Shown: positions 1-64,000 of the stretch, in pieces
Position numbering within the stretch: position 1 is the first letter of the stretch
Layout of the letters: each line of letters starts with the position of its first letter
Source of the DNA: Longimicrobiales bacterium
GTDB taxonomy: Bacteria; Gemmatimonadota; Gemmatimonadetes; Longimicrobiales; Gaopeijiaceae
Assembly (NCBI GenBank): GCA_958296005.1
Contig: CATQHQ010000002.1
Span: 614,501 to 678,500, forward strand
Length of the DNA: 64,000 bases
Direction: 5' to 3'
Notes under the pieces: model-generated
Databases searched by the model: none
Seen by the model: only the letters and a program-made list of their open reading frames with translations
Told to the model about the DNA's origin: nothing
Position numbers and translations under genes: made by a program

Positions 1-852
1 CAGTGGACGGGCCGGTCGCCGTCGATGGAGATCATGGAGCGCGCCCGACGCTGGGAGGCTCGGGAGGCGGACGCCTACGTGAGCGTCTTCTATGGCTACC
101 CGTGGTCCGACGTACCCGACGTGGGCGCCACCGTCCACGTAATGACGAACGGCGACCAAGCCCTCGCCGACCGCATCGCCGACGACATGGACGACTTCAT
201 CTGGCGCGTCCGGGAGGAGTTTGCCGTCGGCGGCTACCCCGGCCCGACCGAGGCGGCTCGGCTGGTGGCGGAGGCCGTAGCTCGAGGCGAGACCCCCGTG
301 GCCGTGGGCGACCACAGCGACCGCCCCGGCGACGCCACCCATCTCCTGGCGGCGTTCGAGACGGCGGACATCGGCAAGGTGCTGTACGGGACGATTACCT
401 CCCCGTCCGCCTTGGAAGCCCTTGCCCGCACCGGCGCCAGCCCCGGCGACGCGTTCGACATGGAGATCGGCGGCTTCACCCCCTCGGGCGGCGCCGCGTA
501 CCGGGTGCAGGGCACGCTGGAGTACTTCGGCGAGGGCCTGGGCTACGAAGCGGTGGCGGCCGTGTCCTTCAACGACGGCAACCTGGTCGTCCTCACGCCC
601 GCCTATAGTCAAGTCCTCTACCCGGACGCCTTCCGGCTAGGTCCGATCGACCCCGCCGCCTACGACGTGTTCGTCGTCAAGTCCCGCGTCCACTTCCGGC
701 GGGGCTTCGACGAGACCGGCTTCGCTCGGACGATCGTGGTGGCCGAGGCGCCGGAGCCGTTCGTGGGGACCACGTTCCTGGACGCGCTTCCCTACGAGAA
801 CGTGGACCTGGGGACGCTGTACCCCTACGGGACGCCGGAGGGGCGGCGGTGA
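1..852 (+). CDS. M81 family metallopeptidase (MlrC-like), 3' part
   Basis: The frame is open from base 1, so the 5' part lies outside the window; 283 residues are present. The visible part matches the C-terminal domain of the MlrC/M81 family, zinc peptidases first known from microcystin breakdown and common as general amidohydrolase-like peptidases. Features seen: a GYPWSDVPDVG-type segment followed by VMTNGDQALADRIADD, and the stretch VGDHSDRPGDATHLL at the place where family members have a D-x-x-DNPGGG-like motif. The metal-binding N-terminal domain is not visible, so activity cannot be judged. It is followed by about 100 bp before an unrelated lower-GC operon. The family call is firm; the substrate is unknown. 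Confidence 0.85.
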   Translation, partial: QWTGRSPSMEIMERARRWEAREADAYVSVFYGYPWSDVPDVGATVHVMTNGDQALADRIADDMDDFIWRVREEFAVGGYPGPTEAARLVAEAVARGETPVAVGDHSDRPGDATHLLAAFETADIGKVLYGTITSPSALEALARTGASPGDAFDMEIGGFTPSGGAAYRVQGTLEYFGEGLGYEAVAAVSFNDGNLVVLTPAYSQVLYPDAFRLGPIDPAAYDVFVVKSRVHFRRGFDETGFARTIVVAEAPEPFVGTTFLDALPYENVDLGTLYPYGTPEGRR

Positions 853-901
853 GCAAGCGGGGGTTGCGCTATATTCTCGCTGGCCTTGCCCGTATCGTGA
901 C

Positions 902-959
902 CATGGCAGCCAAGACATTCCACGACCAATCAAGCCCCTTCTCAAGAAGCGACCGATGA
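902..959 (+). CDS. possible short upstream ORF (18 codons)
   Basis: An ATG opens an 18-codon frame whose TGA overlaps the ATG of the next gene as ATGA. This could be a leader peptide that couples translation into the four-gene operon, or chance. No clear ribosome site was seen. The 853-955 gap also holds a TATATT-like -10 candidate near 875-880, without a convincing -35. Confidence 0.2.
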
Positions 960-2386
960 CGGCGAGTTCACGACCAGACACGATCTTTCTTGCGGAACGG
1001 TTCCGCTTGGTGGAGCGGGGCCGCGAGCGAGGCAAGAACAACATGCCACCCCCGACCCAGCCGGGGTTGGATCTTGTGGAAACAGAGGTAGTCGATCATT
1101 GCGGTCGTCTCTTCGGCGAAAAGAAGGACGCATACCGTCGTGCTGTTCGATTGTCCGAGGAGCGCATCGTCTCCCCGGCTTCAGCCACCGACCCGGAAGC
1201 GGCCGTTGAGGAGGCTTGCGACCGAATGAAAGCCCGTGTCGACGAGGAACGACCGGAGCTGAAGAGCCTACACCGGTCGGCTCAAAAGGCGATCGACGAA
1301 CTGAGGAAGTTCAAGGATGATCACGGACTGTCTCGGGATGCCCATGTACCCAAGAGCGCGGTCATGTCGGTTGCTATATTGGCAGCGTTGCTAGTAGGCG
1401 AGACGTTGATTAACGGACTGTTCTTCGGTGCGAACTTGGCCGGGGGACTTATTGGTGGGATTAGCTATGCCGTCCTGATAAGCTTCATCAACGTGGGCGT
1501 CTTCGGATTGCTTGCTGCGGGCGCAGTTCGGCAAGTTCACCATCGCGACCAGTCGCGACAAGTCGTAGGATACCTAGGCTTGGTTCTCGTGGTTGCCGCA
1601 GCGGTTGTGTGGAACTTGGCCGTGGCACACTACCGGGAGGCTCTGCCGGCCGACTACCCTCCAACTCCAGAAGTCGTCGGCGAAGTGGCTGCGAGCGCCG
1701 ACGCCGAGGTCTCCGAGTGCTGGGAGGGTCCCAGCGAGGCCGACGCCGACGGCGAGGCTATCTGCCTGCTGTTGAGCAAAGGATTCTCGCTGAACGGCTT
1801 CCAGTCCTACATGCTAATGTTAATTGGGTTGTTGATGTGCGGGGGCGCGGCGTGGAAGTGGCTGGATATGAGCGACCGGTACCCTGGTTTCGGGCAGTTG
1901 GAGAAGCAGAGGCGGGAGACAGAGAAGCACCTTCTCGACGAACGACAAGATCTGCTGGCCGATCTGGACGACGACTTGCAGTCCGCCGTGACTAAGCAAC
2001 ACAGCATCTTCAACGATCCGGCAGACGCTTGGACGCGAGCCGCGAAGGCCTTCGACGACCTCAAGCAGGGCCACGAGGAGTTGTGCGACTTCGCAAAGGA
2101 CCTGGAGGAAGAATGCCGAAGCGCTATTGAGACGTATCGGTCTGCGAACCGAGAGGCGCCCCGCAGCGAACCGGAGCCTGCCTTCTGGTCGAAGCCATGG
2201 ACGGCGAGTTGGGAGTTGCCTGATGCGCCGGCCGAGGGAGAGCGCGAGCTCGAGGATCGACACCAGGCAGAGGCCAGGAGCGAGGTCGCGCGCGACGAGA
2301 GGGACCAACGCCTGGCAAAGCTTCGGCAGTGCGCTGAGGGGTGCAAGGTTGAGGTGGAACAGATCACCAGGATCAGCTATGAGTAG
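956..2386 (+). CDS. four-TM coiled-coil membrane protein, first gene of a MotA/TolQ-like operon
   Basis: A 476-residue protein of no named family that I can assign. It has an amphipathic N-terminal region (about 40-130), three membrane segments at about 135-157, 163-189 and 203-225, a polar loop with two Cys, a fourth membrane segment at about 284-303, and a long charged helical C-terminal region (310-476). The second TM pair has a compact ESLN/GGLIGG-like look (GETLINGLFFGANLAGG). An alternative start at ATG 1043 has an AGGCAAG-like ribosome site; 956 is kept because it overlaps the upstream short ORF. Its stop overlaps the next gene by 8 bases, showing translational coupling. Codon use and GC are visibly lower than in the flanking genes, hinting at transfer. 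Inferred role: membrane scaffold or gate of the ion-driven complex encoded here. Confidence 0.75.
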   Translation: MTASSRPDTIFLAERFRLVERGRERGKNNMPPPTQPGLDLVETEVVDHCGRLFGEKKDAYRRAVRLSEERIVSPASATDPEAAVEEACDRMKARVDEERPELKSLHRSAQKAIDELRKFKDDHGLSRDAHVPKSAVMSVAILAALLVGETLINGLFFGANLAGGLIGGISYAVLISFINVGVFGLLAAGAVRQVHHRDQSRQVVGYLGLVLVVAAAVVWNLAVAHYREALPADYPPTPEVVGEVAASADAEVSECWEGPSEADADGEAICLLLSKGFSLNGFQSYMLMLIGLLMCGGAAWKWLDMSDRYPGFGQLEKQRRETEKHLLDERQDLLADLDDDLQSAVTKQHSIFNDPADAWTRAAKAFDDLKQGHEELCDFAKDLEEECRSAIETYRSANREAPRSEPEPAFWSKPWTASWELPDAPAEGERELEDRHQAEARSEVARDERDQRLAKLRQCAEGCKVEVEQITRISYE

Positions 2387-3200
2387 AAGATCTCGAAGGG
2401 ACGCCGAGAGAAAGAAGACGATCCGAGCGGTCGTGGTGATTGCAGCAAGCGTTCTGGTGCTATGCTTCTTCCTCATACTTGGCCAAATGAACCGCCCCCA
2501 GACTGATGCGAACGGTTGTCCCCGGGACGATCGCTTTGCGGCGCAGGTCGCCGTGCTTCTCGACCCGTCTGACGCCCTGAGCTCCGTTCAACACCGTTCG
2601 GCCCTACCGCAGCTCCTCGAGGCGCTGGAGGAGGTGCCGGAAACGGCCGAGGTTCGCGTCTACGCGGCTGCGAGCATCGGACGGGACGGCGATGCCGGCG
2701 CCGAGCTTCGGGTGTGCGTACCTCCCCACCCCGACAGCATTGGCACGCTCGAGGGCTTGTCGAAGAACCGGGTGATTGCTGCAAGGCAGTACGAGGAGCA
2801 GTTCATTCAGCCACTTCGCCAACGCCTGGGCGAGTTGCTGGACGCGCCCAGCGACACGGTGTCGCCCATCGTGGAGGCAATACAGGCCGCCGCCGTGGAC
2901 GCCTTCCAGCCCCGGAACGCAGATATCCCGCGAGCATTCATCGTCGTGTCCGACATGGTCCAGCACTCCAGCGACCTTTCGTTCTTCAGGGACGCTCCAG
3001 ACTTCGGTCCCTTCGCAGGCAGGCCCGATTACGCGACGCTCCGGGTGGACCTGAGCGGCGTTCAAGTTGAGGTCTTTCTGCTTGCCCGTCGCGGCGCTGC
3101 TGGACGACTCCAAGCCGGCCGGATGCAGGAGTTCTGGGAAGACTACTTTCTAGACCAAGGAGCCGGCAGTCGGCCTAGCTGGGTCCCCATAGAAGGATGA
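2379..3200 (+). CDS. membrane-anchored vWA-like protein
   Basis: 273 residues. A basic N-terminus is followed by one membrane anchor (about 15-35), then a soluble, presumably periplasmic domain. The domain has a vWA-like pattern: a first strand ending in LLDPSD (62-65, like the DxSxS metal site), a Thr in a helix start near 160 (PSDTVSPIVEAI), and a later strand with an acidic end, FIVVSDMV (188-194). The metal site is not canonical, so metal binding is uncertain. Cys residues near 47 and 113 could form a disulfide. The ATG overlaps the previous gene (TATGAGTAG), so the start is well fixed. Inferred role: the sensor or substrate-binding arm of the complex. I know no characterised member. Confidence 0.75.
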   Translation: MSRRSRRDAERKKTIRAVVVIAASVLVLCFFLILGQMNRPQTDANGCPRDDRFAAQVAVLLDPSDALSSVQHRSALPQLLEALEEVPETAEVRVYAAASIGRDGDAGAELRVCVPPHPDSIGTLEGLSKNRVIAARQYEEQFIQPLRQRLGELLDAPSDTVSPIVEAIQAAAVDAFQPRNADIPRAFIVVSDMVQHSSDLSFFRDAPDFGPFAGRPDYATLRVDLSGVQVEVFLLARRGAAGRLQAGRMQEFWEDYFLDQGAGSRPSWVPIEG

Positions 3201-3228
3201 CAACACCTCGTAGTCGGATTCCGATCAC

Positions 3229-4677
3229 TTGAACGCCAAGGAGCACGAGCGCCAACAGCAGGCGCACCGGAGGGCGTGGTTCGTATTGCTTGCGACAGGG
3301 ATCCTGTTGCTCTTCTTGTTCAATCTCATTGGCTTTAGCGGATGGGTTGCCGCCATTTTTCTTACGGGTCTCGTTGCCTTATACTACGTCACGGCGCGGA
3401 AGCAGACTGACGTGTCAACCGACACCAAGGGCGACGGGGTCTACTACTTGGGACTCTTGTTCACCTTTGCTTCACTGGTTGCTGCGCTGGTCGCATTTAC
3501 TCGTCAAGATGCAGATGCGGTCGATACGGGTGCGCTGATCGGCAACTTCGGCATCGCCTTGATGACGTCGATTGCAGGACTTGCTGGGCGAGTGCTGTTC
3601 TCCATGTGGCAGGAAGCGCCCGGCGACTCCGTTGCCGCGGCAACTCGGGGGCTGGACGAAGCCATCGGCGACATGAAGGCGATCGTCGTGCGGGGTGGAC
3701 AGCGAATGGAGGACCTCGTAGGCCACCTTGGCGAATCGGCGACGGCGCTCGAGAAGACCACAACGCACATTGCGGCTACGGCGGAGAGGGCGGCCGACAC
3801 CGCCGACACTATGGACGAGTACTCCGGCAGGGTGGCCGGACTGGCTCGATCCTTCACGGGCGGCGCAACCGAGCTTGGAGCGGCCATGACGGCGATCTCC
3901 AGAGGCGTCTCGGATCTGAAGGAACCGTTGGAGCATGCAAGAGGCGGCGTGGCCGGCTTGAGCAACGACCTTGGTCGGCTGGGCGGCGCCGTGGAGCAGG
4001 TCGAAGCGACGGCGCTGAAGTTGGACCGCGCCGGTCGCGACGCGGAGCGTGAAGTCAAGGGCGTGGCGTCGCGCGCCGAAGGGGTGCGGCGGGAGATGGA
4101 GAAGATGCAGGCAGGGTTTTCCAAGTCGGCGGCGTTCTTCGACGGCACAGAGCGCACCGTCGCGGCGGTCGATGACTATGTTGCCAGGATCGGCAGTTCC
4201 GTCGGTGCCTTTGCAGAGGAAGCTGCCAGGCTGCAAAGGGCTGCTGCGAGAGCGATGGAAGCCGTGGGGGGAGTGGGTCCGAAGCTCGAAGGCATGGGCT
4301 CGAGGATTGGAGAGGTAGCGTCGGAACTGGAGGCGACCACGTCGCGAGCGGCGTCCCTGGGCGAGAGTCTGTCGGAGCTGTCCGACGCTGCGGTGCAGGG
4401 CAGGGAAGAGATGAACGCAGTGTCGGGCCGCGTGAGGGATCTCGAAGGAAAGCTGGCTGGTGCCGGAACCGAAACCGAGGCGATGATCGGCCGTGCCGGC
4501 AGCCGTGCGGATTCCGTGGCCGCCGACCTCGACGGCTTGCGGGATCAGCTGACCGAGACTCAGAAGCAGCTGTCGGAGATAACTCGCGACAGCGCTGTTG
4601 TGGCGAAGAAGCTGAGACGGCGCCAAGAAGGATGGCGGCGGTTCATTTTCTGGCGACGTAGATCAAAGCGTCAGTGA
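3229..4677 (+). CDS. MotA/TolQ/ExbB-like proton-channel protein with long coiled-coil tail
   Basis: 482 residues starting at TTG. Four membrane segments lie at about 16-34, 38-55, 71-91 and 101-124. The last two carry the pattern of the MotA/TolQ/ExbB channel helices: YLGLLFTFASLVAALVAF and FGIALMTSIAGLAGRVLF, with small and hydroxyl residues facing a pore. After residue 130 there are about 320 residues of Ala/Glu/Arg-rich heptads, with methyl-accepting-chemotaxis-like coiled-coil character, ending in a strongly basic tail rich in Arg and Trp. The long cytoplasmic tail recalls ZorA of the Zorya defence system, but no cytoplasmic effector (ZorC/D/E) lies next door. It starts 28 bases after the vWA-like gene and ends 10 bases before its partner. 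Ion-channel fold: good confidence; function: inference. Confidence 0.78.
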   Translation: MNAKEHERQQQAHRRAWFVLLATGILLLFLFNLIGFSGWVAAIFLTGLVALYYVTARKQTDVSTDTKGDGVYYLGLLFTFASLVAALVAFTRQDADAVDTGALIGNFGIALMTSIAGLAGRVLFSMWQEAPGDSVAAATRGLDEAIGDMKAIVVRGGQRMEDLVGHLGESATALEKTTTHIAATAERAADTADTMDEYSGRVAGLARSFTGGATELGAAMTAISRGVSDLKEPLEHARGGVAGLSNDLGRLGGAVEQVEATALKLDRAGRDAEREVKGVASRAEGVRREMEKMQAGFSKSAAFFDGTERTVAAVDDYVARIGSSVGAFAEEAARLQRAAARAMEAVGGVGPKLEGMGSRIGEVASELEATTSRAASLGESLSELSDAAVQGREEMNAVSGRVRDLEGKLAGAGTETEAMIGRAGSRADSVAADLDGLRDQLTETQKQLSEITRDSAVVAKKLRRRQEGWRRFIFWRRRSKRQ

Positions 4678-4687
4678 GGCCCAGGGC

Positions 4688-5875
4688 ATGTCGATGCTTC
4701 CAGCCGAGAGGACGTACTACCGCAAGGGCTTGGCCCTTGGACTGACGCTTGCAGAGACGTTCAGCATCGTGGTCTTCATCCTGCTCTTGGCGTGCGCGCT
4801 GCTCCTGCGCACCGCCACCGACTCTCGCGACGAGGCGCAGGAACAGCTGGACGAGTCCGAAGTGGACTTGGCGATCGCGACGGAGATGCTGCATCACGGG
4901 GACACGTCTTGGGTCAACACCGACGTTTGGTTCGAAGAAGCGCGACGGCTGCGGACGGAGCTTGGGGTCGTGCGAACTCAGCTGGTGCAGGTGGAGGCGG
5001 AGCGCGTGCGCGCTGATGCACGAACGCAGGAGGCTCGCCTCCTTCTGGAGTCTGCCGGAGTGGACCCGGAGGGCGTCGCCCAAGAGTTGCTGGAGCGGTC
5101 CGCAGATTTGGCGGCCGCTCGCGATTCCCTGCAGCGCGCAGAGACCCGGTTGCAAAGCCAGGGGGCCCAGCGGGATTCCTTGGAGGAAGAGGCAACCAAC
5201 GCCGAACGACTTCGCCAGGCAGTCGGCGGGGCGGTTGCGGAGCGGGACGGCAGCCTTGCTCCGTCGCAGGTGGATTCGGTGGTCGCGCAGGCGGCCCGTG
5301 CCGAACAGTTGGCCCAGGAGCTGACCGACGCCCGCGATGCCATCGGGTCTTTGGCCGCGCGACTCCGGGAGGCGGAAAGGCTCATGTCCAGCGACTCGGT
5401 CGGGCGGTCGCGCATTGAGCGGGACTCCCTGCAGAACGTCCTCGCAAGAGCGGAACAGGAGCGGGACGACGCCGTAGACCGGGCCGAGTACCGGGAAGGG
5501 GAACTTCGCCGGTTTCGCCAGGGCACCGGGATAGACCCGCCCCCGTGCTGGCTTGATGCCGACGGCAACCCCGAATACATCTTTCGCGTCGAGCTGACCA
5601 ACGGCGGGATGATCTTGCACAGGGTTCCGACACACCGCGTTGACGACGAAGCACTGTGGTACGCCCAGTGGATAGAGGACGGACGGGAATACGCTCCATC
5701 CGAATTCCGGGCGCTGACCCGCCCGATCTATGAAGCAGGACTCCGCCGAACCGTCGCATTTGGGCCGACAGGGTGCCGGTTCTGGGTCCAGCCGGTCGAC
5801 CGGACCGGCGCGAGCAAGGACGTCTTTCGGCTACGCGAGCGAGAGCTGGGACAGCGTTTCTGGTTCCGCTGGTAG
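4688..5875 (+). CDS. single-TM coiled-coil partner of the MotA/TolQ-like protein
   Basis: 395 residues. A short cytoplasmic N-terminus is followed by one membrane helix (about 14-40) with a buried acid, Glu23, in GLTLAETFSIVVFILLL. MotB and ExbD carry their proton-accepting Asp at the same place in the helix, so Glu23 is the likely counterpart. Residues 45-280 form a coiled coil, and residues 281-395 a globular domain opening with PPPCW and containing GCRFWVQPVD (Cys pair possible). There is no OmpA-type peptidoglycan-binding domain, unlike MotB or ZorB. It is the last gene of the operon, with no obvious hairpin terminator in the 57 bases after it. The stator-partner role is inferred from topology, Glu position and operon order. 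Confidence 0.72.
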   Translation: MSMLPAERTYYRKGLALGLTLAETFSIVVFILLLACALLLRTATDSRDEAQEQLDESEVDLAIATEMLHHGDTSWVNTDVWFEEARRLRTELGVVRTQLVQVEAERVRADARTQEARLLLESAGVDPEGVAQELLERSADLAAARDSLQRAETRLQSQGAQRDSLEEEATNAERLRQAVGGAVAERDGSLAPSQVDSVVAQAARAEQLAQELTDARDAIGSLAARLREAERLMSSDSVGRSRIERDSLQNVLARAEQERDDAVDRAEYREGELRRFRQGTGIDPPPCWLDADGNPEYIFRVELTNGGMILHRVPTHRVDDEALWYAQWIEDGREYAPSEFRALTRPIYEAGLRRTVAFGPTGCRFWVQPVDRTGASKDVFRLRERELGQRFWFRW

Positions 5876-5932
5876 CCCTGCCGGGATTAGATTTATCGGT
5901 GTCCCGCGACTTCAACCCATGAAACGGACCGG

Positions 5933-6955
5933 ATGAAGCCCGACCGAGAACAAGTCGCACGCTGGAAGAAGGTGCTCTCCCCCTACTTCGGCCCCGACAA
6001 CGCCCGGAGTGCCGGACAGCTGGCCACGACCGCGACCCTGCTCGCCGCCTCTTGGGCCGCGACCTACTACAGCATGGCCGTCGGCTACTGGCTGACCGTG
6101 ATCCTCGCAGTCCCCACGGCCGCGTTCCTCATGCGGCTCTTCATGATCCAGCACGACTGCGGCCACGGGTCCTACTTCCGATCCCAGAAAGTGGCCAACG
6201 CCGTCGGCTTCGTGATCGGGGTACTGGCCCTGACGCCCTACCACTACTGGCGGAAGACCCACGCGATCCATCACGCCCACGCCGGCGACCTGGACCTGCG
6301 GGGCTTCGGCGACATCAGCACGAAGACGGTCAAGGAGTACGAGGCGATGTCCCCCTGGATGCGCCTGGGGTACCGCGTCTACCGCAACCCCTTCGTCATC
6401 TTCGGACCCGGAGCGGCGTTTCACTTCCTGATCAAGCACCGCTTTCCGTGGGACGCACCCCGGACGTGGAAGCGGGAGTGGCGCTCGGTGTGGTGGACCA
6501 ACGCGGCCCTGGCGGGGATACTGGTGCTGGCGTGGGCAACGATCGGGCTGGATCGCTTCCTCCTCGTGCAGCTTCCCGTCACGCTCAGCGCCAGCGCGAT
6601 CGGAGTCTGGCTGTTCTACGTTCAGCACCAGTTCGACGACGCCTACTGGCGCTGGCACGAGGAGTGGAACTACTTCGACGCCGGCCTCCACGGGTCGTCG
6701 TTCCTGAAGTTGCCGAAGCCGCTCCAGTGGCTCACCGCCAACATCGGCCTGCACCACGTGCATCACCTGAGCGCGCGCATCCCCAACTACCGGCTGCAAC
6801 GCTGCCACGACGAGAACCCCGAGCTGTGGGCTGCGCCCAAGATGACGATCCGCGACGGCCTCAAGACGCTCAACTTGGCCCTCTGGGACGAGGGGCGCCG
6901 CAAGTTGATCTCGTTTCGGGAGTACCGGCGGCGGTTCCGGGCGGCCAGCGCCTAG
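5933..6955 (+). CDS. membrane fatty acid desaturase
   Basis: A 340-residue acyl-lipid desaturase that puts a double bond into membrane acyl chains using a di-iron centre. All three histidine boxes are present: HDCGH at 74-78, HAIHH at 110-114 and HHVHH at 274-278. Hydrophobic spans lie at about 27-70, 88-103 and 190-230. The box spacing resembles the omega-6/delta-12 type of bacteria rather than the delta-9 acyl-CoA type, but regiospecificity cannot be read from sequence. It is followed 10 bases later by a PLP decarboxylase, with no obvious functional link. Confidence 0.9.
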   Translation: MKPDREQVARWKKVLSPYFGPDNARSAGQLATTATLLAASWAATYYSMAVGYWLTVILAVPTAAFLMRLFMIQHDCGHGSYFRSQKVANAVGFVIGVLALTPYHYWRKTHAIHHAHAGDLDLRGFGDISTKTVKEYEAMSPWMRLGYRVYRNPFVIFGPGAAFHFLIKHRFPWDAPRTWKREWRSVWWTNAALAGILVLAWATIGLDRFLLVQLPVTLSASAIGVWLFYVQHQFDDAYWRWHEEWNYFDAGLHGSSFLKLPKPLQWLTANIGLHHVHHLSARIPNYRLQRCHDENPELWAAPKMTIRDGLKTLNLALWDEGRRKLISFREYRRRFRAASA

Positions 6956-6965
6956 GGGCGGAACC

Positions 6966-8537
6966 GTGCCCAGCAGCGACAACGGGGAGATCGCGCCTCC
7001 CCGGCAAGGACCGCCCAGGCTTCAGGAGCTCGCCGCCCGCGTAGACGCGCTGGCCGGCCACTCGATGGTTCTGGAGCCGAGTCCGGCGGAACGCAAGCAC
7101 CTTCGCGACGAGGTGGTCGACTACGCCGAGCGCTTCCTCGACGGACTCGACTTCGGCAAGACGTACAACGAGACGGACGACGAGGGGGCGGGGATCGCCG
7201 ACTATCCGATCTCCGAGACCGGGCGGTCGATCGAGGAGATCGTGGCTGCGATCGAAGAGTGCGTGGACCGGCCGTCGCTCAATCCGGCCGCCCCGGGGCA
7301 CCTGGGCTACATCCCCGGCGGCGGCATCTACCCCTCGTCGCTGGGCGACTACTTGGCGGCTGTGACCAACCGCTTCTCGGGCATCTACTTCGCGTCGCCG
7401 GGAGCGGTGCGCATGAACGCGCTCCTGATCCGATGGATGGCGGAGTTGATCGGCTACCCGGCGGGGGCCGGGGGTGATCTCTCGAGCGGCGGCTCCATCG
7501 CCAACCTGACGGCGGTGGTCACGGCCCGGGAGGCGTTGGGCGTGCGCTCGGCCGACGTGCCGCGGACGGTGGTGTACACGACGCGCCACGTGAACCACTG
7601 CGTGGGCAAGGCGCTGGCGATCGCCGGGCTTCGGGAGAGCCCGGTGCGCGAGGTCGAGATGGACGACCGTTACCGCATGTCCGTACGCGACCTGAATGCC
7701 AGGATCGAGGCGGACTCGGCGGCGGGACTCCGGCCGTTCATGGTCGTGGCGTCGGCCGGGACCACCGCCACCGGCGCGGTGGACCCCGTCGGCGAGGTTG
7801 CGGAGGTGTCCCAGACCCACGGCCTCTGGCTTCACGTGGACGCGGCGTACGGCGGCTTCTTTGCACTGTGTCCGGAGACGTCGGCCCAGATGCAGGAGTT
7901 GCAACGCGCGGATTCCGTGGTGCTGGACCCCCACAAGGGGTTGTTCCTGCCCTACGGCTCCGGCGCTCTCGTCGTGCGGGACCGGGAGGCGCTTCGCAAC
8001 GCCCACCTGCACGTCGCGCCCTACCTGCGGGACGCCTGGACCGAGGAAGAGGCGCCGTCGCCCGCGGACCACTCGCCCGAGCTCTCGCGCCACTTCCGCG
8101 CGATGCGGATGTGGTTGCCCTTGCAGCTCTTCGGCGTTGCCCCGTTCCGTGCCTGCATCAGCGAGAAGTACTGGCTGGCCCGCTACATGTACGAGGCCGT
8201 CCAACGGCTGCCCCACATCGAAGTCGGACCCGAGCCCGACCTTACGGTGGTGCTCTTCCGCTATGTCCCGCCAGAGTGCGCCGTCGGCGACGGAAGTCCC
8301 GGCGACGTGGCGGCCCTCAACGCCGCCAACGAGGAGCTGATCTCGCGGATCCACGCCGACGGGCGGGTCTTCCTCTCGTCCACGACGCTTGCGGGCGAGA
8401 TCTGGTTGCGCTTCGCCGTCATGGCCTTCCGAACGCGGCGCCGGCACGCCGACTTGGCGCTGTCGGTCGTGCGCGAGCTGGTGGCGGAGATGAGCGAGGT
8501 TGCGGAGCCCGCAGGGGCGGGCGCGTCCGCTGGTTGA
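6966..8537 (+). CDS. PLP-dependent group II decarboxylase
   Basis: 523 residues from a GTG start. The family includes aromatic-L-amino-acid, tyrosine and glutamate decarboxylases. Seen: LHVDAAYGGFFAL (Asp that holds the pyridine nitrogen) and VLDPHKGLFLPYG, where the Lys near residue 324 would bind PLP as a Schiff base; also an N-terminal PAAPGHLGYIPGGGIYPS segment, as in this family. The substrate (aromatic amino acid, glutamate or other) cannot be told. It lies 10 bases after the desaturase and 12 before menF, so the three may share a transcript, but no pathway joins them. Confidence 0.88.
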   Translation: MPSSDNGEIAPPRQGPPRLQELAARVDALAGHSMVLEPSPAERKHLRDEVVDYAERFLDGLDFGKTYNETDDEGAGIADYPISETGRSIEEIVAAIEECVDRPSLNPAAPGHLGYIPGGGIYPSSLGDYLAAVTNRFSGIYFASPGAVRMNALLIRWMAELIGYPAGAGGDLSSGGSIANLTAVVTAREALGVRSADVPRTVVYTTRHVNHCVGKALAIAGLRESPVREVEMDDRYRMSVRDLNARIEADSAAGLRPFMVVASAGTTATGAVDPVGEVAEVSQTHGLWLHVDAAYGGFFALCPETSAQMQELQRADSVVLDPHKGLFLPYGSGALVVRDREALRNAHLHVAPYLRDAWTEEEAPSPADHSPELSRHFRAMRMWLPLQLFGVAPFRACISEKYWLARYMYEAVQRLPHIEVGPEPDLTVVLFRYVPPECAVGDGSPGDVAALNAANEELISRIHADGRVFLSSTTLAGEIWLRFAVMAFRTRRRHADLALSVVRELVAEMSEVAEPAGAGASAG

Positions 8538-8549
8538 CGCCTGTCGCCG

Positions 8550-9902
8550 ATGAAGATCGACGGCGGTGGAGAGTGCGTGCGTCGGATCGGCCGGGTATCG
8601 CCGACGACGTTCCTTCGGCTGGCGAAAGGGCAGCCCCGGGGCTTTTGGGCGAGCGGAGACCGGTGGGTGGCTCACGCGGGGGTGGCGGAGGATATCTGGT
8701 TGCCGGTTGGGGAGGAGTGCCGCTTTCGGACTGTGGAGACGCTGGCAGGACGGGTTCTTGGGCGACACGAGGGTCCAGGCGCGACGCGCGTCTTCGGCGG
8801 TTTCGCGTTTTCGGGGACGGACACCCTGACGGGGAGTTGGCTTTCGTTTGGGTCTGCGCGCTTCCATATGCCGGAAGTCGAGATCGAGTACCGGCCGGAG
8901 ACGGGGTCGTGCTGGGTGACGGCTCGCGGCGAGAACGGCGGCCACGCCGAGGAGGCCTGCAGGGCGTGGACCGGTGCGCTCTCGGCGGTCGGGAGTGCCG
9001 ATAGACGCGGGAGGACAGCGCCTGCGCCCGCAGGCTTTCGGCGGGCCGGGCAGATCAGCGGGATGGCCCGCGGGACCTGGGAGCGGATGGTGGCGAACGC
9101 CCTGCGGCGGATCGAGGTCGGGGACGCGGAGAAGGTGGTCCTGGCCCGCACCTTGGAGGTGCAGCCCGACGGGAGCGTGGAGCCGGACGAGGTGGTGGAT
9201 GCCCTGTGGCGGGAGAACCGCGGCAGCCACGTCTTCCTCTTCGAGCCTGAAGCGGGCAAGGCAATGGTTGGTGCCGCCCCGGAGACGCTGGCCACGGTCG
9301 CCAACGGCGTCTTTCGGGCGACGGCGGTGGCGGGGAGCGCGGGCGTTGGGGCGAACTCGGTGGAGACGGCCCACTTGGCCGACCGGCTGTTCAACAGCGC
9401 GAAGGACCGAGCGGAGCACGACTTCGTGGTTCGCGACATGGTGGCGCGGCTCGAGGCGCTGGGGTGCAGCGTCGGGCGGGATGTGGAGCCCCATGTGCTC
9501 GCGCTGGCCCGCATCCAGCACCTGGAGACGAAGATCGTGGCGAAGGTGCCGCCCGGTCTGTCCCTCTTGGCCATTGTGGAGTCCCTGCATCCGACGCCGG
9601 CGGTGTGCGGCATGCCCCGAGAGGTGGCGCTGGCCGTGCTGACGGAGAACGAGGTCTTCGACCGGGGCTGGTACGCGGGCCCGGTGGGGTGGCTGGATTC
9701 CAACGGGCGGGGGATATTCGTGCCCGCGCTGCGCTCGGCTGTACTGCGCAACGGCTCGTGGCGACTGTTCGCCGGCGCCGGCATCGTCGCGGGCTCGGAC
9801 CCGGTCTCGGAGTGGGAGGAGACGGAGATCAAGTTTCAGCCGGTGCTCCAGGCCATGGTGCGGGCCGAGATGAGCACGCGAGCCCAGCCCGGGGCCGAAT
9901 GA
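8550..9902 (+). CDS. menF: isochorismate synthase (menaquinone type)
   Basis: 450 residues; converts chorismate to isochorismate, the first committed step to menaquinone. The chorismate-binding domain fills the C-terminal two thirds: EKVVLARTLEV carries the Lys that acts as base in MenF, and HVFLFEPE, ATAVAGSA, LHPTPAVCGMP and GWYAGPVGW are the usual blocks of the family. Because menD follows with an ATGA overlap, a menaquinone role is preferred over siderophore synthesis (EntC). First gene of the men run. Confidence 0.92.
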   Translation: MKIDGGGECVRRIGRVSPTTFLRLAKGQPRGFWASGDRWVAHAGVAEDIWLPVGEECRFRTVETLAGRVLGRHEGPGATRVFGGFAFSGTDTLTGSWLSFGSARFHMPEVEIEYRPETGSCWVTARGENGGHAEEACRAWTGALSAVGSADRRGRTAPAPAGFRRAGQISGMARGTWERMVANALRRIEVGDAEKVVLARTLEVQPDGSVEPDEVVDALWRENRGSHVFLFEPEAGKAMVGAAPETLATVANGVFRATAVAGSAGVGANSVETAHLADRLFNSAKDRAEHDFVVRDMVARLEALGCSVGRDVEPHVLALARIQHLETKIVAKVPPGLSLLAIVESLHPTPAVCGMPREVALAVLTENEVFDRGWYAGPVGWLDSNGRGIFVPALRSAVLRNGSWRLFAGAGIVAGSDPVSEWEETEIKFQPVLQAMVRAEMSTRAQPGAE

Positions 9903-11686
9903 CCGGCGAGCTCAACTTCGCGTGGGCCAGGGAGATCGTCGGCGTCCTCTATCGCGGAGGCGTGACAGAAGTCGAGGTCGCTCCCGGCTCCAGGTCGGCG
10001 CCGCTGGTGCTCGCGGTCCGGTCGTTCCCCGGGATCCATGCGCGAGTCCACTTGGACGAACGCTCCGCCGCGTTCTTCGCGCTGGGCTACGGGCGACGGA
10101 GCGGCCGCCCGGCCGCCGTAGTCACGACATCGGGAACCGCCGTTGCCAACCTGCTCCCGGCTGTCGTGGAAGCCGACGCCTCCGACGTTCCGGTGATCAT
10201 CGTTACCGCGGACCGTCCCGGCCGGCTTCGCGGGGCCGACGCTCCCCAGACGATTGATCAGCCAGGCATCTTCGGCCCCCGGCTCCGCTTTGAAGCGGAC
10301 CTGCCGGTGCCCGAGCCCGACGCACTGCCCCACGCCGGCCGAATCGCGTCTGAAGCTCTGGGAAGCGCCGTGGGCCCGCCTGCAGGGCCGGTCCATCTCA
10401 ACGTTCCCTTCGACAAGCCTTTGCACCCCTCCTCGCCTGCAGGGGTGGAGGTGGGCGACGAACGCGCGTCTTCAAGCGCCCCTGGGTCGGCCCCCGAGCG
10501 GGGATCGCCGGGGCAACCGGACGACGCGGTGGAGCGCGGGGCGGCTCGTGTTGCCGACCGGCTGGCTGCCGCCCGCCGACCGATCCTGGTGGCTGGACCG
10601 TCCAGCGCCCCGGATGCCGAAGGCCCCGCGCTGGCCGAGTTCGCCGAACGGCTCCGCATCCCCCTCTTGGCCGACTCCCTTTCCGGGGCCCGGTTCACCG
10701 CGAGGGCGCGACGCGCGGCTCCGGCCCGATTGCCGGTCTGCGGCGCCTACGACCACTACCTCCGGGACCCGGCCGTCGTGGAGAGGCTCGCGCCGGACCT
10801 GATCCTCCGCACGGGCCGCACCCCCACGTCGGTCGCGCTGGAGACCACCCTGGAGCGCTGGCGCGACGCCGCACAGGTCGTGATCGACGCCGGTCGCCGG
10901 CCCAAGGACCATCAGCGCTTGGCGGACGACTATGTTCGCGCCCCCGCCGGTCCCGTCTTGGCGCGCGTCGCCGCATCGGCCTCCGGCGCCCCGGCCGATC
11001 CGTGGCGCACCCTCTGGTCCCGAGCCGAGGCTGCGGCGTGGTCCGCCGTCGAAGAGGCCGCCGGCGACCCTGCCAACGAAGGCGCGTACGCCGCTGCCGT
11101 CCTCGGGGCGCTGCCTTCGGACGCGACGCTCTTCGTCGCCAGCTCGATGCCGGTCCGCGACCTCGACACGTACTGCCGTCCGGCGTCGAGGGAGGTTCGG
11201 GTCCTGGCCAACCGTGGGGCCAACGGCATCGACGGGACCGTCTCGTCGGTGCTGGGGTGCGCCGCGGGAGGCGCCGGCCCCGTCGTCGGACTTCTGGGCG
11301 ACCTGGCCTTCTACCACGACATGAACGGCTTGCTGGCGGCCCGCGACCTGGAGCTGAACGTCGTCCTCGTCTTGGTGGACAACGACGGAGGCGGCATCTT
11401 CCACATGTTGCCCATCCGGGCGTTCGAGCCTGCGTTCACGCCTTACTTTGCGACGCCCCACGGGCTAGACTTCCGCCATGCGGCCCGCCTCTACGACATC
11501 CGGTTTCGCGACGTTCACGGTCCGGCCCAGCTGGCGGAGGCCGTAGCCGCCGCCGTCCGCCGCCCGGGGACCGAGATCGTTCGCGTGCGGACCGACCGGG
11601 AAACCAACCGCCGCCGCCACGAAGGAGTCCGCGAGGAGGCGGCCCGTCGCGCCGCCACCGCGCTGGGCTTGGCCGCCGATCGCTGA
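9899..11686 (+). CDS. menD: 2-succinyl-5-enolpyruvyl-6-hydroxy-3-cyclohexene-1-carboxylate synthase
   Basis: 595 residues; a thiamine-diphosphate enzyme joining isochorismate and 2-oxoglutarate. Family blocks seen are VAPGSRSAPLVLA near the N-terminus, HLDERSAAFFALG with the TPP-activating Glu region, VVTTSGTAVANLLPAVVEA, and near the C-terminus NRGANGIDGTVSSVLG and LLGDLAFYHDMNGL (GD...N type metal/TPP motif). The start ATG overlaps the menF stop by four bases. Length is normal for MenD, so it is not a MenD-MenH fusion. Confidence 0.95.
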   Translation: MTGELNFAWAREIVGVLYRGGVTEVEVAPGSRSAPLVLAVRSFPGIHARVHLDERSAAFFALGYGRRSGRPAAVVTTSGTAVANLLPAVVEADASDVPVIIVTADRPGRLRGADAPQTIDQPGIFGPRLRFEADLPVPEPDALPHAGRIASEALGSAVGPPAGPVHLNVPFDKPLHPSSPAGVEVGDERASSSAPGSAPERGSPGQPDDAVERGAARVADRLAAARRPILVAGPSSAPDAEGPALAEFAERLRIPLLADSLSGARFTARARRAAPARLPVCGAYDHYLRDPAVVERLAPDLILRTGRTPTSVALETTLERWRDAAQVVIDAGRRPKDHQRLADDYVRAPAGPVLARVAASASGAPADPWRTLWSRAEAAAWSAVEEAAGDPANEGAYAAAVLGALPSDATLFVASSMPVRDLDTYCRPASREVRVLANRGANGIDGTVSSVLGCAAGGAGPVVGLLGDLAFYHDMNGLLAARDLELNVVLVLVDNDGGGIFHMLPIRAFEPAFTPYFATPHGLDFRHAARLYDIRFRDVHGPAQLAEAVAAAVRRPGTEIVRVRTDRETNRRRHEGVREEAARRAATALGLAADR

Positions 11687-11707
11687 ACCCGAACCCCCGA
11701 GGAACCG

Positions 11708-12547
11708 ATGACCGACACGGCCTGGGAGACCGCCAAGACCTACGAAGACATCACCTACAGGAAGCGGGACGGAGTTGCCCGAATCGCGATCAACCGCCCC
11801 GAAGTGCGCAACGCCTTCCGCCCCGAGACCCTCTTCGAGCTTCTGGACGCCTTTGGCGACGCCAACGAGGACCCGCAAGTGGGCGTCGTGCTCCTCACCG
11901 GCGAAGGGCCGGCCAGGGACGGCAAGTACGCCTTCTGCTCCGGCGGCGACCAGCGGGTCCGAGGCGACGCGGGGTACGTGGGCCGGGACGGGGTTCCGCG
12001 CCTGAACGTCCTCGTGCTGCAGCGCCTGATCCGCACCATGCCCAAGCCGGTGATCGCCCTCGTGGCAGGCTACGCGATCGGCGGAGGACACGTCCTGCAC
12101 GTGGTGTGCGACCTGACGATCGCCGCGGACAACGCCGTCTTCGGGCAGACCGGCCCCAAGGTAGGCAGCTTCGACGGCGGCTTCGGATCGTCGTACCTAG
12201 CGCGCATCGTCGGGCAGAAGAAGGCCCGGGAGATCTGGTACCTGTGCCGCCAGTACGACGCCCGGGAAGCGGAAGCGATGGGGCTGGTCAACAAGGTCGT
12301 CCCCGTGGACGAGCTGGAGGACGAGGGCTTCGCGTGGGCGCAGCAGATCCTTCAGCACAGCCCGCTGGCGATCCGGTTGCTCAAGTCCGCCTTCAACGCC
12401 GATGTGGACGGGCAGGCTGGACTCCAGGAGCTGGCCGGCAACGCCACGCTCCTCTTCTACATGACGGAGCAGGGCCAAGAAGGCCGCGACGCCTACCTGC
12501 AGAAGCGCAAGCCCGACTTTCGACGGTATCCTTGGCTTCCGTGGTAG
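11708..12547 (+). CDS. menB: 1,4-dihydroxy-2-naphthoyl-CoA synthase
   Basis: 279 residues, crotonase fold; closes the second ring of the naphthoquinone from o-succinylbenzoyl-CoA. Marks of Men[38 protein letters not shown] (oxyanion hole), [29 protein letters not shown], and the C-terminal [13 protein letters not shown]. The last motif set separates MenB from other enoyl-CoA hydratases. It sits between menD and menA. Confidence 0.95.
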
Positions 12548-12567
12548 AGGACGGGGGTCCGGCGGGC

Positions 12568-13509
12568 ATGGAGCGCGCGCGCGTCGCCCCGAGCCCTGTG
12601 CGCGTGTGGATCTCGGCGACCCGCCCCAAGACGTTGACCGCCGGGCTTGCGCCGGTAGCCGCCGCGACTGGACTCGCGACCGCCCAGGGCGTCTTCGCCG
12701 GCGACGCCGTGGCGGCCTCGTTGATGTGCGTGGTCTTTCTGCAGATTGCGACCAACTTGGCCAACGACTACTTCGACTTCGTCAAGGGCGCCGACACGGC
12801 CGAGCGTGTTGGTCCGACGCGCGCCACCCAATCGGAGCTCTTGTCGCCCACGGCGGTCTTTCTCGGCATGTCGGTGTGCTTGGTGCTGGCAGCCGGCGCC
12901 GGGGGCTACCTGGCAGGTGCGGCCGGCTGGCCTATGTTCGCCTTGGGCGCCGTGTGCCTGGCGTGCGCGGTCGGCTACACCGGCGGGCCGCGGCCGCTCG
13001 CCTACCACGGCCTGGGCGACCTCTTCGTGCTCGTCTTCTTCGGACCCGTGGCGACGGCCGGGACCTACTACGTGCAGACCCAGGTCCTGTCGGCGGACGC
13101 GATCCTCGCCGGGGTCGGCCTCGGGGCGTTCAGCACGGCGATCCTGACCGTCAACAACCTGCGGGACCGAGAGACCGACGCGGCGGCCGGCAAGCGCACC
13201 CTGGCCGTGCGCTTCGGCGACAGATTTGCCGCCTACGAGTACATGGCGTGTCTGCTGGTGGCCCTGCTGACGCCCGTTGTCGGCCTTGCCTTCCTCGGGT
13301 GGTCGCCGTGGCTGTTCATCTGCGTCTTCGGCGTGGTCAGCTGCAGAAGGCCGGCGTCGATCGTGGCCGCCTACGCCAAGCCCGGGGCGGACGCCGGGGA
13401 GCTGGACCGCAGGGCCCTCAATCCAGTCCTCGGGATGACGGCCCGGTGCGTGCTGATGTACGGCTTGCTGCTCGCCATAGGCTTCATGTCCGCCGTGCTC
13501 TGGGGGTAA
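12568..13509 (+). CDS. menA: 1,4-dihydroxy-2-naphthoate polyprenyltransferase
   Basis: 313 residues from ATG 12568; a GTG at 12541 overlapping menB is a possible earlier start. A UbiA-family membrane enzyme attaching the polyprenyl tail to DHNA with loss of CO2. The two Asp-rich motifs are present: [11 protein letters not shown] and [22 protein letters not shown], with about eight hydrophobic spans. [12 protein letters not shown] at the N-terminus is typical of MenA. It acts in the cytoplasmic membrane. Confidence 0.93.
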
Positions 13510-13515
13510 GGGGCG

Positions 13516-14934
13516 TTGCCGTCAAGACAACTAGCCCGCGCGGCTGCCGCGGCTCCCGACGCCGTGGCCCTGAAGTGGGACGGCGAACATCTCTCCTACC
13601 GGGAACTGGATCAAGCCGCAACCCGATGGGGGGACCGGTTTCGGGCCACCGGCCTGTCGCCGGGCGCGGTCGTCGCTCTGTCGGTTCCCCCGGGGCCGGA
13701 GGCCGTCGCCGCTCTCTTCGGCGCGTGGCGCGGCGGGTACGTGGCCGCGCCGCTCCACGAAGGGCTCGCCGAGCACGAGGTCGCCTACGCCATGCGTCTC
13801 CTCCGCCCGGCTTGCCGCGTGGACGCCGGCGGGGCCGTCGCGACCGTCGCGGATCGGGCGTCCGGCGGCTCCCACGGGACCGATGCCCGCGACGGCCGGC
13901 GCAACGTCTGCGTCTTCCTCCTCACCTCGGGTTCCTCGGGAAGCCCCAAGGCCGTCGGGATCGCCCCCGACGCCTTCGCCGCTTCAGCCGCCGGGACCTG
14001 TCGCCTCCTCTCCCTGCGACCCGACGACTGCTGGGGCCTCTGCCTCTCGCTGGGCCACGTCGGCGGGCTGGCGCTGCTCCTCCGCGCCGTCGCGATGGGG
14101 TGCGCGGTCCGACTCTGGGCGTCGTTCGACGCCGACGCAGTGGCGGAAGCCGTCGCAGCGGGCGACGTGACCCACCTCTCTCTGGTGCCGGTCATGTTGC
14201 GACGCGTGCTGGATCGCCTCGGCGGGCGGGCGCCTGCCGGCAGACTCCGGTGCGTTCTGGTGGGAGGCGCGGCGGCGTCCCGGGAGCTGCTCGACCGGGC
14301 CGCGAGGGCGGGGTTGCCGGTCGCCCCCACTTGGGGGATGACAGAGACGGCGTCCCAGGTGGCCACCGCGCCGCCCGAATTGGCACGACGGCTTCCGGGG
14401 ACCGTTGGACCGCCCCTGCCGGGGGTGGAGGTGAAGGCGGTGGATGCGGATGCGCCGCACGACCGGGGCGTCTTGGCCGTGCGGGGTCCCACGCTGGCTT
14501 CGGTGGTGGTGCGAACGCCGGGCGCCGCGCCGGAAGCGCTGCCGGTGGACGACGACGGCTGGTTCCGCACCGCCGACGTGGGCCGAGTGGACGAGGCCGG
14601 GCGCCTCTGGGTGGAGGGTAGGGCCGATGCGATGATCGTGACCGGAGGGTTGAACGTGGCGCCCAGAGAGGTGGAACAGGTGATCGAGTCGATGCCCGGC
14701 GTCGCGGAGGCGGTGGTCTTCGGGACGCCGGACGAGGAGTGGGGAGAAGTCGTCGCGGCCGTGGTCGAGGCGGACCAGAGCACGGTCAGGGCGGAGGACG
14801 TGTTCAGCCATTGCCGCGCCCGCCTGGCGAAAGGCCGCCGTCCGTCTCGAGTCCAAGTGGTGGAGGGCCTGCCGCGCACCCAGACGGGCAAGACGATGCG
14901 AGAGGCGGCGCGGGAGAGGTTCGGCAACGCATGA
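13516..14934 (+). CDS. menE: o-succinylbenzoate--CoA ligase
   Basis: 472 residues from a TTG start six bases after menA. An AMP-forming ligase of the ANL family: P-loop LLTSGSSGSPKAVG, adenine motif PTWGMTETASQ, hinge DGWFRTADVGRVDEAGRLWVEGR and catalytic Lys in TQTGKTMREAA. Assignment to MenE rather than another acyl-CoA ligase rests on the men context. No menC (o-succinylbenzoate synthase) or menH was found nearby; they must lie elsewhere or be replaced. Confidence 0.87.
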   Translation: MPSRQLARAAAAAPDAVALKWDGEHLSYRELDQAATRWGDRFRATGLSPGAVVALSVPPGPEAVAALFGAWRGGYVAAPLHEGLAEHEVAYAMRLLRPACRVDAGGAVATVADRASGGSHGTDARDGRRNVCVFLLTSGSSGSPKAVGIAPDAFAASAAGTCRLLSLRPDDCWGLCLSLGHVGGLALLLRAVAMGCAVRLWASFDADAVAEAVAAGDVTHLSLVPVMLRRVLDRLGGRAPAGRLRCVLVGGAAASRELLDRAARAGLPVAPTWGMTETASQVATAPPELARRLPGTVGPPLPGVEVKAVDADAPHDRGVLAVRGPTLASVVVRTPGAAPEALPVDDDGWFRTADVGRVDEAGRLWVEGRADAMIVTGGLNVAPREVEQVIESMPGVAEAVVFGTPDEEWGEVVAAVVEADQSTVRAEDVFSHCRARLAKGRRPSRVQVVEGLPRTQTGKTMREAARERFGNA

Positions 14935-16238
14935 CCCAGAACGCCCCCGCGACCTCGCTCCTCGACGAACTCCGCTGGCGGGGCCTCCTTGCCGACTTCA
15001 CCAGCCACGCCGCCGAAGCGCTGGCCGCCGGCCAAGTCACCGGTTACATCGGCTTCGACCCCACGGCTTCGTCGCTCCATGTGGGCTCGCTGGTCCCGAT
15101 CATGGGACTTGTGCACTTGCAGCGGGCGGGCCACTGCCCGATCGCGCTGGTGGGCGGCGGCACGGGGTTGATCGGCGACCCCTCGGGGAAGGCGTCGGAG
15201 CGCGCGTTGCTGGACAAGGCGCAGGCGGAGGAGAACGCGCGCGGAATCCACCGGCAGCTGTCGCTGTTTCTCGACTTCGAAAGCCGAACCAACCCCGCTC
15301 GCATGGCGAACAACTTGGATTGGCTGAGCGACATGGGGATGGTGGACTTCCTGCGCGACGTGGGGAAGCACTTCTCCGTCAACGCCATGTTGCGCAAGGA
15401 GTCGGTGAAGCGTCGCCTGGACGAGGAAGAGTCGGGCCTCTCCTTCACCGAGTTCAGCTACCAGCTCCTGCAGGCGTACGACTTCCGCGAACTCGCCACC
15501 CGTTTCGGATGCACGTTGCAGATGGGCGGGTCGGACCAGTGGGGCAACATCACCGCGGGAATCGACCTCGTGCGCCGCATGGGCGGGCCGCGTTGCCACG
15601 GGATCGTCTTTCCGCTGCTGGAGTCCCGGGGCGGCGTCAAGTTCGGCAAGACCGAGGCGGGGACAGTCTGGCTGGACCCGGAGCGCACCTCGCCCTACCG
15701 CTTCTACCAGTACTGGCTCAACACGGAAGACGCCGACATGGTGCGCTACCTGCGGTTGTTCACCCTTCTGGGCAAGGCGGAGGTCCACGAATTGGCCCAG
15801 GCGACCTCCAAGAACCCCCACCGGCGGGAGGCGCAACGGCGGCTGGCCGCGGAAGTCACGCGGATCGTCCACGGCCAGGAAGGGCTGGACCGGGCCGTCC
15901 AGGCGTCCCGAGTGCTCTTCGGCGGCAGCGTCGAGGGACTAGGGGCGGACGAGATTGCCGAGATCTTCGCCGACGTGCCTTCCAAGACCATTGCCAAGTC
16001 CCGCTTGGAGGCAGAGGGCGGCCTACCGCTCGCGCCGCTGATGGCGGAGGTTGGGATCGCGTCGTCCGGGTCGGCGGCCCGACGGCTGATCAAGGAGGGC
16101 GGCGTCTACGTCGGCGGGGTTCGGGTGACGGACGTCCGCGCTACGCTGGCCGCGGCCGACGCCGTCGAGGGCCGCTTCGTGGTCCTGCGCGTCGGCAAGA
16201 AGCGCCACTGCCTGCTGGACGCGGGGGCGCCGATCTAA
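14931..16238 (+). CDS. tyrS: tyrosyl-tRNA synthetase
   Basis: 435 residues; charges tRNA-Tyr. Class I marks: GFDPTASSLHVGS (HIGH-type, about 50-53), MGGSDQWGNITAG (tyrosine and ATP pocket), and the KMSKS-type loop KFGKT near 237-241, the bacterial TyrRS variant. A C-terminal S4-like RNA-binding domain starts with GSAARRLIKEGGVYVGG. The ATG overlaps menE by four bases, so tyrS seems co-transcribed with the men genes. No T-box or other leader is possible at this tight junction. Its stop overlaps the converging acyl-CoA oxidase gene by four bases. Confidence 0.96.
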   Translation: MTQNAPATSLLDELRWRGLLADFTSHAAEALAAGQVTGYIGFDPTASSLHVGSLVPIMGLVHLQRAGHCPIALVGGGTGLIGDPSGKASERALLDKAQAEENARGIHRQLSLFLDFESRTNPARMANNLDWLSDMGMVDFLRDVGKHFSVNAMLRKESVKRRLDEEESGLSFTEFSYQLLQAYDFRELATRFGCTLQMGGSDQWGNITAGIDLVRRMGGPRCHGIVFPLLESRGGVKFGKTEAGTVWLDPERTSPYRFYQYWLNTEDADMVRYLRLFTLLGKAEVHELAQATSKNPHRREAQRRLAAEVTRIVHGQEGLDRAVQASRVLFGGSVEGLGADEIAEIFADVPSKTIAKSRLEAEGGLPLAPLMAEVGIASSGSAARRLIKEGGVYVGGVRVTDVRATLAAADAVEGRFVVLRVGKKRHCLLDAGAPI

Positions 16239-18559
16239 ACCGATTTCCTCCCCACGGGCGCGCCGACCAGGTAGTCGGGGATCTCGAAAGCGTCCACGAG
16301 CTCGAGGGCATGGGGCGCCAGCTCTCGGCACGCCCGGTTCACCTCCGCCCGAACGGCCTCGCTCTTCATCGGCTCGAAGTACCCTGCCTCCAGGTACCAC
16401 GCCCTGTGCGTCTCCAAGACGGACAACCCGTACAGCGACAACACCCGGGCGAGCAGTTCCTTGCCCTTGGACTCCGCCAGCGGTTCCAGGTCTCGCAGGG
16501 CCGTCGAGAGAAGAACCCGGTCGGCGTGGGCCGACGCCAGCGCGATCAGGTGGTCCTGGCACTCGTTCGCCGCGTCGAAGCTGTCCATGCCCGCGTCGAT
16601 CCGGGCCTTCAGCCGACGGGCCGCGGAGCGCAGCAGCCGATCCTCCCGGTACCGGAGAGCGGCCAGTTGGAACGCGCCTCCAACCAAGTGGTCCGGGTCC
16701 GTTCGGCGCGTGACGACCGGGTTCATGTCCGTCAGGCGCGTGCCGGCCATCTCGGCCAAGTAGCGAGCCATCCCCCACATCGACAAGTCGCCCATGTCCC
16801 TCCCGTAGCGGGAGAGCAAGCCCTTGGCGACGAGCTGGAGAAGGACCGGGTTGGCGCCCTCGAAGGTGGTGAACACGTCGGTGTCGGCCTTGAGCCGGCC
16901 GAACTGGTTCTCGGCGAGGTAGCCCTGGCCGCCGCACGCCTCTCGACACGCTTGCAGGGTGTTCACCGCGTCGCGAGAAGCCGTCGCCTTGAGCGCGGCG
17001 GCCCGGACTTCGAGCCGACGTCGGTCTGCATCGGGGTCCGCAAGGCGCCGGATCAGCGCCCGCACCGCGAAGCCGGTCGCGTAGCAACGGGCCAGCCGAG
17101 GCAGGAGCGCGCGCTGCACGCTCAGGTAGGTCAGCACCGGGACCTCGGCTCCTCCCGCTGGACCGAACTGGCGACGGGCCGCGGTGTAGCGCACCGCAAT
17201 CGTCAGCGCCTTGCGGGCGACGGCGACGGAGGCGGCGGCGATGCTGACGCGCCCGGACACGAGCGTTCCCAGCATGGTGAAGAACCGCCGCCCCGGGCTG
17301 GGGATCGAGCTCTCGTACTCGCCGGCGTCGTTGATCCCGGCGAAGCGGTCGAGAAGGGCGCCCTCGGGCACCCGCACCGCATCGAACCGGATGCGCCCGT
17401 TGTCCACGCCGTTCAGCCCTTCCTTGGCGCCGCAATCCTCTATCGACACGCCCGGCGCAGGCGCCCCGGAGCGCTCGCGGATGGGAACCAGGAAGGCGTG
17501 GACGCCGTGGTCCGTCCCGCCCGCCAAGAGCCGCGCGAAGACCGTGGCGATCCGCCCGTCAAGCGCAGCGTTGCCGATGTAGTCCTTGCGGGCGTCGTCG
17601 TCGGGGGTCGCCACGACGAACTCCCGCGCCGCCGCATCGTGGGTCGCGACGGTGCGGATATCCCGGACGTTGGAGCCGTGGCCGGTCTCGGTCATCGCGT
17701 AGCAGCCGGGCAGCTCCATCGATGCGACCCGGGCCAGGTAGCGGCGGTGGTGCTTCTCCGTGCCCAGCTGTGCGATGCTGCCGCCGAAGAGCCCGAACTG
17801 GACGCCGTACTTGACCAGCACGCTCAAGTCTCCCAAGGCAAGCTCCTCGAAGACGGCAACGCCTGCGCCCGCGTCTCCGGCGCCGCCGAGCTCCTCGGGA
17901 AAGGCGAAGGCGCCCAGGCCCGCTTCCGCCAGCGCCTTCACCGCGACGAGGGTTCGCTCCCGCTGCTCGGCCAGAGGCAGCGGGTCGGGGATGCGCAGCT
18001 CCGGCTGGGACAGCACCGCGCGCACCCGCGCTCGAAGCTCCGGGTAGTCTCCCCGAACCGCCTGGGCGACTTGGCGGGCGGTTCCCGACGAGCGTGCCCC
18101 GATCGCGGGCACCCCGCCGTAGGCGCCGACCAACTCTCGAAGAACCTCTCCCCCCGAGAAGCCCAGCTCCATCTCCAGCTTGCCCAGGGTCGCGACGGCC
18201 GCCGTTCGCCACGACGGCGCTCGGGTCGTCGTCGCCTCCGCCAGAGCCAACCCGGCTCGCGTCAGGGTCACGACGCCGGTACCGGCCGTCGCCCGAACCG
18301 CCGCAGTTGCCGCGCTGTAGGTTGCCGAGCTCGGCGGGCGGGTCCGATCCAGCCATTCCTTCGCCCGCGCCCGGCCCTCTTGGGTCATCCATTCGGTGCC
18401 GTCAAGCGTCCGGCGGATCGACTCTAGCTCGACCTCGTCGATCAAGCCGTCAGCCCAAACGGCGCACAGCAACGGCAGCAAGACGAGGAACGAAGGCTCC
18501 TGGGAAAGCGGAGATCCCCAAGGGGGCGTGGCGGATGGCGGTTGCTGGCGGGCGGACAT
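16235..18559 (-). CDS. acyl-CoA oxidase/dehydrogenase with TerB-like N-terminal domain
   Basis: 774 residues. Residues about 130-774 are an acyl-CoA oxidase-like flavoprotein: [16 protein letters not shown] (FAD-binding), [23 protein letters not shown], and [17 protein letters not shown] followed by [17 protein letters not shown], where the Glu is the catalytic base. It should oxidise acyl-CoA to enoyl-CoA, with oxygen or ETF as acceptor. The first 75 residues ([21 protein letters not shown]) look like a TerB/DjlA-type helical acidic domain, not usual for this family. It reads convergently with tyrS and divergently from purE. Confidence 0.88.
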
Positions 18560-18640
18560 CGATGCGCAGGCGTGTAGGGTGGGGGATCGGCACCCCTATT
18601 CTCCATCCGCCGTTCCGGCGTCGCAAGCGGGCGGAAGCGG

Positions 18641-18670
18641 TTGCCGATCGTCCGCCGCCGCGCATATTTT
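18641..18670 (+). promoter_or_regulatory. purE promoter candidate, probably leaderless
   Basis: TTGCCG (18641-18646) and TATTTT (18665-18670) are 18 bases apart; the purE ATG begins 7 bases after the -10. Transcription would start at or next to the A of ATG, so the mRNA may have no 5' leader. The rest of the 18560-18677 gap shows nothing else clear. Confidence 0.5.
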
Positions 18671-18677
18671 TCCGGCC

Positions 18678-19178
18678 ATGATCCAGCCTCTCGTTGGCGT
18701 GATCATGGGCTCCCGGAGCGATTGGGACACCATGGGCCAGGCCGTGGACGTGCTCGACGCCCTGGGCGTGCCCCACGAAGTGCAGGTGGTGTCCGCGCAC
18801 AGAACGCCGGACCTCCTCTTCGAGTACGCCGCGACGGCCGAGGAGCGCGGACTGCAGGTGATCATCGCCGGGGCAGGCGGGGCGGCCCACCTGCCGGGAA
18901 TGGTGGCCGCCAAGACCGTGTTGCCCGTGCTCGGCGTGCCCGTCCGGTCCAGGGCCCTCTCGGGCATGGACTCGCTCCTCTCAATCGTGCAGATGCCGTC
19001 GGGCGTCCCCGTGGGCACCCTGGCGATCGGCGAGGCGGGGGCGGCCAACGCGGCCCTCTTGGCGGCGCGGATCGTGGGGCAGGGCAACCCTGCGGTCCGG
19101 GAGGCGGTTCGCGCCTACGCGCGCGCCCGGACCGAGGCCGTGCTGGCCGACCGGGATCCGCGAGAACCGCCCCCGTGA
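18678..19178 (+). CDS. purE: 5-(carboxyamino)imidazole ribonucleotide mutase
   Basis: 166 residues; moves the carboxyl group of N5-CAIR to give CAIR in purine synthesis. Class I PurE marks: [38 protein letters not shown] and [27 protein letters not shown]. Followed by purK with a GTGA overlap, so the two-step PurK/PurE route is used. Confidence 0.97.
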
Positions 19179-20377
19179 GGGTGGGCATCCTGGGCGGCGG
19201 ACAGCTGGCCCGGATGCTGGCGCTGGAGGGAGCTCCCCTCGGATGCCGCTTCACCTGCCTCGAGCCCAGCCCCGATCCGCCCGCCGGCGCCGCGGCCACG
19301 ATCGTCCGCGCTCCCTACGACGACCCGGAGGGACTGGCTCGGCTGGCCGACGCCGCCGACGTGGTCACGTACGAGTTCGAAAACGTCCCTGCGGACAGCG
19401 CCGCGTACCTCCAGTCCCGCGTTCCGGTCCTTCCGCCCCCGGCGGCGCTGGAGGCGTCCCAGGACCGCTTGGCCGAGAAGCGGATCTTCCGCGACGAGGG
19501 AATCGCCACCGCCCCCTTTCGCCCGGTGGACCGTGCGGAGGACGTGACCGCCGCCCTGGCTGCGACGGGTCTCCCGGCGGTGGTCAAGACGCGCCGGTTC
19601 GGCTACGACGGCAAGGGCCAGTTGGTCGTCGAGTCGCCCCGGCAGGCGACGGCCGCCGTCGAGCGAATGGGACCCGGGCTCATCATCGAGGGGTTCGTCC
19701 CCTTCGAGCGCGAGCTGAGCATCGTCGCCGTGGCCGGCCGCGACGGCAGCCGCGTCTTCTACCCCCTGACCGAGAACCACCACCGCGACGGCATCCTTCG
19801 AGCCAGCCGCGTGCCGGCCCCGGGTCTCGCGCCGCACCTCCAGGCCGAGGCCGAGGCGCTTGCGGGGCGCATCATCGACCGGCTGGGCTACGTGGGCGTG
19901 CTGGCCGTGGAGCTCTTCGAGGCCGAGGGCGTCCTGCTGGCCAACGAGATGGCGCCTCGGGTCCACAACTCAGGTCACTGGACCCTGGACGGCGGGCCTG
20001 CAACGGGCGGAGGCGCAAGCCAGTTCGAGAACCACGTTCGGGCGGTGACCGGGCTCCGGCTGGCGGCCCCGGTCTTGACGCCGGCCCAGAACTCGGCACC
20101 GGCCCCGAACTCCACGACCGGGGCGGCCCATCCACTCGTCGGCGCGGCGGCGATGGTGAACCTGATCGGCGCGGTGCCCGACCTGCACGCCCTGGCGGCG
20201 GTGCAGGGCGCCCGCATCCACCTGTACGACAAGGCCCCCCGACCCGGTCGAAAGCTGGGCCACGTCAACGTCGCCGGTCCGGACTCGGCGTCGGTGGCGG
20301 AATCCGTGCGTCGAGTATGGAGACTGCTGCCGGAGGCGGGTCCGTTGCCGGCCGCGTTCGGCGTGCAGCCGACCTGA
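19175..20377 (+). CDS. purK: 5-(carboxyamino)imidazole ribonucleotide synthase
   Basis: 400 residues from GTG overlapping purE. An ATP-grasp ligase making N5-CAIR from AIR, bicarbonate and ATP. Seen: [12 protein letters not shown] at the N-terminus, [22 protein letters not shown] (ATP-binding loop), [11 protein letters not shown], and [17 protein letters not shown] with metal-binding residues. Slightly longer than many PurK proteins because of an Ala/Pro-rich insert after the ATP-grasp core (about 305-325). Confidence 0.96.
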
Positions 20378-20383
20378 GCTCGC

Positions 20384-20412
20384 TACCGGAAGCGGACGGC
20401 CCGCGGTAGAAT
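20384..20412 (+). promoter_or_regulatory. greA promoter candidate
   Basis: TAGAAT at 20407-20412 makes a good -10; 17 bases upstream TACCGG is a weak -35. The greA GTG follows 34 bases later, leaving room for a short leader. Confidence 0.35.
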
Positions 20413-20446
20413 TGGAGCCCCGCCCCATGGCAACGGAGACCCTGTC

Positions 20447-20932
20447 GTGCTCGAAGAGATCAAGGAGAAGATCGGCGCCGAAGTCGAGGCGTTGACCACC
20501 GAACTCAACATTGAACTGCCCGACCGGATCGGGAAGGCCGTCGAGCTAGGGGACTTGCGCGAGAACGCCGAATACAAGTCCGCCCTGGAGCGCCAGCAGT
20601 TCGTCCAGGTGCGCATCGGCCACTTGGTGCAGCGGCTCTCGGAGCTCGCCAAGATCAACGTGGACGACATGCCCCCGGACCGGGTCGGCTTCGGTTCCAA
20701 GGTCAAGATCCACGACTTGGCGATCGACGAGGTCTTCCACTACACGATCGTGGCCGGCGACTACATCGACCTGGACGCGGGCCACGTCTCCCTCGCGTCT
20801 CCCATCGGACAGGGCCTGCTGGGCGCCCGAGAAGGCGAAGACGTCGACGTGGCGCTCCCGGCGGGAAGGCGGCAGTACCGGATCGTGGAACTCAAGACAT
20901 TGCCCCAGCAGCTGGCGGACCGCAGGACGTAG
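20447..20932 (+). CDS. greA: transcription elongation factor GreA/GreB
   Basis: 161 residues from a GTG start. It rescues backtracked RNA polymerase by stimulating transcript cleavage. The N-terminal coiled coil ends in AVELGDLRENAEYKSA, whose acidic tip residues act in the polymerase secondary channel; the C-terminal FKBP-like domain includes VGFGSKVKIHD and SPIGQGLLGAREGEDV. Normal length for GreA. Confidence 0.93.
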   Translation: MLEEIKEKIGAEVEALTTELNIELPDRIGKAVELGDLRENAEYKSALERQQFVQVRIGHLVQRLSELAKINVDDMPPDRVGFGSKVKIHDLAIDEVFHYTIVAGDYIDLDAGHVSLASPIGQGLLGAREGEDVDVALPAGRRQYRIVELKTLPQQLADRRT

Positions 20933-20960
20933 CGACGCCCGCCGGCTCCCCGGCCCGCGC

Positions 20961-21725
20961 CTACGCCGCCAACTCGCCGACGATCGTCCGTAGCGCCGCA
21001 ACTCCGTCCACCAAACGCGGTCCCGGACGGCCCAGGTACGCCTCGGGCACCGTGTAGACGCGGCCTCTGCGGATCGCCTCCAGCGACCGCCACGCCGGGT
21101 TGCGGAGCACTACGTCGGGACGGTACTTGGCGGGCTCGACCCCGCACCAGGAGATCACGAAGGCGTCGGGGGCCAGGCGGGCGACTTCCACGTCGTCCAG
21201 CGGACGGCTCTTGCGATCCTCATGGCCGAGCGCGTTGCAGCCTCCCGCCGCCTCGATCACGCCGTGGGTCCAGCTCTTGTTCCCCGGCGCGATCACCGGC
21301 TTGGGCCACCACTCGACCAAGATGCGGGGACCGTCCCGGTTCGGCGTTCCCGCCAGCGCGACCCGCATCCGCTCCACCACCTCCCGGCCCCGCCGGGGCA
21401 CGCCGAGCAGCTCTGCGATCTCCCCGACGCTAGCGTACACGTCTTCCATCGACTCGGGAGACGGCGCGATATGCGGAATGTCCGCAAGCTCCAGGCCCTC
21501 CACGACGGTCTCGTGGCCGGGAACGGTCAGGGAGGCCAGCGTCAGGTCGGGTTTCAACGCCGCCACCCGCTCGATGTCGATCTCCAAGTCGGGTCCGAGC
21601 CGGGGCAGCCCTGCCAGCGCCTCCGGCGGGTAGTCGGAGTGGTCGTCCACCCCCACCAGCATCCCGGCGCACCCCAGGGCGGCCACGATCTCGGTGTTGG
21701 AGCACGCCAGCGAGACGATCCTCAC
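20961..21725 (-). CDS. cobalamin-binding protein, BtuF-like
   Basis: 254 residues from GTG 21725. It matches the periplasmic-binding type III fold of BtuF/FhuD: RIVSLACSNTEIVAALG, LVGVDDHSDYPPEAL, ALKPDLTLAS, and SWCGVEPAKYRPD. No signal peptide or lipobox is seen at this start, so either it acts in the cytoplasm or the family call to a transporter role is wrong. The start overlaps the stop of the PQQ dehydrogenase (GTGA), so the two are co-translated. No btuC/btuD permease or ATPase lies nearby. Confidence 0.8.
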   Translation of the reverse strand: MRIVSLACSNTEIVAALGCAGMLVGVDDHSDYPPEALAGLPRLGPDLEIDIERVAALKPDLTLASLTVPGHETVVEGLELADIPHIAPSPESMEDVYASVGEIAELLGVPRRGREVVERMRVALAGTPNRDGPRILVEWWPKPVIAPGNKSWTHGVIEAAGGCNALGHEDRKSRPLDDVEVARLAPDAFVISWCGVEPAKYRPDVVLRNPAWRSLEAIRRGRVYTVPEAYLGRPGPRLVDGVAALRTIVGELAA

Positions 21726-23461
21726 CGTGCGTCCAGCGCAAACGCCCAGACTCGAGGCGGATCGCCGCTGGTGCGCTGTCCGCCGGCCACGACGACGTAC
21801 TGACGCCCTCCGATCGAATAGGTGACGGGCGACCCGGTGCCCCTCCCGACGTCGGCGGACCACAGCTCCTCGCCCGTGGCCGCGTTCAGAGCGGCTAGGC
21901 GGGACCCCGTTCCCCAGAAGACCAAGTTTCCCGCCGTCGACATGGTGCCGCCGTGGCCGCCTCGTGCCGGCACACGCCACGCTTCCCGGTTCTGCGACGG
22001 GTTCCAGCCGAGGAGCACGTTGGCCGGCCCCTTCAGGGGCGGCCGCCGCGGGCGCGACGCGGAGGCGCCTCGCACCGTCCCGGTGTTCCATTGTCCCGCC
22101 ACGTAGTCGTACGTATCCGTCTTCGCGTAGTAGTAGTTGGCGTTCTGGACGGGCAGGTAGACGAGGCCGGCGGCGGGGTTCCACGACATCGTGTGCCAGT
22201 TGTGGGCGCCACGGGGTCCGGGGGCGATGTACAAGCCTATGCCGGTCAACCCGTAGCGCGCGCCGGGTGCTTCGACAGGACGGCCCGTGGCCACATCCAC
22301 GTGGGTCGCCCACGTCAGGTCGTCGGCGAAGGGCTCGGCGGAGAGCAGCTCGCCGGTGATCCGGTCCAGCACGTAGAAGAAGCCGTTCTTCGGCGCCTGG
22401 ACGATCACCGGGCGCGTCTGCCCGCTCGTCGTCTCGATCTCCAGCAGCATGAGCGGCTGGGTCGCCGTGTAGTCCCAGTCGTCACCGGGCGTGGTCTGAT
22501 AGTGCCAGACGATCTCGCCGTCGTCGGCGTCCAGCGCCAGGATCGACGAGAGGTACAGGTTGTCGCCTCCCCCGGGGCTGCGGTGGTCCCGGTTCCAGGG
22601 CGACCCGTTGCCTGTTCCAACGTAGACTAGGCCCGCATCGTCGTCGTGGACGATGGCGTCCCAGACCGTTCCTCCGCCTCCCGCCGTCCACCACTCGCCG
22701 GTCCACGTCTTGGCCGCCTCGACCATTGCGTCGCCCTCGTGACCCAGCGCCGGATTGCCTGGGATGGTGTACGTGCGCCAGAGCTGCTCGCCCGTGTCCA
22801 CATCGTACGCCGTGACGTAGCCGCGCACTCCATACTCGGCGCCGCCATTGCCGATGATCACCTTGTCGCCCGCCACTCGCGGCGCCCCGGTGATCGTGTA
22901 GTCGGAGCCTGGCGGAGTGGTCTGGACGGTCCAGTGAACCGAACCGTCGGCGTGATCGAGGGCCGTCAGGCGTCCGTCCAGCAGTCCCACGAAGACCTTG
23001 CCGCCGCTGACCGCGACGCCCCGGTTCACGTCCCCGCAGCACGCCCGAGGTCCGCCGTTCTCCTCCAAGGGTATCGCCGGGTCCCAGCTCCAGACCGTCT
23101 CGCCCGTCGCCGCGTTCAGAGCGAAGACGTAGCTGCGCGGCCCGGTGCCGTAGAGGATGCCGTCCACCACGACGGGCGTGGTCTCGAGCCGGGCGCCGTC
23201 CTTGGGTATCTCCCAGCGCCACGCGACCTGGAGGCGCTGCACGTTGCCGGCGTCGATCTGGGCCAAGGGGCTGTAGCGGGTTTCGTCGGCGTCGAAGCCG
23301 TGCTGCGGCCACCCAAGGTCGGCGGGAGGCTGGGCGGCCAACGTCGTCGCCAGTGCCAGTACCGCCAGCCCGGCGGCGACGATGAGCCCGGCGATCGGGA
23401 CTCCGCGGCCTGGGAACCGAGCAGAGTGGGCGTGGTGATCCTTCGAACGGCAGTTCTTCAT
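21722..23461 (-). CDS. secreted PQQ-dependent alcohol dehydrogenase-like protein
   Basis: 579 residues from ATG 23461 (ATG 23470 is equally possible). A membrane or signal segment (GLIVAAGLAVLALATTLAAQ) precedes an eight-bladed quinoprotein propeller with several W-docking-like repeats. The vicinal disulfide pair that sits over PQQ is seen in PRACCGDVNRG. The catalytic Asp is in DDWDYTATQP. The residue two places after it is Thr, not the Asp found in lanthanide (XoxF) enzymes, so a calcium-type site is more likely. There is no C-terminal cytochrome c domain, so electrons must pass to a separate carrier. Substrate unknown. Confidence 0.85.
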   Translation of the reverse strand: MKNCRSKDHHAHSARFPGRGVPIAGLIVAAGLAVLALATTLAAQPPADLGWPQHGFDADETRYSPLAQIDAGNVQRLQVAWRWEIPKDGARLETTPVVVDGILYGTGPRSYVFALNAATGETVWSWDPAIPLEENGGPRACCGDVNRGVAVSGGKVFVGLLDGRLTALDHADGSVHWTVQTTPPGSDYTITGAPRVAGDKVIIGNGGAEYGVRGYVTAYDVDTGEQLWRTYTIPGNPALGHEGDAMVEAAKTWTGEWWTAGGGGTVWDAIVHDDDAGLVYVGTGNGSPWNRDHRSPGGGDNLYLSSILALDADDGEIVWHYQTTPGDDWDYTATQPLMLLEIETTSGQTRPVIVQAPKNGFFYVLDRITGELLSAEPFADDLTWATHVDVATGRPVEAPGARYGLTGIGLYIAPGPRGAHNWHTMSWNPAAGLVYLPVQNANYYYAKTDTYDYVAGQWNTGTVRGASASRPRRPPLKGPANVLLGWNPSQNREAWRVPARGGHGGTMSTAGNLVFWGTGSRLAALNAATGEELWSADVGRGTGSPVTYSIGGRQYVVVAGGQRTSGDPPRVWAFALDAR

Positions 23462-23568
23462 GCGGCTCATACGGCGCTTCCTCGTACGACGCTTGGGGAT
23501 GGATTGGCGACCTGTGTGGACATCATATGGGCGGTCCCGCGCTCTCGGCCAAGTCCAGGGTGGACAGA

Positions 23569-23961
23569 TCAGCCGTCCAAGTCCTGGCCGAAGAGCAGGA
23601 CGTGTCCCTCCGGGTCCACCACCTCGAACTCCCGAAGTCCGTAGAACCGGTCCACGCACTCTGTTGCGGGCCATCCGACGGCCACCACCGCGTCTCGCAA
23701 CGCATCCACGTCGCTGACGTAGAAGTAGTAGGCGGACTGGGGGTGCTTGCCGTCCACCTTGGGTGCCGGCGGCACGTAGGAAGGGCTGGCGAGCATGACC
23801 GTCGCGGCGCCGTTGCCCACGCTGGCGAAACCGCTGTTGCCGATGGAGTCGTCGCGGTCACGCACCTCGAAGCCGAGCACGTCCGTGTAGAAGCGGACCG
23901 CCGCCGGCACGTCCCGGCAGATAAGGAGCGGCACCAGATCGAGGAACTTGGCAGGCCCCAC
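23569..23961 (-). CDS. VOC (glyoxalase-like) family protein
   Basis: 130 residues from GTG 23961, chosen because it gives the standard VOC length; the frame remains open upstream into a GC-rich shadow. Pattern of one glyoxalase/bleomycin-resistance fold module: LVPLLICRDVPAAVRFYTDVLGFEV, then YYFYVSDVDALRDAV and FEVVDPEGHVLLFGQ, with the C-terminal His and the Glu of FEVVDPEGH in positions that could bind metal. Substrate unknown. It lies upstream of the PQQ dehydrogenase on the same strand, about 100 bases away. Confidence 0.75.
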   Translation of the reverse strand: MGPAKFLDLVPLLICRDVPAAVRFYTDVLGFEVRDRDDSIGNSGFASVGNGAATVMLASPSYVPPAPKVDGKHPQSAYYFYVSDVDALRDAVVAVGWPATECVDRFYGLREFEVVDPEGHVLLFGQDLDG

Positions 23962-24052
23962 GGTGTTCAGGCGGCGCGGGTCATCGCCCGCCCTCCACGG
24001 CGAAGGCCAGCAGCAGGTTGCCGAGCGCGGAGGCAAAGGTCCCCGAACGCGA

Positions 24053-24095
24053 AACGCCCCCGGAGGCGCGAGAAATGCGAGCCTCCGAGGGCGTT
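24053..24095 (-). terminator. long hairpin, possible terminator or attenuator
   Basis: A 15-bp stem with one mismatch (arms 24053-24067 and 24081-24095) closes a 13-base loop. On the minus strand the stem ends GGGGGCGTTT and only a short T run follows, so it is an imperfect intrinsic terminator. It lies between the tiny ORF at 24156-24218 and the VOC gene. Confidence 0.45.
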
Positions 24096-24155
24096 GAACC
24101 GGCCGCAACCCGGCGCGATGGCCGCTTACGGCGCGAACGTTCGATCGTGATTCGG

Positions 24156-24218
24156 CTAGTTGCCGAAGCGGCGACCGCCTGCCCTTGCCGGGTTGGGCTG
24201 GGTACTTGGACTAGACAA
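24156..24218 (-). CDS. tiny ORF (20 residues) with a perfect Shine-Dalgarno sequence
   Basis: A TTG start opens 20 codons encoding a Pro/Ser-rich then Gly/Arg-rich peptide ending GGRRFGN. The ribosome site (24221-24232) reads AAGGAGGTGATC, fully complementary to the 3' end of 16S rRNA, with about 7 bases between AGGAGG and the TTG. It lies about 120 bases after the M50-type gene on the same strand and is followed by a hairpin. It may be a leader peptide, a small secreted or modified peptide, or chance. Function unknown. Confidence 0.4.
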   Translation of the reverse strand: MSSPSTQPNPARAGGRRFGN

Positions 24219-24220
24219 GT

Positions 24221-24232
24221 GATCACCTCCTT
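24221..24232 (-). promoter_or_regulatory. unusually strong ribosome binding site
   Basis: Twelve bases complementary to the 16S rRNA tail, the longest such match noticed in the window; most genes here have weak or no Shine-Dalgarno sequences. It sets the TTG start of the tiny ORF. Confidence 0.5.
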
Positions 24233-24340
24233 TTCCTGGGGTTCGACATCGGGCGGAACACCATGTCCTGCTCGAAGCCGCCGGGAGCGCAACCGCGCCT
24301 CCAGCTTGTCGCAAACGATAAGACCGGAACCGGCGTCGCG

Positions 24341-25096
24341 TCAAGCCGCCCGGTACGCCCGTCGGAACGTCAGAACGCTTACGGCGATCGCCACGGTGAT
24401 CCAGGCGATTCCCCATGTTGTCGTCGAGATGCCCGGCGTCAGCTCCGCCAGCATGGCGGCGTCGGACTGGAGGTGCGGACGGTCGAGCACGTCGCTCTTG
24501 ATGTCCAGAATCGCGTACAGACAGCTGGTCAAGCCGAGCGTGGTGAGGACGACTTGGGCTACTCGCGGTCCCAGGCGCCACCCGACTTTCGGCCCTAGAA
24601 GCCACCCGACCGCGATCAGCGCCGCCCCGAAGCCCAGGCCGAAGAAGAAGCCGAAGCCGCCTCTGACGTACAAGACCGACAACGTCACCACCGCCGCGCC
24701 CAGCAGCAGCATCATCAGCCAGCGCCAGTTGGACAGACGACGCGACCCGGCCACGGCCAACAGCGCCACGCCCCACAGCAGGCTTCCCAAGTAGCCTGCC
24801 GAGAGAGTGATGAACGCGCTTCCGCCCGGGCAGTAGCACGCGCCGCCCTGCTGCGGGTCGAGGACGATCTTCTCGATCGTGCCGCCCGTCGCGATGGAGG
24901 CGATGCCGTGGCTGATCTCGTGGGCCATGACCACGAAGATCTTCAGCGGGTAGATCGCCGGCGTCTCCCACAGATACCACAGCGCGCCGAAGTAGACCGC
25001 GAACCCGGTGAGGAAGAGGAGCTTCTCCCTGGTCCGGCCTCGTCGGGCACCGCCAGTTTCGGCAGCCTCGTATCCGTCCTGCGTCGTCGACTCCAT
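24341..25096 (-). CDS. M50-type membrane metallopeptidase-like protein
   Basis: 251 residues from ATG 25096. Six or so membrane spans. The zinc motif HEISH sits in the first part (FVVMAHEISHGIASIATGG), as in the M50B-like family of bacterial membrane proteins related to site-2 proteases. GGACYCPGG follows in a loop. A second metal ligand such as NxxPxxxLDG is not obvious; the Asp in SCLYAILDIKSD of the later part may serve. It could cut membrane segments of regulators, but no anti-sigma factor is adjacent. Divergent from the TlpA-like gene. Confidence 0.75.
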   Translation of the reverse strand: MESTTQDGYEAAETGGARRGRTREKLLFLTGFAVYFGALWYLWETPAIYPLKIFVVMAHEISHGIASIATGGTIEKIVLDPQQGGACYCPGGSAFITLSAGYLGSLLWGVALLAVAGSRRLSNWRWLMMLLLGAAVVTLSVLYVRGGFGFFFGLGFGAALIAVGWLLGPKVGWRLGPRVAQVVLTTLGLTSCLYAILDIKSDVLDRPHLQSDAAMLAELTPGISTTTWGIAWITVAIAVSVLTFRRAYRAA

Positions 25097-25261
25097 CGCG
25101 TATTCCCTGGTCCTGTGGTGACGTGTCGCCTCACTACGCGACCCCGGCGTCTCGGGTTGCGACGCCAAGCAGTGCGCCCTCCTCAAAGTTGGCCCGCCCA
25201 CGGCCCTGGGAGGTAGCTTTAGGACCCCCGTACCCATTAGACCAGAAGGCCAAGGCCGCAA

Positions 25262-25810
25262 ATGAAGAATAACGCCGCATCGCTGGACCGGCCCGGCGCA
25301 CGGGTTGCGCTGAGCCTGGGAGTCGTCGTCGCCCTAACCGCCGGGGCCTGCGCTCCAGGCGAGACCAGAGCGCCCCAGGTGGGCGATCCGGCACCGCCGT
25401 TCACGGCCCTGACTCTCGACGACGGCTCGTCGTTCAGCTCCGAGGACCTTCTCGGCGCGCCCTACCTGCTCAACGTCTGGGCGACTTGGTGCGGACCCTG
25501 CCGTCAGGAGATGCCCGAGCTTCAGCAGCTCCACGACGCGTATTCGGGACAGGGGTTCAGGGTCGTCGGCGTCAGCGTGGACAGCCGCTCGGACGGTCCG
25601 CTGATCGAGGAGTTCGCCGCCGAAGTCGGAGTCGAGTTTCCCCTCTACCACCAGCCGTCCCAAGAGATCATGGACGCCTACTTCCTGGTGGGACTGCCGT
25701 CGAGCTTTCTGGTGGACGCCGAAGGAACGATCGCCCGCAAGTGGCCGGGGCAGTTCCACCCCATGGCCGAAGACGTTCAGGCCGATGTGGCCGCGCTTCT
25801 GAAGCCGTGA
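25262..25810 (+). CDS. TlpA/ResA-like thioredoxin lipoprotein
   Basis: 182 residues. A signal peptide ends in the lipobox-like LTAGAC (Cys about 30), so it is probably a lipoprotein facing the periplasm. The thioredoxin fold carries NVWATWCGPCRQEMPEL with the CGPC redox pair, and the cis-Pro segment VGLPSSFLVD. Family role: reduction of disulfides, for example in cytochrome c maturation. The next gene overlaps by GTGA. Upstream TTGGCC (25189) and TAGCTT (25214) may be a weak promoter with a 19-base spacer. Confidence 0.9.
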   Translation: MKNNAASLDRPGARVALSLGVVVALTAGACAPGETRAPQVGDPAPPFTALTLDDGSSFSSEDLLGAPYLLNVWATWCGPCRQEMPELQQLHDAYSGQGFRVVGVSVDSRSDGPLIEEFAAEVGVEFPLYHQPSQEIMDAYFLVGLPSSFLVDAEGTIARKWPGQFHPMAEDVQADVAALLKP

Positions 25811-26778
25811 GCCGGCTGCGCGTCCTGTCTCGCGCCGAGATCGTCTCGCTGGTCGCCATGGACGACGCCATCGACGCCATGGCGAGGGCCTTCGGCCAGC
25901 TGTCGGCGGGGCGAGTCGATATGCCGGTTCGCACGGTGATGACTTCCGGGAGCGGGATCAGCCTCTTCATGCCCGCCCGCCTCGAGGCAGCGGGAGAGCG
26001 GGGCGTCAAGGTGGCGTCGCTCTTCCCCGGCAACCGGGAGCGGGATCTGCCCGCGATCAACGGGGTGGTCCTCGTCCTGGACGACGAGACCGGGCTGCCC
26101 AAGGCGATCCTGGAGGCCGGCGAGCTTACAGCGGTCCGCACGGCGGCGGCGGCGGGGCTGGCCGTGCGGCTGCTGAGCCGCGCCAACTCCCGAGTCCTTG
26201 CGGTCTTCGGCGCAGGGGCCCAAGCGCCCCGCCAGATCGAGGCGGTACGGGCGGTGCGGCCCATCGAGGAGGTGCGGATCGTGTCGAAGGGCGGCGAGTC
26301 GGCGCGGCGACTGGCGGCGTCCCTCGAAGGCGTGGAGGCCTGGGCGGCGGCCACTCCCGCGGAGGCGGTGGACGGCGCCGACGTGATCGTGGCCGTGACC
26401 ACGTCCCGCACCCCCGTCTTCGACGGCGCCCGCTTGCCGCCCGGGACCCACGTGAGCGGCAGCGGCAGCTTCCAGCCCGAGATGCAGGAGATCGGCTCGG
26501 AAGTGGTCGAGCGCGCCCGAGTCGTGGTCGAGGATCGGGAGTCGGCGCTGGAGGAAGCCGGCGACCTCCTCGTGCCGATGCGCGCCGGCGTGGTGTCCCC
26601 CGACGTGATCGACGCCGAACTGGGGGAGATCGTCAACGGCGAGGCGCCGGAGGGCGCGGCAGGCCGGGAGCTCACCTTCTTCAAGTCCGTCGGAACCGCC
26701 GTTCAGGATGTGGCGATCGGCGCGGAGGTGCTGCGCCGGGCCGAGGCCGAAGACGCCGGGCGCTTGGTGGAGCTCTGA
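25807..26778 (+). CDS. ornithine cyclodeaminase / mu-crystallin family protein
   Basis: 323 residues from a GTG overlapping the previous stop. NAD(P)-binding family that includes ornithine cyclodeaminase, alanine dehydrogenase and imine reductases. Seen: AINGVVLVLDDETGLPKAILEAGELTAVRTAAAAGLA, the Rossmann motif LAVFGAGAQAPRQ, and ADVIVAVTTSRTPVFDG. Reaction cannot be narrowed: the usual catalytic Asp region (family DxxG) lies in GDLLVPMRAG. Context with a periplasmic thioredoxin gives no hint. Confidence 0.87.
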   Translation: MSRLRVLSRAEIVSLVAMDDAIDAMARAFGQLSAGRVDMPVRTVMTSGSGISLFMPARLEAAGERGVKVASLFPGNRERDLPAINGVVLVLDDETGLPKAILEAGELTAVRTAAAAGLAVRLLSRANSRVLAVFGAGAQAPRQIEAVRAVRPIEEVRIVSKGGESARRLAASLEGVEAWAAATPAEAVDGADVIVAVTTSRTPVFDGARLPPGTHVSGSGSFQPEMQEIGSEVVERARVVVEDRESALEEAGDLLVPMRAGVVSPDVIDAELGEIVNGEAPEGAAGRELTFFKSVGTAVQDVAIGAEVLRRAEAEDAGRLVEL

Positions 26779-26818
26779 CGCCGCGACGGCGGACCGTCGA
26801 GCCGGCGAACTTCCCGCG

Positions 26819-28342
26819 CTAGACCGCCCAGCCGTCCCGGTACTCGCGGTCCAAGTACTGGTTGGCTTCCTCCGCGTTGACGATCCGCATCGCGTCGGCG
26901 TCGTAGGAGATCTTCCGGCCCTGGCCTGCCCGCAGCGCCACGATCCCCAGCAGCATGATCTCGGTGAGGCGGGCGGCGTAGCCGAAGGGGCACGACGCCT
27001 CGCCACCCTCCTTGCACGCCTTCACCCAGTTCATCTGGTGCGACTCGGCGATGCGCGTGTAGCGCTTCGGCACGTCGGTGGCTTCGGCGGCCAGGTGCTC
27101 GGGGAAGAGCTGCGGGTTCCGGCCGTAGGTCTCGTGCATCAGGAGGCCCCGGCTCCCCACGAAGATGACGCCGCCCACCCGTTCCAGCTCCACATGGGAG
27201 GGCAGGCCGGCGGGGCGGGGCGGCATCAGCCCGCCGTCGTACCAGTGCAGGTCCACCGGCGGCGCCGTGCCTCGGGCGGGGAACTCGAAGTGGGCGCGCA
27301 TCGCCAGGGGGAACGAGACGGGGTCGTCCGCGGGGCCGCCCCAGGGCGTGGACGTGGCTTCGACGCTGGTCGGGCAGTCGAGCCCCAGCGCCCACACCGG
27401 GTGGTCGATCAGGTGCGCGCCCATGTCGCCCAGCGCGCTTACGCCGAAGTCGACCCAGCCGCGCCAGTTGAAGGGGTGGTAGACCGGATGGTAGGGCACG
27501 TCCCTGGTGGTGGGTCCCAAGTAGCGGTCCCAATCCATCCCTTCCGGCAGGGGATAGCCCGCGTCCATCACGTCGGCCGCCAGCGAGAGGACCGCGCCCT
27601 GGTGCCACTGCTGGTACCAGCCCGGGTTGAGCCCCTCCTTCCACGGCCCCGGCCGGAGCACGCCCTGCGGCCAGATCGGCCGGTTGGTCCACACGTGGAC
27701 CTCGCGGACCGTGCCGATCACGCCGGCCTGCACCCACTCGTTGATCCGCCGCGCGCTGTCTCGGGAGTGGCCCTGGTTCCCCATCTGGGTCACCACCCCC
27801 GTCTCCTCCGCGACCTGGGCCAGGACCCGCGCCTCGCGAACCGTGTACGTCAGCGGCTTCTCGACGTAGACGTGCTTGCCCGCTTCCATCGCCGCCTTGG
27901 CAACGACCGCGTGCAGGTGGTCGGGGGTCGCGACGACCACCCCGTCCAGCTCCTGCTCCCGGTCCAGCATTTCGCGGAAGTCCACGTACTGGCGGGCCTG
28001 CAGGAACTGCTCCCGCCACCGCCGGCCCTTCTCCGAGGGGTTGCCGTCGTAGTCGGTGAGCCGCTCCTGGACTCGCCGGTGCACCACGCCGAAGTCCACG
28101 TCGCAGATCGCGGCCACATGCTCGGAGCCCAGCTCCAGCGCGTTCTCCGTCCCCTGTCCGCCGACCCCGACGATGCCGATGTTCAGCTTCTCCGACGGAG
28201 CTTGGCGGCCGGACCCGCCGAGGACCGCCCTGGGCGCCAACACAGCGCCGGCGGCCAACGTAGACCCTCGGTTCACGAACGTCCTGCGACTGACGGGCGT
28301 TCCGCTGTCGGAGACGGAAGAGCGGTTGAGCTTGTCGGACAT
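26819..28342 (-). CDS. Gfo/Idh/MocA oxidoreductase with Tat signal
   Basis: 507 residues. The N-terminus carries a twin-arginine signal ([10 protein letters not shown], then an Ala-rich stretch), so it is exported folded with its cofactor. A Rossmann domain follows ([15 protein letters not shown]), with [10 protein letters not shown] and the hallmark VEKPLTYT. Members with this architecture (GFO_IDH_MocA plus C-terminal domain) are usually secreted sugar dehydrogenases or glycosidases of the NAD-dependent type. Substrate unknown. It is divergent from the DUF1028 gene. Confidence 0.9.
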
Positions 28343-28404
28343 ATCCGATCCCCTGCAAGTTGGCAGACCCCGATCTCTCTCCGAGACCCCGATGGAGGCT
28401 TACG

Positions 28405-29262
28405 ATGACCCGTGCCCGCTCCCGCAGGCAACCCCGCAGCCGCCGAGTCGTGGCGGCGGTTCTGCTCCTGCTGATCGTTCCGGCGTCGCTGTCGGCCACG
28501 TGGTCGGTGATCGCGGTGGACACGCGCACCGGACAGGTGATCATCGCGTCGGCGACGTGCGTCGCCCAGGAGCGCTTCGCCGGCTTCCCCGCCCAGGGGC
28601 TCATGGACATCCAGGCGATCGTGGTGCCCGGGGTGGGCGTGGCGGCGGCGCAGGCGGGGGTAGACCGGACGCGCTCCAACCAAGAGCTCGTCTACCGCGA
28701 GCTGAGGAACGGGACGGCGCCCGACGCGATCATCGAGATGCTGGCGGCGGACTCCAGCTTCGAGCGGCGGCAGTTCGGGATCTTGGACATGCAGGGCCGG
28801 TGCGCAGGGCACTCGGGCAGCGGCAACGGAGAGGCGTCGCTGGCGGTGGCCGACAGCCTGCCGGACGTCGGGATCTACTTCTCGGTCCAGGGCAACATCC
28901 TAGCGTCCGACGACGTGGTCCACGAGGCGGTGGCCGCGTTCAAGGCGGAGGGCGGCACAATGGCCGACCGGGTCATGGCGGCGATGGAGGCCGCCGACGC
29001 CCAGGGCGGAGACCGCCGTTGCACATGCGAATCGCCACCGGTACTGGAAGGCGTGGCGTGCGACGGCAAGACGTCCCACGTGGCCTACATTCTCGTGGCG
29101 AACCCCGACGACCCGGAGGGCGAGTCGTTCAACGACGGCGACTACTCGCTGTACATCGACGTGCACGACCAGAACATCCAGCCCGGCGAGAACGCCAATC
29201 CGGTCAAGACCTTGCGGATGCGCTACGACCGCTGGAAGACGGAGTCGGGAGGCGGGCGGTAG
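28405..29262 (+). CDS. secreted DUF1028 family protein
   Basis: 285 residues. ATG 28405 is chosen because GGAGG lies seven bases upstream. A basic N-terminus and hydrophobic segment (VVAAVLLLLIVPASLSA) form a signal peptide. The DUF1028 fold, related to Ntn hydrolases, is recognised by TWSVIAVDTRTGQVIIAS, VPGVGVAAAQAGVD and YFSVQGNILAS. Its C-terminal part contains CRCTCE-like Cys residues (RRCTCESPP) and an Asp-rich tail. Function of the family is not established. Probably monocistronic. Confidence 0.87.
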   Translation: MTRARSRRQPRSRRVVAAVLLLLIVPASLSATWSVIAVDTRTGQVIIASATCVAQERFAGFPAQGLMDIQAIVVPGVGVAAAQAGVDRTRSNQELVYRELRNGTAPDAIIEMLAADSSFERRQFGILDMQGRCAGHSGSGNGEASLAVADSLPDVGIYFSVQGNILASDDVVHEAVAAFKAEGGTMADRVMAAMEAADAQGGDRRCTCESPPVLEGVACDGKTSHVAYILVANPDDPEGESFNDGDYSLYIDVHDQNIQPGENANPVKTLRMRYDRWKTESGGGR

Positions 29263-29296
29263 CCCCGAATACCCTGGCGGCCTGGCGTTGCGTCGT

Positions 29297-30472
29297 TCAG
29301 CCGTTCCGGGCGTTCCACGCCTCCAGCAACGCCTGCTCGGCCTCCTGCATCGCCTCCATCGTGGCCGGTCCCCTCTCCATGTCGGTCGTGCGCAGGCCGG
29401 CGCGCATCCCGTCGGGCCGGTCGGCGAGGGCTTCGTCGTTCCACCACGCCAGAGTGTCGCGGATCGTGTCGGCGATCGGGCGGCTCGTGTAGCCGGCGGC
29501 CACCGCGGCGGCGTTGGACACCACGTGAACGGCGCTGAACGTCCCCTCGGGCGGAGCCCAGATCGGGAAGAACGCGCCTTGTTCCTGAACGAACGAGAAG
29601 TCGTCGATCCAGTGGAAGGCGGCGTCGCTGCCGGTGACTTCCCGGCACGCCTCGAGCATCGGCGACATCTCGACGGCCTCGACCGGTCCCACGCCGTTGA
29701 AGACGCCGCCGGTGCCGTTCTCCATCATGCGCACGACCCACTGCGCCAAGTCCCGGGCGTCGATGAACTGGACGGGGTCCGAGGGGGTGCCGGGCACGGC
29801 CATGGCCCCGCCTGCCGCGACGCGAACCGGCCAGTAGGTCCAGCGGTCGGTGCTGTCGCGGGGGCCGACGATGTAGCCGGGCCGGACGATGTTGGCCCGG
29901 TCGCCGAAGACCTCCTGCACGGCCTCCTCGCAGAGAGCCTTGAACGGTCCGTAGGTGGATCCGTCCCACTCGTCGGCGTCTTCCATGGCGGGGTCTTCCA
30001 GCCGCGCCACCTCGTAGTCCTCCGTGATCCCCGGCGTCGCCAGGTCCTTGTAGGCGGAGATCGACGACACGAAGGCGTACCGGCCCGAGTCGGCAAGCAG
30101 CGCCGCCGACGCCCGCACGTGCCTGGGGATGAAGCCGGAGTTGTCGATGACGGCGTCCCAGGTGCGGCCTTCCAGGGCGGTCAAGTCGTCGGCACGGTCG
30201 CCCACCAGCTTCTCCACGTCGGGGAAGAGGTGAGTGTTGGTCCGGCCCCGGTTGAAGAGGGTGATCTCGTGTCCTCGGTCGATGGCGTATTCGACCATGT
30301 GGGGGCCGATGAACCCGGTCCCGCCCAGGATCAGGATCGACATCGGGGACGGCCCCGACTCGGAGTCGTCGGGCGGAACGCACGCTGCGCCAAGGCCCAG
30401 CCCGCCGGCAACGGCCGCCGTCGTCTTGAGGAAGTCCCGCCTGTCCCACAGCGCCATTGCATCGCCCGCCAT
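29297..30472 (-). CDS. Tat-exported NAD-dependent epimerase/reductase-like lipoprotein
   Basis: 391 residues. Tat signal WDRRDFLKTT followed by a hydrophobic Gly/Ala run ending GLGAAC, a possible lipobox. The extended SDR fold starts at ILILGGTGFIGPHMVE (GxxGxxG) and has FVSSISAYKD and a YGPFK form of the YxxxK catalytic pair. RPGYIVGPRD and FIDARDLAQW are typical of isoflavone-reductase/epimerase-like SDRs. A folded NAD enzyme outside the cytoplasm is unusual but occurs with Tat export; the Gfo/Idh neighbour has the same feature. Confidence 0.86.
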   Translation of the reverse strand: MAGDAMALWDRRDFLKTTAAVAGGLGLGAACVPPDDSESGPSPMSILILGGTGFIGPHMVEYAIDRGHEITLFNRGRTNTHLFPDVEKLVGDRADDLTALEGRTWDAVIDNSGFIPRHVRASAALLADSGRYAFVSSISAYKDLATPGITEDYEVARLEDPAMEDADEWDGSTYGPFKALCEEAVQEVFGDRANIVRPGYIVGPRDSTDRWTYWPVRVAAGGAMAVPGTPSDPVQFIDARDLAQWVVRMMENGTGGVFNGVGPVEAVEMSPMLEACREVTGSDAAFHWIDDFSFVQEQGAFFPIWAPPEGTFSAVHVVSNAAAVAAGYTSRPIADTIRDTLAWWNDEALADRPDGMRAGLRTTDMERGPATMEAMQEAEQALLEAWNARNG

Positions 30473-30648
30473 CGTGTTGCTCTCCGTTAAAAAGGGGACC
30501 GCGAAGTCGGAACAACATACGGCGCGAACCGATGCGGGGAAAGCGTCCGAGGAGGCCTGCCCAGCCCCGAGGGGCGGGGCACCAGGGGAACGATTACCTT
30601 TGACCGATCGCCAAACCCGTCAACCAAACAACGGGACTGCGCACGACG

Positions 30649-32085
30649 ATGCCCATAGTTCGACGCTCCTTCCTGAAGAAGCTGGCCGCCGCTGGAGGGG
30701 GCGCCATGCTCACCCCGTCAACCGCCGGGTTGGTCGCCTGCTGCGACGCCGCGGCCCAGCGGTCGGGGGGCGCGTCCCGCACGCGGTTCGTCAAGCCCTA
30801 CGGCGAGCTCGCGCCCAGCCCCGAGTGCCCCGAGATCGAAATCCCGGAGAGTTTCCGCTGCGTGCGGCTGAGCTCCGGCGGCGTGCCCTCCAATGTCCGG
30901 GACGGCCTGACCGTCCCCAACGCCTTCGACGGCATGGCGGCGTTCCCTCTCCCCAACGGCAACGTCCGCCTGATCCGCAACCACGAGATGGTGGACAGCT
31001 CCGACACTGGGCGCGCTATCGGGTCGCCCAGCTACGACGCCAAGGGCAGCGGCGGCACCACCTCTTTGGAAGTGCGCGTCTCGGAGGGCGCCGCTGGAGT
31101 GGAGGTCGAGCTGGTGGACGAGGTTGTCTCCCTGGCCGGCACGCTGGTCAACTGCGCCGGCGGCCCCACGCCCTGGGGAAGCTGGCTGTCCTGCGAGGAG
31201 ATCACGTGGGGTCGCGACGAAGGGTACGACAAGCCCCACGGCTACATCTTCGAGGTGCCGGCGGCCGCCGAAGGGCCAGTGGACCCGGTTCCGCTCAAGG
31301 CGATGGGACGCTTCGTCCACGAGGCCGTCGCGGTCGATCCGGATACTGGGATCGTCTACGAGACGGAGGACGCTTGGTACGTGCCGGGCCGGGAAGACTT
31401 GCCCGGTGCCGGGCTCTACCGCTTCATCCCCGCCGAGCCCGGAAGACTGGCGGCCGGCGGACGGCTTCAGGTGATGGCGGTCACCGGTTCTCCGCAATAC
31501 CTGACCGCGCAGGACCAGACGCCGGGAACCGTCCTGCCCGTCCACTGGGTGGATATCGACGACCCGGACCCGGCCGACGCCGATACCGACTCGCTGGCGG
31601 TCTTCAAGCAGGGACTTGCCCAGGGCGCGGCGGTCTTCGCCCGGCTTGAGGGCGCCTTCCACGGCGACGGTGGCATCTACGTCGTCTCCACCAACGGGGG
31701 CGCCGCTGGGGCGGGGCAAGTCTTCCACTACCGGCCGCTGTCCGAGGACCGAGGCGAGCTCTCCCTCGTCTTCGAGTCGCCGTCCAAGGACGTGCTGGAC
31801 AGCCCCGACAACATCGTGGTCAGCCCGAGAGGGGGACTGGTGATGTGCGAGGACGGCACCGACGACCAGTATGTGCGAGGGTTGGACAAGGACGGGGCGA
31901 TAGTGAACCTCGTGCGCGCGCCCAAGGTCAGCGACGATCGGCAGCCGGGGGAGTTCGCCGGTTCCTGCTTCAGCCCCGACGGGCGCGTGCTGTTCTTCAA
32001 CCAGCAGGGCTCGCGCCAAGTCGGCGGCAGCAGGCCGAGCGCCACCTACGCGCTGTGGGGACCCTGGGAGGACGGCCCGCTGTGA
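30649..32085 (+). CDS. PhoX-like (DUF839) secreted phosphatase
   Basis: 478 residues. Tat signal VRRSFLKKLAAAGGG. The body is the beta-propeller of PhoX-type alkaline phosphatases: NHEMVDSS, GGTTSLEV, NCAGGPTPWGSWLSCEE (Cys of the iron-calcium site), FVHEAVAVDPDTGIVYETED, and SPDNIVVSPRGGLVMCEDG. A role in releasing phosphate from organic esters is likely but other esterase roles are possible. A TTGACC lies at about 30600 without a clear -10. The next three genes follow with 4-base overlaps. Confidence 0.88.
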   Translation: MPIVRRSFLKKLAAAGGGAMLTPSTAGLVACCDAAAQRSGGASRTRFVKPYGELAPSPECPEIEIPESFRCVRLSSGGVPSNVRDGLTVPNAFDGMAAFPLPNGNVRLIRNHEMVDSSDTGRAIGSPSYDAKGSGGTTSLEVRVSEGAAGVEVELVDEVVSLAGTLVNCAGGPTPWGSWLSCEEITWGRDEGYDKPHGYIFEVPAAAEGPVDPVPLKAMGRFVHEAVAVDPDTGIVYETEDAWYVPGREDLPGAGLYRFIPAEPGRLAAGGRLQVMAVTGSPQYLTAQDQTPGTVLPVHWVDIDDPDPADADTDSLAVFKQGLAQGAAVFARLEGAFHGDGGIYVVSTNGGAAGAGQVFHYRPLSEDRGELSLVFESPSKDVLDSPDNIVVSPRGGLVMCEDGTDDQYVRGLDKDGAIVNLVRAPKVSDDRQPGEFAGSCFSPDGRVLFFNQQGSRQVGGSRPSATYALWGPWEDGPL

Positions 32086-32687
32086 GCCGTCCGAGCACGA
32101 GGCCCGAGCGCCCCTTTGCGCTGGAGTGGCTGCACACCCTGTCTGAACTGCTGGTCGAGTCCAGCTGCCGGCGCCGGGGAGAGCCCGTTCCCCTCGGTCA
32201 GGGCCTGGAAGCCCTGGCGCGGCTCTGGTCCCCGGAGACCGGCTGCGACCCGAACCGCTCCGTCTATTGGATCGGCAACGGCGGGAGCGCGGCGGTCGCG
32301 TCCCACATGTCGCAGGACCTGTTGAACGCGTGCGGGGTTCGGTCCCACACCTTCAACGACGCATCGCTGATCACCTGCATGTCCAACGACTACGGCGTCG
32401 AGCGCGTCTTCAAGAACCCCCTCGCCGTTGCGGGTCGCGAAGGCGACGTGCTGATGGCGATCTCCAGTTCGGGCATGTCGCCCAACGTCGTTGACGCGGC
32501 GCAGGCCGGGCTGGAGATGGGGATGACCCTCGTGACGCTCTCTGCGTTTTCGCCCGACAACCGCCTGAACGGCCTGAGCGCGGAGCTTTCCTTCTACACG
32601 CCGACCCGCGTGTACGGTCACGCGGAGCTGACCCACGAAGCGATGCTCCACTCGGCGATCGACGTGATCTCCAGGCCGCGGGCGTGA
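32082..32687 (+). CDS. SIS-domain phosphosugar isomerase, GmhA-like
   Basis: 201 residues from GTG overlapping phoX-like stop. Sedoheptulose-7-phosphate isomerase pattern: WIGNGGSAAVASHMSQDL near residue 65 and SSSGMSPNVVDAAQAG, with C-terminal HAELTHEAMLHSAID. Where E. coli GmhA has HxxxE as zinc ligands, this protein has HMSQD, so a Glu is replaced by Asp one place off. Next to a heptose-kinase-like gene, it probably makes heptose-7-phosphate for surface sugars. Confidence 0.85.
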   Translation: MSRPSTRPERPFALEWLHTLSELLVESSCRRRGEPVPLGQGLEALARLWSPETGCDPNRSVYWIGNGGSAAVASHMSQDLLNACGVRSHTFNDASLITCMSNDYGVERVFKNPLAVAGREGDVLMAISSSGMSPNVVDAAQAGLEMGMTLVTLSAFSPDNRLNGLSAELSFYTPTRVYGHAELTHEAMLHSAIDVISRPRA

Positions 32688-33670
32688 TCATTACGCGGAC
32701 GCCGTACCGGGTCAGCTTGGCCGGCGGCGGAACCGATTTTCCGTCGTACTTCCAGGATCACGGCGGTCTGGTGGTCAGCATCGCGATACGGAAGTACTTC
32801 TACATGTGTTTGACCTCCCGGCTGGACGACAACCTGCGCCTCGCGTACTTCAAGACCGAGTTCGTCCGCCACGCAGGAGAGCTGAAGCACGAGATCGCAC
32901 GCGCCGTCTTCGAGTCCTACGGGCTGTCCTCCGGCTTGGAGATGTCGATGGTGGGCGAAGTGCCTGCGGGCAGCGGACTGGGTTCCAGCGGCGCCGTGGC
33001 GGCGGGCACATTGAGGGCGGTTCGCGCCTTCCTGAAGCTGGAGCACGATTTCGCGGCCCTCGCCAGGGAGGCGGTCGAGATCGAGACGGAGACGCTGGGC
33101 AAGCCCTCTGGATGGCAGGATCAGTACGGCGTCGTCTACCCCGGCTTGAAGGCCGTCGAGTTCCGCACCGACAAGAAAGCGCACGTCGAACCCTTGGTGC
33201 TGTCTCGAGAGAACCAGATGCTGCTGGAGGAGAACGCCGTGCTGGTGTTCACCGGGCGTCGCCGAGCGTCCGCGCCGGTGCTGGCGCAGCAAGCCGCCAA
33301 TCAGCGGGCGAACCTGTCGTGCCTCCGGCTGCTTCGCGGAATCGCTTTGGAGGTCAAGAAGGCGCTCTGCGCGGAGCGGATCGACCTTCGTCTGCTCGGC
33401 GAGCTGCTCGACGAAAGCTGGCGAGCGAAGCGAACCCTGGCGGACAGCATCACCGACTCCTCCATCGACCGCATGTACGAAGTGGGAAGGAGGGCTGGCG
33501 CGTGGGGCGGAAAGCTGCTGGGCGCGGGCGGGGGCGGGTTCTACCTCTTCCTCGTCGCCAAGGAGAACCAGCCCAAGTTGCTCTCCAGCCTGGGCAACCC
33601 GCCTTGGATGCCGCTCACCTTCGACCTGAATGGGTGCTCGATCGCGTACGACGCCCGGCAAGCGGGATGA
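32684..33670 (+). CDS. GHMP kinase, heptose-7-phosphate kinase (HddA)-like
   Basis: 328 residues from GTG overlapping the isomerase. GHMP fold: RTPYRVSLAGGGTDFPSYF at the N-terminus (as in HddA and related sugar kinases), ATP loop VPAGSGLGSSGAVAAG, and C-terminal WGGKLLGAGGGGFYLFL. With the GmhA-like gene this suggests D-glycero-alpha-D-manno-heptose 1,7-bisphosphate for GDP-heptose, used in S-layer, O-antigen or capsule. No phosphatase (GmhB) or guanylyltransferase (HddC) is in the window. Confidence 0.87.
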   Translation: MIITRTPYRVSLAGGGTDFPSYFQDHGGLVVSIAIRKYFYMCLTSRLDDNLRLAYFKTEFVRHAGELKHEIARAVFESYGLSSGLEMSMVGEVPAGSGLGSSGAVAAGTLRAVRAFLKLEHDFAALAREAVEIETETLGKPSGWQDQYGVVYPGLKAVEFRTDKKAHVEPLVLSRENQMLLEENAVLVFTGRRRASAPVLAQQAANQRANLSCLRLLRGIALEVKKALCAERIDLRLLGELLDESWRAKRTLADSITDSSIDRMYEVGRRAGAWGGKLLGAGGGGFYLFLVAKENQPKLLSSLGNPPWMPLTFDLNGCSIAYDARQAG

Positions 33671-34314
33671 CGGGGAGGCGTAGCCCGCTGTCCACGGCGG
33701 TCTCGGTGGGCGTTCTGGCCGTTGCGGCGGTTGCGGCGACTGGAGTCGAGGCGGCGGCCCAACTGTCGGTGGGAGTGATGGGCGGGTTGAACCGGTCCAC
33801 GGCCACCGGTAGCGGCTCTTCGGGGGCCGAGGCGCGGACGGGCTTCATGCTGGGCGGGACGGCGACGATTCTCGTCGGGGAGACCTTCTCCGTTCGGCCG
33901 GAGCTCTATTTCTCCACCAAGGGATCGCGCTTTCGCACGGGACCCGGCGGCTTCGACGTCAGGACGATGAAGACCGCGTCCGTGCAGGTGCCGCTTCTGG
34001 TCCAGCTGCACACGCGCCCGGGGGGGCTGGTGCGACCGCATCTGTTCGCGGGCATGTCGCTGGGCGTGTCGGTGAGGTGCCGGATCGACGCCGCCGAGTG
34101 CTCCGAAGACGAGAGCTTGACCCGAGGCGGCTTCGAGATAGGGGTTGTCATGGGTGGCGAAGTCGAGTTCGGCCGGGTCGCGGTCGGCGCGCGCTACGAA
34201 GCGGGGTTGGGGCCGGCGGGGCAGTTCTCCTGGGGGACGGACATCTTCGACGGGGTACTCTCGTTTACTGTCCGGTCCCGGGTGTTCTCGCAGGGGCGGA
34301 GAGCGCGGGAGTAG
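33667..34314 (+). CDS. outer-membrane beta-barrel protein
   Basis: 215 residues. ATG overlaps the kinase stop. A signal peptide (about 1-33, ending VEAAAQ) precedes alternating hydrophobic strands typical of a small barrel (PorT/OmpW size), with a Gly-rich start LSVGVMGGLNRS and C-terminal SFTVRSRVFSQ. Two Cys in a loop (RCRIDAAEC) may form a disulfide. Such proteins are common as adhesins or assembly factors; no function can be given. Last gene of the phoX operon. Confidence 0.75.
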   Translation: MTGRRSPLSTAVSVGVLAVAAVAATGVEAAAQLSVGVMGGLNRSTATGSGSSGAEARTGFMLGGTATILVGETFSVRPELYFSTKGSRFRTGPGGFDVRTMKTASVQVPLLVQLHTRPGGLVRPHLFAGMSLGVSVRCRIDAAECSEDESLTRGGFEIGVVMGGEVEFGRVAVGARYEAGLGPAGQFSWGTDIFDGVLSFTVRSRVFSQGRRARE

Positions 34315-34339
34315 AACGGCCCGGAGTCGGCGTCGGCGG

Positions 34340-35103
<764 letters not shown>

Positions 35104-35107
<4 letters not shown>

Positions 35108-35952
35108 CGCGCTGCTAGGCGCAGGGGGAGCAGGAGGAGCCCGCCGGCGGCTGCGAGCACCAGCGCCAAGGCGATCGCTGCGCGGACGTCGGACTCCAGG
35201 GCGGCGTAGATCGCCAGAGGCATCGTCTGGGTCGTCCCGGGCAGGTTGCCCGCGAAGAGGAGGGTGGCGCCGAACTCCCCCATCGCCCGGGCCCAGGAAA
35301 GGGCCGCCCCAGCCACGACTCCCGGGGCCGCCAACGGAACCGCGACGCGAAAGAACGCGCCCGACGGCGACTGGCCCAAGGTGCGGGCGACGATCAGCAT
35401 GTCCTCGTCCACCTTGCGGAACGCGGCGGCGGCGGCTTGGACGTAGAACGGTGCCGACACGACGATCTGGGCCAGCACCACTGCCGTGGCCGTGAAGGCG
35501 ACGCGGACCCCGGCCTCCGCCAGCGCCGGGCCGAAGAGACCGCCGCGCCCGAAGGTCTCCAGCAGGGCGATCCCCATGACGGCAGGAGGAATCACTATCG
35601 GCAGGTCCACGAGCGACTCGGCCCACCGCACCCGTCGCCGGGGCCGCGTAGCGATCCACCAAGCGAGGGGAGTGCCCGCCGCGACGACCACAGCCAAGCT
35701 GGCCGCCGTCGTCAGGGCGCTGAGCCGCAGGGCAGGGCCGAAGAGAGGATGACGGACTCCCGCGAGCAGATCCGTCGGGGAAGAAGCCCCGGCCAGCGCG
35801 ATCAAGGGAACCGCCAGGAGCGCCAGCATCGGGAGCGCGGCCAGGAACGGCGTCCGCCCGGCGAAGAGGGTTGCCGACGCGGGAGCACGGCGACGCGCGA
35901 CCGCGCCGTGCCGCCGTGCGCGCCGGGCGGACGCGACGAACGGCTTCCTCAC
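35104..35952 (-). CDS. modB: molybdate ABC transporter permease
   Basis: 282 residues from GTG 35952, overlapping modA (GTGA). About six membrane spans. Family marks: [16 protein letters not shown], and the EAA-type loop [29 protein letters not shown] that contacts ModC, followed by [27 protein letters not shown], typical of ModB/CysT-type permeases. The Arg-rich N-terminus (about 50 residues) is longer than usual. Confidence 0.9.
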
Positions 35953-36779
35953 GACCGATCCCCAGGCGAGAGGCCCGGCCCCGCGAAGCCTCGCCGGGAG
36001 AGGACCCCCTGGCCCTCCGGCGACAGCACGAACTCGACCCACGCCTCGGCGTCGCTCCGGTCGGCCGTCCCCGCGGCCACGGCTATCGCATACTCCACCC
36101 GGACGCCGAGGGACGGCGGCACGGGAACTGCACGGACACGGGTGCCGGCGTCCGACGCCCCGGCGGCAACGGCGTCGGTCCGGTAGACGATCGCCGCGTC
36201 GGCTTCGCCCAGTTCGACCTTGGTCCGCACCAGCCGCGTGTTGCTCTCGTGGGAGACGACCCGCTCCAGCACCTTCGCCTCGAACGCCGCACCGTAGTGG
36301 GCCGTCGCCCGCGTCAGGGCCACCCGGGCATAGGTGCCAACGGGCACGGCGGCAGTGCCCAGAACCAGCCGCTCGGCCCGAGGCAAGTCGCCGAACGACT
36401 CGATGCGCGCCGGGTTGTCCGGCGGCACGATCACCGCCAGCTCGTTCGCCGCGAAGACGCGGGGGGCGGTCGCGAGCCCTGCGTCCGCCAGCGCCCGGAC
36501 GTGAGCCAGGTCCGCCGAAGCGAAGACTTGGAACTCGGCGCCCTGCTCGATCTGCAACCGCAGCACCTGACTGCCTGCGAAGACCAGAACGACGTCCACG
36601 TCCGAACGGCGCGCCTCGAAGCGCGGAGCGATCTCGTGAAACGCCTCCGTCAGCGAAGACGCCGCAAAGACCGTCAACGCCCGGCGTTCGCCGACGGATC
36701 CAGGAGCGCCGTCGCCGCAGCTCCACGCCGCCAACGAGGACGCCAGCCACCAGAGGCGGGCCGCGCGAGTTCGGGTCAC
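35949..36779 (-). CDS. modA: molybdate ABC transporter substrate-binding lipoprotein
   Basis: 276 residues from GTG 36779. Signal peptide with lipobox LAAWSC (Cys21). ModA marks: [49 protein letters not shown], and [24 protein letters not shown]. The Ser of AASSL and FAGS would hold the oxyanion. Tungstate is possible as an alternative ligand. GTG overlaps the regulator stop. Confidence 0.92.
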
Positions 36780-37924
36780 GCCGCCTCCACCGTGGCGACT
36801 TGGCCGATGAGCGAGACGTCGTATCCCGGCAGGACGGCGACCTCGGCGCGGAAGCCCGGGTCGTCCAACACCTGGAGGAGCCGGGACACCGGGGGTGCCG
36901 CGGCCAGCTCGGCGGGGACCACCAAGTCGAAGCGCTCCTCTGCGATCGGCACGAAGTCCAGTCCTTCCGCCAGCGCCGCGCCCTCGATGGCGACCCCCGC
37001 GTCGGCCGACCGCCGCCGCACCAGCCATGCGACTTCCTCGTGCCCCGACGCCAACGGCCCTGCCGGCGCCGACTGGCAAGCGTCCGCGGCAGCCCGCAGT
37101 CGCTGCGTCAACGCATGAGCCCCCGACCCGCGTTCCCTGCGGACCAGGCGCAGGCCGGGGCGAAAGAGGTCCTCCCCGCCGGTTATGGCCAGCGGATTGC
37201 CGGGCGCGACCACGACCCCCTGTCGCCACCGGGTCAAGTTGACCACGAGAAACCGCCGCCCCGGCAACGCGCGCCGCACCCCCCGTACGTTCGCCGCCTC
37301 CCCGCCAATGCCGGACAAGTGGAGCCCCGCGACGTGCACCAGCCCAGCCGCCAGCAGCTCCAGCGCCCGTCGATTTCCTGCCCGCAGCCACCGCACGCGG
37401 GCGTCTGCAAAGCGCCGCCTAGTCCAGTGAACGACAGGTCCCAGCAAGGGGGCGCAGCCGGCAACCAGCACGTTGCGTTCCAGCTCCCGGAGGCGTGCCA
37501 ACGGCCGGACGGTCGCATGGAACTGGCCTGCCCGGCCCGAATCCGACGAGAGCACGGTTGCTCCCGGAAGCACGACGCCGTCGGCGGCGGCAGCAGCGGC
37601 GGCAGGAAGCGGGTGGGCGATCCAGCGTCCCGAGACCCGTCCCACGGCGACCCGCGGGTCCGCGTCGATCCCCGGCTCGGCGACCAGCCGAACCCCAAGT
37701 CCCGGCGGAGCCGCCAGCTGGAAGACGTCGTCCAAGCCGCATCCCAGCACATGGGCGAACTGCAGCGCTAGGCTCGTGGACGGGACGCTCCTGCCCGCTT
37801 CGATCGCTGCGATCGTCTGACGAGACACGCCGGCCAGCTCTGCCAGCTCCCGCTGAGGGAGCCCACGAGCCTTCCGACGGTGCCTCAAGCGGTTGTCCAG
37901 TCTGGGCTCCGGCATCGTTTCCAT
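36776..37924 (-). CDS. XRE-type regulator with periplasmic-binding-like domain (molybdate module)
   Basis: 382 residues from ATG 37924; GTG 37948 is a possible start but would place the gene inside the operator. N-terminal helix-turn-helix ([34 protein letters not shown], with the helix [11 protein letters not shown]) followed by a helical linker, then a ModA/PBP-like domain: [23 protein letters not shown], and [15 protein letters not shown]. This HTH plus substrate-binding-like layout is known for molybdate-linked regulators and suggests it senses molybdate directly. It is the first gene of regulator-modA-modB-modC, every junction a four-base overlap. Confidence 0.85.
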
Positions 37925-37942
37925 TCTCCAGGAATCAGTAAA

Positions 37943-37970
37943 TTTCACTTAACATAATGTAAAGTATAGA
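37943..37970 (+). promoter_or_regulatory. plus-strand promoter candidate for the ATPase gene
   Basis: TTTCAC (37943-37948) and TATAGA (37965-37970) are 16 bases apart in an AT-rich island. They would serve the gene starting at 38087 and overlap the operator palindrome. Confidence 0.35.
37947..37965. promoter_or_regulatory. palindromic operator upstream of the molybdate operon
   Basis: ACTTAACAT-A-ATGTAAAGT: 9-bp arms around one central base with one mismatched position. It begins 23 bases upstream of the regulator ATG, and on the minus strand abuts TATACT (37963-37968), a good -10. It is a likely binding site for the XRE regulator (autoregulation), and could also affect the divergent ATPase gene. 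Confidence 0.6.
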
Positions 37971-38086
37971 TGTCGCTAGTGCTTCATCGTCGCTGATCGC
38001 CCGTGGGGAGGCTAGCTTGTCGGACGCGCTGGAAATGCCCCAAGTTGGCCTATGCCCGCCGCACTCGCTCTTCGAACGCAAACGAG

Positions 38087-39271
38087 ATGACGCCCGAATC
38101 CAGCCCCTTCTTTCCCGGCCGAACCGTTCCCGTCGAGTCCTTCGTCGGGCGCACCCGCGAGATTGAGCGCCTCCGCAGCATGGTTCGGGGGGCGAGCACT
38201 GGCCGGTTCTGGATCGGGTTCGTCACAGGCGAGCGGGGAATCGGCAAGAGTTCGCTGGCCGGATTCGTCCGCTGGCTGACCGAGCAGGAGCAGCGAGCTG
38301 TCGGGTGCCACGTGTCGCTGGGGGGCGTCTCCGACCTCGGCGGGATGTTGAACACGACATTCGACCGCCTTCTCAAGGACAGCATAGAGCGGACTTGGCA
38401 CGGGCAGGTCAGAGATTTCCTGGGCGACCATGTGCGCAAGGTCGGTCTCTTCGGTGCCACGCTCGAACTGAATCTTCGGAGCGAAGAAGTTGCCACGTTG
38501 GAGCGGACTTTTGTGCACTCGGTGCGTCAGCTGCTGAACAGGATTGCAGAGCACAGGTCGCTTTTTCTGATCCTCGACGACATCAACGGATTGGCCGACT
38601 CCAGCCGCTTCGCCAATTGGTTGAAGAGCGTGGTGGACGAAATCACCCTGTCGCAGGATAGGACCAGGCTTTGCATTCTGATGGTGGGTCTCGAGGAGCG
38701 ACGACGGCAGCTTATCGAGCACCAGCCGTCGCTCGCTCGCGTGTTCGAGCTGATCGACATCGCTCCGTGGTCGGACGAGGAAGTCTACGAGTTCTACGAC
38801 AAATCGTTCTCAAGCGGCGAAGCAACGGTATCCGAGGATGACTTGAGGCTGATGGTTCTATGGACCGGCGGTCTGCCGGTGCTGGCCCACGAGATCGGCG
38901 ATGCAATCTGGCGAACCGCTCAAACTACGACGATACGGCGTCAAGAGATCGCCGCCGGCATCCAGCTGGCCGCGCAAGTCATCGGCGGCAAGTTTCTCGA
39001 GCCGCAGATAATCGGTGCCATGCGCAGCGGGCGCTACCTGTCGATCCTGCACGAGATCACCGATATGCCCATGCAGTTCACGAGGGCGGAAGCTCTTAAA
39101 CGCCTCTCCCAAGACGACAAGGAGGTGTTCGACCACTTTCTGCGTCGCATGAAGAAGCTGGGAGGGCTGGAGTCGGTTCCGGGGATTCGTGGAGGGTATC
39201 GGTTCCCCAACCTGCTTCACCTGCTGTACTTCAAGATGGTGTTCCAGAGCTGGCCGGGCTCGAGCTCCTAG
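38087..39271 (+). CDS. orphan AAA+/STAND-like ATPase
   Basis: 394 residues from ATG 38087; an in-frame codon at 38003 would add 28 residues without support. Typical ORC/STAND opening ESFVGRTREIERLRSMV, Walker A TGERGIGKSSLA (about 48-57), Walker B LFLILDDINGL (159-169) and a sensor-like ILMVGLEERR. The C-terminal 120 residues look like a winged helix (ITDMPMQFTRAEALKRL). No receptor or effector domain is joined to it. GC is lower than in neighbours, suggesting acquisition. Such lone ATPases occur in defence islands and as regulators; no function is claimed. Confidence 0.8.
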   Translation: MTPESSPFFPGRTVPVESFVGRTREIERLRSMVRGASTGRFWIGFVTGERGIGKSSLAGFVRWLTEQEQRAVGCHVSLGGVSDLGGMLNTTFDRLLKDSIERTWHGQVRDFLGDHVRKVGLFGATLELNLRSEEVATLERTFVHSVRQLLNRIAEHRSLFLILDDINGLADSSRFANWLKSVVDEITLSQDRTRLCILMVGLEERRRQLIEHQPSLARVFELIDIAPWSDEEVYEFYDKSFSSGEATVSEDDLRLMVLWTGGLPVLAHEIGDAIWRTAQTTTIRRQEIAAGIQLAAQVIGGKFLEPQIIGAMRSGRYLSILHEITDMPMQFTRAEALKRLSQDDKEVFDHFLRRMKKLGGLESVPGIRGGYRFPNLLHLLYFKMVFQSWPGSSS

Positions 39272-39924
39272 CCGACGTAGGGCTGGGCGGCGCGGGCCAG
39301 CGCGACCTCGATGTTGCGGATCGCGGCGGTGACCGCGCGGCCGATCAGATCCATCTTCCGCACCCATTCGACGCGGGGCTGCGCCATCTTGGCCTCTCGC
39401 TTGGAGAGCAGCTCCGGGAAGATGCCGCAAGCGTCGGCGAGGCAGATGATCACGATGTCGCGGGGGTCCGGGATCATGTCGCTGAAGAGCACCTCCATGA
39501 TCCGTAACTTGACCTCCCGCTCCGCCTTGCCGTCCACCACAGGGTAGCGCCGGGACCGGAAGACCCAGAGGAAGCGGCCCTCCTCCACCTCGACGATCCC
39601 CTTCGCGACCAATCGGTCTAGTGCGGCGTCCTTGATCTCGTCCGCGCGCTCGGCGACGCGCTCTACCCAGAAGTCGGCACTTCGGACTTCGTTCGCGCCG
39701 GCGATGTCGGCCAGCGTCGGGTCCAGAATGTCGTCTCCCGTCGGCGTGGAATCGACGAGAATCAGTTGCTCCATGTCGGTGTCGACCCGATCCGCCAGCG
39801 CCAGGTCCATCAGCACTCCGCCGGCGAGGGCGTACTTGAGCGACCACTCGGGCACGCGGGCGAACTTTCCGTCCTCGTCGTGGAGGAGCAGAAGCATGAT
39901 CTCTTCGGCGAATCTGAGTTGCAT
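39268..39924 (-). CDS. GPP34 (GOLPH3-like) family protein
   Basis: 218 residues from ATG 39924, fixed by AGGAG seven bases upstream. All-helical GPP34 family: MQLRFAEEIMLLLLHDEDG at the N-terminus, AGGVLMDLALADRVD, and RIMEVLFSDMIPDPRD. In eukaryotes GOLPH3 binds phosphatidylinositol-4-phosphate; in bacteria the family is of unknown role and common in actinobacteria. Here it is the last gene of an operon after the FAD oxidoreductase. The stop overlaps the ATPase gene on the other strand by four bases. Confidence 0.82.
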   Translation of the reverse strand: MQLRFAEEIMLLLLHDEDGKFARVPEWSLKYALAGGVLMDLALADRVDTDMEQLILVDSTPTGDDILDPTLADIAGANEVRSADFWVERVAERADEIKDAALDRLVAKGIVEVEEGRFLWVFRSRRYPVVDGKAEREVKLRIMEVLFSDMIPDPRDIVIICLADACGIFPELLSKREAKMAQPRVEWVRKMDLIGRAVTAAIRNIEVALARAAQPYVG

Positions 39925-39962
39925 TTCGGTTCTCCTGCGTGTCCTGCGTACTGTCACCAAGG

Positions 39963-41129
39963 TCAGAAGATGTTGGCCTCCACCGGTGTCGGCGATGCCT
40001 TGAATCTAGCGTGACCGAAGGGGGAGATGTCCAGCGTCCGGGAGCGGCCGTCGGCCACGAGCTCGGAGACGGCCAGCCCCGTCGCAGGGGCGTGCATGAT
40101 TCCGTGCCCCGAGAAGCCGCACGCGTCGATCCACGTCTCCGCCCCAGGGTTGGCGCCGATGACGGGGCTGTTGTCGGGGGTGACCTCGTAGTAGCCCCAC
40201 CAGCTTCCCTTGCGGTCCACGCCCAGGTCCTCCCACCAGGGGTAGCGCTCGACCCCGGTGATTAGGACGTGCTCCAGCCAACCCCAGTCGATCCCTTCGG
40301 TGAAGCCGCCGTTCCGGCCTGAATCGTTCTCGTGGGAGTCGAGGCCGAAGAGGATGCGGTCGCCCTCGCTTCGCAGGTAGACGCCGGTGCCCAGGTCGAC
40401 GGTGAGGGGGTAGACTCGTTCGTCGGCGACGGGCGCGCTGAGGAATATCTGGATGCGCTTCGGGCGGACGGGGACGTCCAGTCCCGCCATCTGCCCCACC
40501 AGGCCGGACCACGCCCCGGCGGCGTTGACGACGCAACCGCAGGAGAGCGTCTCGGCCCGCGTCGTCTCCAGGCGCCAGCCGCCGCCGTCGGCCTCGGGCC
40601 GGATGCCGGCGACCGCGCTGTCGAAGCGGTACTGCACGCCGCCGGATCTTCCCATCGACACCAAGGCGTGGGTGGCCATGTGTGGGTCGATTACCCCGTC
40701 CCAAGGGCCGTAGGTGGCGCCGCCCAAGCCGTCGGTGGCGATGGGGACGAAGCGCCGGGCGTCGTCCGGGTCCAGGACCTCCACCGGGGCGCCCATGCTC
40801 CGCTGGAGTGCGACCGACTGTAGGTGACGCTCCCACCGCGCTTCGGGCGCAAGAAGGAGGTAGCCGATGTCCCGGTAGCCGATCTCGAAGCCGTGACGCT
40901 CGCGGAACTCCCGGTACACGGGCAGGGAGTGCATGGAGAGGGCGACGTTGGCTCGGGTCGTGAACTGGACCCGCACCCCGGCGGCGCTCTTGCCCGTCGA
41001 GCCCAAGGCGGGCGCGGATTCGCGCTCCAGCACGGTCACCCGGAGCCCCCGGGACGCCAAGTGGTACGCGCAAGACGCCCCGACGATCCCGGCGCCGACG
41101 ACCACCACGTCGGGGGTGCGTGCGCTCAA
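39963..41129 (-). CDS. FAD-dependent amino-acid/glycine oxidase-like enzyme (DAO family)
   Basis: 388 residues from TTG 41129. The N-terminal dinucleotide motif VVVGAGIVGASCAYHLASRG is followed by the DAO pattern: LGSTGKSAAGVRVQF, VVNAAGAWSGLVG, and C-terminal YYEVTPDNSPVIGANPG and DACGFSGHGIMHAPATG. Members are sarcosine, glycine, D-amino acid or proline oxidases; the substrate cannot be fixed. It starts 17 bases after the S12 hydrolase and is followed by the GPP34 gene. Confidence 0.87.
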   Translation of the reverse strand: MSARTPDVVVVGAGIVGASCAYHLASRGLRVTVLERESAPALGSTGKSAAGVRVQFTTRANVALSMHSLPVYREFRERHGFEIGYRDIGYLLLAPEARWERHLQSVALQRSMGAPVEVLDPDDARRFVPIATDGLGGATYGPWDGVIDPHMATHALVSMGRSGGVQYRFDSAVAGIRPEADGGGWRLETTRAETLSCGCVVNAAGAWSGLVGQMAGLDVPVRPKRIQIFLSAPVADERVYPLTVDLGTGVYLRSEGDRILFGLDSHENDSGRNGGFTEGIDWGWLEHVLITGVERYPWWEDLGVDRKGSWWGYYEVTPDNSPVIGANPGAETWIDACGFSGHGIMHAPATGLAVSELVADGRSRTLDISPFGHARFKASPTPVEANIF

Positions 41130-41145
41130 GGCGCGGTGCGCGCGC

Positions 41146-42720
41146 TCAAGGCTGGCGGACGAACTCGACGCTGCCTTCGATCTCGGCGTGGAGGACCGCG
41201 ACCTTGGCGTCGGTGCCGATCTCGAAGCGGAAGAACTCCCGGGCGCCGGCGGCGCCGTCCCACAGGGCGCGGAAGGTGTCGTAGTGCCAGTGCTCAAGGG
41301 GACCCTCGAAGCCGGCGCCGAAGCGGGCGCGAAGCTCGCCGTCCTGCTCCGCGACGACGATCTCGCCGTACATCTCGTTGGCGTAGGTGCCGGCGTAGGC
41401 CGCGGGCGCGAGGGTGGGGGGCGCGTCCGCGACCCGGCCGTCCTCGATCTCCTGGGCGGCGGCACGGGCTTCTTCGAGCGCTTCTCTCCAGCCGGCCAGC
41501 ATCGTTTCGTTCCATGGGTGCTGCTCGCCGCCCTCGATCCGGTCGATCAGACGGTGGACTAAGGCGCTGCTGAAGTAGTTGGCGCCGTTCAGGTTCACCA
41601 GCAGGACGAAGCCGTAGTCGCGCTCCGGGACCATCGCCACCAGGGCGGTCATGCCGTCGATGTTCCCGCCGTGGGAGACCATCTTCACGTCGCGGTAGTC
41701 GGTCAGGAACCAGCCGAGTCCATAGTTGAGGAAGTCGGACTCGGGGAAGATCGACTCCCAGGCCCCCGACTTCCGCATGACCATCTGGGGGGTATGGGTC
41801 TCCAGGAGCGCATCCTCCGACACGAGCGAGGTTCCGTCGTACTCGCCGGCGGTCCCGAGGTGGAGCCTGACCCACTGGGCCATCTGCACGACGCTGGAGT
41901 TGATGGAGCCGGCGGGACCCGCGTTGTCGATGTTGCGGTAGGGAACCGCGCGGAGCTCGCCGTCCCGGTCGAGGATGTGGGGCTGGGCCACGTTGTCGAG
42001 GTCGGCCAGCGGCCCGAGGAGGGTCGTGCTGCGAGTCATGCCCAACGGCTCGAAGATGCGTCGCGCCAAGAAGTCGTCCCACGTGACCCCCGACAGCGCC
42101 TCGATCACCTCCCCCGCGGCGATCCATGTCGTGTTGTTGTACTGGAAGGTGGAGCGGAGCGGGAAGGTTATGGGCTGATAGCGGACTTGATGTAGCACCT
42201 CTTCGCGGCTGCGTCCGCTCGCGTACCAGAGGCGGTCGCCCCGGAGGAGGCCCGAGTTGTGGCTCATCAGGTCGCGGACGCGCAGGTCGCGGGTGATGTA
42301 GGGGTCGCTGAGCCGGAAGTCGGGCAGGTGGTCGACCACGAGGTCGTCCCACGACGCCTTCCCTTCGTCCACCAGCATCGCCATCGCGGCGGCCGTGAAC
42401 GCCTTGGAGCTGGAGCCCGCCGCGAAGATCGTGTGCTCGTCCACCGGGTCGCTACCGCCGATCTCCCTCACGCCGAACCCCCGGGCGTAAGCGATCCGGT
42501 CGTCGCGCACGACGGCGATCGCCATCCCGGGGATCTCCCACTCGGCGACCATCGCCTCGATCTCTTCGTCCAGCCCGGACAGGCCCTGCTGGGCGGCGAC
42601 GGGGGACGGGGCGACAGGCCAGCCAGGCGCAACGGGCGCGGCAATGACCAGAAGGGACAGGGCGGCGGCACGGGCCGCTCGGGTGGCTTGGGAGCTTTGG
42701 GCGGGGCGGGTCTTCTTCAC
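41146..42720 (-). CDS. secreted S12 family serine hydrolase (beta-lactamase-like)
   Basis: 524 residues from GTG 42720, with GGAG nine bases upstream. Signal peptide (about 1-45, ending VAAQ). Beta-lactamase/DD-peptidase fold: AAGSSSKAFTAAAMAML gives the SxxK pair, YNNTTW the YxN motif, and VSHGGNIDGM the HxG motif. The C-terminal 110 residues form an added lipocalin-like beta domain, common in S12 esterases or peptidases of this kind. Likely an esterase or D-amino-acid peptidase rather than an antibiotic lactamase. Preceded by its GntR regulator and followed by the oxidase. Confidence 0.88.
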   Translation of the reverse strand: MKKTRPAQSSQATRAARAAALSLLVIAAPVAPGWPVAPSPVAAQQGLSGLDEEIEAMVAEWEIPGMAIAVVRDDRIAYARGFGVREIGGSDPVDEHTIFAAGSSSKAFTAAAMAMLVDEGKASWDDLVVDHLPDFRLSDPYITRDLRVRDLMSHNSGLLRGDRLWYASGRSREEVLHQVRYQPITFPLRSTFQYNNTTWIAAGEVIEALSGVTWDDFLARRIFEPLGMTRSTTLLGPLADLDNVAQPHILDRDGELRAVPYRNIDNAGPAGSINSSVVQMAQWVRLHLGTAGEYDGTSLVSEDALLETHTPQMVMRKSGAWESIFPESDFLNYGLGWFLTDYRDVKMVSHGGNIDGMTALVAMVPERDYGFVLLVNLNGANYFSSALVHRLIDRIEGGEQHPWNETMLAGWREALEEARAAAQEIEDGRVADAPPTLAPAAYAGTYANEMYGEIVVAEQDGELRARFGAGFEGPLEHWHYDTFRALWDGAAGAREFFRFEIGTDAKVAVLHAEIEGSVEFVRQP

Positions 42721-42746
42721 GGTCTGCGTCTCCTTGTGGCGCGGGT

Positions 42747-43451
42747 CTACCAGCTGCCCATCTCTCCCATCCGTTCGATTACCCCGCTGAGGCGGTCGGC
42801 GGCGTTCCGCCAGTTGGTCTGGACCGACGACTGGGCGGCGTCGGGGTCGCCGGCGGAGATGGCGTCCACGGTGATCTGGTGCTCGTCGTGGGAGACGGGT
42901 ATCTGGTCCAGCAGTGCGCTGACGTATATTCGAGTGTACCGCTCGGCTTGGGGCTTGATGGCGTCGTGAAGTGCCAGCAACCGGGGTCCGGCGCCTCCGT
43001 CCACGTAGGCCCGGTGGAAGCGCAGGTCGAGCTCGAAGATGCGCTCCTGGGACGGCTTCCCGCGACGGGCCTCCGCCAGGAAGTCGGCGTTGAGGGCGTT
43101 CAGGCGGGCGACCAGCTTGGCCCGGTCCTCCCTGCCGGCTGCGCACCACGCCGCGAGCCCCTCGATCTCGCCGACAATGCGCAGAAGCTCGCGGGCGTCG
43201 TCGCGGGTGACGGGGGCGACCGAGGGCCGGCTCTGACGACCAGTCCCCGGGTCCTGGACGTAGCCTTCCTGGACCAAGCGCTGGAGAGCGCTGCGGACGG
43301 GCGTGCGGCTGATCCCCAGCCGGGCCGCGATCTCCGTCTCGACCAAGCGGGAACCGGGGGCCAGCTGGCCCCGCACGATGAGGTCGCGGAGGTGCCGGTA
43401 CGCCTGGGTCCCGCGCCCCGGCCTGGCGTAGGGTTCGGGTAGGGAACTCAT
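42747..43451 (-). CDS. GntR (FadR-type) transcription regulator
   Basis: 234 residues. Winged helix of GntR ([20 protein letters not shown], then [17 protein letters not shown]) plus a FadR/FCD effector domain (about 90-220) with His and Asp residues that could bind a metal and small acid. It likely controls the S12 hydrolase/oxidase/GPP34 operon directly downstream (27 bases). Its ATG lies in a duplicated segment also seen at 45157-45411, and the upstream end still carries the last codons of a mod gene (VMKVFRA). Confidence 0.9.
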   Translation of the reverse strand: MSSLPEPYARPGRGTQAYRHLRDLIVRGQLAPGSRLVETEIAARLGISRTPVRSALQRLVQEGYVQDPGTGRQSRPSVAPVTRDDARELLRIVGEIEGLAAWCAAGREDRAKLVARLNALNADFLAEARRGKPSQERIFELDLRFHRAYVDGGAGPRLLALHDAIKPQAERYTRIYVSALLDQIPVSHDEHQITVDAISAGDPDAAQSSVQTNWRNAADRLSGVIERMGEMGSW

Positions 43452-43471
43452 GCTCGGAAGACCTTCATGAC
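43267..43471. repeat. direct repeat copy A (GntR head plus mod tail)
   Basis: About 200 bp, roughly 90 percent identical by eye to 45157-45411. It covers the first third of the intact gntR gene and the final codons of a type III mod gene. The two copies have the same orientation and bracket a block of about 1.7 kb. Confidence 0.8.
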
Positions 43472-43492
43472 TCTCGGCGTCGCCTCGTCATG

Positions 43493-44272
43493 TCAGGCCG
43501 TGCGCTGGAGAAGTTTGCGATTCAGGTCGTCTTTGGCCGCTAGGGAAGAGACCATGTCCCCGCCGACATCCGTCAGTCGATCGAGGTCAAGCTTTGGAAT
43601 CTCCGCCTGATTCTCGAAGACAATGATCGATTCAAAGCGAAGGCCGCTTCTGTGGAAGTGCGACAACATGACGGTCGTCAACCGAGCTTTGTTCCGATTG
43701 GGCACACCATAGAGGAAGACCTGATTCTCACGGATGCCCTTGATCATGTAGTCCACACGATAGGCATCGGAGTTCGGTATCGCCGGCTGGTAGTCCTGCT
43801 GGATTTGTGATTCGTCGATCAGACTAGTCAAGAGATCAGTCAGATCATCATAGAAAGTGGATCCGACACTGGACCGGGACAGCAGGGTCAGATCGTAAAT
43901 CCTCGTCAACGCTTGGCCGAACACGAAAACAGCTTCAGACAGCTTTTCTGGCGATGTATCAAGGCAGAAAGCGCCGTTATTCCAATGCAGACCGCTCTCT
44001 GTCATGATGCGTTTCATGAGCATTCCTCGGGTTCCGTCCATAAACGAGTCCACCTCGTGCTCGTAGCTGATGTGCATCAACGTGTGGCCGCGGTCGGACA
44101 GCATCAATCCTCCCGATGCCGAGTCAGAAAGATGGATGGGGTAGGTGTCGCCGTCCGGGAACCGAAAGTGCGTTCGGACCATGATGGCATCGTCAAAGCG
44201 TCGGACTACCTCCACGTCGTGACACAGCCGCTCACAGAGTAGCTTCCGTACGGCACCAAGATCATGCGTCAT
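43493..44272 (-). CDS. DUF1828-domain protein
   Basis: 259 residues. Recognised by an N-terminal DUF1828-like region (about 15-110: RFPDGDTYPIHLSDSASG, LMLSDRGHTL) and a DUF1829-like C-terminal region. DUF1828 proteins are small, uncharacterised, and often found on phages and in accessory regions beside a short partner. Low GC compared with neighbours, and codon use unlike them. ATGA overlap with the gene upstream. It ends 42 bases before the GntR gene. Confidence 0.75.
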   Translation of the reverse strand: MTHDLGAVRKLLCERLCHDVEVVRRFDDAIMVRTHFRFPDGDTYPIHLSDSASGGLMLSDRGHTLMHISYEHEVDSFMDGTRGMLMKRIMTESGLHWNNGAFCLDTSPEKLSEAVFVFGQALTRIYDLTLLSRSSVGSTFYDDLTDLLTSLIDESQIQQDYQPAIPNSDAYRVDYMIKGIRENQVFLYGVPNRNKARLTTVMLSHFHRSGLRFESIIVFENQAEIPKLDLDRLTDVGGDMVSSLAAKDDLNRKLLQRTA

Positions 44273-44748
44273 GTCAAAGTCAGCCTTGGTTGGTCCAGCT
44301 CAGCGCGCAGGCCGGTTACGGCACAATCGGCTATCAGGCAGGCTAGGGCACCTTCGACAGTCTCAAACCGGTCGGTCTCTTCCGCTTCGGAATCGGGCTT
44401 CCTCCCCTCCTCAATGGCCCGTGCCGAAGCACGATGGATGTGTGGACGAAAAAAGATGTCGCCGTGTTCGTGCCCCGGGCCGTTGTAGCGTGCAAGCGGC
44501 AGTCGAGGACCACTGCGAGGTACCCACACGAGTCCGCAAGAGAAATCGTGTTGGTCGGAAAGGCTGGCCCTTTGGAAAACTATGAATCCGGCATCCCCCT
44601 CGCCCGACGCCGAAGCGCGAAAGATGCGCTGGCTGTGACTGGGCCTGCTCTTCGGCTTGTTGGCCCAACGCGCCTGGGGATTCGTCACGCGCTTCGGCAT
44701 AGCCCGCAGGGCGTTGAGCTCCGAGTCGGTGTAGAGTCGCGTGTCCAT
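44269..44748 (-). CDS. partner of DUF1828 protein, DUF6978-like hypothetical
   Basis: 159 residues from ATG 44748, two bases after the preceding small ORF. Not clearly assigned. The layout (FSCGLVWVPRSG, RYNGPGHEHG, PHIHRASARA and an acidic C-terminal helix) resembles uncharacterised proteins encoded next to DUF1828 genes. A basic N-terminal region and a His-rich centre (H-x-H, PHIH) are seen. It may be the second half of a two-component toxin/antitoxin or defence-like pair. That role is inference. Confidence 0.55.
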   Translation of the reverse strand: MDTRLYTDSELNALRAMPKRVTNPQARWANKPKSRPSHSQRIFRASASGEGDAGFIVFQRASLSDQHDFSCGLVWVPRSGPRLPLARYNGPGHEHGDIFFRPHIHRASARAIEEGRKPDSEAEETDRFETVEGALACLIADCAVTGLRAELDQPRLTLT

Positions 44749-44750
44749 CG

Positions 44751-44879
44751 CTAGGTCGGCCGTGACGCGAGCGCCGCGTCCAGCGCTTCCTCCATCGTCC
44801 ACGCGTCCGTCAGCTCGGTGAAATTCCAGCGAACGAACCCGGTCAGGTTGTTCACGCCGGGTACCCAGTACGTGTTCAT
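44751..44879 (-). pseudogene. type III restriction enzyme (Res) C-terminal remnant, 42 codons
   Basis: Starts at ATG with AGGAGG six bases upstream. The peptide (YWVPGVNNLTGFVRWNF, then ELTDAW) matches the extreme C-terminus of DEAD/DEAH type III Res subunits, which end in ...AVNN(L/H)GxFGRWxF.... Upstream the reading frame does not match any Res protein, so it is either a remnant or a small ORF captured from one. It sits two bases before the next gene, with clear translational coupling. It may be translated, but no role is known. Confidence 0.55.
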
Positions 44880-45156
44880 GGTGTTCCTCCTAGCGGTGGT
44901 GTCTGTTTCGGCGCCGCGTAGGGCGAGTTAAGGACGGGCTGCTCAAAGAAGCGTGGGTTCACGTTGGCGGACGGGGGCGGTGGCGGAGCGGTTGATCGGT
45001 GGCGTCGCGAATCCTATCCGCGGGGCAGTTCCGCCGTCAAATCCGGGGTGGGAATGCCGGAAAAAAGCTACGGTTCCATCCTGCCTCTGCGTTCCCGTTT
45101 TCGGTGTCAGCGATATCGCTGACATCCAAACTGTTGACTAGGATCCAGAATACGGT
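44880..45156. other. intergenic region with a 20-bp palindrome
   Basis: No gene recognised here. The palindrome at 45105-45124 is listed separately. A T6 run lies on the minus strand (about 45061-45066) without a stable stem in front of it. On the minus strand this region would be the promoter region of the three-gene block 43493-44879. Confidence 0.5.
45105..45124. promoter_or_regulatory. perfect 20-bp palindrome, operator candidate
   Basis: TGTCAGCGATATCGCTGACA is its own reverse complement over all 20 bases. Its centre lies 235 bases upstream of the small ORF at 44879 on the minus strand, and next to the broken GntR copy. A dimeric repressor site is likely; the cognate protein is unknown. 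Confidence 0.55.
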
Positions 45157-45391
45157 TCCTGGACTAGGCGCTGGAGGGCGCTGCGGACAGGCGTGCGGCT
45201 GATTCCCAGCCGGGCCGCGAGCTCCGTCTCGACCAAGCGGGAATCGGGGGCAGCTGACCCCGGACGATGAGGTCGCGAAGGTGCTGGTACGCCTGAGTCC
45301 CGCGCCCCGGCCTAGCGTGGGGTTCGGATAGGGCGTCGGGCTTGGTGTCCGGCATGGCACTTGGCGCTGCTCCCTTGCTTGCAGGACTCAT
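45157..45391 (-). pseudogene. truncated, frameshifted GntR copy
   Basis: Its start (ATG 45391) overlaps the mod stop exactly as in the intact locus. The head ([21 protein letters not shown]) matches the intact GntR, then a base loss near 45251 shifts the frame, and the copy ends near the palindrome. It also holds an insertion of about 50 bp near its start. Not functional. Confidence 0.8.
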
Positions 45392-45411
45392 GCTCGGAAG
45401 ACCTTCATGAC
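45157..45411. repeat. direct repeat copy B (broken GntR head plus mod tail)
   Basis: The partner of copy A. It includes the end of the mod remnant and an extra segment of about 50 bp (45330-45380) absent from copy A. Confidence 0.8.
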
Positions 45412-45670
45412 TTCGTCGCCCAAGTGGTTGATGACCTTAACCGCGATGCGGCCCGTGCTTGGCCGGTTGAAGGGGCGGAACGTGTCGCTCTTGAGCATGG
45501 CCCATGCCTCGGAGTTGATTTCGGTCTTGAGGGTCGTCTTTAGAGACTTGTACGGGTCGCTGGTGCCTAGAAAGTAGGCGTGGCGTACGAAGAAGCTTTC
45601 CTCGTTGTAGTTCGTGTCGATGAACCAGCAGTGCAACATACTGTGGCTCATGACTGCAAGACAGATTCGG
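45388..45670 (-). pseudogene. type III DNA methyltransferase (Mod) C-terminal remnant
   Basis: The last 80 or so codons of a Mod gene: CWFIDTNYNEESFFVRHAYFLG, then DPYKSLKTTLK, and RIAVKVINHLGDEVMKVF before the stop. These blocks are the C-terminus of type III site-specific DNA methyltransferases. The catalytic domain (DPPY) and the remainder are missing; upstream sequence on this strand does not match. Only the tail is left. In type III systems mod precedes res, which is also the order of the remnants here. Confidence 0.8.
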
Positions 45671-45716
45671 GAACGTCGTCGATCCTTCGGGTGTATCGTT
45701 CGAGTGGAATGCAATT

Positions 45717-46148
45717 GTGGCACGGACCCACATACGCTACGAAAGGGACGACATTGACGCAGCACGACAGTCACTTCGGTCGCTGTATAGGGCAACCGAC
45801 GTGGAGAGCGACCAGAACGTGATTGAGATGTATTGTGAGATTGTCACCTTTGCGGCCGCTCATGTCGACAGCCCGGACCAACTGGCGGATGTGCTGTCCA
45901 TCGACGGCGCGAAGTCGGGAACATTCTGGCCCCTCGAGATCGCGCTGAGGCGCTTGGCCGGGCAGGATGTGCGCGCTCCGATCGAGGTGATGGAGGTCGC
46001 CGACGACATACGAGAGCAAATCGAGAACTTGCGGGCTATGGCCAAGGGTCAAGCAGAACCGGCGTCGCTAGAGCAGTCCCTGGCCCATGATCTCCCACGC
46101 CTCGCTGATCGTGCCCGCCGCCTTGCTGGCCAGCCCTCCACGCCCTAG
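45717..46148 (+). CDS. hypothetical protein
   Basis: 143 residues from GTG 45717. Not recognised. Mostly helical: a basic head (RTHIRYERDDIDAARQSLRSLYRAT), then a helical bundle-like region with DDIREQIENL and SLEQSLAHDLPRL. It starts in lower-GC DNA just beyond the mod remnant and runs divergently from it. Its stop codon TAG is the first part of the -10 box of the next gene. The start is uncertain. Confidence 0.5.
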   Translation: MARTHIRYERDDIDAARQSLRSLYRATDVESDQNVIEMYCEIVTFAAAHVDSPDQLADVLSIDGAKSGTFWPLEIALRRLAGQDVRAPIEVMEVADDIREQIENLRAMAKGQAEPASLEQSLAHDLPRLADRARRLAGQPSTP

Positions 46149-46151
46149 AAT
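46123..46151 (+). promoter_or_regulatory. GNAT promoter, probably leaderless
   Basis: TTGCTG (46123-46128), 17-base spacer, TAGAAT (46146-46151); the ATG of the next gene is 7 bases further on. Good match to a housekeeping promoter, and the short distance implies a leaderless mRNA, as for purE. Confidence 0.55.
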
Positions 46152-46158
46152 CGCTCCC

Positions 46159-46989
46159 ATGACCAAGCCGTCGTCGCGCCGAGCCGGGCGGCTCGTCCGG
46201 TCGCAGCCAGGGATCGACGTCCGCCCCATTGAGGACCAGGACGGGTTCGTCGCTTGCGTGGAGCTGCAGCGCCGGACTTGGGGCCGGACGTTCTCGGACG
46301 TGGTGCCGGTGAGCATGTTGCAGGTCACGGCGAAGATGGGGGGCGTGGTGCTGGGCGCCTTCGACCCGGACGGCGAGCTCGTCGGTTTCGTCTATGGGGT
46401 CACGGGCTTTCGCCACGGAGCGGCGGCTCACTGGTCCCACATGCTGGCGGTCCGGCCGGAAGCGAGAAACGCGGGCGTAGGCCAGCGCCTCAAGCGGTGC
46501 CAGAAGGAGACGCTACTGGCCGCCGGCGTCGGCATGATGTACTGGACCTTCGACCCGCTCGTCTCCCGCAACGCCCACCTCAACCTGAACCGGCTGGGCG
46601 CCCGAGTCACCGAGTACGTCCCGGAGATGTACGGCACGTCGGACAGCGATCTGCACGACCTGGGGACCGACCGGTTCGTCGTCGAGTGGAGGCTGGAAGA
46701 GGAGACGGGCGCTGCTAGCTCGGGCGCGGGCTCGGACCGGTCGAAGAGGGACTCCCGGGCGTTCGGGCCGCTTCTGCAGAACGCGGTCGAAGTGTCTATT
46801 CCCGCCGACATCGAGAGCGTGAAGGCTCGTTCGCTCAAGGAGGCGATGGACTGGCGGAAGTCGACGCGGGAAGCGTTCACCCGCCTTCTGGCGGAAGGCC
46901 GGGAAGTCGTCGCCTTCGTGCCCGGCCCCGAGCAGTCGAAGTACGTTGTCACCCCCATCGACCCTGCCAAAGGATCCGCACCGAAATGA
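46159..46989 (+). CDS. GNAT family acetyltransferase
   Basis: 276 residues from ATG 46159. N-terminal GNAT fold (about 15-170) with AVRPEARNAGVGQRLKR as acetyl-CoA loop (motif A). The C-terminal 100 residues add a helical region (SIPADIESVKARSLKEAMDWR) of unknown kind. Members of this type are often annotated as predicted GNAT-superfamily acyltransferases. Substrate unknown. The next gene overlaps (ATGA). Confidence 0.85.
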   Translation: MTKPSSRRAGRLVRSQPGIDVRPIEDQDGFVACVELQRRTWGRTFSDVVPVSMLQVTAKMGGVVLGAFDPDGELVGFVYGVTGFRHGAAAHWSHMLAVRPEARNAGVGQRLKRCQKETLLAAGVGMMYWTFDPLVSRNAHLNLNRLGARVTEYVPEMYGTSDSDLHDLGTDRFVVEWRLEEETGAASSGAGSDRSKRDSRAFGPLLQNAVEVSIPADIESVKARSLKEAMDWRKSTREAFTRLLAEGREVVAFVPGPEQSKYVVTPIDPAKGSAPK

Positions 46990-49130
46990 AGCCCACGCCG
47001 ACCGGAACCGTTCTCGCCCTCGCCGTCCCCGCCCTCGCCGTAGCCGCGGTTGCCCTTGCCGCCTTCGCGCCGCTCAGCCCGACCGCTGCCCAGCAGGGCA
47101 TGGACGTTCTCACGGCCGCCGACGTCTTCGACCTGGAGTACGCAGCCGATCCGCAAATCTCTCCCGACGGCGACCGGATCGTCTTCGTCCGCCGGTGGGC
47201 CGACGTGAACACGGACCGGCGCTACTCGAACCTGTGGATCATGGATCGGAACGGCGGCAACCAGCGCCCCCTCACCACCGGCAAGCAGCAGGACGCGTCG
47301 CCCCGCTGGTCCCCCGACGGAACGCGTCTCCTCTACCTGTCGGACGCCGGCGGTGCCAGCGCGGGCGAGCCGCCCCAGCTCCACGTCCGCTGGATCGACA
47401 GCGGCCAGACCACGCGGCTCACCGACTTGGTCCACGGTCCCCGGGTTCCCTCCTGGTCGCCCGACGGGACGATGATCGCGTTTTCGGCGTTCGTGCCCGC
47501 GGCGGGACCCCAGCTGATCACCATGCCCGAGCCGCCCGCGGGGGCCGAATGGGCCGAGCCGGCGCGGGCGATCGACGAGCTCGTGCACCGCTTCGACGGA
47601 GCGGGGGACTTGGAGCATGGATACACCCACGTCTTCTTGGTGCCGGCGTCGGGGGGAACGCCGCGGCAGATCACCAGCGGCGACTTCCACCACGGGGGCT
47701 ACGTCGGACGGGCGGGGAGCGGCAGGCCGGTGTGGTCCGCCGACGGCGAGTCGGTGCTGATCTCCGCCAACCGTCACCCCGACTGGGAGCTGGAGAACCG
47801 CAACACGGAGGTGTACGAAGTGGCGCTGGACGGCGGCATTCGCGCCCTGACCGACCGGAATGGACCCGACGGCGGCGTGGCGGCGTCCCCCGACGGGCGC
47901 TGGATCGCCTACACGGGGTTCGACGACCGCTATCAGGGGTATCAGGTCACGGGGTTGTGGCTGGCGAACCGGGACGGGTCGGGCGCGCGGGCGGTGGCGG
48001 CGCAGCTGGACCGAAGCGTGGGCGGTCTCGCGTGGTCGGCGGACTCGGAGCGGCTGTACTTCAGCTACGCGGACCACGGCAACACGAAGATCGCCTACGT
48101 GGAGCCGGGCCGATCGGGCGACGGTGCCGACGAAGTGCATGTGGTGGCGAGCGATCTGGGCGGCACGGGGTCGGCGTACGGCGGCGGGAGCTTCTCGGTG
48201 GGGCGCGGAGGGATGGTCGCCTACACGTACTCGACGCCGACGGTCCTCAGCGAAATCGCGGTGGCGAGAGGGGGTGCGTCGCGCCAGGGCCCGCCCCGGG
48301 TACTCACGGCGATCAACGACGACGTGCTAGGCCACAAGACGCTGGGCGAGGTGGAGGAGATCCGCTGGCCCTCGTCCCACGACGGACGGGAGATGCAGGG
48401 ATGGATCATCAAGCCGCCGGGCTTCGACCCGTCACGGCGGTACCCGCTGATCCTGGAGATTCACGGCGGTCCCTTCGCCAACTATGGAGACCGCTTCGAC
48501 GTGGAGAAGCAGGCGATGGCGTCGGCGGGCTACGTGGTCCTGTATCCCAACCCCCGGGGCAGCACGTCCTACGGCGAGGAGTTCGGCAACCTGATCCACC
48601 ACGTGTACCCGGAGAACGACTACTACGACCTGGACTCGGGGGTGGACGCAGTGCTGGAGCGGGGCTACGTGGACCCGGACCGGCTCTTCATCACCGGCGG
48701 GAGCGGAGGCGGCGTCCTCTCGTCGTGGACGATCGGCAAGACCGACCGCTACAAGGCGGCGGCGGTGCTGTATCCGGTGATCAACTGGTACAGCTTCGCC
48801 GTGTCGTCGGACATTCCCATCACCGTGGCCAAGTACTGGTTCCGGGCGATGCCCTGGGAGGACCCGGAGCACTACATGTCCCGGTCGCCGATCTCGCTGG
48901 TTGGCAACGTGACCACGCCCACCATGGTGATGACCGGCGTGGAGGACTACCGCACTCCGATGTCCGAGTCGGACCAGTACTACCAGGCCCTCAAGTTGCA
49001 GGGCGTGGAAGCAGTGCTGGTGAAGGTGCCGGGCGAGCCCCACGGCATCCGCGTGCGTCCCAGCCACTTCATGCAGAAGATCATGTACATCCTGGGCTGG
49101 TTCGACCGCTATCGGCCGGGGGTCTTGTAG
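46986..49130 (+). CDS. secreted S9 prolyl oligopeptidase family serine peptidase
   Basis: 714 residues. Signal peptide (about 1-37, ending TAAQ). An N-terminal TolB-like beta-propeller (ISPDGDRIVFVRR, SPRWSPDGTRLLYLSD, SWSPDGTMIAF) is followed by an alpha/beta-hydrolase domain. Nucleophile Ser573 in FITGGSGGGVLSSW, Asp in VEDYRTPM, His in GEPHGI. The DPP-IV/acylaminoacyl-peptidase branch is likely; it should break down small peptides in the periplasm. ATG overlaps the GNAT stop. Confidence 0.92.
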   Translation: MKPTPTGTVLALAVPALAVAAVALAAFAPLSPTAAQQGMDVLTAADVFDLEYAADPQISPDGDRIVFVRRWADVNTDRRYSNLWIMDRNGGNQRPLTTGKQQDASPRWSPDGTRLLYLSDAGGASAGEPPQLHVRWIDSGQTTRLTDLVHGPRVPSWSPDGTMIAFSAFVPAAGPQLITMPEPPAGAEWAEPARAIDELVHRFDGAGDLEHGYTHVFLVPASGGTPRQITSGDFHHGGYVGRAGSGRPVWSADGESVLISANRHPDWELENRNTEVYEVALDGGIRALTDRNGPDGGVAASPDGRWIAYTGFDDRYQGYQVTGLWLANRDGSGARAVAAQLDRSVGGLAWSADSERLYFSYADHGNTKIAYVEPGRSGDGADEVHVVASDLGGTGSAYGGGSFSVGRGGMVAYTYSTPTVLSEIAVARGGASRQGPPRVLTAINDDVLGHKTLGEVEEIRWPSSHDGREMQGWIIKPPGFDPSRRYPLILEIHGGPFANYGDRFDVEKQAMASAGYVVLYPNPRGSTSYGEEFGNLIHHVYPENDYYDLDSGVDAVLERGYVDPDRLFITGGSGGGVLSSWTIGKTDRYKAAAVLYPVINWYSFAVSSDIPITVAKYWFRAMPWEDPEHYMSRSPISLVGNVTTPTMVMTGVEDYRTPMSESDQYYQALKLQGVEAVLVKVPGEPHGIRVRPSHFMQKIMYILGWFDRYRPGVL

Positions 49131-49142
49131 GGAGACGCTCCA

Positions 49143-51992
49143 TCACCCCAGCAGGGCCCGCCGGGCGATCCGCTGCTGCTGCACGGCGTGGTCCTTGATC
49201 TTGCCTTCCGCGGGGCTGGCGCGCTCGGGCCGGGTCACGTTCACCAGCTTCACCGACGGGGGGAGCGCCCGTTGCAGGCGGGGGCCGATGTAGGGCAGGG
49301 CGCCCATGTTCTCGGGCTCCTCCTGCGTCCAGACCACCGTTTCCAGGTTGGGGTAGCGGTCGTCCAGGGCCCGGATCTCGTCGTCGGGGAAGGGATAGAG
49401 AGCCTCGACCCGGGCGACGGCCGTGTTGCGCGCTCGGGTCCGCGCGTCCGAGCCGATCAGGTCGTAGTAGATCTTGCCGGTGCAGAGGACCAGGCGGCGG
49501 ATCCGATCGCCATCGCCTCCGCCCACCTCCGGGTCGTCGATGACCCGCTGGAAGGTGCCCTCCACCAGCTCCCGCACGGGCGATGTGGCTCGGGGGTGCC
49601 GCAGCAGGCTCTTCGGCGACATGACGATCAGCGGCCGCTCGGGCTCGCTCATGGCCTGGACCCGGAGCAGGTGGAAGATCTGGGCCGGCGTCGTCGGGTA
49701 GACGACCCGCATGTTGTCCTCTCCGCAGAGCTGGAGGAAGCGTTCCAGGCGCGCGCTGGAGTGCTCGGGTCCCATCCCTTCGTAGCCGTGGGGCAGGAGG
49801 AGGGTCAGACGGGACCGCTGGCCCCACTTGGCCCATCCCGCCGACAGGAACTGGTCGATCATTACCTGGGCCACGTTGGCGAAGTCGCCGAACTGGGCCT
49901 CCCACAGCACGAGGTCGCGGTCGGCCGCAACCGACACCCCGTACTCGAACCCCACGACCGCCGCCTCCGTCAGGGGCGAGTTGTAGACCTCGAAGCGGGT
50001 GTCGCTCAGGTGGGCCATGGGCGTGTGCAGGGCACCCGATTCGGCGTCGTGGAGGACGAAGTGACGGTGGCTGAACGTCCCCCGCTCCGCGTCCTGTCCC
50101 GACAGCCGCACGGGTATCCCCTCGTCCAGGAGCGACGCGACGCTCAACGCCTCGGCGTGCCCCCAGTTCAACTCGAACTCCAGCCCGAACTCCTCGGTGC
50201 GCTTGGCCAGCTGGCGGTAGAGCTTAGGATGGATCGTGAAGCCGTCGGGGACCTCCAGCAGCTTCCGGTTCAGCTCCTCCAGGCGGTCCGGCTCGACGGG
50301 CGTGTACGGGTCCAGTCCCTGCTCGACGGCGGCGAAGTCGGGGTGGCTCCATGGCAGGGCCGCCCCGCTTCCGGCGGCGGACTTGCGGCGGTCGAGCGTC
50401 TCGCGCAAGTGCTCCGCCAGCTTCCTGGCGCCTTCCTCGGCCTCTTCGGGGGTGACTACGCCCCGCTCGGCCAGGGCGTCCGCCCAGAGCGCCCGGGGCG
50501 TCGGGTGCTGGTTGATCTTGGCGTACAGCTCGGGCTGGGTGTACGCCGGCTCGTCGCCCTCGTTGTGCCCGTGGCGGCGGTACCCCACCAAGTCGATCAC
50601 CACGTCGTCGCCGAACTTGGCGCGATAGGCCATGATCAGCCGGACCGCGGCCAGGCACTCCTCCGGGGCGTCGCCGTTGGCGTGGACGACGGGGATGTCG
50701 TACCCCTTGGCCAGGTCGCTGGAGTAGCGAGTGGAGCGTCCGTCCCGAGGGTCGGTGGTGAACCCGATCTGGTTGTTGGCGATGATGTGGACCGCGCCGC
50801 CGACCTCGTAGCCCTGAAGGCGGGCCAAGTTCAACGTCTCGGCCACGACGCCTTCGGCAGCGAACGCCGCGTCTCCGTGGATGAGGATGGGAACGACGCG
50901 CTTGGTGTTCCGGCCGGTGGTTCCGCCGTCGTCTTCGTACTGGCGAGTGCGGGCCATCCCCAGCACGACCGGGTTGACGTACTCCAGGTGGCTGGGGTTG
51001 GGTGCCAGGGTAACGCGGATCGCGCCCCCGTCGCGGAGCGCGTAGTCGCCGGTGGCGCCGTGGTGGTATTTGACGTCGCCGGTGCCCGGGTCGCGGATCC
51101 AGAGGGCGCCCTGGGGCGTGACCTGCCCCTCGAACGCCCCCAGCAGCTCGTCGTACGAGACCCCGAGGATGTGGGTCAGGACGTTGAGACGCCCCCGGTG
51201 AGCCATGCCGACGACCACTTCCGTGGCGCCTTCGGCCGCCGCCATCTCGATCGCCTCGTCCAAGATCGGCACCATCATGTCGGTGCCCTCGATCGAGAAG
51301 CGCTTCTGACCCCGGTAGACCCGATGCAGGAACTGCTCGAAGCCCTCCACCTGGGTCAGGCGCTCGAGCGTCCGTCGGCGGTCGTCGTCGTCGTAGCCCG
51401 CGAAGTGGGTGCCCTTCTCCACTTGGCGCCACAGCCACTCGACCTTCCGAGGGTCCTCCAGGTGTTCGAACTCGTATCCCAGCGCGCCGCTGTAGGTGGC
51501 CTTGAGCCGGTCGAGGGTGAAGGCAAGCGGCGCGTCGCCCTCCTCGGGGAAGAGGACGGACGCCGGGATCGCCTCGAGTTCCTGCATGGTGGTGCCGAAG
51601 TACGCCGGGTCCAGCTGGGGGTGGCCGGAGGGCTCACTGCCGAGGGGGTCGATGCGAGCCGCTTGGTGGCCGTGCTCGTGGAACGCCTGCAGGAGGTTGG
51701 CGGCGCGTGCGACGAGGGTGAGCAGCCGGACGTCGGGCTTGGAGGCGGTCGGCGCTGGTGCCGCGGCGGGCGCAATCGGGGCCGCGGGCGGCGGTGCGAC
51801 TGCGGTTGCCCGGCCGTTCCTGCGCCGGAGCTCTCTGTTCTCGACCAGAAGACCGGCTTCCAGGAGCTTCTGCTCGCTCTGGCTGAAGAACTCCCTCCAG
51901 TCCGGGTGGACCGACTCGGGGTTCCGCGCGAAGTCCTCGTACAGCACCTGCACGTAGGCCGCGTTCTGGCTGTCGAATACGTTGTCGCTCAT
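49143..51992 (-). CDS. sucA: 2-oxoglutarate dehydrogenase E1 component
   Basis: 949 residues; the thiamine-diphosphate decarboxylase subunit of the TCA-cycle 2-oxoglutarate complex. The E1o N-terminal tail (AAYVQVLYEDFARNPESVHPDWREFF) is followed by a linker and the catalytic core: VVGMAHRGRLNVLTHIL, HGDAAFAAEGVVAETLNLA with INNQIGFTTDPRD as TPP-binding region, then GYRRHGHNEGDEPAYTQP, and C-terminal SARLERFLQL. GAGG ribosome site before the ATG. E2 and E3 genes are not in the window. Confidence 0.96.
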   Translation of the reverse strand: MSDNVFDSQNAAYVQVLYEDFARNPESVHPDWREFFSQSEQKLLEAGLLVENRELRRRNGRATAVAPPPAAPIAPAAAPAPTASKPDVRLLTLVARAANLLQAFHEHGHQAARIDPLGSEPSGHPQLDPAYFGTTMQELEAIPASVLFPEEGDAPLAFTLDRLKATYSGALGYEFEHLEDPRKVEWLWRQVEKGTHFAGYDDDDRRRTLERLTQVEGFEQFLHRVYRGQKRFSIEGTDMMVPILDEAIEMAAAEGATEVVVGMAHRGRLNVLTHILGVSYDELLGAFEGQVTPQGALWIRDPGTGDVKYHHGATGDYALRDGGAIRVTLAPNPSHLEYVNPVVLGMARTRQYEDDGGTTGRNTKRVVPILIHGDAAFAAEGVVAETLNLARLQGYEVGGAVHIIANNQIGFTTDPRDGRSTRYSSDLAKGYDIPVVHANGDAPEECLAAVRLIMAYRAKFGDDVVIDLVGYRRHGHNEGDEPAYTQPELYAKINQHPTPRALWADALAERGVVTPEEAEEGARKLAEHLRETLDRRKSAAGSGAALPWSHPDFAAVEQGLDPYTPVEPDRLEELNRKLLEVPDGFTIHPKLYRQLAKRTEEFGLEFELNWGHAEALSVASLLDEGIPVRLSGQDAERGTFSHRHFVLHDAESGALHTPMAHLSDTRFEVYNSPLTEAAVVGFEYGVSVAADRDLVLWEAQFGDFANVAQVMIDQFLSAGWAKWGQRSRLTLLLPHGYEGMGPEHSSARLERFLQLCGEDNMRVVYPTTPAQIFHLLRVQAMSEPERPLIVMSPKSLLRHPRATSPVRELVEGTFQRVIDDPEVGGGDGDRIRRLVLCTGKIYYDLIGSDARTRARNTAVARVEALYPFPDDEIRALDDRYPNLETVVWTQEEPENMGALPYIGPRLQRALPPSVKLVNVTRPERASPAEGKIKDHAVQQQRIARRALLG

Positions 51993-52102
51993 CGTTGAAC
52001 CTCGCGTACCTGCTCGAGGGGAGGCCGGTGGCTGTGGACGCCACCTATAATTCGACGATCTTCCGCCGTTGTGGCAACCCTTCCCCGGCTGGCCTTCCCG
52101 CG

Positions 52103-53107
52103 ATGGACTTCACGATGCGAGCGAAGTTGGCGACGCCCGATCCGTCCTTGGGGACCACCCCGGTGCCGGGCTGGAACGCGACCTTCCCCTGGCTGCGGGC
52201 CGGGATCACGCGACGGGCGCCGCCCCAGCCGACCACGAGTCCCGAGGCTGCGGGTCTCGCGGCCGCCGGTCCGGGGTTTCCCAGCGAGTGGGCGGGACGG
52301 TGGATTCCAGCGGAGAGCGTTCACGCCCTGAACGCCGACGGGCCGTGGCGCTCGGTCGTGCGCAGCCGGCAGGTCCACGGAGCCAGGGTTCGCGTCCACG
52401 CCTTCGTCCGCCGTGGGTTCCACCTTGCCGGCGACTGCGACGGACACGTCACCCGAGCCTCCGGAGTGCTCCTGGCGGTGACGCTGGCCGATTGCGTTCC
52501 CGTCTTCGTGGCCGACCCGGCGAGCCGCGCGGTCGCGTTGCTCCACGCCGGGTGGCGGGGCGTCGCCGAGGGCGTAGTCGAGTCCGGGATCGCTGCCATG
52601 GCCGACGCTTTCGGAAGCGACCCGGCCCGCCTGTCGGTCCATGCGGGTCCGGCGATCTGCGGACAGTGCTACGAAGTCGGCCCGGACGTCTTTGAAGCGC
52701 TGGGCGTGCCCCAGCAATCCGGTCGATCTTGCCGCCTCGACCTGCGGGCGGTGGTCCGGCGACGGGCGACGAAAGCCGGCGTCCTCGGCGTCAACGTGAC
52801 GACCAGCACCGAGTGCACCCTTTGCGGGGGCGGCCGCTACTTCTCCCACCGCGGCGGGGATCGACGGCGCCACTTGGCGTTCGTAGGCATCCTGCCCCGG
52901 GAAGGCGACGGCGTCGAGCAAGAGGGTCGCGTCGGACGGAGCCCCGATTCCGTCGGACTCTGTCGCCGATGCGCGTGGTCGCGGAAGGTGGAGGCGCGCC
53001 GGGGCTCGGTCTTTCGGCTGTGCCTTCGCCACAGGAAGGACCCGTCCTTTCCCAAGTATCCGCCCCTTCCCGTTGTGCGCTGCCGGGGGTTCGCGGCCAA
53101 GCCGTGA
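52103..53107 (+). CDS. YfiH/PgeF-family polyphenol oxidase / peptidoglycan-editing protein
   Basis: 334 residues from ATG 52103 (start uncertain; no ribosome site). Family marks: the N-terminal FPWLRAGITRR, SRQVHGARV, VTLADCVPVF, and LLHAGWRGVAEGVV, giving His, Cys and His metal ligands. YfiH proteins act as purine nucleoside phosphorylase/adenosine deaminase or as editors of wrongly made peptidoglycan precursors. The C-terminus is unusual: after the normal end (RHLAFVGI) there are about 70 more residues, basic and with four Cys, before the stop, which overlaps the next gene. Confidence 0.82.
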   Translation: MDFTMRAKLATPDPSLGTTPVPGWNATFPWLRAGITRRAPPQPTTSPEAAGLAAAGPGFPSEWAGRWIPAESVHALNADGPWRSVVRSRQVHGARVRVHAFVRRGFHLAGDCDGHVTRASGVLLAVTLADCVPVFVADPASRAVALLHAGWRGVAEGVVESGIAAMADAFGSDPARLSVHAGPAICGQCYEVGPDVFEALGVPQQSGRSCRLDLRAVVRRRATKAGVLGVNVTTSTECTLCGGGRYFSHRGGDRRRHLAFVGILPREGDGVEQEGRVGRSPDSVGLCRRCAWSRKVEARRGSVFRLCLRHRKDPSFPKYPPLPVVRCRGFAAKP

Positions 53108-54681
53108 CGGAGGTGCTCGCGGTGGTCGCCGCGGTTCTTCATGGCGTCGTTCTGGCCCTGCTGCTGCCGTTTGCCGGACACCGGACATTTCTGCTCCTCC
53201 TGTCGAGAAGGCTCCCGCCCGCTTCTGCACCTTCCCCTGCGCCGCAGCCGCACGACGGGCCGACGCCACGAGTGACGGTTCAGCTGCCCGTCTACAACGA
53301 GAAGCACGTCGTGGAACGGCTGATCGATGCGGCGTGCCGTCTGTCCTACCCCCGCGATCGCCTTCAGGTCCAGGTTCTCGACGACTCCTCCGACGAGACC
53401 ACGACCCTGGCGGAGCAGCGCGCCGTCTTCTGGCGCCGGAGAGGGGTGGACGTCGCGGTGCTCCGCCGACCGTCCCGAGACGGCTTCAAGGCGGGTGCCC
53501 TGGCCGCCGGGCTGGAGCGCGCGACCGGCGAGTTCGTGCTGGTTCTGGACGCCGACTTCGTGCCCCGGCCCGATCTCATCCAACGGCTCCTCCCGGCGAT
53601 GTCGGACCCGGGCGTGGGGATGGTCCAAGCGCGCTGGGACCACCTGAACGAACGCGACTCCTGGCTGACCCGGGCGCAGGCGCTGCTCTTGGACGGCCAC
53701 TTCTTCTTCGAGCAGGGCGGGCGGTACAAAGGGCGTCGCTTCTTCAACTTCAACGGGACCGCTGGGTTGTGGCGACGGCAAGCGCTGGAGGAAGCCGGAG
53801 GCTGGCAGTTCGACACCCTTACCGAGGACTTGGACGTCAGCTACCGGGCCCAGATGGCCGGATGGCGTTTCGTCTTCCTGGAGGATGTGGGGGTGGCGGC
53901 TGAGCTCCCTCGGACCGTCGCCGCGTTTCTGGTTCAGCAGCGACGTTGGGCGCAGGGCGGCGTGCAGACGGCTCGAAAGGTCCTCCCTCGCCTGCTTCGA
54001 GGACCCTTTCCCGTCGCGGTCAAGACGGAAGCGTTGATCCACCTGTGCGGGCACCTGGCTCATCCGCTGGCGCTCGCCCTGTCGCTCCTGATCCTCCCGG
54101 CGGCGTTCGCCCGGCGCGAACTGGGACCGGATTGGCTGTGGTGGATCGACGCCGCGGTGTTCGTGGCGGCTGCCGGGCCGTTCGTCGCCTTCTACCTTGC
54201 CGCCGCGCGGAAGCGAGGGCGGAGTTGGGGCGCGTCGGTCCGTGCCGTGGGCGGCGTGTTGGCTCTGGGCGCGGGGATGTCGCTGCTTCTCTGCCCAGCC
54301 GTGTTGCGCGGCCTCATGCGCCGCCAGGACCCCTTCGAGCGCACGCCGAAGGGGGGCAGGGTGCCGCGCTCGGGCTACGAACCGACCACAGGGGCGTTTC
54401 CCGGTAGGGTCGCGGCCCGGGTCGCGGGGACGGCGATGGTTGCGGCGATGGCGGTGGCGTCGGCGGCAGGGCTCTGGGCGTCATTGCCCTTCCTGACGCT
54501 CTTTGCCGCGGGACACCTCTCTCTGGGCGGTGCGAGCCCGGGCGGCCTTCGCAGCCTCCGCGGCAAGGAGCGCCCACACCGGGAGCCAGATCGCCACCAG
54601 AGTCCACGTCGGTTGTGGCCAGCCTCCGCCGGCTTGATGCGACGCAAGGCCCCAGTAGCCGAGGAATGCGAGCCCGCTTAG
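53104..54681 (+). CDS. GT2 family processive glycosyltransferase (cellulose-synthase-like)
   Basis: 525 residues from GTG 53104 (GTGA overlap). N-terminal membrane helix, then the GT-A core: VTVQLPVYNEKHVVERLIDA, QVLDDSSDETT, VLDADFVPRP (DxD), LTEDLDVSYRAQMAGW (TED) and QQRRWAQGG, the Q-x-x-R-W signature of processive enzymes such as CslA/CesA. Three to four C-terminal membrane helices follow. It should add beta-linked sugars to a growing chain. Its final 67 codons lie on the opposite strand of the GT87-like gene, so one of the ends may be mis-set. Confidence 0.87.
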   Translation: MTEVLAVVAAVLHGVVLALLLPFAGHRTFLLLLSRRLPPASAPSPAPQPHDGPTPRVTVQLPVYNEKHVVERLIDAACRLSYPRDRLQVQVLDDSSDETTTLAEQRAVFWRRRGVDVAVLRRPSRDGFKAGALAAGLERATGEFVLVLDADFVPRPDLIQRLLPAMSDPGVGMVQARWDHLNERDSWLTRAQALLLDGHFFFEQGGRYKGRRFFNFNGTAGLWRRQALEEAGGWQFDTLTEDLDVSYRAQMAGWRFVFLEDVGVAAELPRTVAAFLVQQRRWAQGGVQTARKVLPRLLRGPFPVAVKTEALIHLCGHLAHPLALALSLLILPAAFARRELGPDWLWWIDAAVFVAAAGPFVAFYLAAARKRGRSWGASVRAVGGVLALGAGMSLLLCPAVLRGLMRRQDPFERTPKGGRVPRSGYEPTTGAFPGRVAARVAGTAMVAAMAVASAAGLWASLPFLTLFAAGHLSLGGASPGGLRSLRGKERPHREPDRHQSPRRLWPASAGLMRRKAPVAEECEPA

Positions 54682-55833
54682 CAGAAGGAAGGGACGGGAA
54701 CTTCGGAGGGCCGCCGCCGGGAGCGCCCACAGCACGTACCAGGGGTGGACGGTGGGAGACAGGAGCAGTCCGGCGCCGACGATCCACAGCATCGAGCGCT
54801 CGAGGGAGAACCGGCGCCACGCCGCGTAGAGGGCGACTCCTAGCGTGACGACGACGGAGAGCGTGCGGGCGGTCAAGGGGTCGCCGGCGGCCGCTTCGAT
54901 CAGGGCGAAGGCCCCGGGGTTGGCCGACCAGTGCTCGGCGTAGGTGCGCAGGCCCGCCGCGACTTGGCCGATGCCCACGCCCGGAAGGACGCCGCCGACC
55001 CCGACAAAGGGGACGTAGAGCGCGACGCACGCCAGGACGAACGCGGCTGCGGCCCAGCCGCCGTGCCGGCGCAGCAGGGGCGGCAGCAGCGCCGCCGGTG
55101 CCAGCTTCACGAGCGTCGCGAGGGCGAGAACGGCGCCCAGGACAGCGGCCCGCGCCGAGGTGCGCTGGGGTTGCTGGGGCCCGGGTCCGGTTGCGACCCA
55201 CAGCAGCGCCGCCATCAGGAAGAGCCCGGCGGGGTCGAAGTGGGCGCTCCATGCGGTCTCCACGACCAGTAGAGGCGACCACAGGTACCACACCAGCACC
55301 CGGGCGGGAGGGCGGCCCGTGCGAACCGCGACTTGCTGGAGGAGGAAGCCGCACCCTAGGTCGAAGACGAGCCACAAGAGCTTGGCCGCCAGGATTGTGC
55401 CGCCGCCGACGGCGGACGCCGCGAGGAACAGAAGCTGGGCGACCGGGGGATAGATCGTCGGGACGTCGGGGTGGTTGATCCGGTCGTGCCACGGCGTGCG
55501 CAGCGTCGACAGGGCTTCGTCGGACGGCGCGTAGGCGTAGGGGTTCGTTCCTTCCGAGAGGACGTGCCCGTCCCACAGGTAGCGGTACACGTCGTCGGAC
55601 AGCTCGGGAGCGACTGGGAGCAGCGCGACCCGGGCCAGAACGGCGACCCCCCATACGACGGTTATGCTCCCCCGGCGCGGGTGCCGGGTCATCGTCCAGC
55701 CCGCGATCCCGTAGCATACGAAGGCGCCGGCGGGCAGAAGCAGCCGGGGCAAGGGCAGGGAAACCCCGTCCGCCCACCCGAAGGCGGCCAGGAACGCGAC
55801 TTCGACGAGCCCAAGGACCAGGAGGACGATCAT
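54481..55833 (-). CDS. polyprenol-phosphate-sugar dependent glycosyltransferase (GT87/DUF2029-like)
   Basis: 450 residues from ATG 55833, chosen because it gives a membrane helix at the N-terminus (VLLVLGLVEVAFLAAFGW). About ten membrane spans. The first loop contains SDDVYRYLWDGHVLSEGTNPYAYAP, the catalytic DD motif region typical of GT-C mannosyltransferases. DKINHPDVPTIYPP (here DRINHPDVPTIYPP) and LVKLAPAALLP are also family marks. Divergent from a GT2 gene, from which it is 80 bases away. Confidence 0.82.
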   Translation of the reverse strand: MIVLLVLGLVEVAFLAAFGWADGVSLPLPRLLLPAGAFVCYGIAGWTMTRHPRRGSITVVWGVAVLARVALLPVAPELSDDVYRYLWDGHVLSEGTNPYAYAPSDEALSTLRTPWHDRINHPDVPTIYPPVAQLLFLAASAVGGGTILAAKLLWLVFDLGCGFLLQQVAVRTGRPPARVLVWYLWSPLLVVETAWSAHFDPAGLFLMAALLWVATGPGPQQPQRTSARAAVLGAVLALATLVKLAPAALLPPLLRRHGGWAAAAFVLACVALYVPFVGVGGVLPGVGIGQVAAGLRTYAEHWSANPGAFALIEAAAGDPLTARTLSVVVTLGVALYAAWRRFSLERSMLWIVGAGLLLSPTVHPWYVLWALPAAALRSSRPFLLLSGLAFLGYWGLASHQAGGGWPQPTWTLVAIWLPVWALLAAEAAKAARARTAQREVSRGKERQEGQ

Positions 55834-55912
55834 TCCAGCAGACGCGGGCGGCGGCGCTTCCAGAGGCGGCGGCACGAGTTCCGGCGCAGGCGCAAGCCGC
55901 GTCCGCGATCCG

Positions 55913-56680
55913 GTGCGCGCCCTGCTGGCCGACACGGCGGTCCTGATCCCGGCCCTGAACGAGGAGGAAGCGCTGCCGGCCGTCCTCCGGGCCCTGCCCA
56001 GGGATCGGTTGCAGGTCGTGGTCGTGGTGGACAACGACTCCACGGATCGAACCGCAAGCGTCGCCCGAGCGGAAGGCGTCGTCGTCGTCCGGGAGGCGGA
56101 ACGCGGATACGGCGCCGCGTGCCTCGCCGGCATCGCCCGCTTGTCCGCGCTGAAGAAGCGGCCCCGCGCCGTCGTCTTCGTGGACGCGGACCACCCGGAG
56201 GACGCGGCACGCATCCCGCTGCTGCTCGGCCCGCTGTGTCGCGGCGCCGACTTGGTGCTGGGCGTCCGCGCCGGGCCGGCGGGAAAGACCGGCAACCTTC
56301 GCCTTCACGCCCGGCTGGGGAACCGAACGGTCCTGGCACTCTCCCGCCTCCTCTTCGGCCGTCGCTTTCGGGACCTTCCGCCGTTCCGCGCCGTCCGGTT
56401 CCCGGCTCTCGACCGCCTCGCCATGGACGACCGCAACTGGGGATGGACCCTTCAGATGCAGGTGCGCGCCGCGCGGCTGGGCCTGTCGGTGGCGGAAGTG
56501 GACGTGCCCCACCGTCCCCGATCCTTGGGTCGGTCCAAGATCTCCGGTCGGCTGGGAATGTCGGTTCGAGTGGGCGCAAAGATGGTCGCCACGCTGCTCC
56601 GGGAGCGGGTCAAGGCCCCAGAGGCAGGATCATACCGCCGCGGTCCTCCAGCTCCGCCGCCATCGCCGGGTGGCAAGTGA
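55913..56680 (+). CDS. GT2 glycosyltransferase, dolichol-phosphate-mannose synthase-like
   Basis: 255 residues from a GTG start. GT-A fold of the DPM1 type: AVLIPALNEEEALPAVL, VVVVDNDSTDRTASVA, VVFVDADHPEDA (DxD) and the HRPRSLGRSKISG end, which the family uses near the acceptor. No membrane helices, as in the soluble DPM1 group. It may supply polyprenol-phosphate-sugar to the divergent GT87-like enzyme. The last 24 codons overlap the convergent YhaN-like gene. Confidence 0.85.
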   Translation: MRALLADTAVLIPALNEEEALPAVLRALPRDRLQVVVVVDNDSTDRTASVARAEGVVVVREAERGYGAACLAGIARLSALKKRPRAVVFVDADHPEDAARIPLLLGPLCRGADLVLGVRAGPAGKTGNLRLHARLGNRTVLALSRLLFGRRFRDLPPFRAVRFPALDRLAMDDRNWGWTLQMQVRAARLGLSVAEVDVPHRPRSLGRSKISGRLGMSVRVGAKMVATLLRERVKAPEAGSYRRGPPAPPPSPGGK

Positions 56681-59384
56681 AGAAGAAAACCTGCCGCTTC
56701 TTCGAGACCCGCTCCAGAAGGTCGAGCGCCCGGTCCCGCCGGGCGGCGTCCCAGTTGACCAGCACCTCGTCCATGAAGAGGGGAAGGGTCTCCTCGCCAT
56801 CGTCCAGGCGGTCCACGATCGCCAGCCGGAGGGCCAAGTAGACCTGTTCCCGGGTTCCCTGGGAGAGGCTGCCCTCCACCGCCCTTGGGATCGGTTCGAC
56901 CGGCCCGCGAAGCTCAAACGTCTCGTCGCCTCGATCGTCGAGTGCGATGCGGTCGTAGCGACCGCCGGTGACGGTGCGCATGTGCCCGCTGGCGTGACGC
57001 AGCAGCTCCGGCTGGTTCTCTTCGCGGAACCGCCGGTCCGCCTCCTCGACCAAGCGGGCCAGGAGAAACGCCCGATCCCGCTGCCGCTTCGCGCTCCGGA
57101 TGCGGTCCTCCACCTCCCCGATGCGACTGGCGACCCGATCTGCCGTCTCCTTCTCCTGCATGTGGCGAACGTCGCTGTCCAGACCGGCGACGGCGGCTCG
57201 CAGCTCTTCGACCTTCTCCGCCAGTTCCTTCAGTCGGCGGCCGCTGGCCTTGATCGCTTCCTCAAGCTTGTCCCAGCGTTCGCCCTCCACCTCGGCTTGG
57301 CGGATTTCGGCCCGCAGCTCGTCCAACTCGGGATAGTCCTCGCGAAGCTCCGCCTCGATCCCGTCCGCTCGTCTTCGGGCGTCGAGCATCTCGGCTGCTG
57401 CTGCGGCCCCCCGATCCGGGTCGCCGTCTCCCAGCGGCGCGAGCCGGGACGTCAGCTGCTGAAGCTTCGCACCGGCCTCGTCGCCCTCCCTCGTTGCTCT
57501 CGACCGCTCCTCTTCGGCGCGCTCCAGCTCCCGCTGGGCGGCTTCGGCGTCCTTGCGAGCCTGCAACGCCGCATCCAGGGCGCGGAGGAGGTCGTCGGCG
57601 TCCGACTGCGGCGTCGGCGCGTCCGGCCCAAGCCCGGCAGCCTCGACGATCCGCGCGATCTCTCGCCGCTCTTCCTCGAGTCCTCCCCGCCGTGCCTTCA
57701 GAACGCGCTCCCATCTTGCCCGCGCCGCCGCCGCCTCGGCCGCTCGCTCCACCCCCACGGCCAGCTTGGAGTCCGGTGCCGTCAGCAGCTCGGGCACGAC
57801 GGGAAGCTCCGCGACCAGCTCCGCCACGTCTCGGCGTGCAGCCGTTTCCTCCTCCTTGACGCCCGCGATCCGGCTCGTCCCGTGGCGTTTGGCGGTCACG
57901 GCGTCTCTTTCCCGGCGCCTGGCTTTCTGGTTGTCTTGGAACCAAATGACGACCAGGGCGATCCCGGCGAGCACCAGAAGCACGGAGATACCCACCACGA
58001 CCCATCTCTCGAAGGTCGTCAGGAACGCCGTCCACGACGACATCGCGTCTGAAAAGAGCCACAGCGAGGCCGTCGCCAGCGTCGACAGCCCCGCCACCAG
58101 CCGCCGCCGCCCAGGCCGCTCGGCGTCCCGCAGGCCCGCCAGCTTGCCCTCCAGAGCTTGTTCTTCGCTCTGCCGCTTCTGCACGACGTTGCTGTACGCC
58201 TCCACCCGCGATCCCAGCTCAGCCGCCCCCACGGCTCGCAAGGTGCCCACGGTCGCTTCGTCCCACTCGCGCCATGGCGCCGAGAACAAGTCCTGCGCGT
58301 GCTCCTCCCACCGCCGAGCCGCCTCCCCCTCCTCGCGCTCCGCTTCCGCCGCCTTCCGCTCCATCTCCCGGAGCCCCGCGATCCGCCGAGCCGCCTCCCG
58401 CACTTGGCCCTCCGCCTCTGCGGTGCGCTGGTGATGCTCCTCATACGCACGGATCCGGTGGCGCGCCCCGACCGTCGTCCGGTCGGACTCGGCGACCCGC
58501 TCGTCGGCCTCTCTTCGCCGTCCTCGCAGCTCCTCCAAGCTGTCCACGGGATCGGGAGGCAGGCCGTCCAAGGCGCCCTCGTCGCCAGCGCGCTTCCGGA
58601 GATCCTCGATCTTGGCCCATGTCCGCGCCACGTGCCGCAGCCGGTTCAGGCGGTGCTCCATACCACGTCGCCGCTCGTCTTCGCCTCTCTGTTCCTCGCG
58701 AACGGCAGCTAGGCGCGCCTCCTCCGCAGCGCGCTCTTCCACCAGCCGCCGCACTTCCCGATCAGACGCCAGCGCTTCCCGGCGTCGTTCCTCGAGCTCG
58801 CGCAACTCCTCGGACAGCACCCGGACCTGGGGCTTGCCCCGCTGGTCCGGGCGCCAAAGGGCGTTGGCGGCGCTGGCGAGTTCGGCGGCGACGTCCCGGG
58901 CCGACCGCAGGTCCGTCGCGCCCATGGCGCCCGTGAGCCGGTCCTGCACCCGCTCCCAGCTCTCTTCCTTCAACGCTGCCAGCTCTGGAAGGGAGATTGC
59001 GTACACCTGCCGGAAGACGTTCCGCGACACGTGTTGGACGAACGGCAGCGGCTTGTTGCGCAGCTCGTCGGTGCGCCCGCCGGCCGTCATCCGTCCCCAG
59101 CCCCCAGAGGCCAGGAGCCGCCGGTGAACCTTCACCACACCGCCGTCGGCCAAGCGGATCCGCACCTTCCCCTCTGGAGACCCGCCGTCCCAGGGCGCGT
59201 AAGGGTGCTTCTCCGAGCGGGCCGGACTGAAGCCGTAGAGGAGATCGGTCAGGAACGAGAAGAAGGTGGACTTGCCGCTCTCGTTGGGTCCCAGGACGAC
59301 GACGATCGAGGGCAGCGGCGCCTCGCCCGTGCCCAGCGCCTCCACGCGGCCGTAGCGCTCAACATGAACGGCATCGATCCTCAT
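56610..59384 (-). CDS. YhaN-like SMC/SbcC-type AAA ATPase
   Basis: 924 residues. Walker A VLGPNESGKSTFF (about 31-42), long coiled-coil arms rich in Glu, Arg and Leu, and a C-terminal half with GSLSQGTREQVYLALRLAI (signature) and LPLFMDEVLVNWD (Walker B). Two hydrophobic spans about 430-480 (WLFSDAMSSWTAFLTT, VVVGISVLLVLAGIALVVIWF) lie at the hinge tip, where SbcC has a zinc hook; YhaN-type proteins are known for such a membrane-like tip. It works with the phosphoesterase whose gene overlaps by four bases. Confidence 0.88.
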   Translation of the reverse strand: MRIDAVHVERYGRVEALGTGEAPLPSIVVVLGPNESGKSTFFSFLTDLLYGFSPARSEKHPYAPWDGGSPEGKVRIRLADGGVVKVHRRLLASGGWGRMTAGGRTDELRNKPLPFVQHVSRNVFRQVYAISLPELAALKEESWERVQDRLTGAMGATDLRSARDVAAELASAANALWRPDQRGKPQVRVLSEELRELEERRREALASDREVRRLVEERAAEEARLAAVREEQRGEDERRRGMEHRLNRLRHVARTWAKIEDLRKRAGDEGALDGLPPDPVDSLEELRGRRREADERVAESDRTTVGARHRIRAYEEHHQRTAEAEGQVREAARRIAGLREMERKAAEAEREEGEAARRWEEHAQDLFSAPWREWDEATVGTLRAVGAAELGSRVEAYSNVVQKRQSEEQALEGKLAGLRDAERPGRRRLVAGLSTLATASLWLFSDAMSSWTAFLTTFERWVVVGISVLLVLAGIALVVIWFQDNQKARRRERDAVTAKRHGTSRIAGVKEEETAARRDVAELVAELPVVPELLTAPDSKLAVGVERAAEAAAARARWERVLKARRGGLEEERREIARIVEAAGLGPDAPTPQSDADDLLRALDAALQARKDAEAAQRELERAEEERSRATREGDEAGAKLQQLTSRLAPLGDGDPDRGAAAAAEMLDARRRADGIEAELREDYPELDELRAEIRQAEVEGERWDKLEEAIKASGRRLKELAEKVEELRAAVAGLDSDVRHMQEKETADRVASRIGEVEDRIRSAKRQRDRAFLLARLVEEADRRFREENQPELLRHASGHMRTVTGGRYDRIALDDRGDETFELRGPVEPIPRAVEGSLSQGTREQVYLALRLAIVDRLDDGEETLPLFMDEVLVNWDAARRDRALDLLERVSKKRQVFFFTCHPAMAAELEDRGGMILPLGP

Positions 59385-60631
59385 GAGCCGCCTCCGTCCG
59401 CATCCAGCATTCGGGAGGCGATCTCTTCCGGCCCGCCGTCCATCAGCTCCTCCAAGTAGTGGGTCAGGCCGCCGTAGCGCTCCCGGCTGTAGCCTGCCAA
59501 GTCCTCCTCCGACACTCCCAAGTCGTCGTCGCCGGCGGAGACGCGCTCCGCCAGACGAAGGATCTCACCCAGCACGTCGGGACGCGCCGCATGTTCGCCG
59601 ACTCGCACCGGCGAATGCAGCCGGTCCGCTAGGAGTTCGACTTCCAGCACATCCAGCCGGCGGGCGATCTCGTCCTCCAACGTCTTCGCCTGGTCCGGCC
59701 TTCGCAGCTCGGCCCAAAGCGGCGACGGCCCCTCCAGCTCGACCGCCACCATCCATTCGACGCCGGCGCCTGGGTCGCTCTCTCGGGCCGCGTCCCACGC
59801 CCGGGTCGCCTCCAGCACCAGAAGCTCCAGCGTCGAAGCATCTTCCAGCCCGGAGACGGACAGCTTCTCCCACCGCACGGGGGCCAACTCCCGGAACTCC
59901 ACCACCGGACGGTCCGGATCGCTCAGGTCGACAAGCAGTCCGCCCTTCGGGCCGGTCTCCCCTCGGTTCCGGCCTTGGATGTTGCCCGGGTACCAGATCG
60001 GCGGCTTGTCCGAGAGGCGTCGCCGGGCATGGACATGTCCCAGCGCCCAGTAGTGGAAGCCGGCGGCTCGCAGGTCGGCGGTGCTGGACGGCGCGTAGGG
60101 TCGGTGCAGCCCCCCGGCCCCCGCCGCCGAGGCGTCGGTGTGGAGCAGCGCCGCCTGGGGCAGAGGCGTGTCCGTCCGAGGCCGCAACCGCCGGGACAGG
60201 TCCTCCGACTCCTGGGCGGTGGCATGGCCGGCCCCCGTCACGTACCCGACCAGCTCGCCGTTCCGTCCCCGCACCTCCACCGTCTCCGGCTCTCCGTCGC
60301 CGATGACGGTCGCGTTGGCGGGCCACTTCAGAGCCATGGTCCGCGGCGAGTTGCCTGGGTCGTGGTTGCCCGCGACGTAGACGAACTGGACCTCGGCCCG
60401 GTCCAGGCGGGCGACCTGCTCGAGCAGGAACCGCTCGGACTCGAACGAAAGGCTATTGCTGTCGAAGAGGTCGCCTGCCACCAGCACGGCGTCCACCTCC
60501 TCGGCCACCGCAACCTCCACGCACCGCCCGAAGGCTTCGCGCAACGCCTGCCGCAACCGGCTCCGCACCTCCTCCGAGCGGCCTGAGAACGGCGTGTCCA
60601 AGTGAACGTCCGCAACGTGGATGAAGCGCAA
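59381..60631 (-). CDS. YhaO/SbcD-like metallophosphoesterase (DNA exonuclease subunit)
   Basis: 416 residues from TTG 60631, supported by GGAGG seven bases upstream. Calcineurin-like fold with all metal motifs: IHVADVHLD, VAGDLFDS, VAGNHDPGN and GHVHARR. By analogy to Mre11/SbcD it should cleave DNA ends using two metal ions, driven by the YhaN-like ATPase. A capping domain and an ATPase-binding tail lie at residues 290-416. The TTG start and tight overlap suggest a fixed ratio of the two subunits. Confidence 0.88.
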   Translation of the reverse strand: MRFIHVADVHLDTPFSGRSEEVRSRLRQALREAFGRCVEVAVAEEVDAVLVAGDLFDSNSLSFESERFLLEQVARLDRAEVQFVYVAGNHDPGNSPRTMALKWPANATVIGDGEPETVEVRGRNGELVGYVTGAGHATAQESEDLSRRLRPRTDTPLPQAALLHTDASAAGAGGLHRPYAPSSTADLRAAGFHYWALGHVHARRRLSDKPPIWYPGNIQGRNRGETGPKGGLLVDLSDPDRPVVEFRELAPVRWEKLSVSGLEDASTLELLVLEATRAWDAARESDPGAGVEWMVAVELEGPSPLWAELRRPDQAKTLEDEIARRLDVLEVELLADRLHSPVRVGEHAARPDVLGEILRLAERVSAGDDDLGVSEEDLAGYSRERYGGLTHYLEELMDGGPEEIASRMLDADGGGS

Positions 60632-60666
60632 GCGGGAACCTCCGGCGGTTGAGGGACTAAGGAAAC

Positions 60667-60695
60667 TTGGAAATACTAACGATCTGCGGTAGACT
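60667..60695 (+). promoter_or_regulatory. promoter candidate for glutamate dehydrogenase
   Basis: TTGGAA (60667-60672), a 17-base spacer and TAGACT (60690-60695). The gene starts at ATG 60747, leaving a leader of about 45 bases. It faces away from the YhaO-like gene. Confidence 0.5.
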
Positions 60696-60746
60696 TTCCG
60701 AAGCGTTCCGAGGATCGGACGGCTCCCCTTCTGCGGAGTTCCTCCC

Positions 60747-63700
60747 ATGAGTTCGCCCGACGGCATTCAAGAAGTCCTCTCTTGCCTTCGGACCTCGCTG
60801 GAGGCCGAACGCTTCCAGTTGGCCCGCAAGTTCGTCCCCATCTTCCTCGGCAAGGCGCCGATGGACCTGCAGGAGGAGCGGACCGCCGAGGACCTGGGCC
60901 GCATGTCGATGGACTCCCTCCGCTTTCTGGAGCGGAGCCGACCCGACCGCGTGGACGTCGAGGTCCTGAACCCCGAAGAAGACCGAACGGGATGGCATGC
61001 CCCCGTCACCGTGGTGCGGACCAACATCTCCGAGCGGCCGTTCATCGTGGACACGATCCGCGAGTACCTGTCCTCCCAGGACCTCAGGATCCACCACTTC
61101 GTCTACCCTCTCATGAGCGTGGAGCGGGACGACGACGGCCAGGTCGTGGACGTGAGCCCGGCGGACCGGACCGGCCGCTCCGAGTCCGTTGTCTACGCCG
61201 AAGTGGGACGGGTCACCAACCCGGAGACGCTCGACACCCTGCGGAGCGAGATCGCCCGGCGCCTCGGAGACGTGGTGAAGGCCACCGACGACTTCGAGTT
61301 CCTGGTGGACAAGATCAACGACGTGGTGGCGGAGCTGCGCTTCCGGGCCCGCGACGTCCGAACGCGCCAGGACGAGCTCCGGGAGATACAAGCCTTCCTC
61401 CGCTGGCTGCGAGACGACGGCTTCGTCTTCCTGGGCTACCGCGAGTACGCCTTCGAGGAGGTGGAGAACGAAGAGACCGGCGAGCGGGAGACCGCCGTGG
61501 GCGTCGAGCCCGGCTCCGGCCTGGGGATCTTGCAGGACGAGGAGAGCTCGACGTTCGCTCGCCCGGTTCTGTTGAGCCGTCTTCCAGAGAAGATGCGCCA
61601 GAGGGCTCTCTTCGGCCCGATGCTCATCATCAGCAAGACCAACGCCGAGTCCACGGTCCACCGTCGGGCGCGGATGGACTACATCGGCGTGAAGAAGCTG
61701 CGCTCCGACGGCTCGGTGGCAGGCGAGCACCGCTTCCTGGGGCTCTTCACTTCCAAGGCGTACTCGGAGCCCGCCCGGGACATCCCCATCCTCCGGGAGA
61801 AGCTCAAGACGATCCTGAGCCGCTCCGGCGTCGCGGAACGCTCCCACGACTACAAGGAGATCATCACGATCTTCGACTCCCTTCCCAAGGAAGAGCTCTT
61901 CCTGGCGTCGGAGGAGGAGATCGAAGCGGACATCCGCACGATCCTCACGCGGTACAACACGAAGGGCGTCATCGTGTCGGTGCGGCGGGACGCCTTGGGC
62001 CGGGGGGTGTCGATCATGGTGGTGTTGCCGCGAAACCGCTTCTCGGGCGACTTCCGCCGAGAGCTGGAGGAGCGGCTGACCACGCGCTACGACGCCGAGA
62101 TCCTCAACTACCACTTGGCGATGAGCACGGGCGACCAGGCCCGCCTCCACTTCTACCTGGGGGGACCGGACGCTCGCCTGGAGGAAGTGGCCGCCGGGGA
62201 GCTGGAAGAGACGGTGGCCAAGCTGGCCCGGTCGTGGCGCGACGAGGTACAGGAGCACTTGGCCGTCGGCCGTGCGCCCGACGACGCCCACAGGCTGGCG
62301 AACCGCTATGCAGCCGCTTTCGCCCCCGAGTACCAGGCGGCCACCGACCCGGGCGCCGCGGTCCGGGACATCCTGGAGCTGGAGGCGATGAAGGCCGCGG
62401 GCACGAAGGAGTCGGCCCGGTTCTACCCCGACCCGGAAGGGAAGGGCGAGCGGGAACTCAAGATATACATCCGCGGCCGGCGGATCGTGCTGTCTGACTT
62501 CATGCCGGTGCTGGAGAACTGCGGCCTGCGCGTGGTCGGCGTGTCGCCGTTCGAGCTTCGGGAGAACGGAGGCGAGGCGGGCTCCGTCATCTACACCTTC
62601 GCTGTTCAGGCCTCGGCGGGGGACGGGCTGGACGTGAAGGGACGGGGACGGGTCCTCTCCGACGCGATCCTGGCCGTGCGTGCGGGCGACGCGAGCAACG
62701 ACCCCTTCAACCGGCTGGTGCAGAGCACCGGGATGGCGTGGCGGGAGGCGGACGTGCTGCGGGCCTACGCCAGCTACGCCTTCCAGATCGGGGCCGTCCC
62801 CAGCCGCCAGGTGCTGGTCTCGGCGCTGGCGGCCCACCCCGAGATGGCGCTGCTCCTCTTCCGGCTGTTCGAGGCTCGCTTCGATCCGGCCCTCGGGGGT
62901 TCCGTGAACGGCCCCGGCTCCGGTGACCGAGACGCCGGGGTGGCCACCGCGCGGGCTCGCATCCCCGACGCCCTGACCGCGGTGGACTCGCTGGCCTTCG
63001 ACAGGGCGTTGCGCGCGTTCTGGACCGTCGTCGAATCCACGGTCCGCACCAACTACTACCGAACCGGGGGCCGGCGCCCGGTGGTACGGTCGGGAGGCGT
63101 GCCCTACGTCTCGTTCAAGTTCGACTGCGCCCGTCTCCAGGAAGTCTCCCGGAGCCGGCTGGAGTTCGAGGTGTGGGTCCGTTCGTCGCGGATGGAGGGG
63201 ATACACCTGAGGGGAGCGCCCGTCGCCCGGGGTGGAGTTCGGTACTCGGACCGCCCCGACGACTTCCGCACGGAGGTCCTGGGGCTGGTGTACACCCAGG
63301 TGGTCAAGAACGCGGTCATCGTCCCAAGCGGATCGAAGGGCGGCTTCGTCTGCCTTCGCTCGCTTCCCGGCGGCGACGCAATGGCAGAAGAGGTCAAGCA
63401 GCAATACCGCACCCTCGTCCGGGGGTTGCTGGACGTGACCGACAACCTGGACGACGACGCGGCCCTCCCCAAGGAGGTCGTCTGCTACGACGGCTTCGAT
63501 CCCTATCTGGTGGTGGCAGCGGACAAGGGGACCGCCCGGTTCTCCGACGAGGCCAACGCCGTGGCGGCGGACTACGGCTTCTGGCTGGGCGACGCCTTCG
63601 CATCCGGCGGCTCGAACGGGTATGACCACAAGGAAGTGGGGATCACGGCCGGCGGCGCCTGGGAGTCGGTCAAGCGCCACTTCAGGGAGATGGGCAAGGA

Positions 63701-64000
63701 CATCGCGAGCGAGCCCTTCACCGTGGCCGGCATCGGCGACATGAGCGGCGACGTTTTCGGCAACGGCATGCTCCTCTCGCGGAAGATCCGGTTGGTGGCG
63801 GCGTTCGACCACCGCCATGTCTTCATCGACCCGGACCCGGACCCGGAGAGCTCCTGGCACGAGCGCAAGCGCGTCTTTGATATGGGCCGTTCGTCATGGG
63901 ACGACTACGACCGGAGCAAGCTGTCGAAGGGGGGCATGATCGTCTCCCGCAGCCTCAAGTCGGTGGAGCTGACCCCCGAGGCTCTGGCGGTGCTGGGACT
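60747..64000 (+). CDS. gdhB: NAD-specific glutamate dehydrogenase, large type, 5' part
   Basis: 1084 codons are in the window and the frame runs off its end; full members have about 1600 residues. N-terminal ACT-like and helical regulatory part (FVPIFLGKAPMDLQEERTAEDL, WHAPVTVVRTNI, FIVDTIREYL), then the catalytic domain from about 800: PVARGGVRYSDR, VIVPSGSKGGFV (glutamate-binding Lys) and the Rossmann part ASGGSNGYDHKEVGI, GMLLSRKIRLVAAFDH. It makes 2-oxoglutarate from glutamate using NAD, feeding the TCA cycle with sucA. The catalytic C-terminus is not seen. Confidence 0.93.
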   Translation, partial: MSSPDGIQEVLSCLRTSLEAERFQLARKFVPIFLGKAPMDLQEERTAEDLGRMSMDSLRFLERSRPDRVDVEVLNPEEDRTGWHAPVTVVRTNISERPFIVDTIREYLSSQDLRIHHFVYPLMSVERDDDGQVVDVSPADRTGRSESVVYAEVGRVTNPETLDTLRSEIARRLGDVVKATDDFEFLVDKINDVVAELRFRARDVRTRQDELREIQAFLRWLRDDGFVFLGYREYAFEEVENEETGERETAVGVEPGSGLGILQDEESSTFARPVLLSRLPEKMRQRALFGPMLIISKTNAESTVHRRARMDYIGVKKLRSDGSVAGEHRFLGLFTSKAYSEPARDIPILREKLKTILSRSGVAERSHDYKEIITIFDSLPKEELFLASEEEIEADIRTILTRYNTKGVIVSVRRDALGRGVSIMVVLPRNRFSGDFRRELEERLTTRYDAEILNYHLAMSTGDQARLHFYLGGPDARLEEVAAGELEETVAKLARSWRDEVQEHLAVGRAPDDAHRLANRYAAAFAPEYQAATDPGAAVRDILELEAMKAAGTKESARFYPDPEGKGERELKIYIRGRRIVLSDFMPVLENCGLRVVGVSPFELRENGGEAGSVIYTFAVQASAGDGLDVKGRGRVLSDAILAVRAGDASNDPFNRLVQSTGMAWREADVLRAYASYAFQIGAVPSRQVLVSALAAHPEMALLLFRLFEARFDPALGGSVNGPGSGDRDAGVATARARIPDALTAVDSLAFDRALRAFWTVVESTVRTNYYRTGGRRPVVRSGGVPYVSFKFDCARLQEVSRSRLEFEVWVRSSRMEGIHLRGAPVARGGVRYSDRPDDFRTEVLGLVYTQVVKNAVIVPSGSKGGFVCLRSLPGGDAMAEEVKQQYRTLVRGLLDVTDNLDDDAALPKEVVCYDGFDPYLVVAADKGTARFSDEANAVAADYGFWLGDAFASGGSNGYDHKEVGITAGGAWESVKRHFREMGKDIASEPFTVAGIGDMSGDVFGNGMLLSRKIRLVAAFDHRHVFIDPDPDPESSWHERKRVFDMGRSSWDDYDRSKLSKGGMIVSRSLKSVELTPEALAVLG

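Follow-up and report, generated by a model that had tools for sequence, protein, structure and literature searches.

The locus

The DNA analysed here, referred to as the window, is a stretch of 64,000 nucleotides from a Longimicrobiales bacterium. On its minus strand an M50-like ORF ends at 24341, and downstream of it on the same strand come an extended Shine-Dalgarno (SD) sequence, AAGGAGGTGATC, a mini-ORF whose 20 codons are MSSPSTQPNPARAGGRRFGN, and a G+C-rich hairpin in which 24093-24081 pairs with 24067-24055 ahead of TTT. An earlier note, which gave no strand, had reported the perfect 12-base SD, the TTG start with its 20-codon frame, the M50-type gene before the frame and the hairpin after it, and all four are present. 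As read from the sequence, the mini-ORF is part of a larger unit, a putative standalone gene for a structured RNA of ~250 nt with a promoter-like sequence and a terminator. Its parts and surroundings, in 5′ to 3′ order, are:

24339-24344, minus strand: -35-like hexamer TTGACG, a consensus match only, which shares bases with the M50-like gene's stop codon
24315-24320, minus strand: -10-like hexamer TATCGT, with the transcription start expected near 24308
24044-24308, minus strand: whole proposed RNA gene, about 255-265 nt, with ends deduced from the promoter-like site, the model match and the terminator
24103-24265, minus strand: core of the RNA, an end-to-end match to covariance model R1 (149.5 bits, E 2e-39)
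24251-24254, minus strand: GCCC box, complementary to the GGGC bulge and preceding the SD by 21-27 nt in nearly all members
24221-24232, minus strand: extended SD, exact complement of the 16S rRNA 3′ tail
24156-24218, minus strand: mini-ORF with TTG start (24218-24216), 20 codons and TAG stop (24158-24156), from the sequence and from start and stop statistics
24187-24197, minus strand: helix 1, 5′ strand, within the ORF at codons 8-11 (covariation, all 11 pairs two-sided in 100 sequences)
24181-24184, minus strand: invariant GGGC, a bulge between helices 1 and 2, from the alignment
24171-24178, minus strand: helix 2, 5′ strand, GCGGTCGC in the window and GCGATCGC in most members, pairing with the CATCGCG region
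24151-24167, minus strand: TTCGGC / GCCGAA hairpin of the apical part, its loop and 3′ arm holding the stop codon (helix 5 covariation)
24114-24121, minus strand: approximate location of the 3′ strand of helix 2, adjoining helix 1 at its 3′ edge (covariation, fold)
24104-24114, minus strand: helix 1, 3′ strand (covariation, APC-corrected scan)
24055-24093, minus strand: terminator-like hairpin, then a short T run at 24054-24052 (sequence, minimum-energy fold)

TTGACG and TATCGT, separated by an 18-nt spacer, form the best promoter-like pair that a promoter scan found upstream of the element in the window. Sites resembling a -10 hexamer lie 95-110 nt upstream of the GCCC box in the window's order and 15-18 nt upstream of it in several distant families, and at related loci similar hairpins stand 3′ of the element, often with longer T runs. 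Directly 3′ of the terminator, on the same strand, is an ORF (23569-24108) that by eye resembles glyoxalase/VOC-type proteins.

The 12-mer AAGGAGGTGATC has two copies in the 3.06-Mb genome, one at the mini-ORF locus and one inside a transhydrogenase-like coding gene, and about 0.4 copies would be expected of a random 12-mer in a genome of that size; the arrangement of SD and mini-ORF exceeds chance. Its exact complement is the 16S 3′ tail, TGGATCACCTCCTTT, as read in relatives. No 16S rRNA gene was found in the assembly of the window genome, from which, rather than from the genome, it is probably missing. Complete relatives have the 12-mer one to three times each, and each occurrence is the RNA element, a 16S gene or a chance match within a coding gene. 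A misread end of a 16S gene on the opposite strand was rejected as an identity for the locus since the window has no rRNA match.

Across 136 elements the predicted duplex of SD and 16S tail has a median energy of -24.3 kcal/mol (-26.3 to -20.6), compared with -5.8 kcal/mol for random 20-mers. This places the element well below the -13 kcal/mol taken to mark an extended SD in PMC9976891, a value that comes from another energy calculation. In the predicted fold the mean unpaired probability of the SD is 0.33, so that it is only partly free.

Distribution in Gemmatimonadota

A DNA-level search with a 201-base query located the element in 42 of 58 related genomes. In the alignment the conserved stretch includes GCCCGATGT, which lies upstream of the SD at a distance of about 23 nt, takes in the ORF and extends about 50-70 nt past the end of the ORF. 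Covariance model R1 extended the count to 213 of 395 genomes of the phylum (its score at the window's own core is high by construction, the window sequence being a member of the model, and the independent weight comes from the other genomes and the alignments). A second model, R2, detects the element in 195 of 300 genomes that are 90% complete or more and in 183 of 287 of good quality, and its matches span 80 of 118 Gemmatimonadota genera; Roseisolibacter sp. H3M3-2 is among the carriers. About a third of the good genomes give no covariance-model match, and these may reflect loss or divergence. There is nearly always one copy per genome.

Several records depart from this distribution. One assembly (G252) has two copies (C63:15678 and C26:114434) that score like members from two different genera and may be contaminated, and another (G054) has two (C76 and C103), one of them lying at the end of a contig and possibly the product of a duplicated assembly edge. 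Four copies (L103, L144, L149 and L107) are in records labelled as Gammaproteobacteria or Euryarchaeota MAGs; these are probably mislabelled or misbinned Gemmatimonadota contigs. A phage origin was rejected, a search of viral contigs having given no match to the element.

No Rfam family reaches its gathering score in the window, the best sub-threshold matches being 16.8 and 14.4 bits against gathering scores of 112 and 40, and the literature searched contained no Gemmatimonadota RNA of similar kind.

A conserved fold

Compensatory base-pair changes, the mark of a conserved structured RNA, are present in the element. Aligned by sequence alone, 39 members have two-sided changes in 14 of 26 pairs, with 72 such cells compared with 25 ± 5 in shuffles and no more than 30 in slid controls. 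When a set of 100 members is fitted to the model, 23 of the 26 pairs have such changes (315 cells compared with 87 ± 13 in shuffles) and 92% of cells are paired; as the fitting favours the model's structure, the count from the sequence-only alignment is the cleaner one. The covariation score with 100 members is 0.405, compared with 0.206 ± 0.006 in shuffles and no more than 0.068 in slid controls of that set, or 0.091 in those of either alignment. The same helices were recovered on the sequence-only alignment, and in an APC-corrected scan the strongest column pairs fall within the proposed helices. That the gene specifies a structured RNA is well supported, and we hold it with high confidence.

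Helix 1 pairs codons 8-11 of the ORF with a strand downstream of the ORF, and a bulge with a conserved GGGCA separates it from helix 2, in which 96.6% of cells are paired over 100 sequences. Helix 5 belongs to the apical part, which in the window's order has a small hairpin spanning the stop codon; over the same number of sequences 93.5% of helix 5 cells are paired and all four helix 5 pairs have two-sided changes. The minimum-energy fold of the window RNA returns helices 1 and 2 and the terminator. A start-codon hairpin in the same fold was dropped, since by eye it is absent from other families.

The GCCC box upstream of the SD is present in 134 of 136 elements, compared with 27% in shuffled upstream sequence, and its pairing with the GGGC bulge could form a pseudoknot, here a candidate one. 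The pairing gives no covariation test because both sides are nearly invariant, and no covariation was seen at a fifth base beside it.

Apparent selection for translation without its peptide

The ORF statistics come from 137 distinct sequences, one of which (L130) is a false positive, leaving 136 true elements. TTG is the start in 118, GTG in 17, ATG in two and CTG in none, and in all 136 true elements an NTG stands 5-7 nt after GGAGG. Of 135 measurable members, 134 meet their first in-frame stop at codons 14-23, mostly at 20-21, and none meets one before codon 14; the stop can be any of the three (TAA 54, TGA 46, TAG 35), and in the other two frames stops are scattered. The ORF extends into the long helix on its 5′ strand and closes in the apical region, and does not reach the 3′ strand. 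On these regularities the mini-ORF is probably translated.

The main rival to this is a purely noncoding RNA, antisense to the 16S tail, which would sequester or chaperone 30S subunits or pre-16S RNA and in which the ORF would be incidental. Many members have 16S-tail complementarity of up to 13-14 nt (AAGGAGGTGATCCA against TGGATCACCTCCTT), which is more than initiation needs and which such an RNA would account for, but the 5-7 nt spacing, the use of NTG without CTG and the near-fixed in-frame stop in three types are left unexplained by it, and we regard it as unlikely.

If the mini-ORF is translated, its product might be what matters, as in a dual-function sRNA or a small-protein gene with a 20-residue peptide (MSSxS...LARASDRRxG). 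A short ORF with start and stop, mostly of 20-21 codons, is maintained across the class, RASDRR occurs in most of the peptides and length changes are mostly of whole codons. Against this the frame carries no coding signature: the omega-like ratio over codons 2-10, from a simple pairwise count made without a tree, is 1.02, and variability at third positions does not exceed that at the first two. The recurring residues are encoded by GGGCAAGCGATCGC, a part of the RNA fold in which nearly every base is conserved, and codons 13-16 are nearly fixed at all three positions. Swaps of R and W, of S, G and R, and of D and G are common. In three members (L031, L158 and L163) the ORF is one frame out of register with the conserved RNA motif, a short ORF still being present, and in four others (L007, L012, L020 and L030) it is truncated. 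Codon statistics thus reveal no purifying selection on the encoded peptide of the sort by which small proteins and dual-function RNAs are recognized, and a functional peptide is improbable. What appears to be selected is initiation, a short run of elongation and termination, and not the peptide product. The earlier note had favoured a real small protein or a leader; translation, as judged from NTG spacing and stop placement, probably stands, the protein does not in view of the omega-like ratio of about 1.0 and the frameshifts, and the terminator and varied neighbours count against the leader. Two of the frame-shifted members (L158 and L163) keep the RNA and read ...LATGKRS..., and L158 is A+T-richer than usual (GC 0.48).

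Neighbouring genes and two further alternatives

Gene order was read around 90 loci, with proteins named from reading their translations and not from a family search. In the window's family an M50-like gene and a convergent thioredoxin-like gene flank the RNA, and in other families its neighbours are a PQQ enzyme, acyl-CoA dehydrogenases, a protein kinase and CPBP-like proteins. The M50-like gene is adjacent at about 30 of the 90 loci, all within the window's family. The earlier note had raised the possibility that the peptide is a substrate of the protease, to be checked by looking for the same peptide beside M50 homologues in relatives. The idea is not borne out, as the peptide is not conserved and the M50 linkage is confined to the window's family, other genes adjoining the same RNA elsewhere. 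No same-strand downstream gene is conserved across the 90 loci, and in many genomes the next gene is convergent. The differing neighbours, together with the promoter-like sites and the terminators, favour reading the RNA as an independent gene.

An independent, single-copy, class-wide RNA might have a housekeeping role unrelated to ribosome status, for instance as a stand-in for 6S RNA, and use the ribosome for folding or turnover. No match to Rfam 6S (RF00013) was obtained in the window genome or the element, an absence that is weak as the model found 6S in only 5 of 14 control genomes; the long hairpin with an open central bubble typical of 6S is not seen in the element, and the housekeeping role seems quite improbable. 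The remaining alternative, a leader or attenuator of a neighbouring gene such as the M50 gene or a downstream one, has leader-like anatomy to recommend it (mini-ORF, hairpins and terminator, and in many genomes of the window's family an M50 gene just upstream on the same strand), but that gene is upstream of the RNA and not downstream, and the genes that do lie downstream are often convergent and differ between families without relation to one another (thioredoxin-like, PQQ, acyl-CoA dehydrogenase, kinase, CPBP-like), which makes it very improbable.

A shared signature with rpsU

The pattern AAGGAG(N)GTGATC(N1-4)TTG has 47 matches in 58 genomes, of which 43 are RNA elements, two are at rpsU, the gene for bS21, and two are apparently due to chance, with no sign of a gene start; the backward control of the pattern gave one match. 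On this count the extended SD with TTG appears nearly exclusive to the RNA, with rpsU almost the sole other gene to have it.

Nearly all genomes of the class encode bS21 (117 of 119). In the window's family rpsU starts with TTG in all 24 cases inspected and is often behind an interrupted extended SD, AAGGAGcGTGATCgtcTTG, with a median duplex energy of -15.2 kcal/mol, between the -24.3 of the RNA and the -5.8 of random 20-mers. Of 58 rpsU starts inspected overall, 40 are TTG, 15 ATG and two GTG, with ATG frequent in other families. The window genome's own rpsU (C1:559201-559365) has a moderate SD (-11.0 kcal/mol). Because of this weaker SD and the ATG starts in other families, the link between the RNA and bS21 is suggestive and not universal.

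Proposed mechanism

The reading preferred here is of a ribosome-status RNA, in which the RNA and the act of translating its mini-ORF would do the job and the peptide would be irrelevant; we give it roughly an even chance, and regard the RNA as a good candidate ribosome sensor of a new sort. A 30S subunit with a free 16S tail would dock through a 12-14 bp duplex and initiate slowly at the UUG. As it translates, the ribosome would then unfold helices 1 and 2 together with the possible GCCC/GGGC pseudoknot and leave at the stop, having passed over the 5′ strand of the long helix without coming to the 3′ strand. The RNA would toggle between two forms, one closed and one opened by the ribosome, depending on the number of subunits with an accessible tail. 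The predicted fold, with an SD only partly free, lends no support to a docking site that is open at all times. It is also hard to see one gene titrating ribosomes without very high expression.

What is sensed could be bS21, general exposure of the tail or initiation capacity, and the choice among them is a matter of inference. The weaker proposal is that bS21 occupancy is the relevant variable, with the RNA as a sensor, competitor or buffer in a bS21 loop. It is made because rpsU shares the signature and because in Flavobacterium the extended SD of rpsU is read by ribosomes without bS21 (PMC9976891); this step is tentative. A broader scheme, equally tentative, is that a standalone phylum-level RNA reports the state of the ribosome: subunits with an exposed tail, for instance those without bS21, would dock on the perfect anti-16S sequence and translate a meaningless 20-codon frame, the fold would switch, and bS21 synthesis or global initiation would be tuned. 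The RNA would then be a sensor read by translation that needs neither a gene downstream nor a working peptide.

Relation to known systems

Leader-peptide attenuators likewise conserve the translation of a short ORF, which can refold the helices next to it, and their peptide mostly does not matter. In contrast to these, the RNA described here has no conserved downstream gene and ends at a terminator-like hairpin. The pseudoknots of S4 and alpha operon mRNA trap 30S subunits and resemble the present case in that an SD and a non-AUG start are enclosed by a possible pseudoknot, but no ribosomal protein gene follows the RNA and its own pseudoknot is only a candidate. S4 and the alpha operon are listed among ribosomal-protein mRNA pseudoknots in PMC10931766. 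Dual-function sRNAs (surveyed in PMC5521070) are likewise standalone small RNAs with an SD and a short ORF, but here no selection is seen on the amino acid sequence. tmRNA, also a structured RNA with a short internal ORF, has a tRNA-like domain formed by its 5′ and 3′ ends, which the element lacks, and a resume codon that is used without an SD, and the element has an SD and a start codon. The tmRNA model (RF00023) does not match the element, which was rejected as a tmRNA, and finds a normal tmRNA elsewhere in the genome (C2:948972, 178 bits).

The RNA is filed as a new class with features of extended-SD initiation sites and of leader ORFs, a member of neither. It is present in about two thirds of good Gemmatimonadota genomes without an Rfam entry, and gene callers would miss the locus because its ORF has 20 codons. 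It also separates selection for being translated from selection for a peptide, two things that are usually mixed.

OLE RNA binds bS21 via an SD/anti-SD mimic (PMC12054373), and the likeness lies in a conserved structured non-ribosomal RNA, an SD/anti-SD duplex and a possible bS21 link. OLE differs in having the anti-SD mimic in its own stem, in its length of ~600 nt and in being mostly from Bacillota, whereas the element described here has the SD side, a start codon and an ORF. In Flavobacterium johnsoniae and other Bacteroidota autoregulation of rpsU (PMC9976891) involves a similarly exceptionally long SD for the 16S tail, but here the long SD is carried by a structured RNA and not by the rpsU mRNA, the peptide of that RNA's 20-codon ORF is not conserved, and dependence on bS21 is hypothetical. 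Gemmatimonadota rpsU and the RNA have the extended SD (interrupted in rpsU) and UUG in common, and this shared signature, nearly exclusive to the two, makes the idea of ribosomes specialised by bS21 testable in a phylum outside Bacteroidota, with the RNA as a natural reporter.
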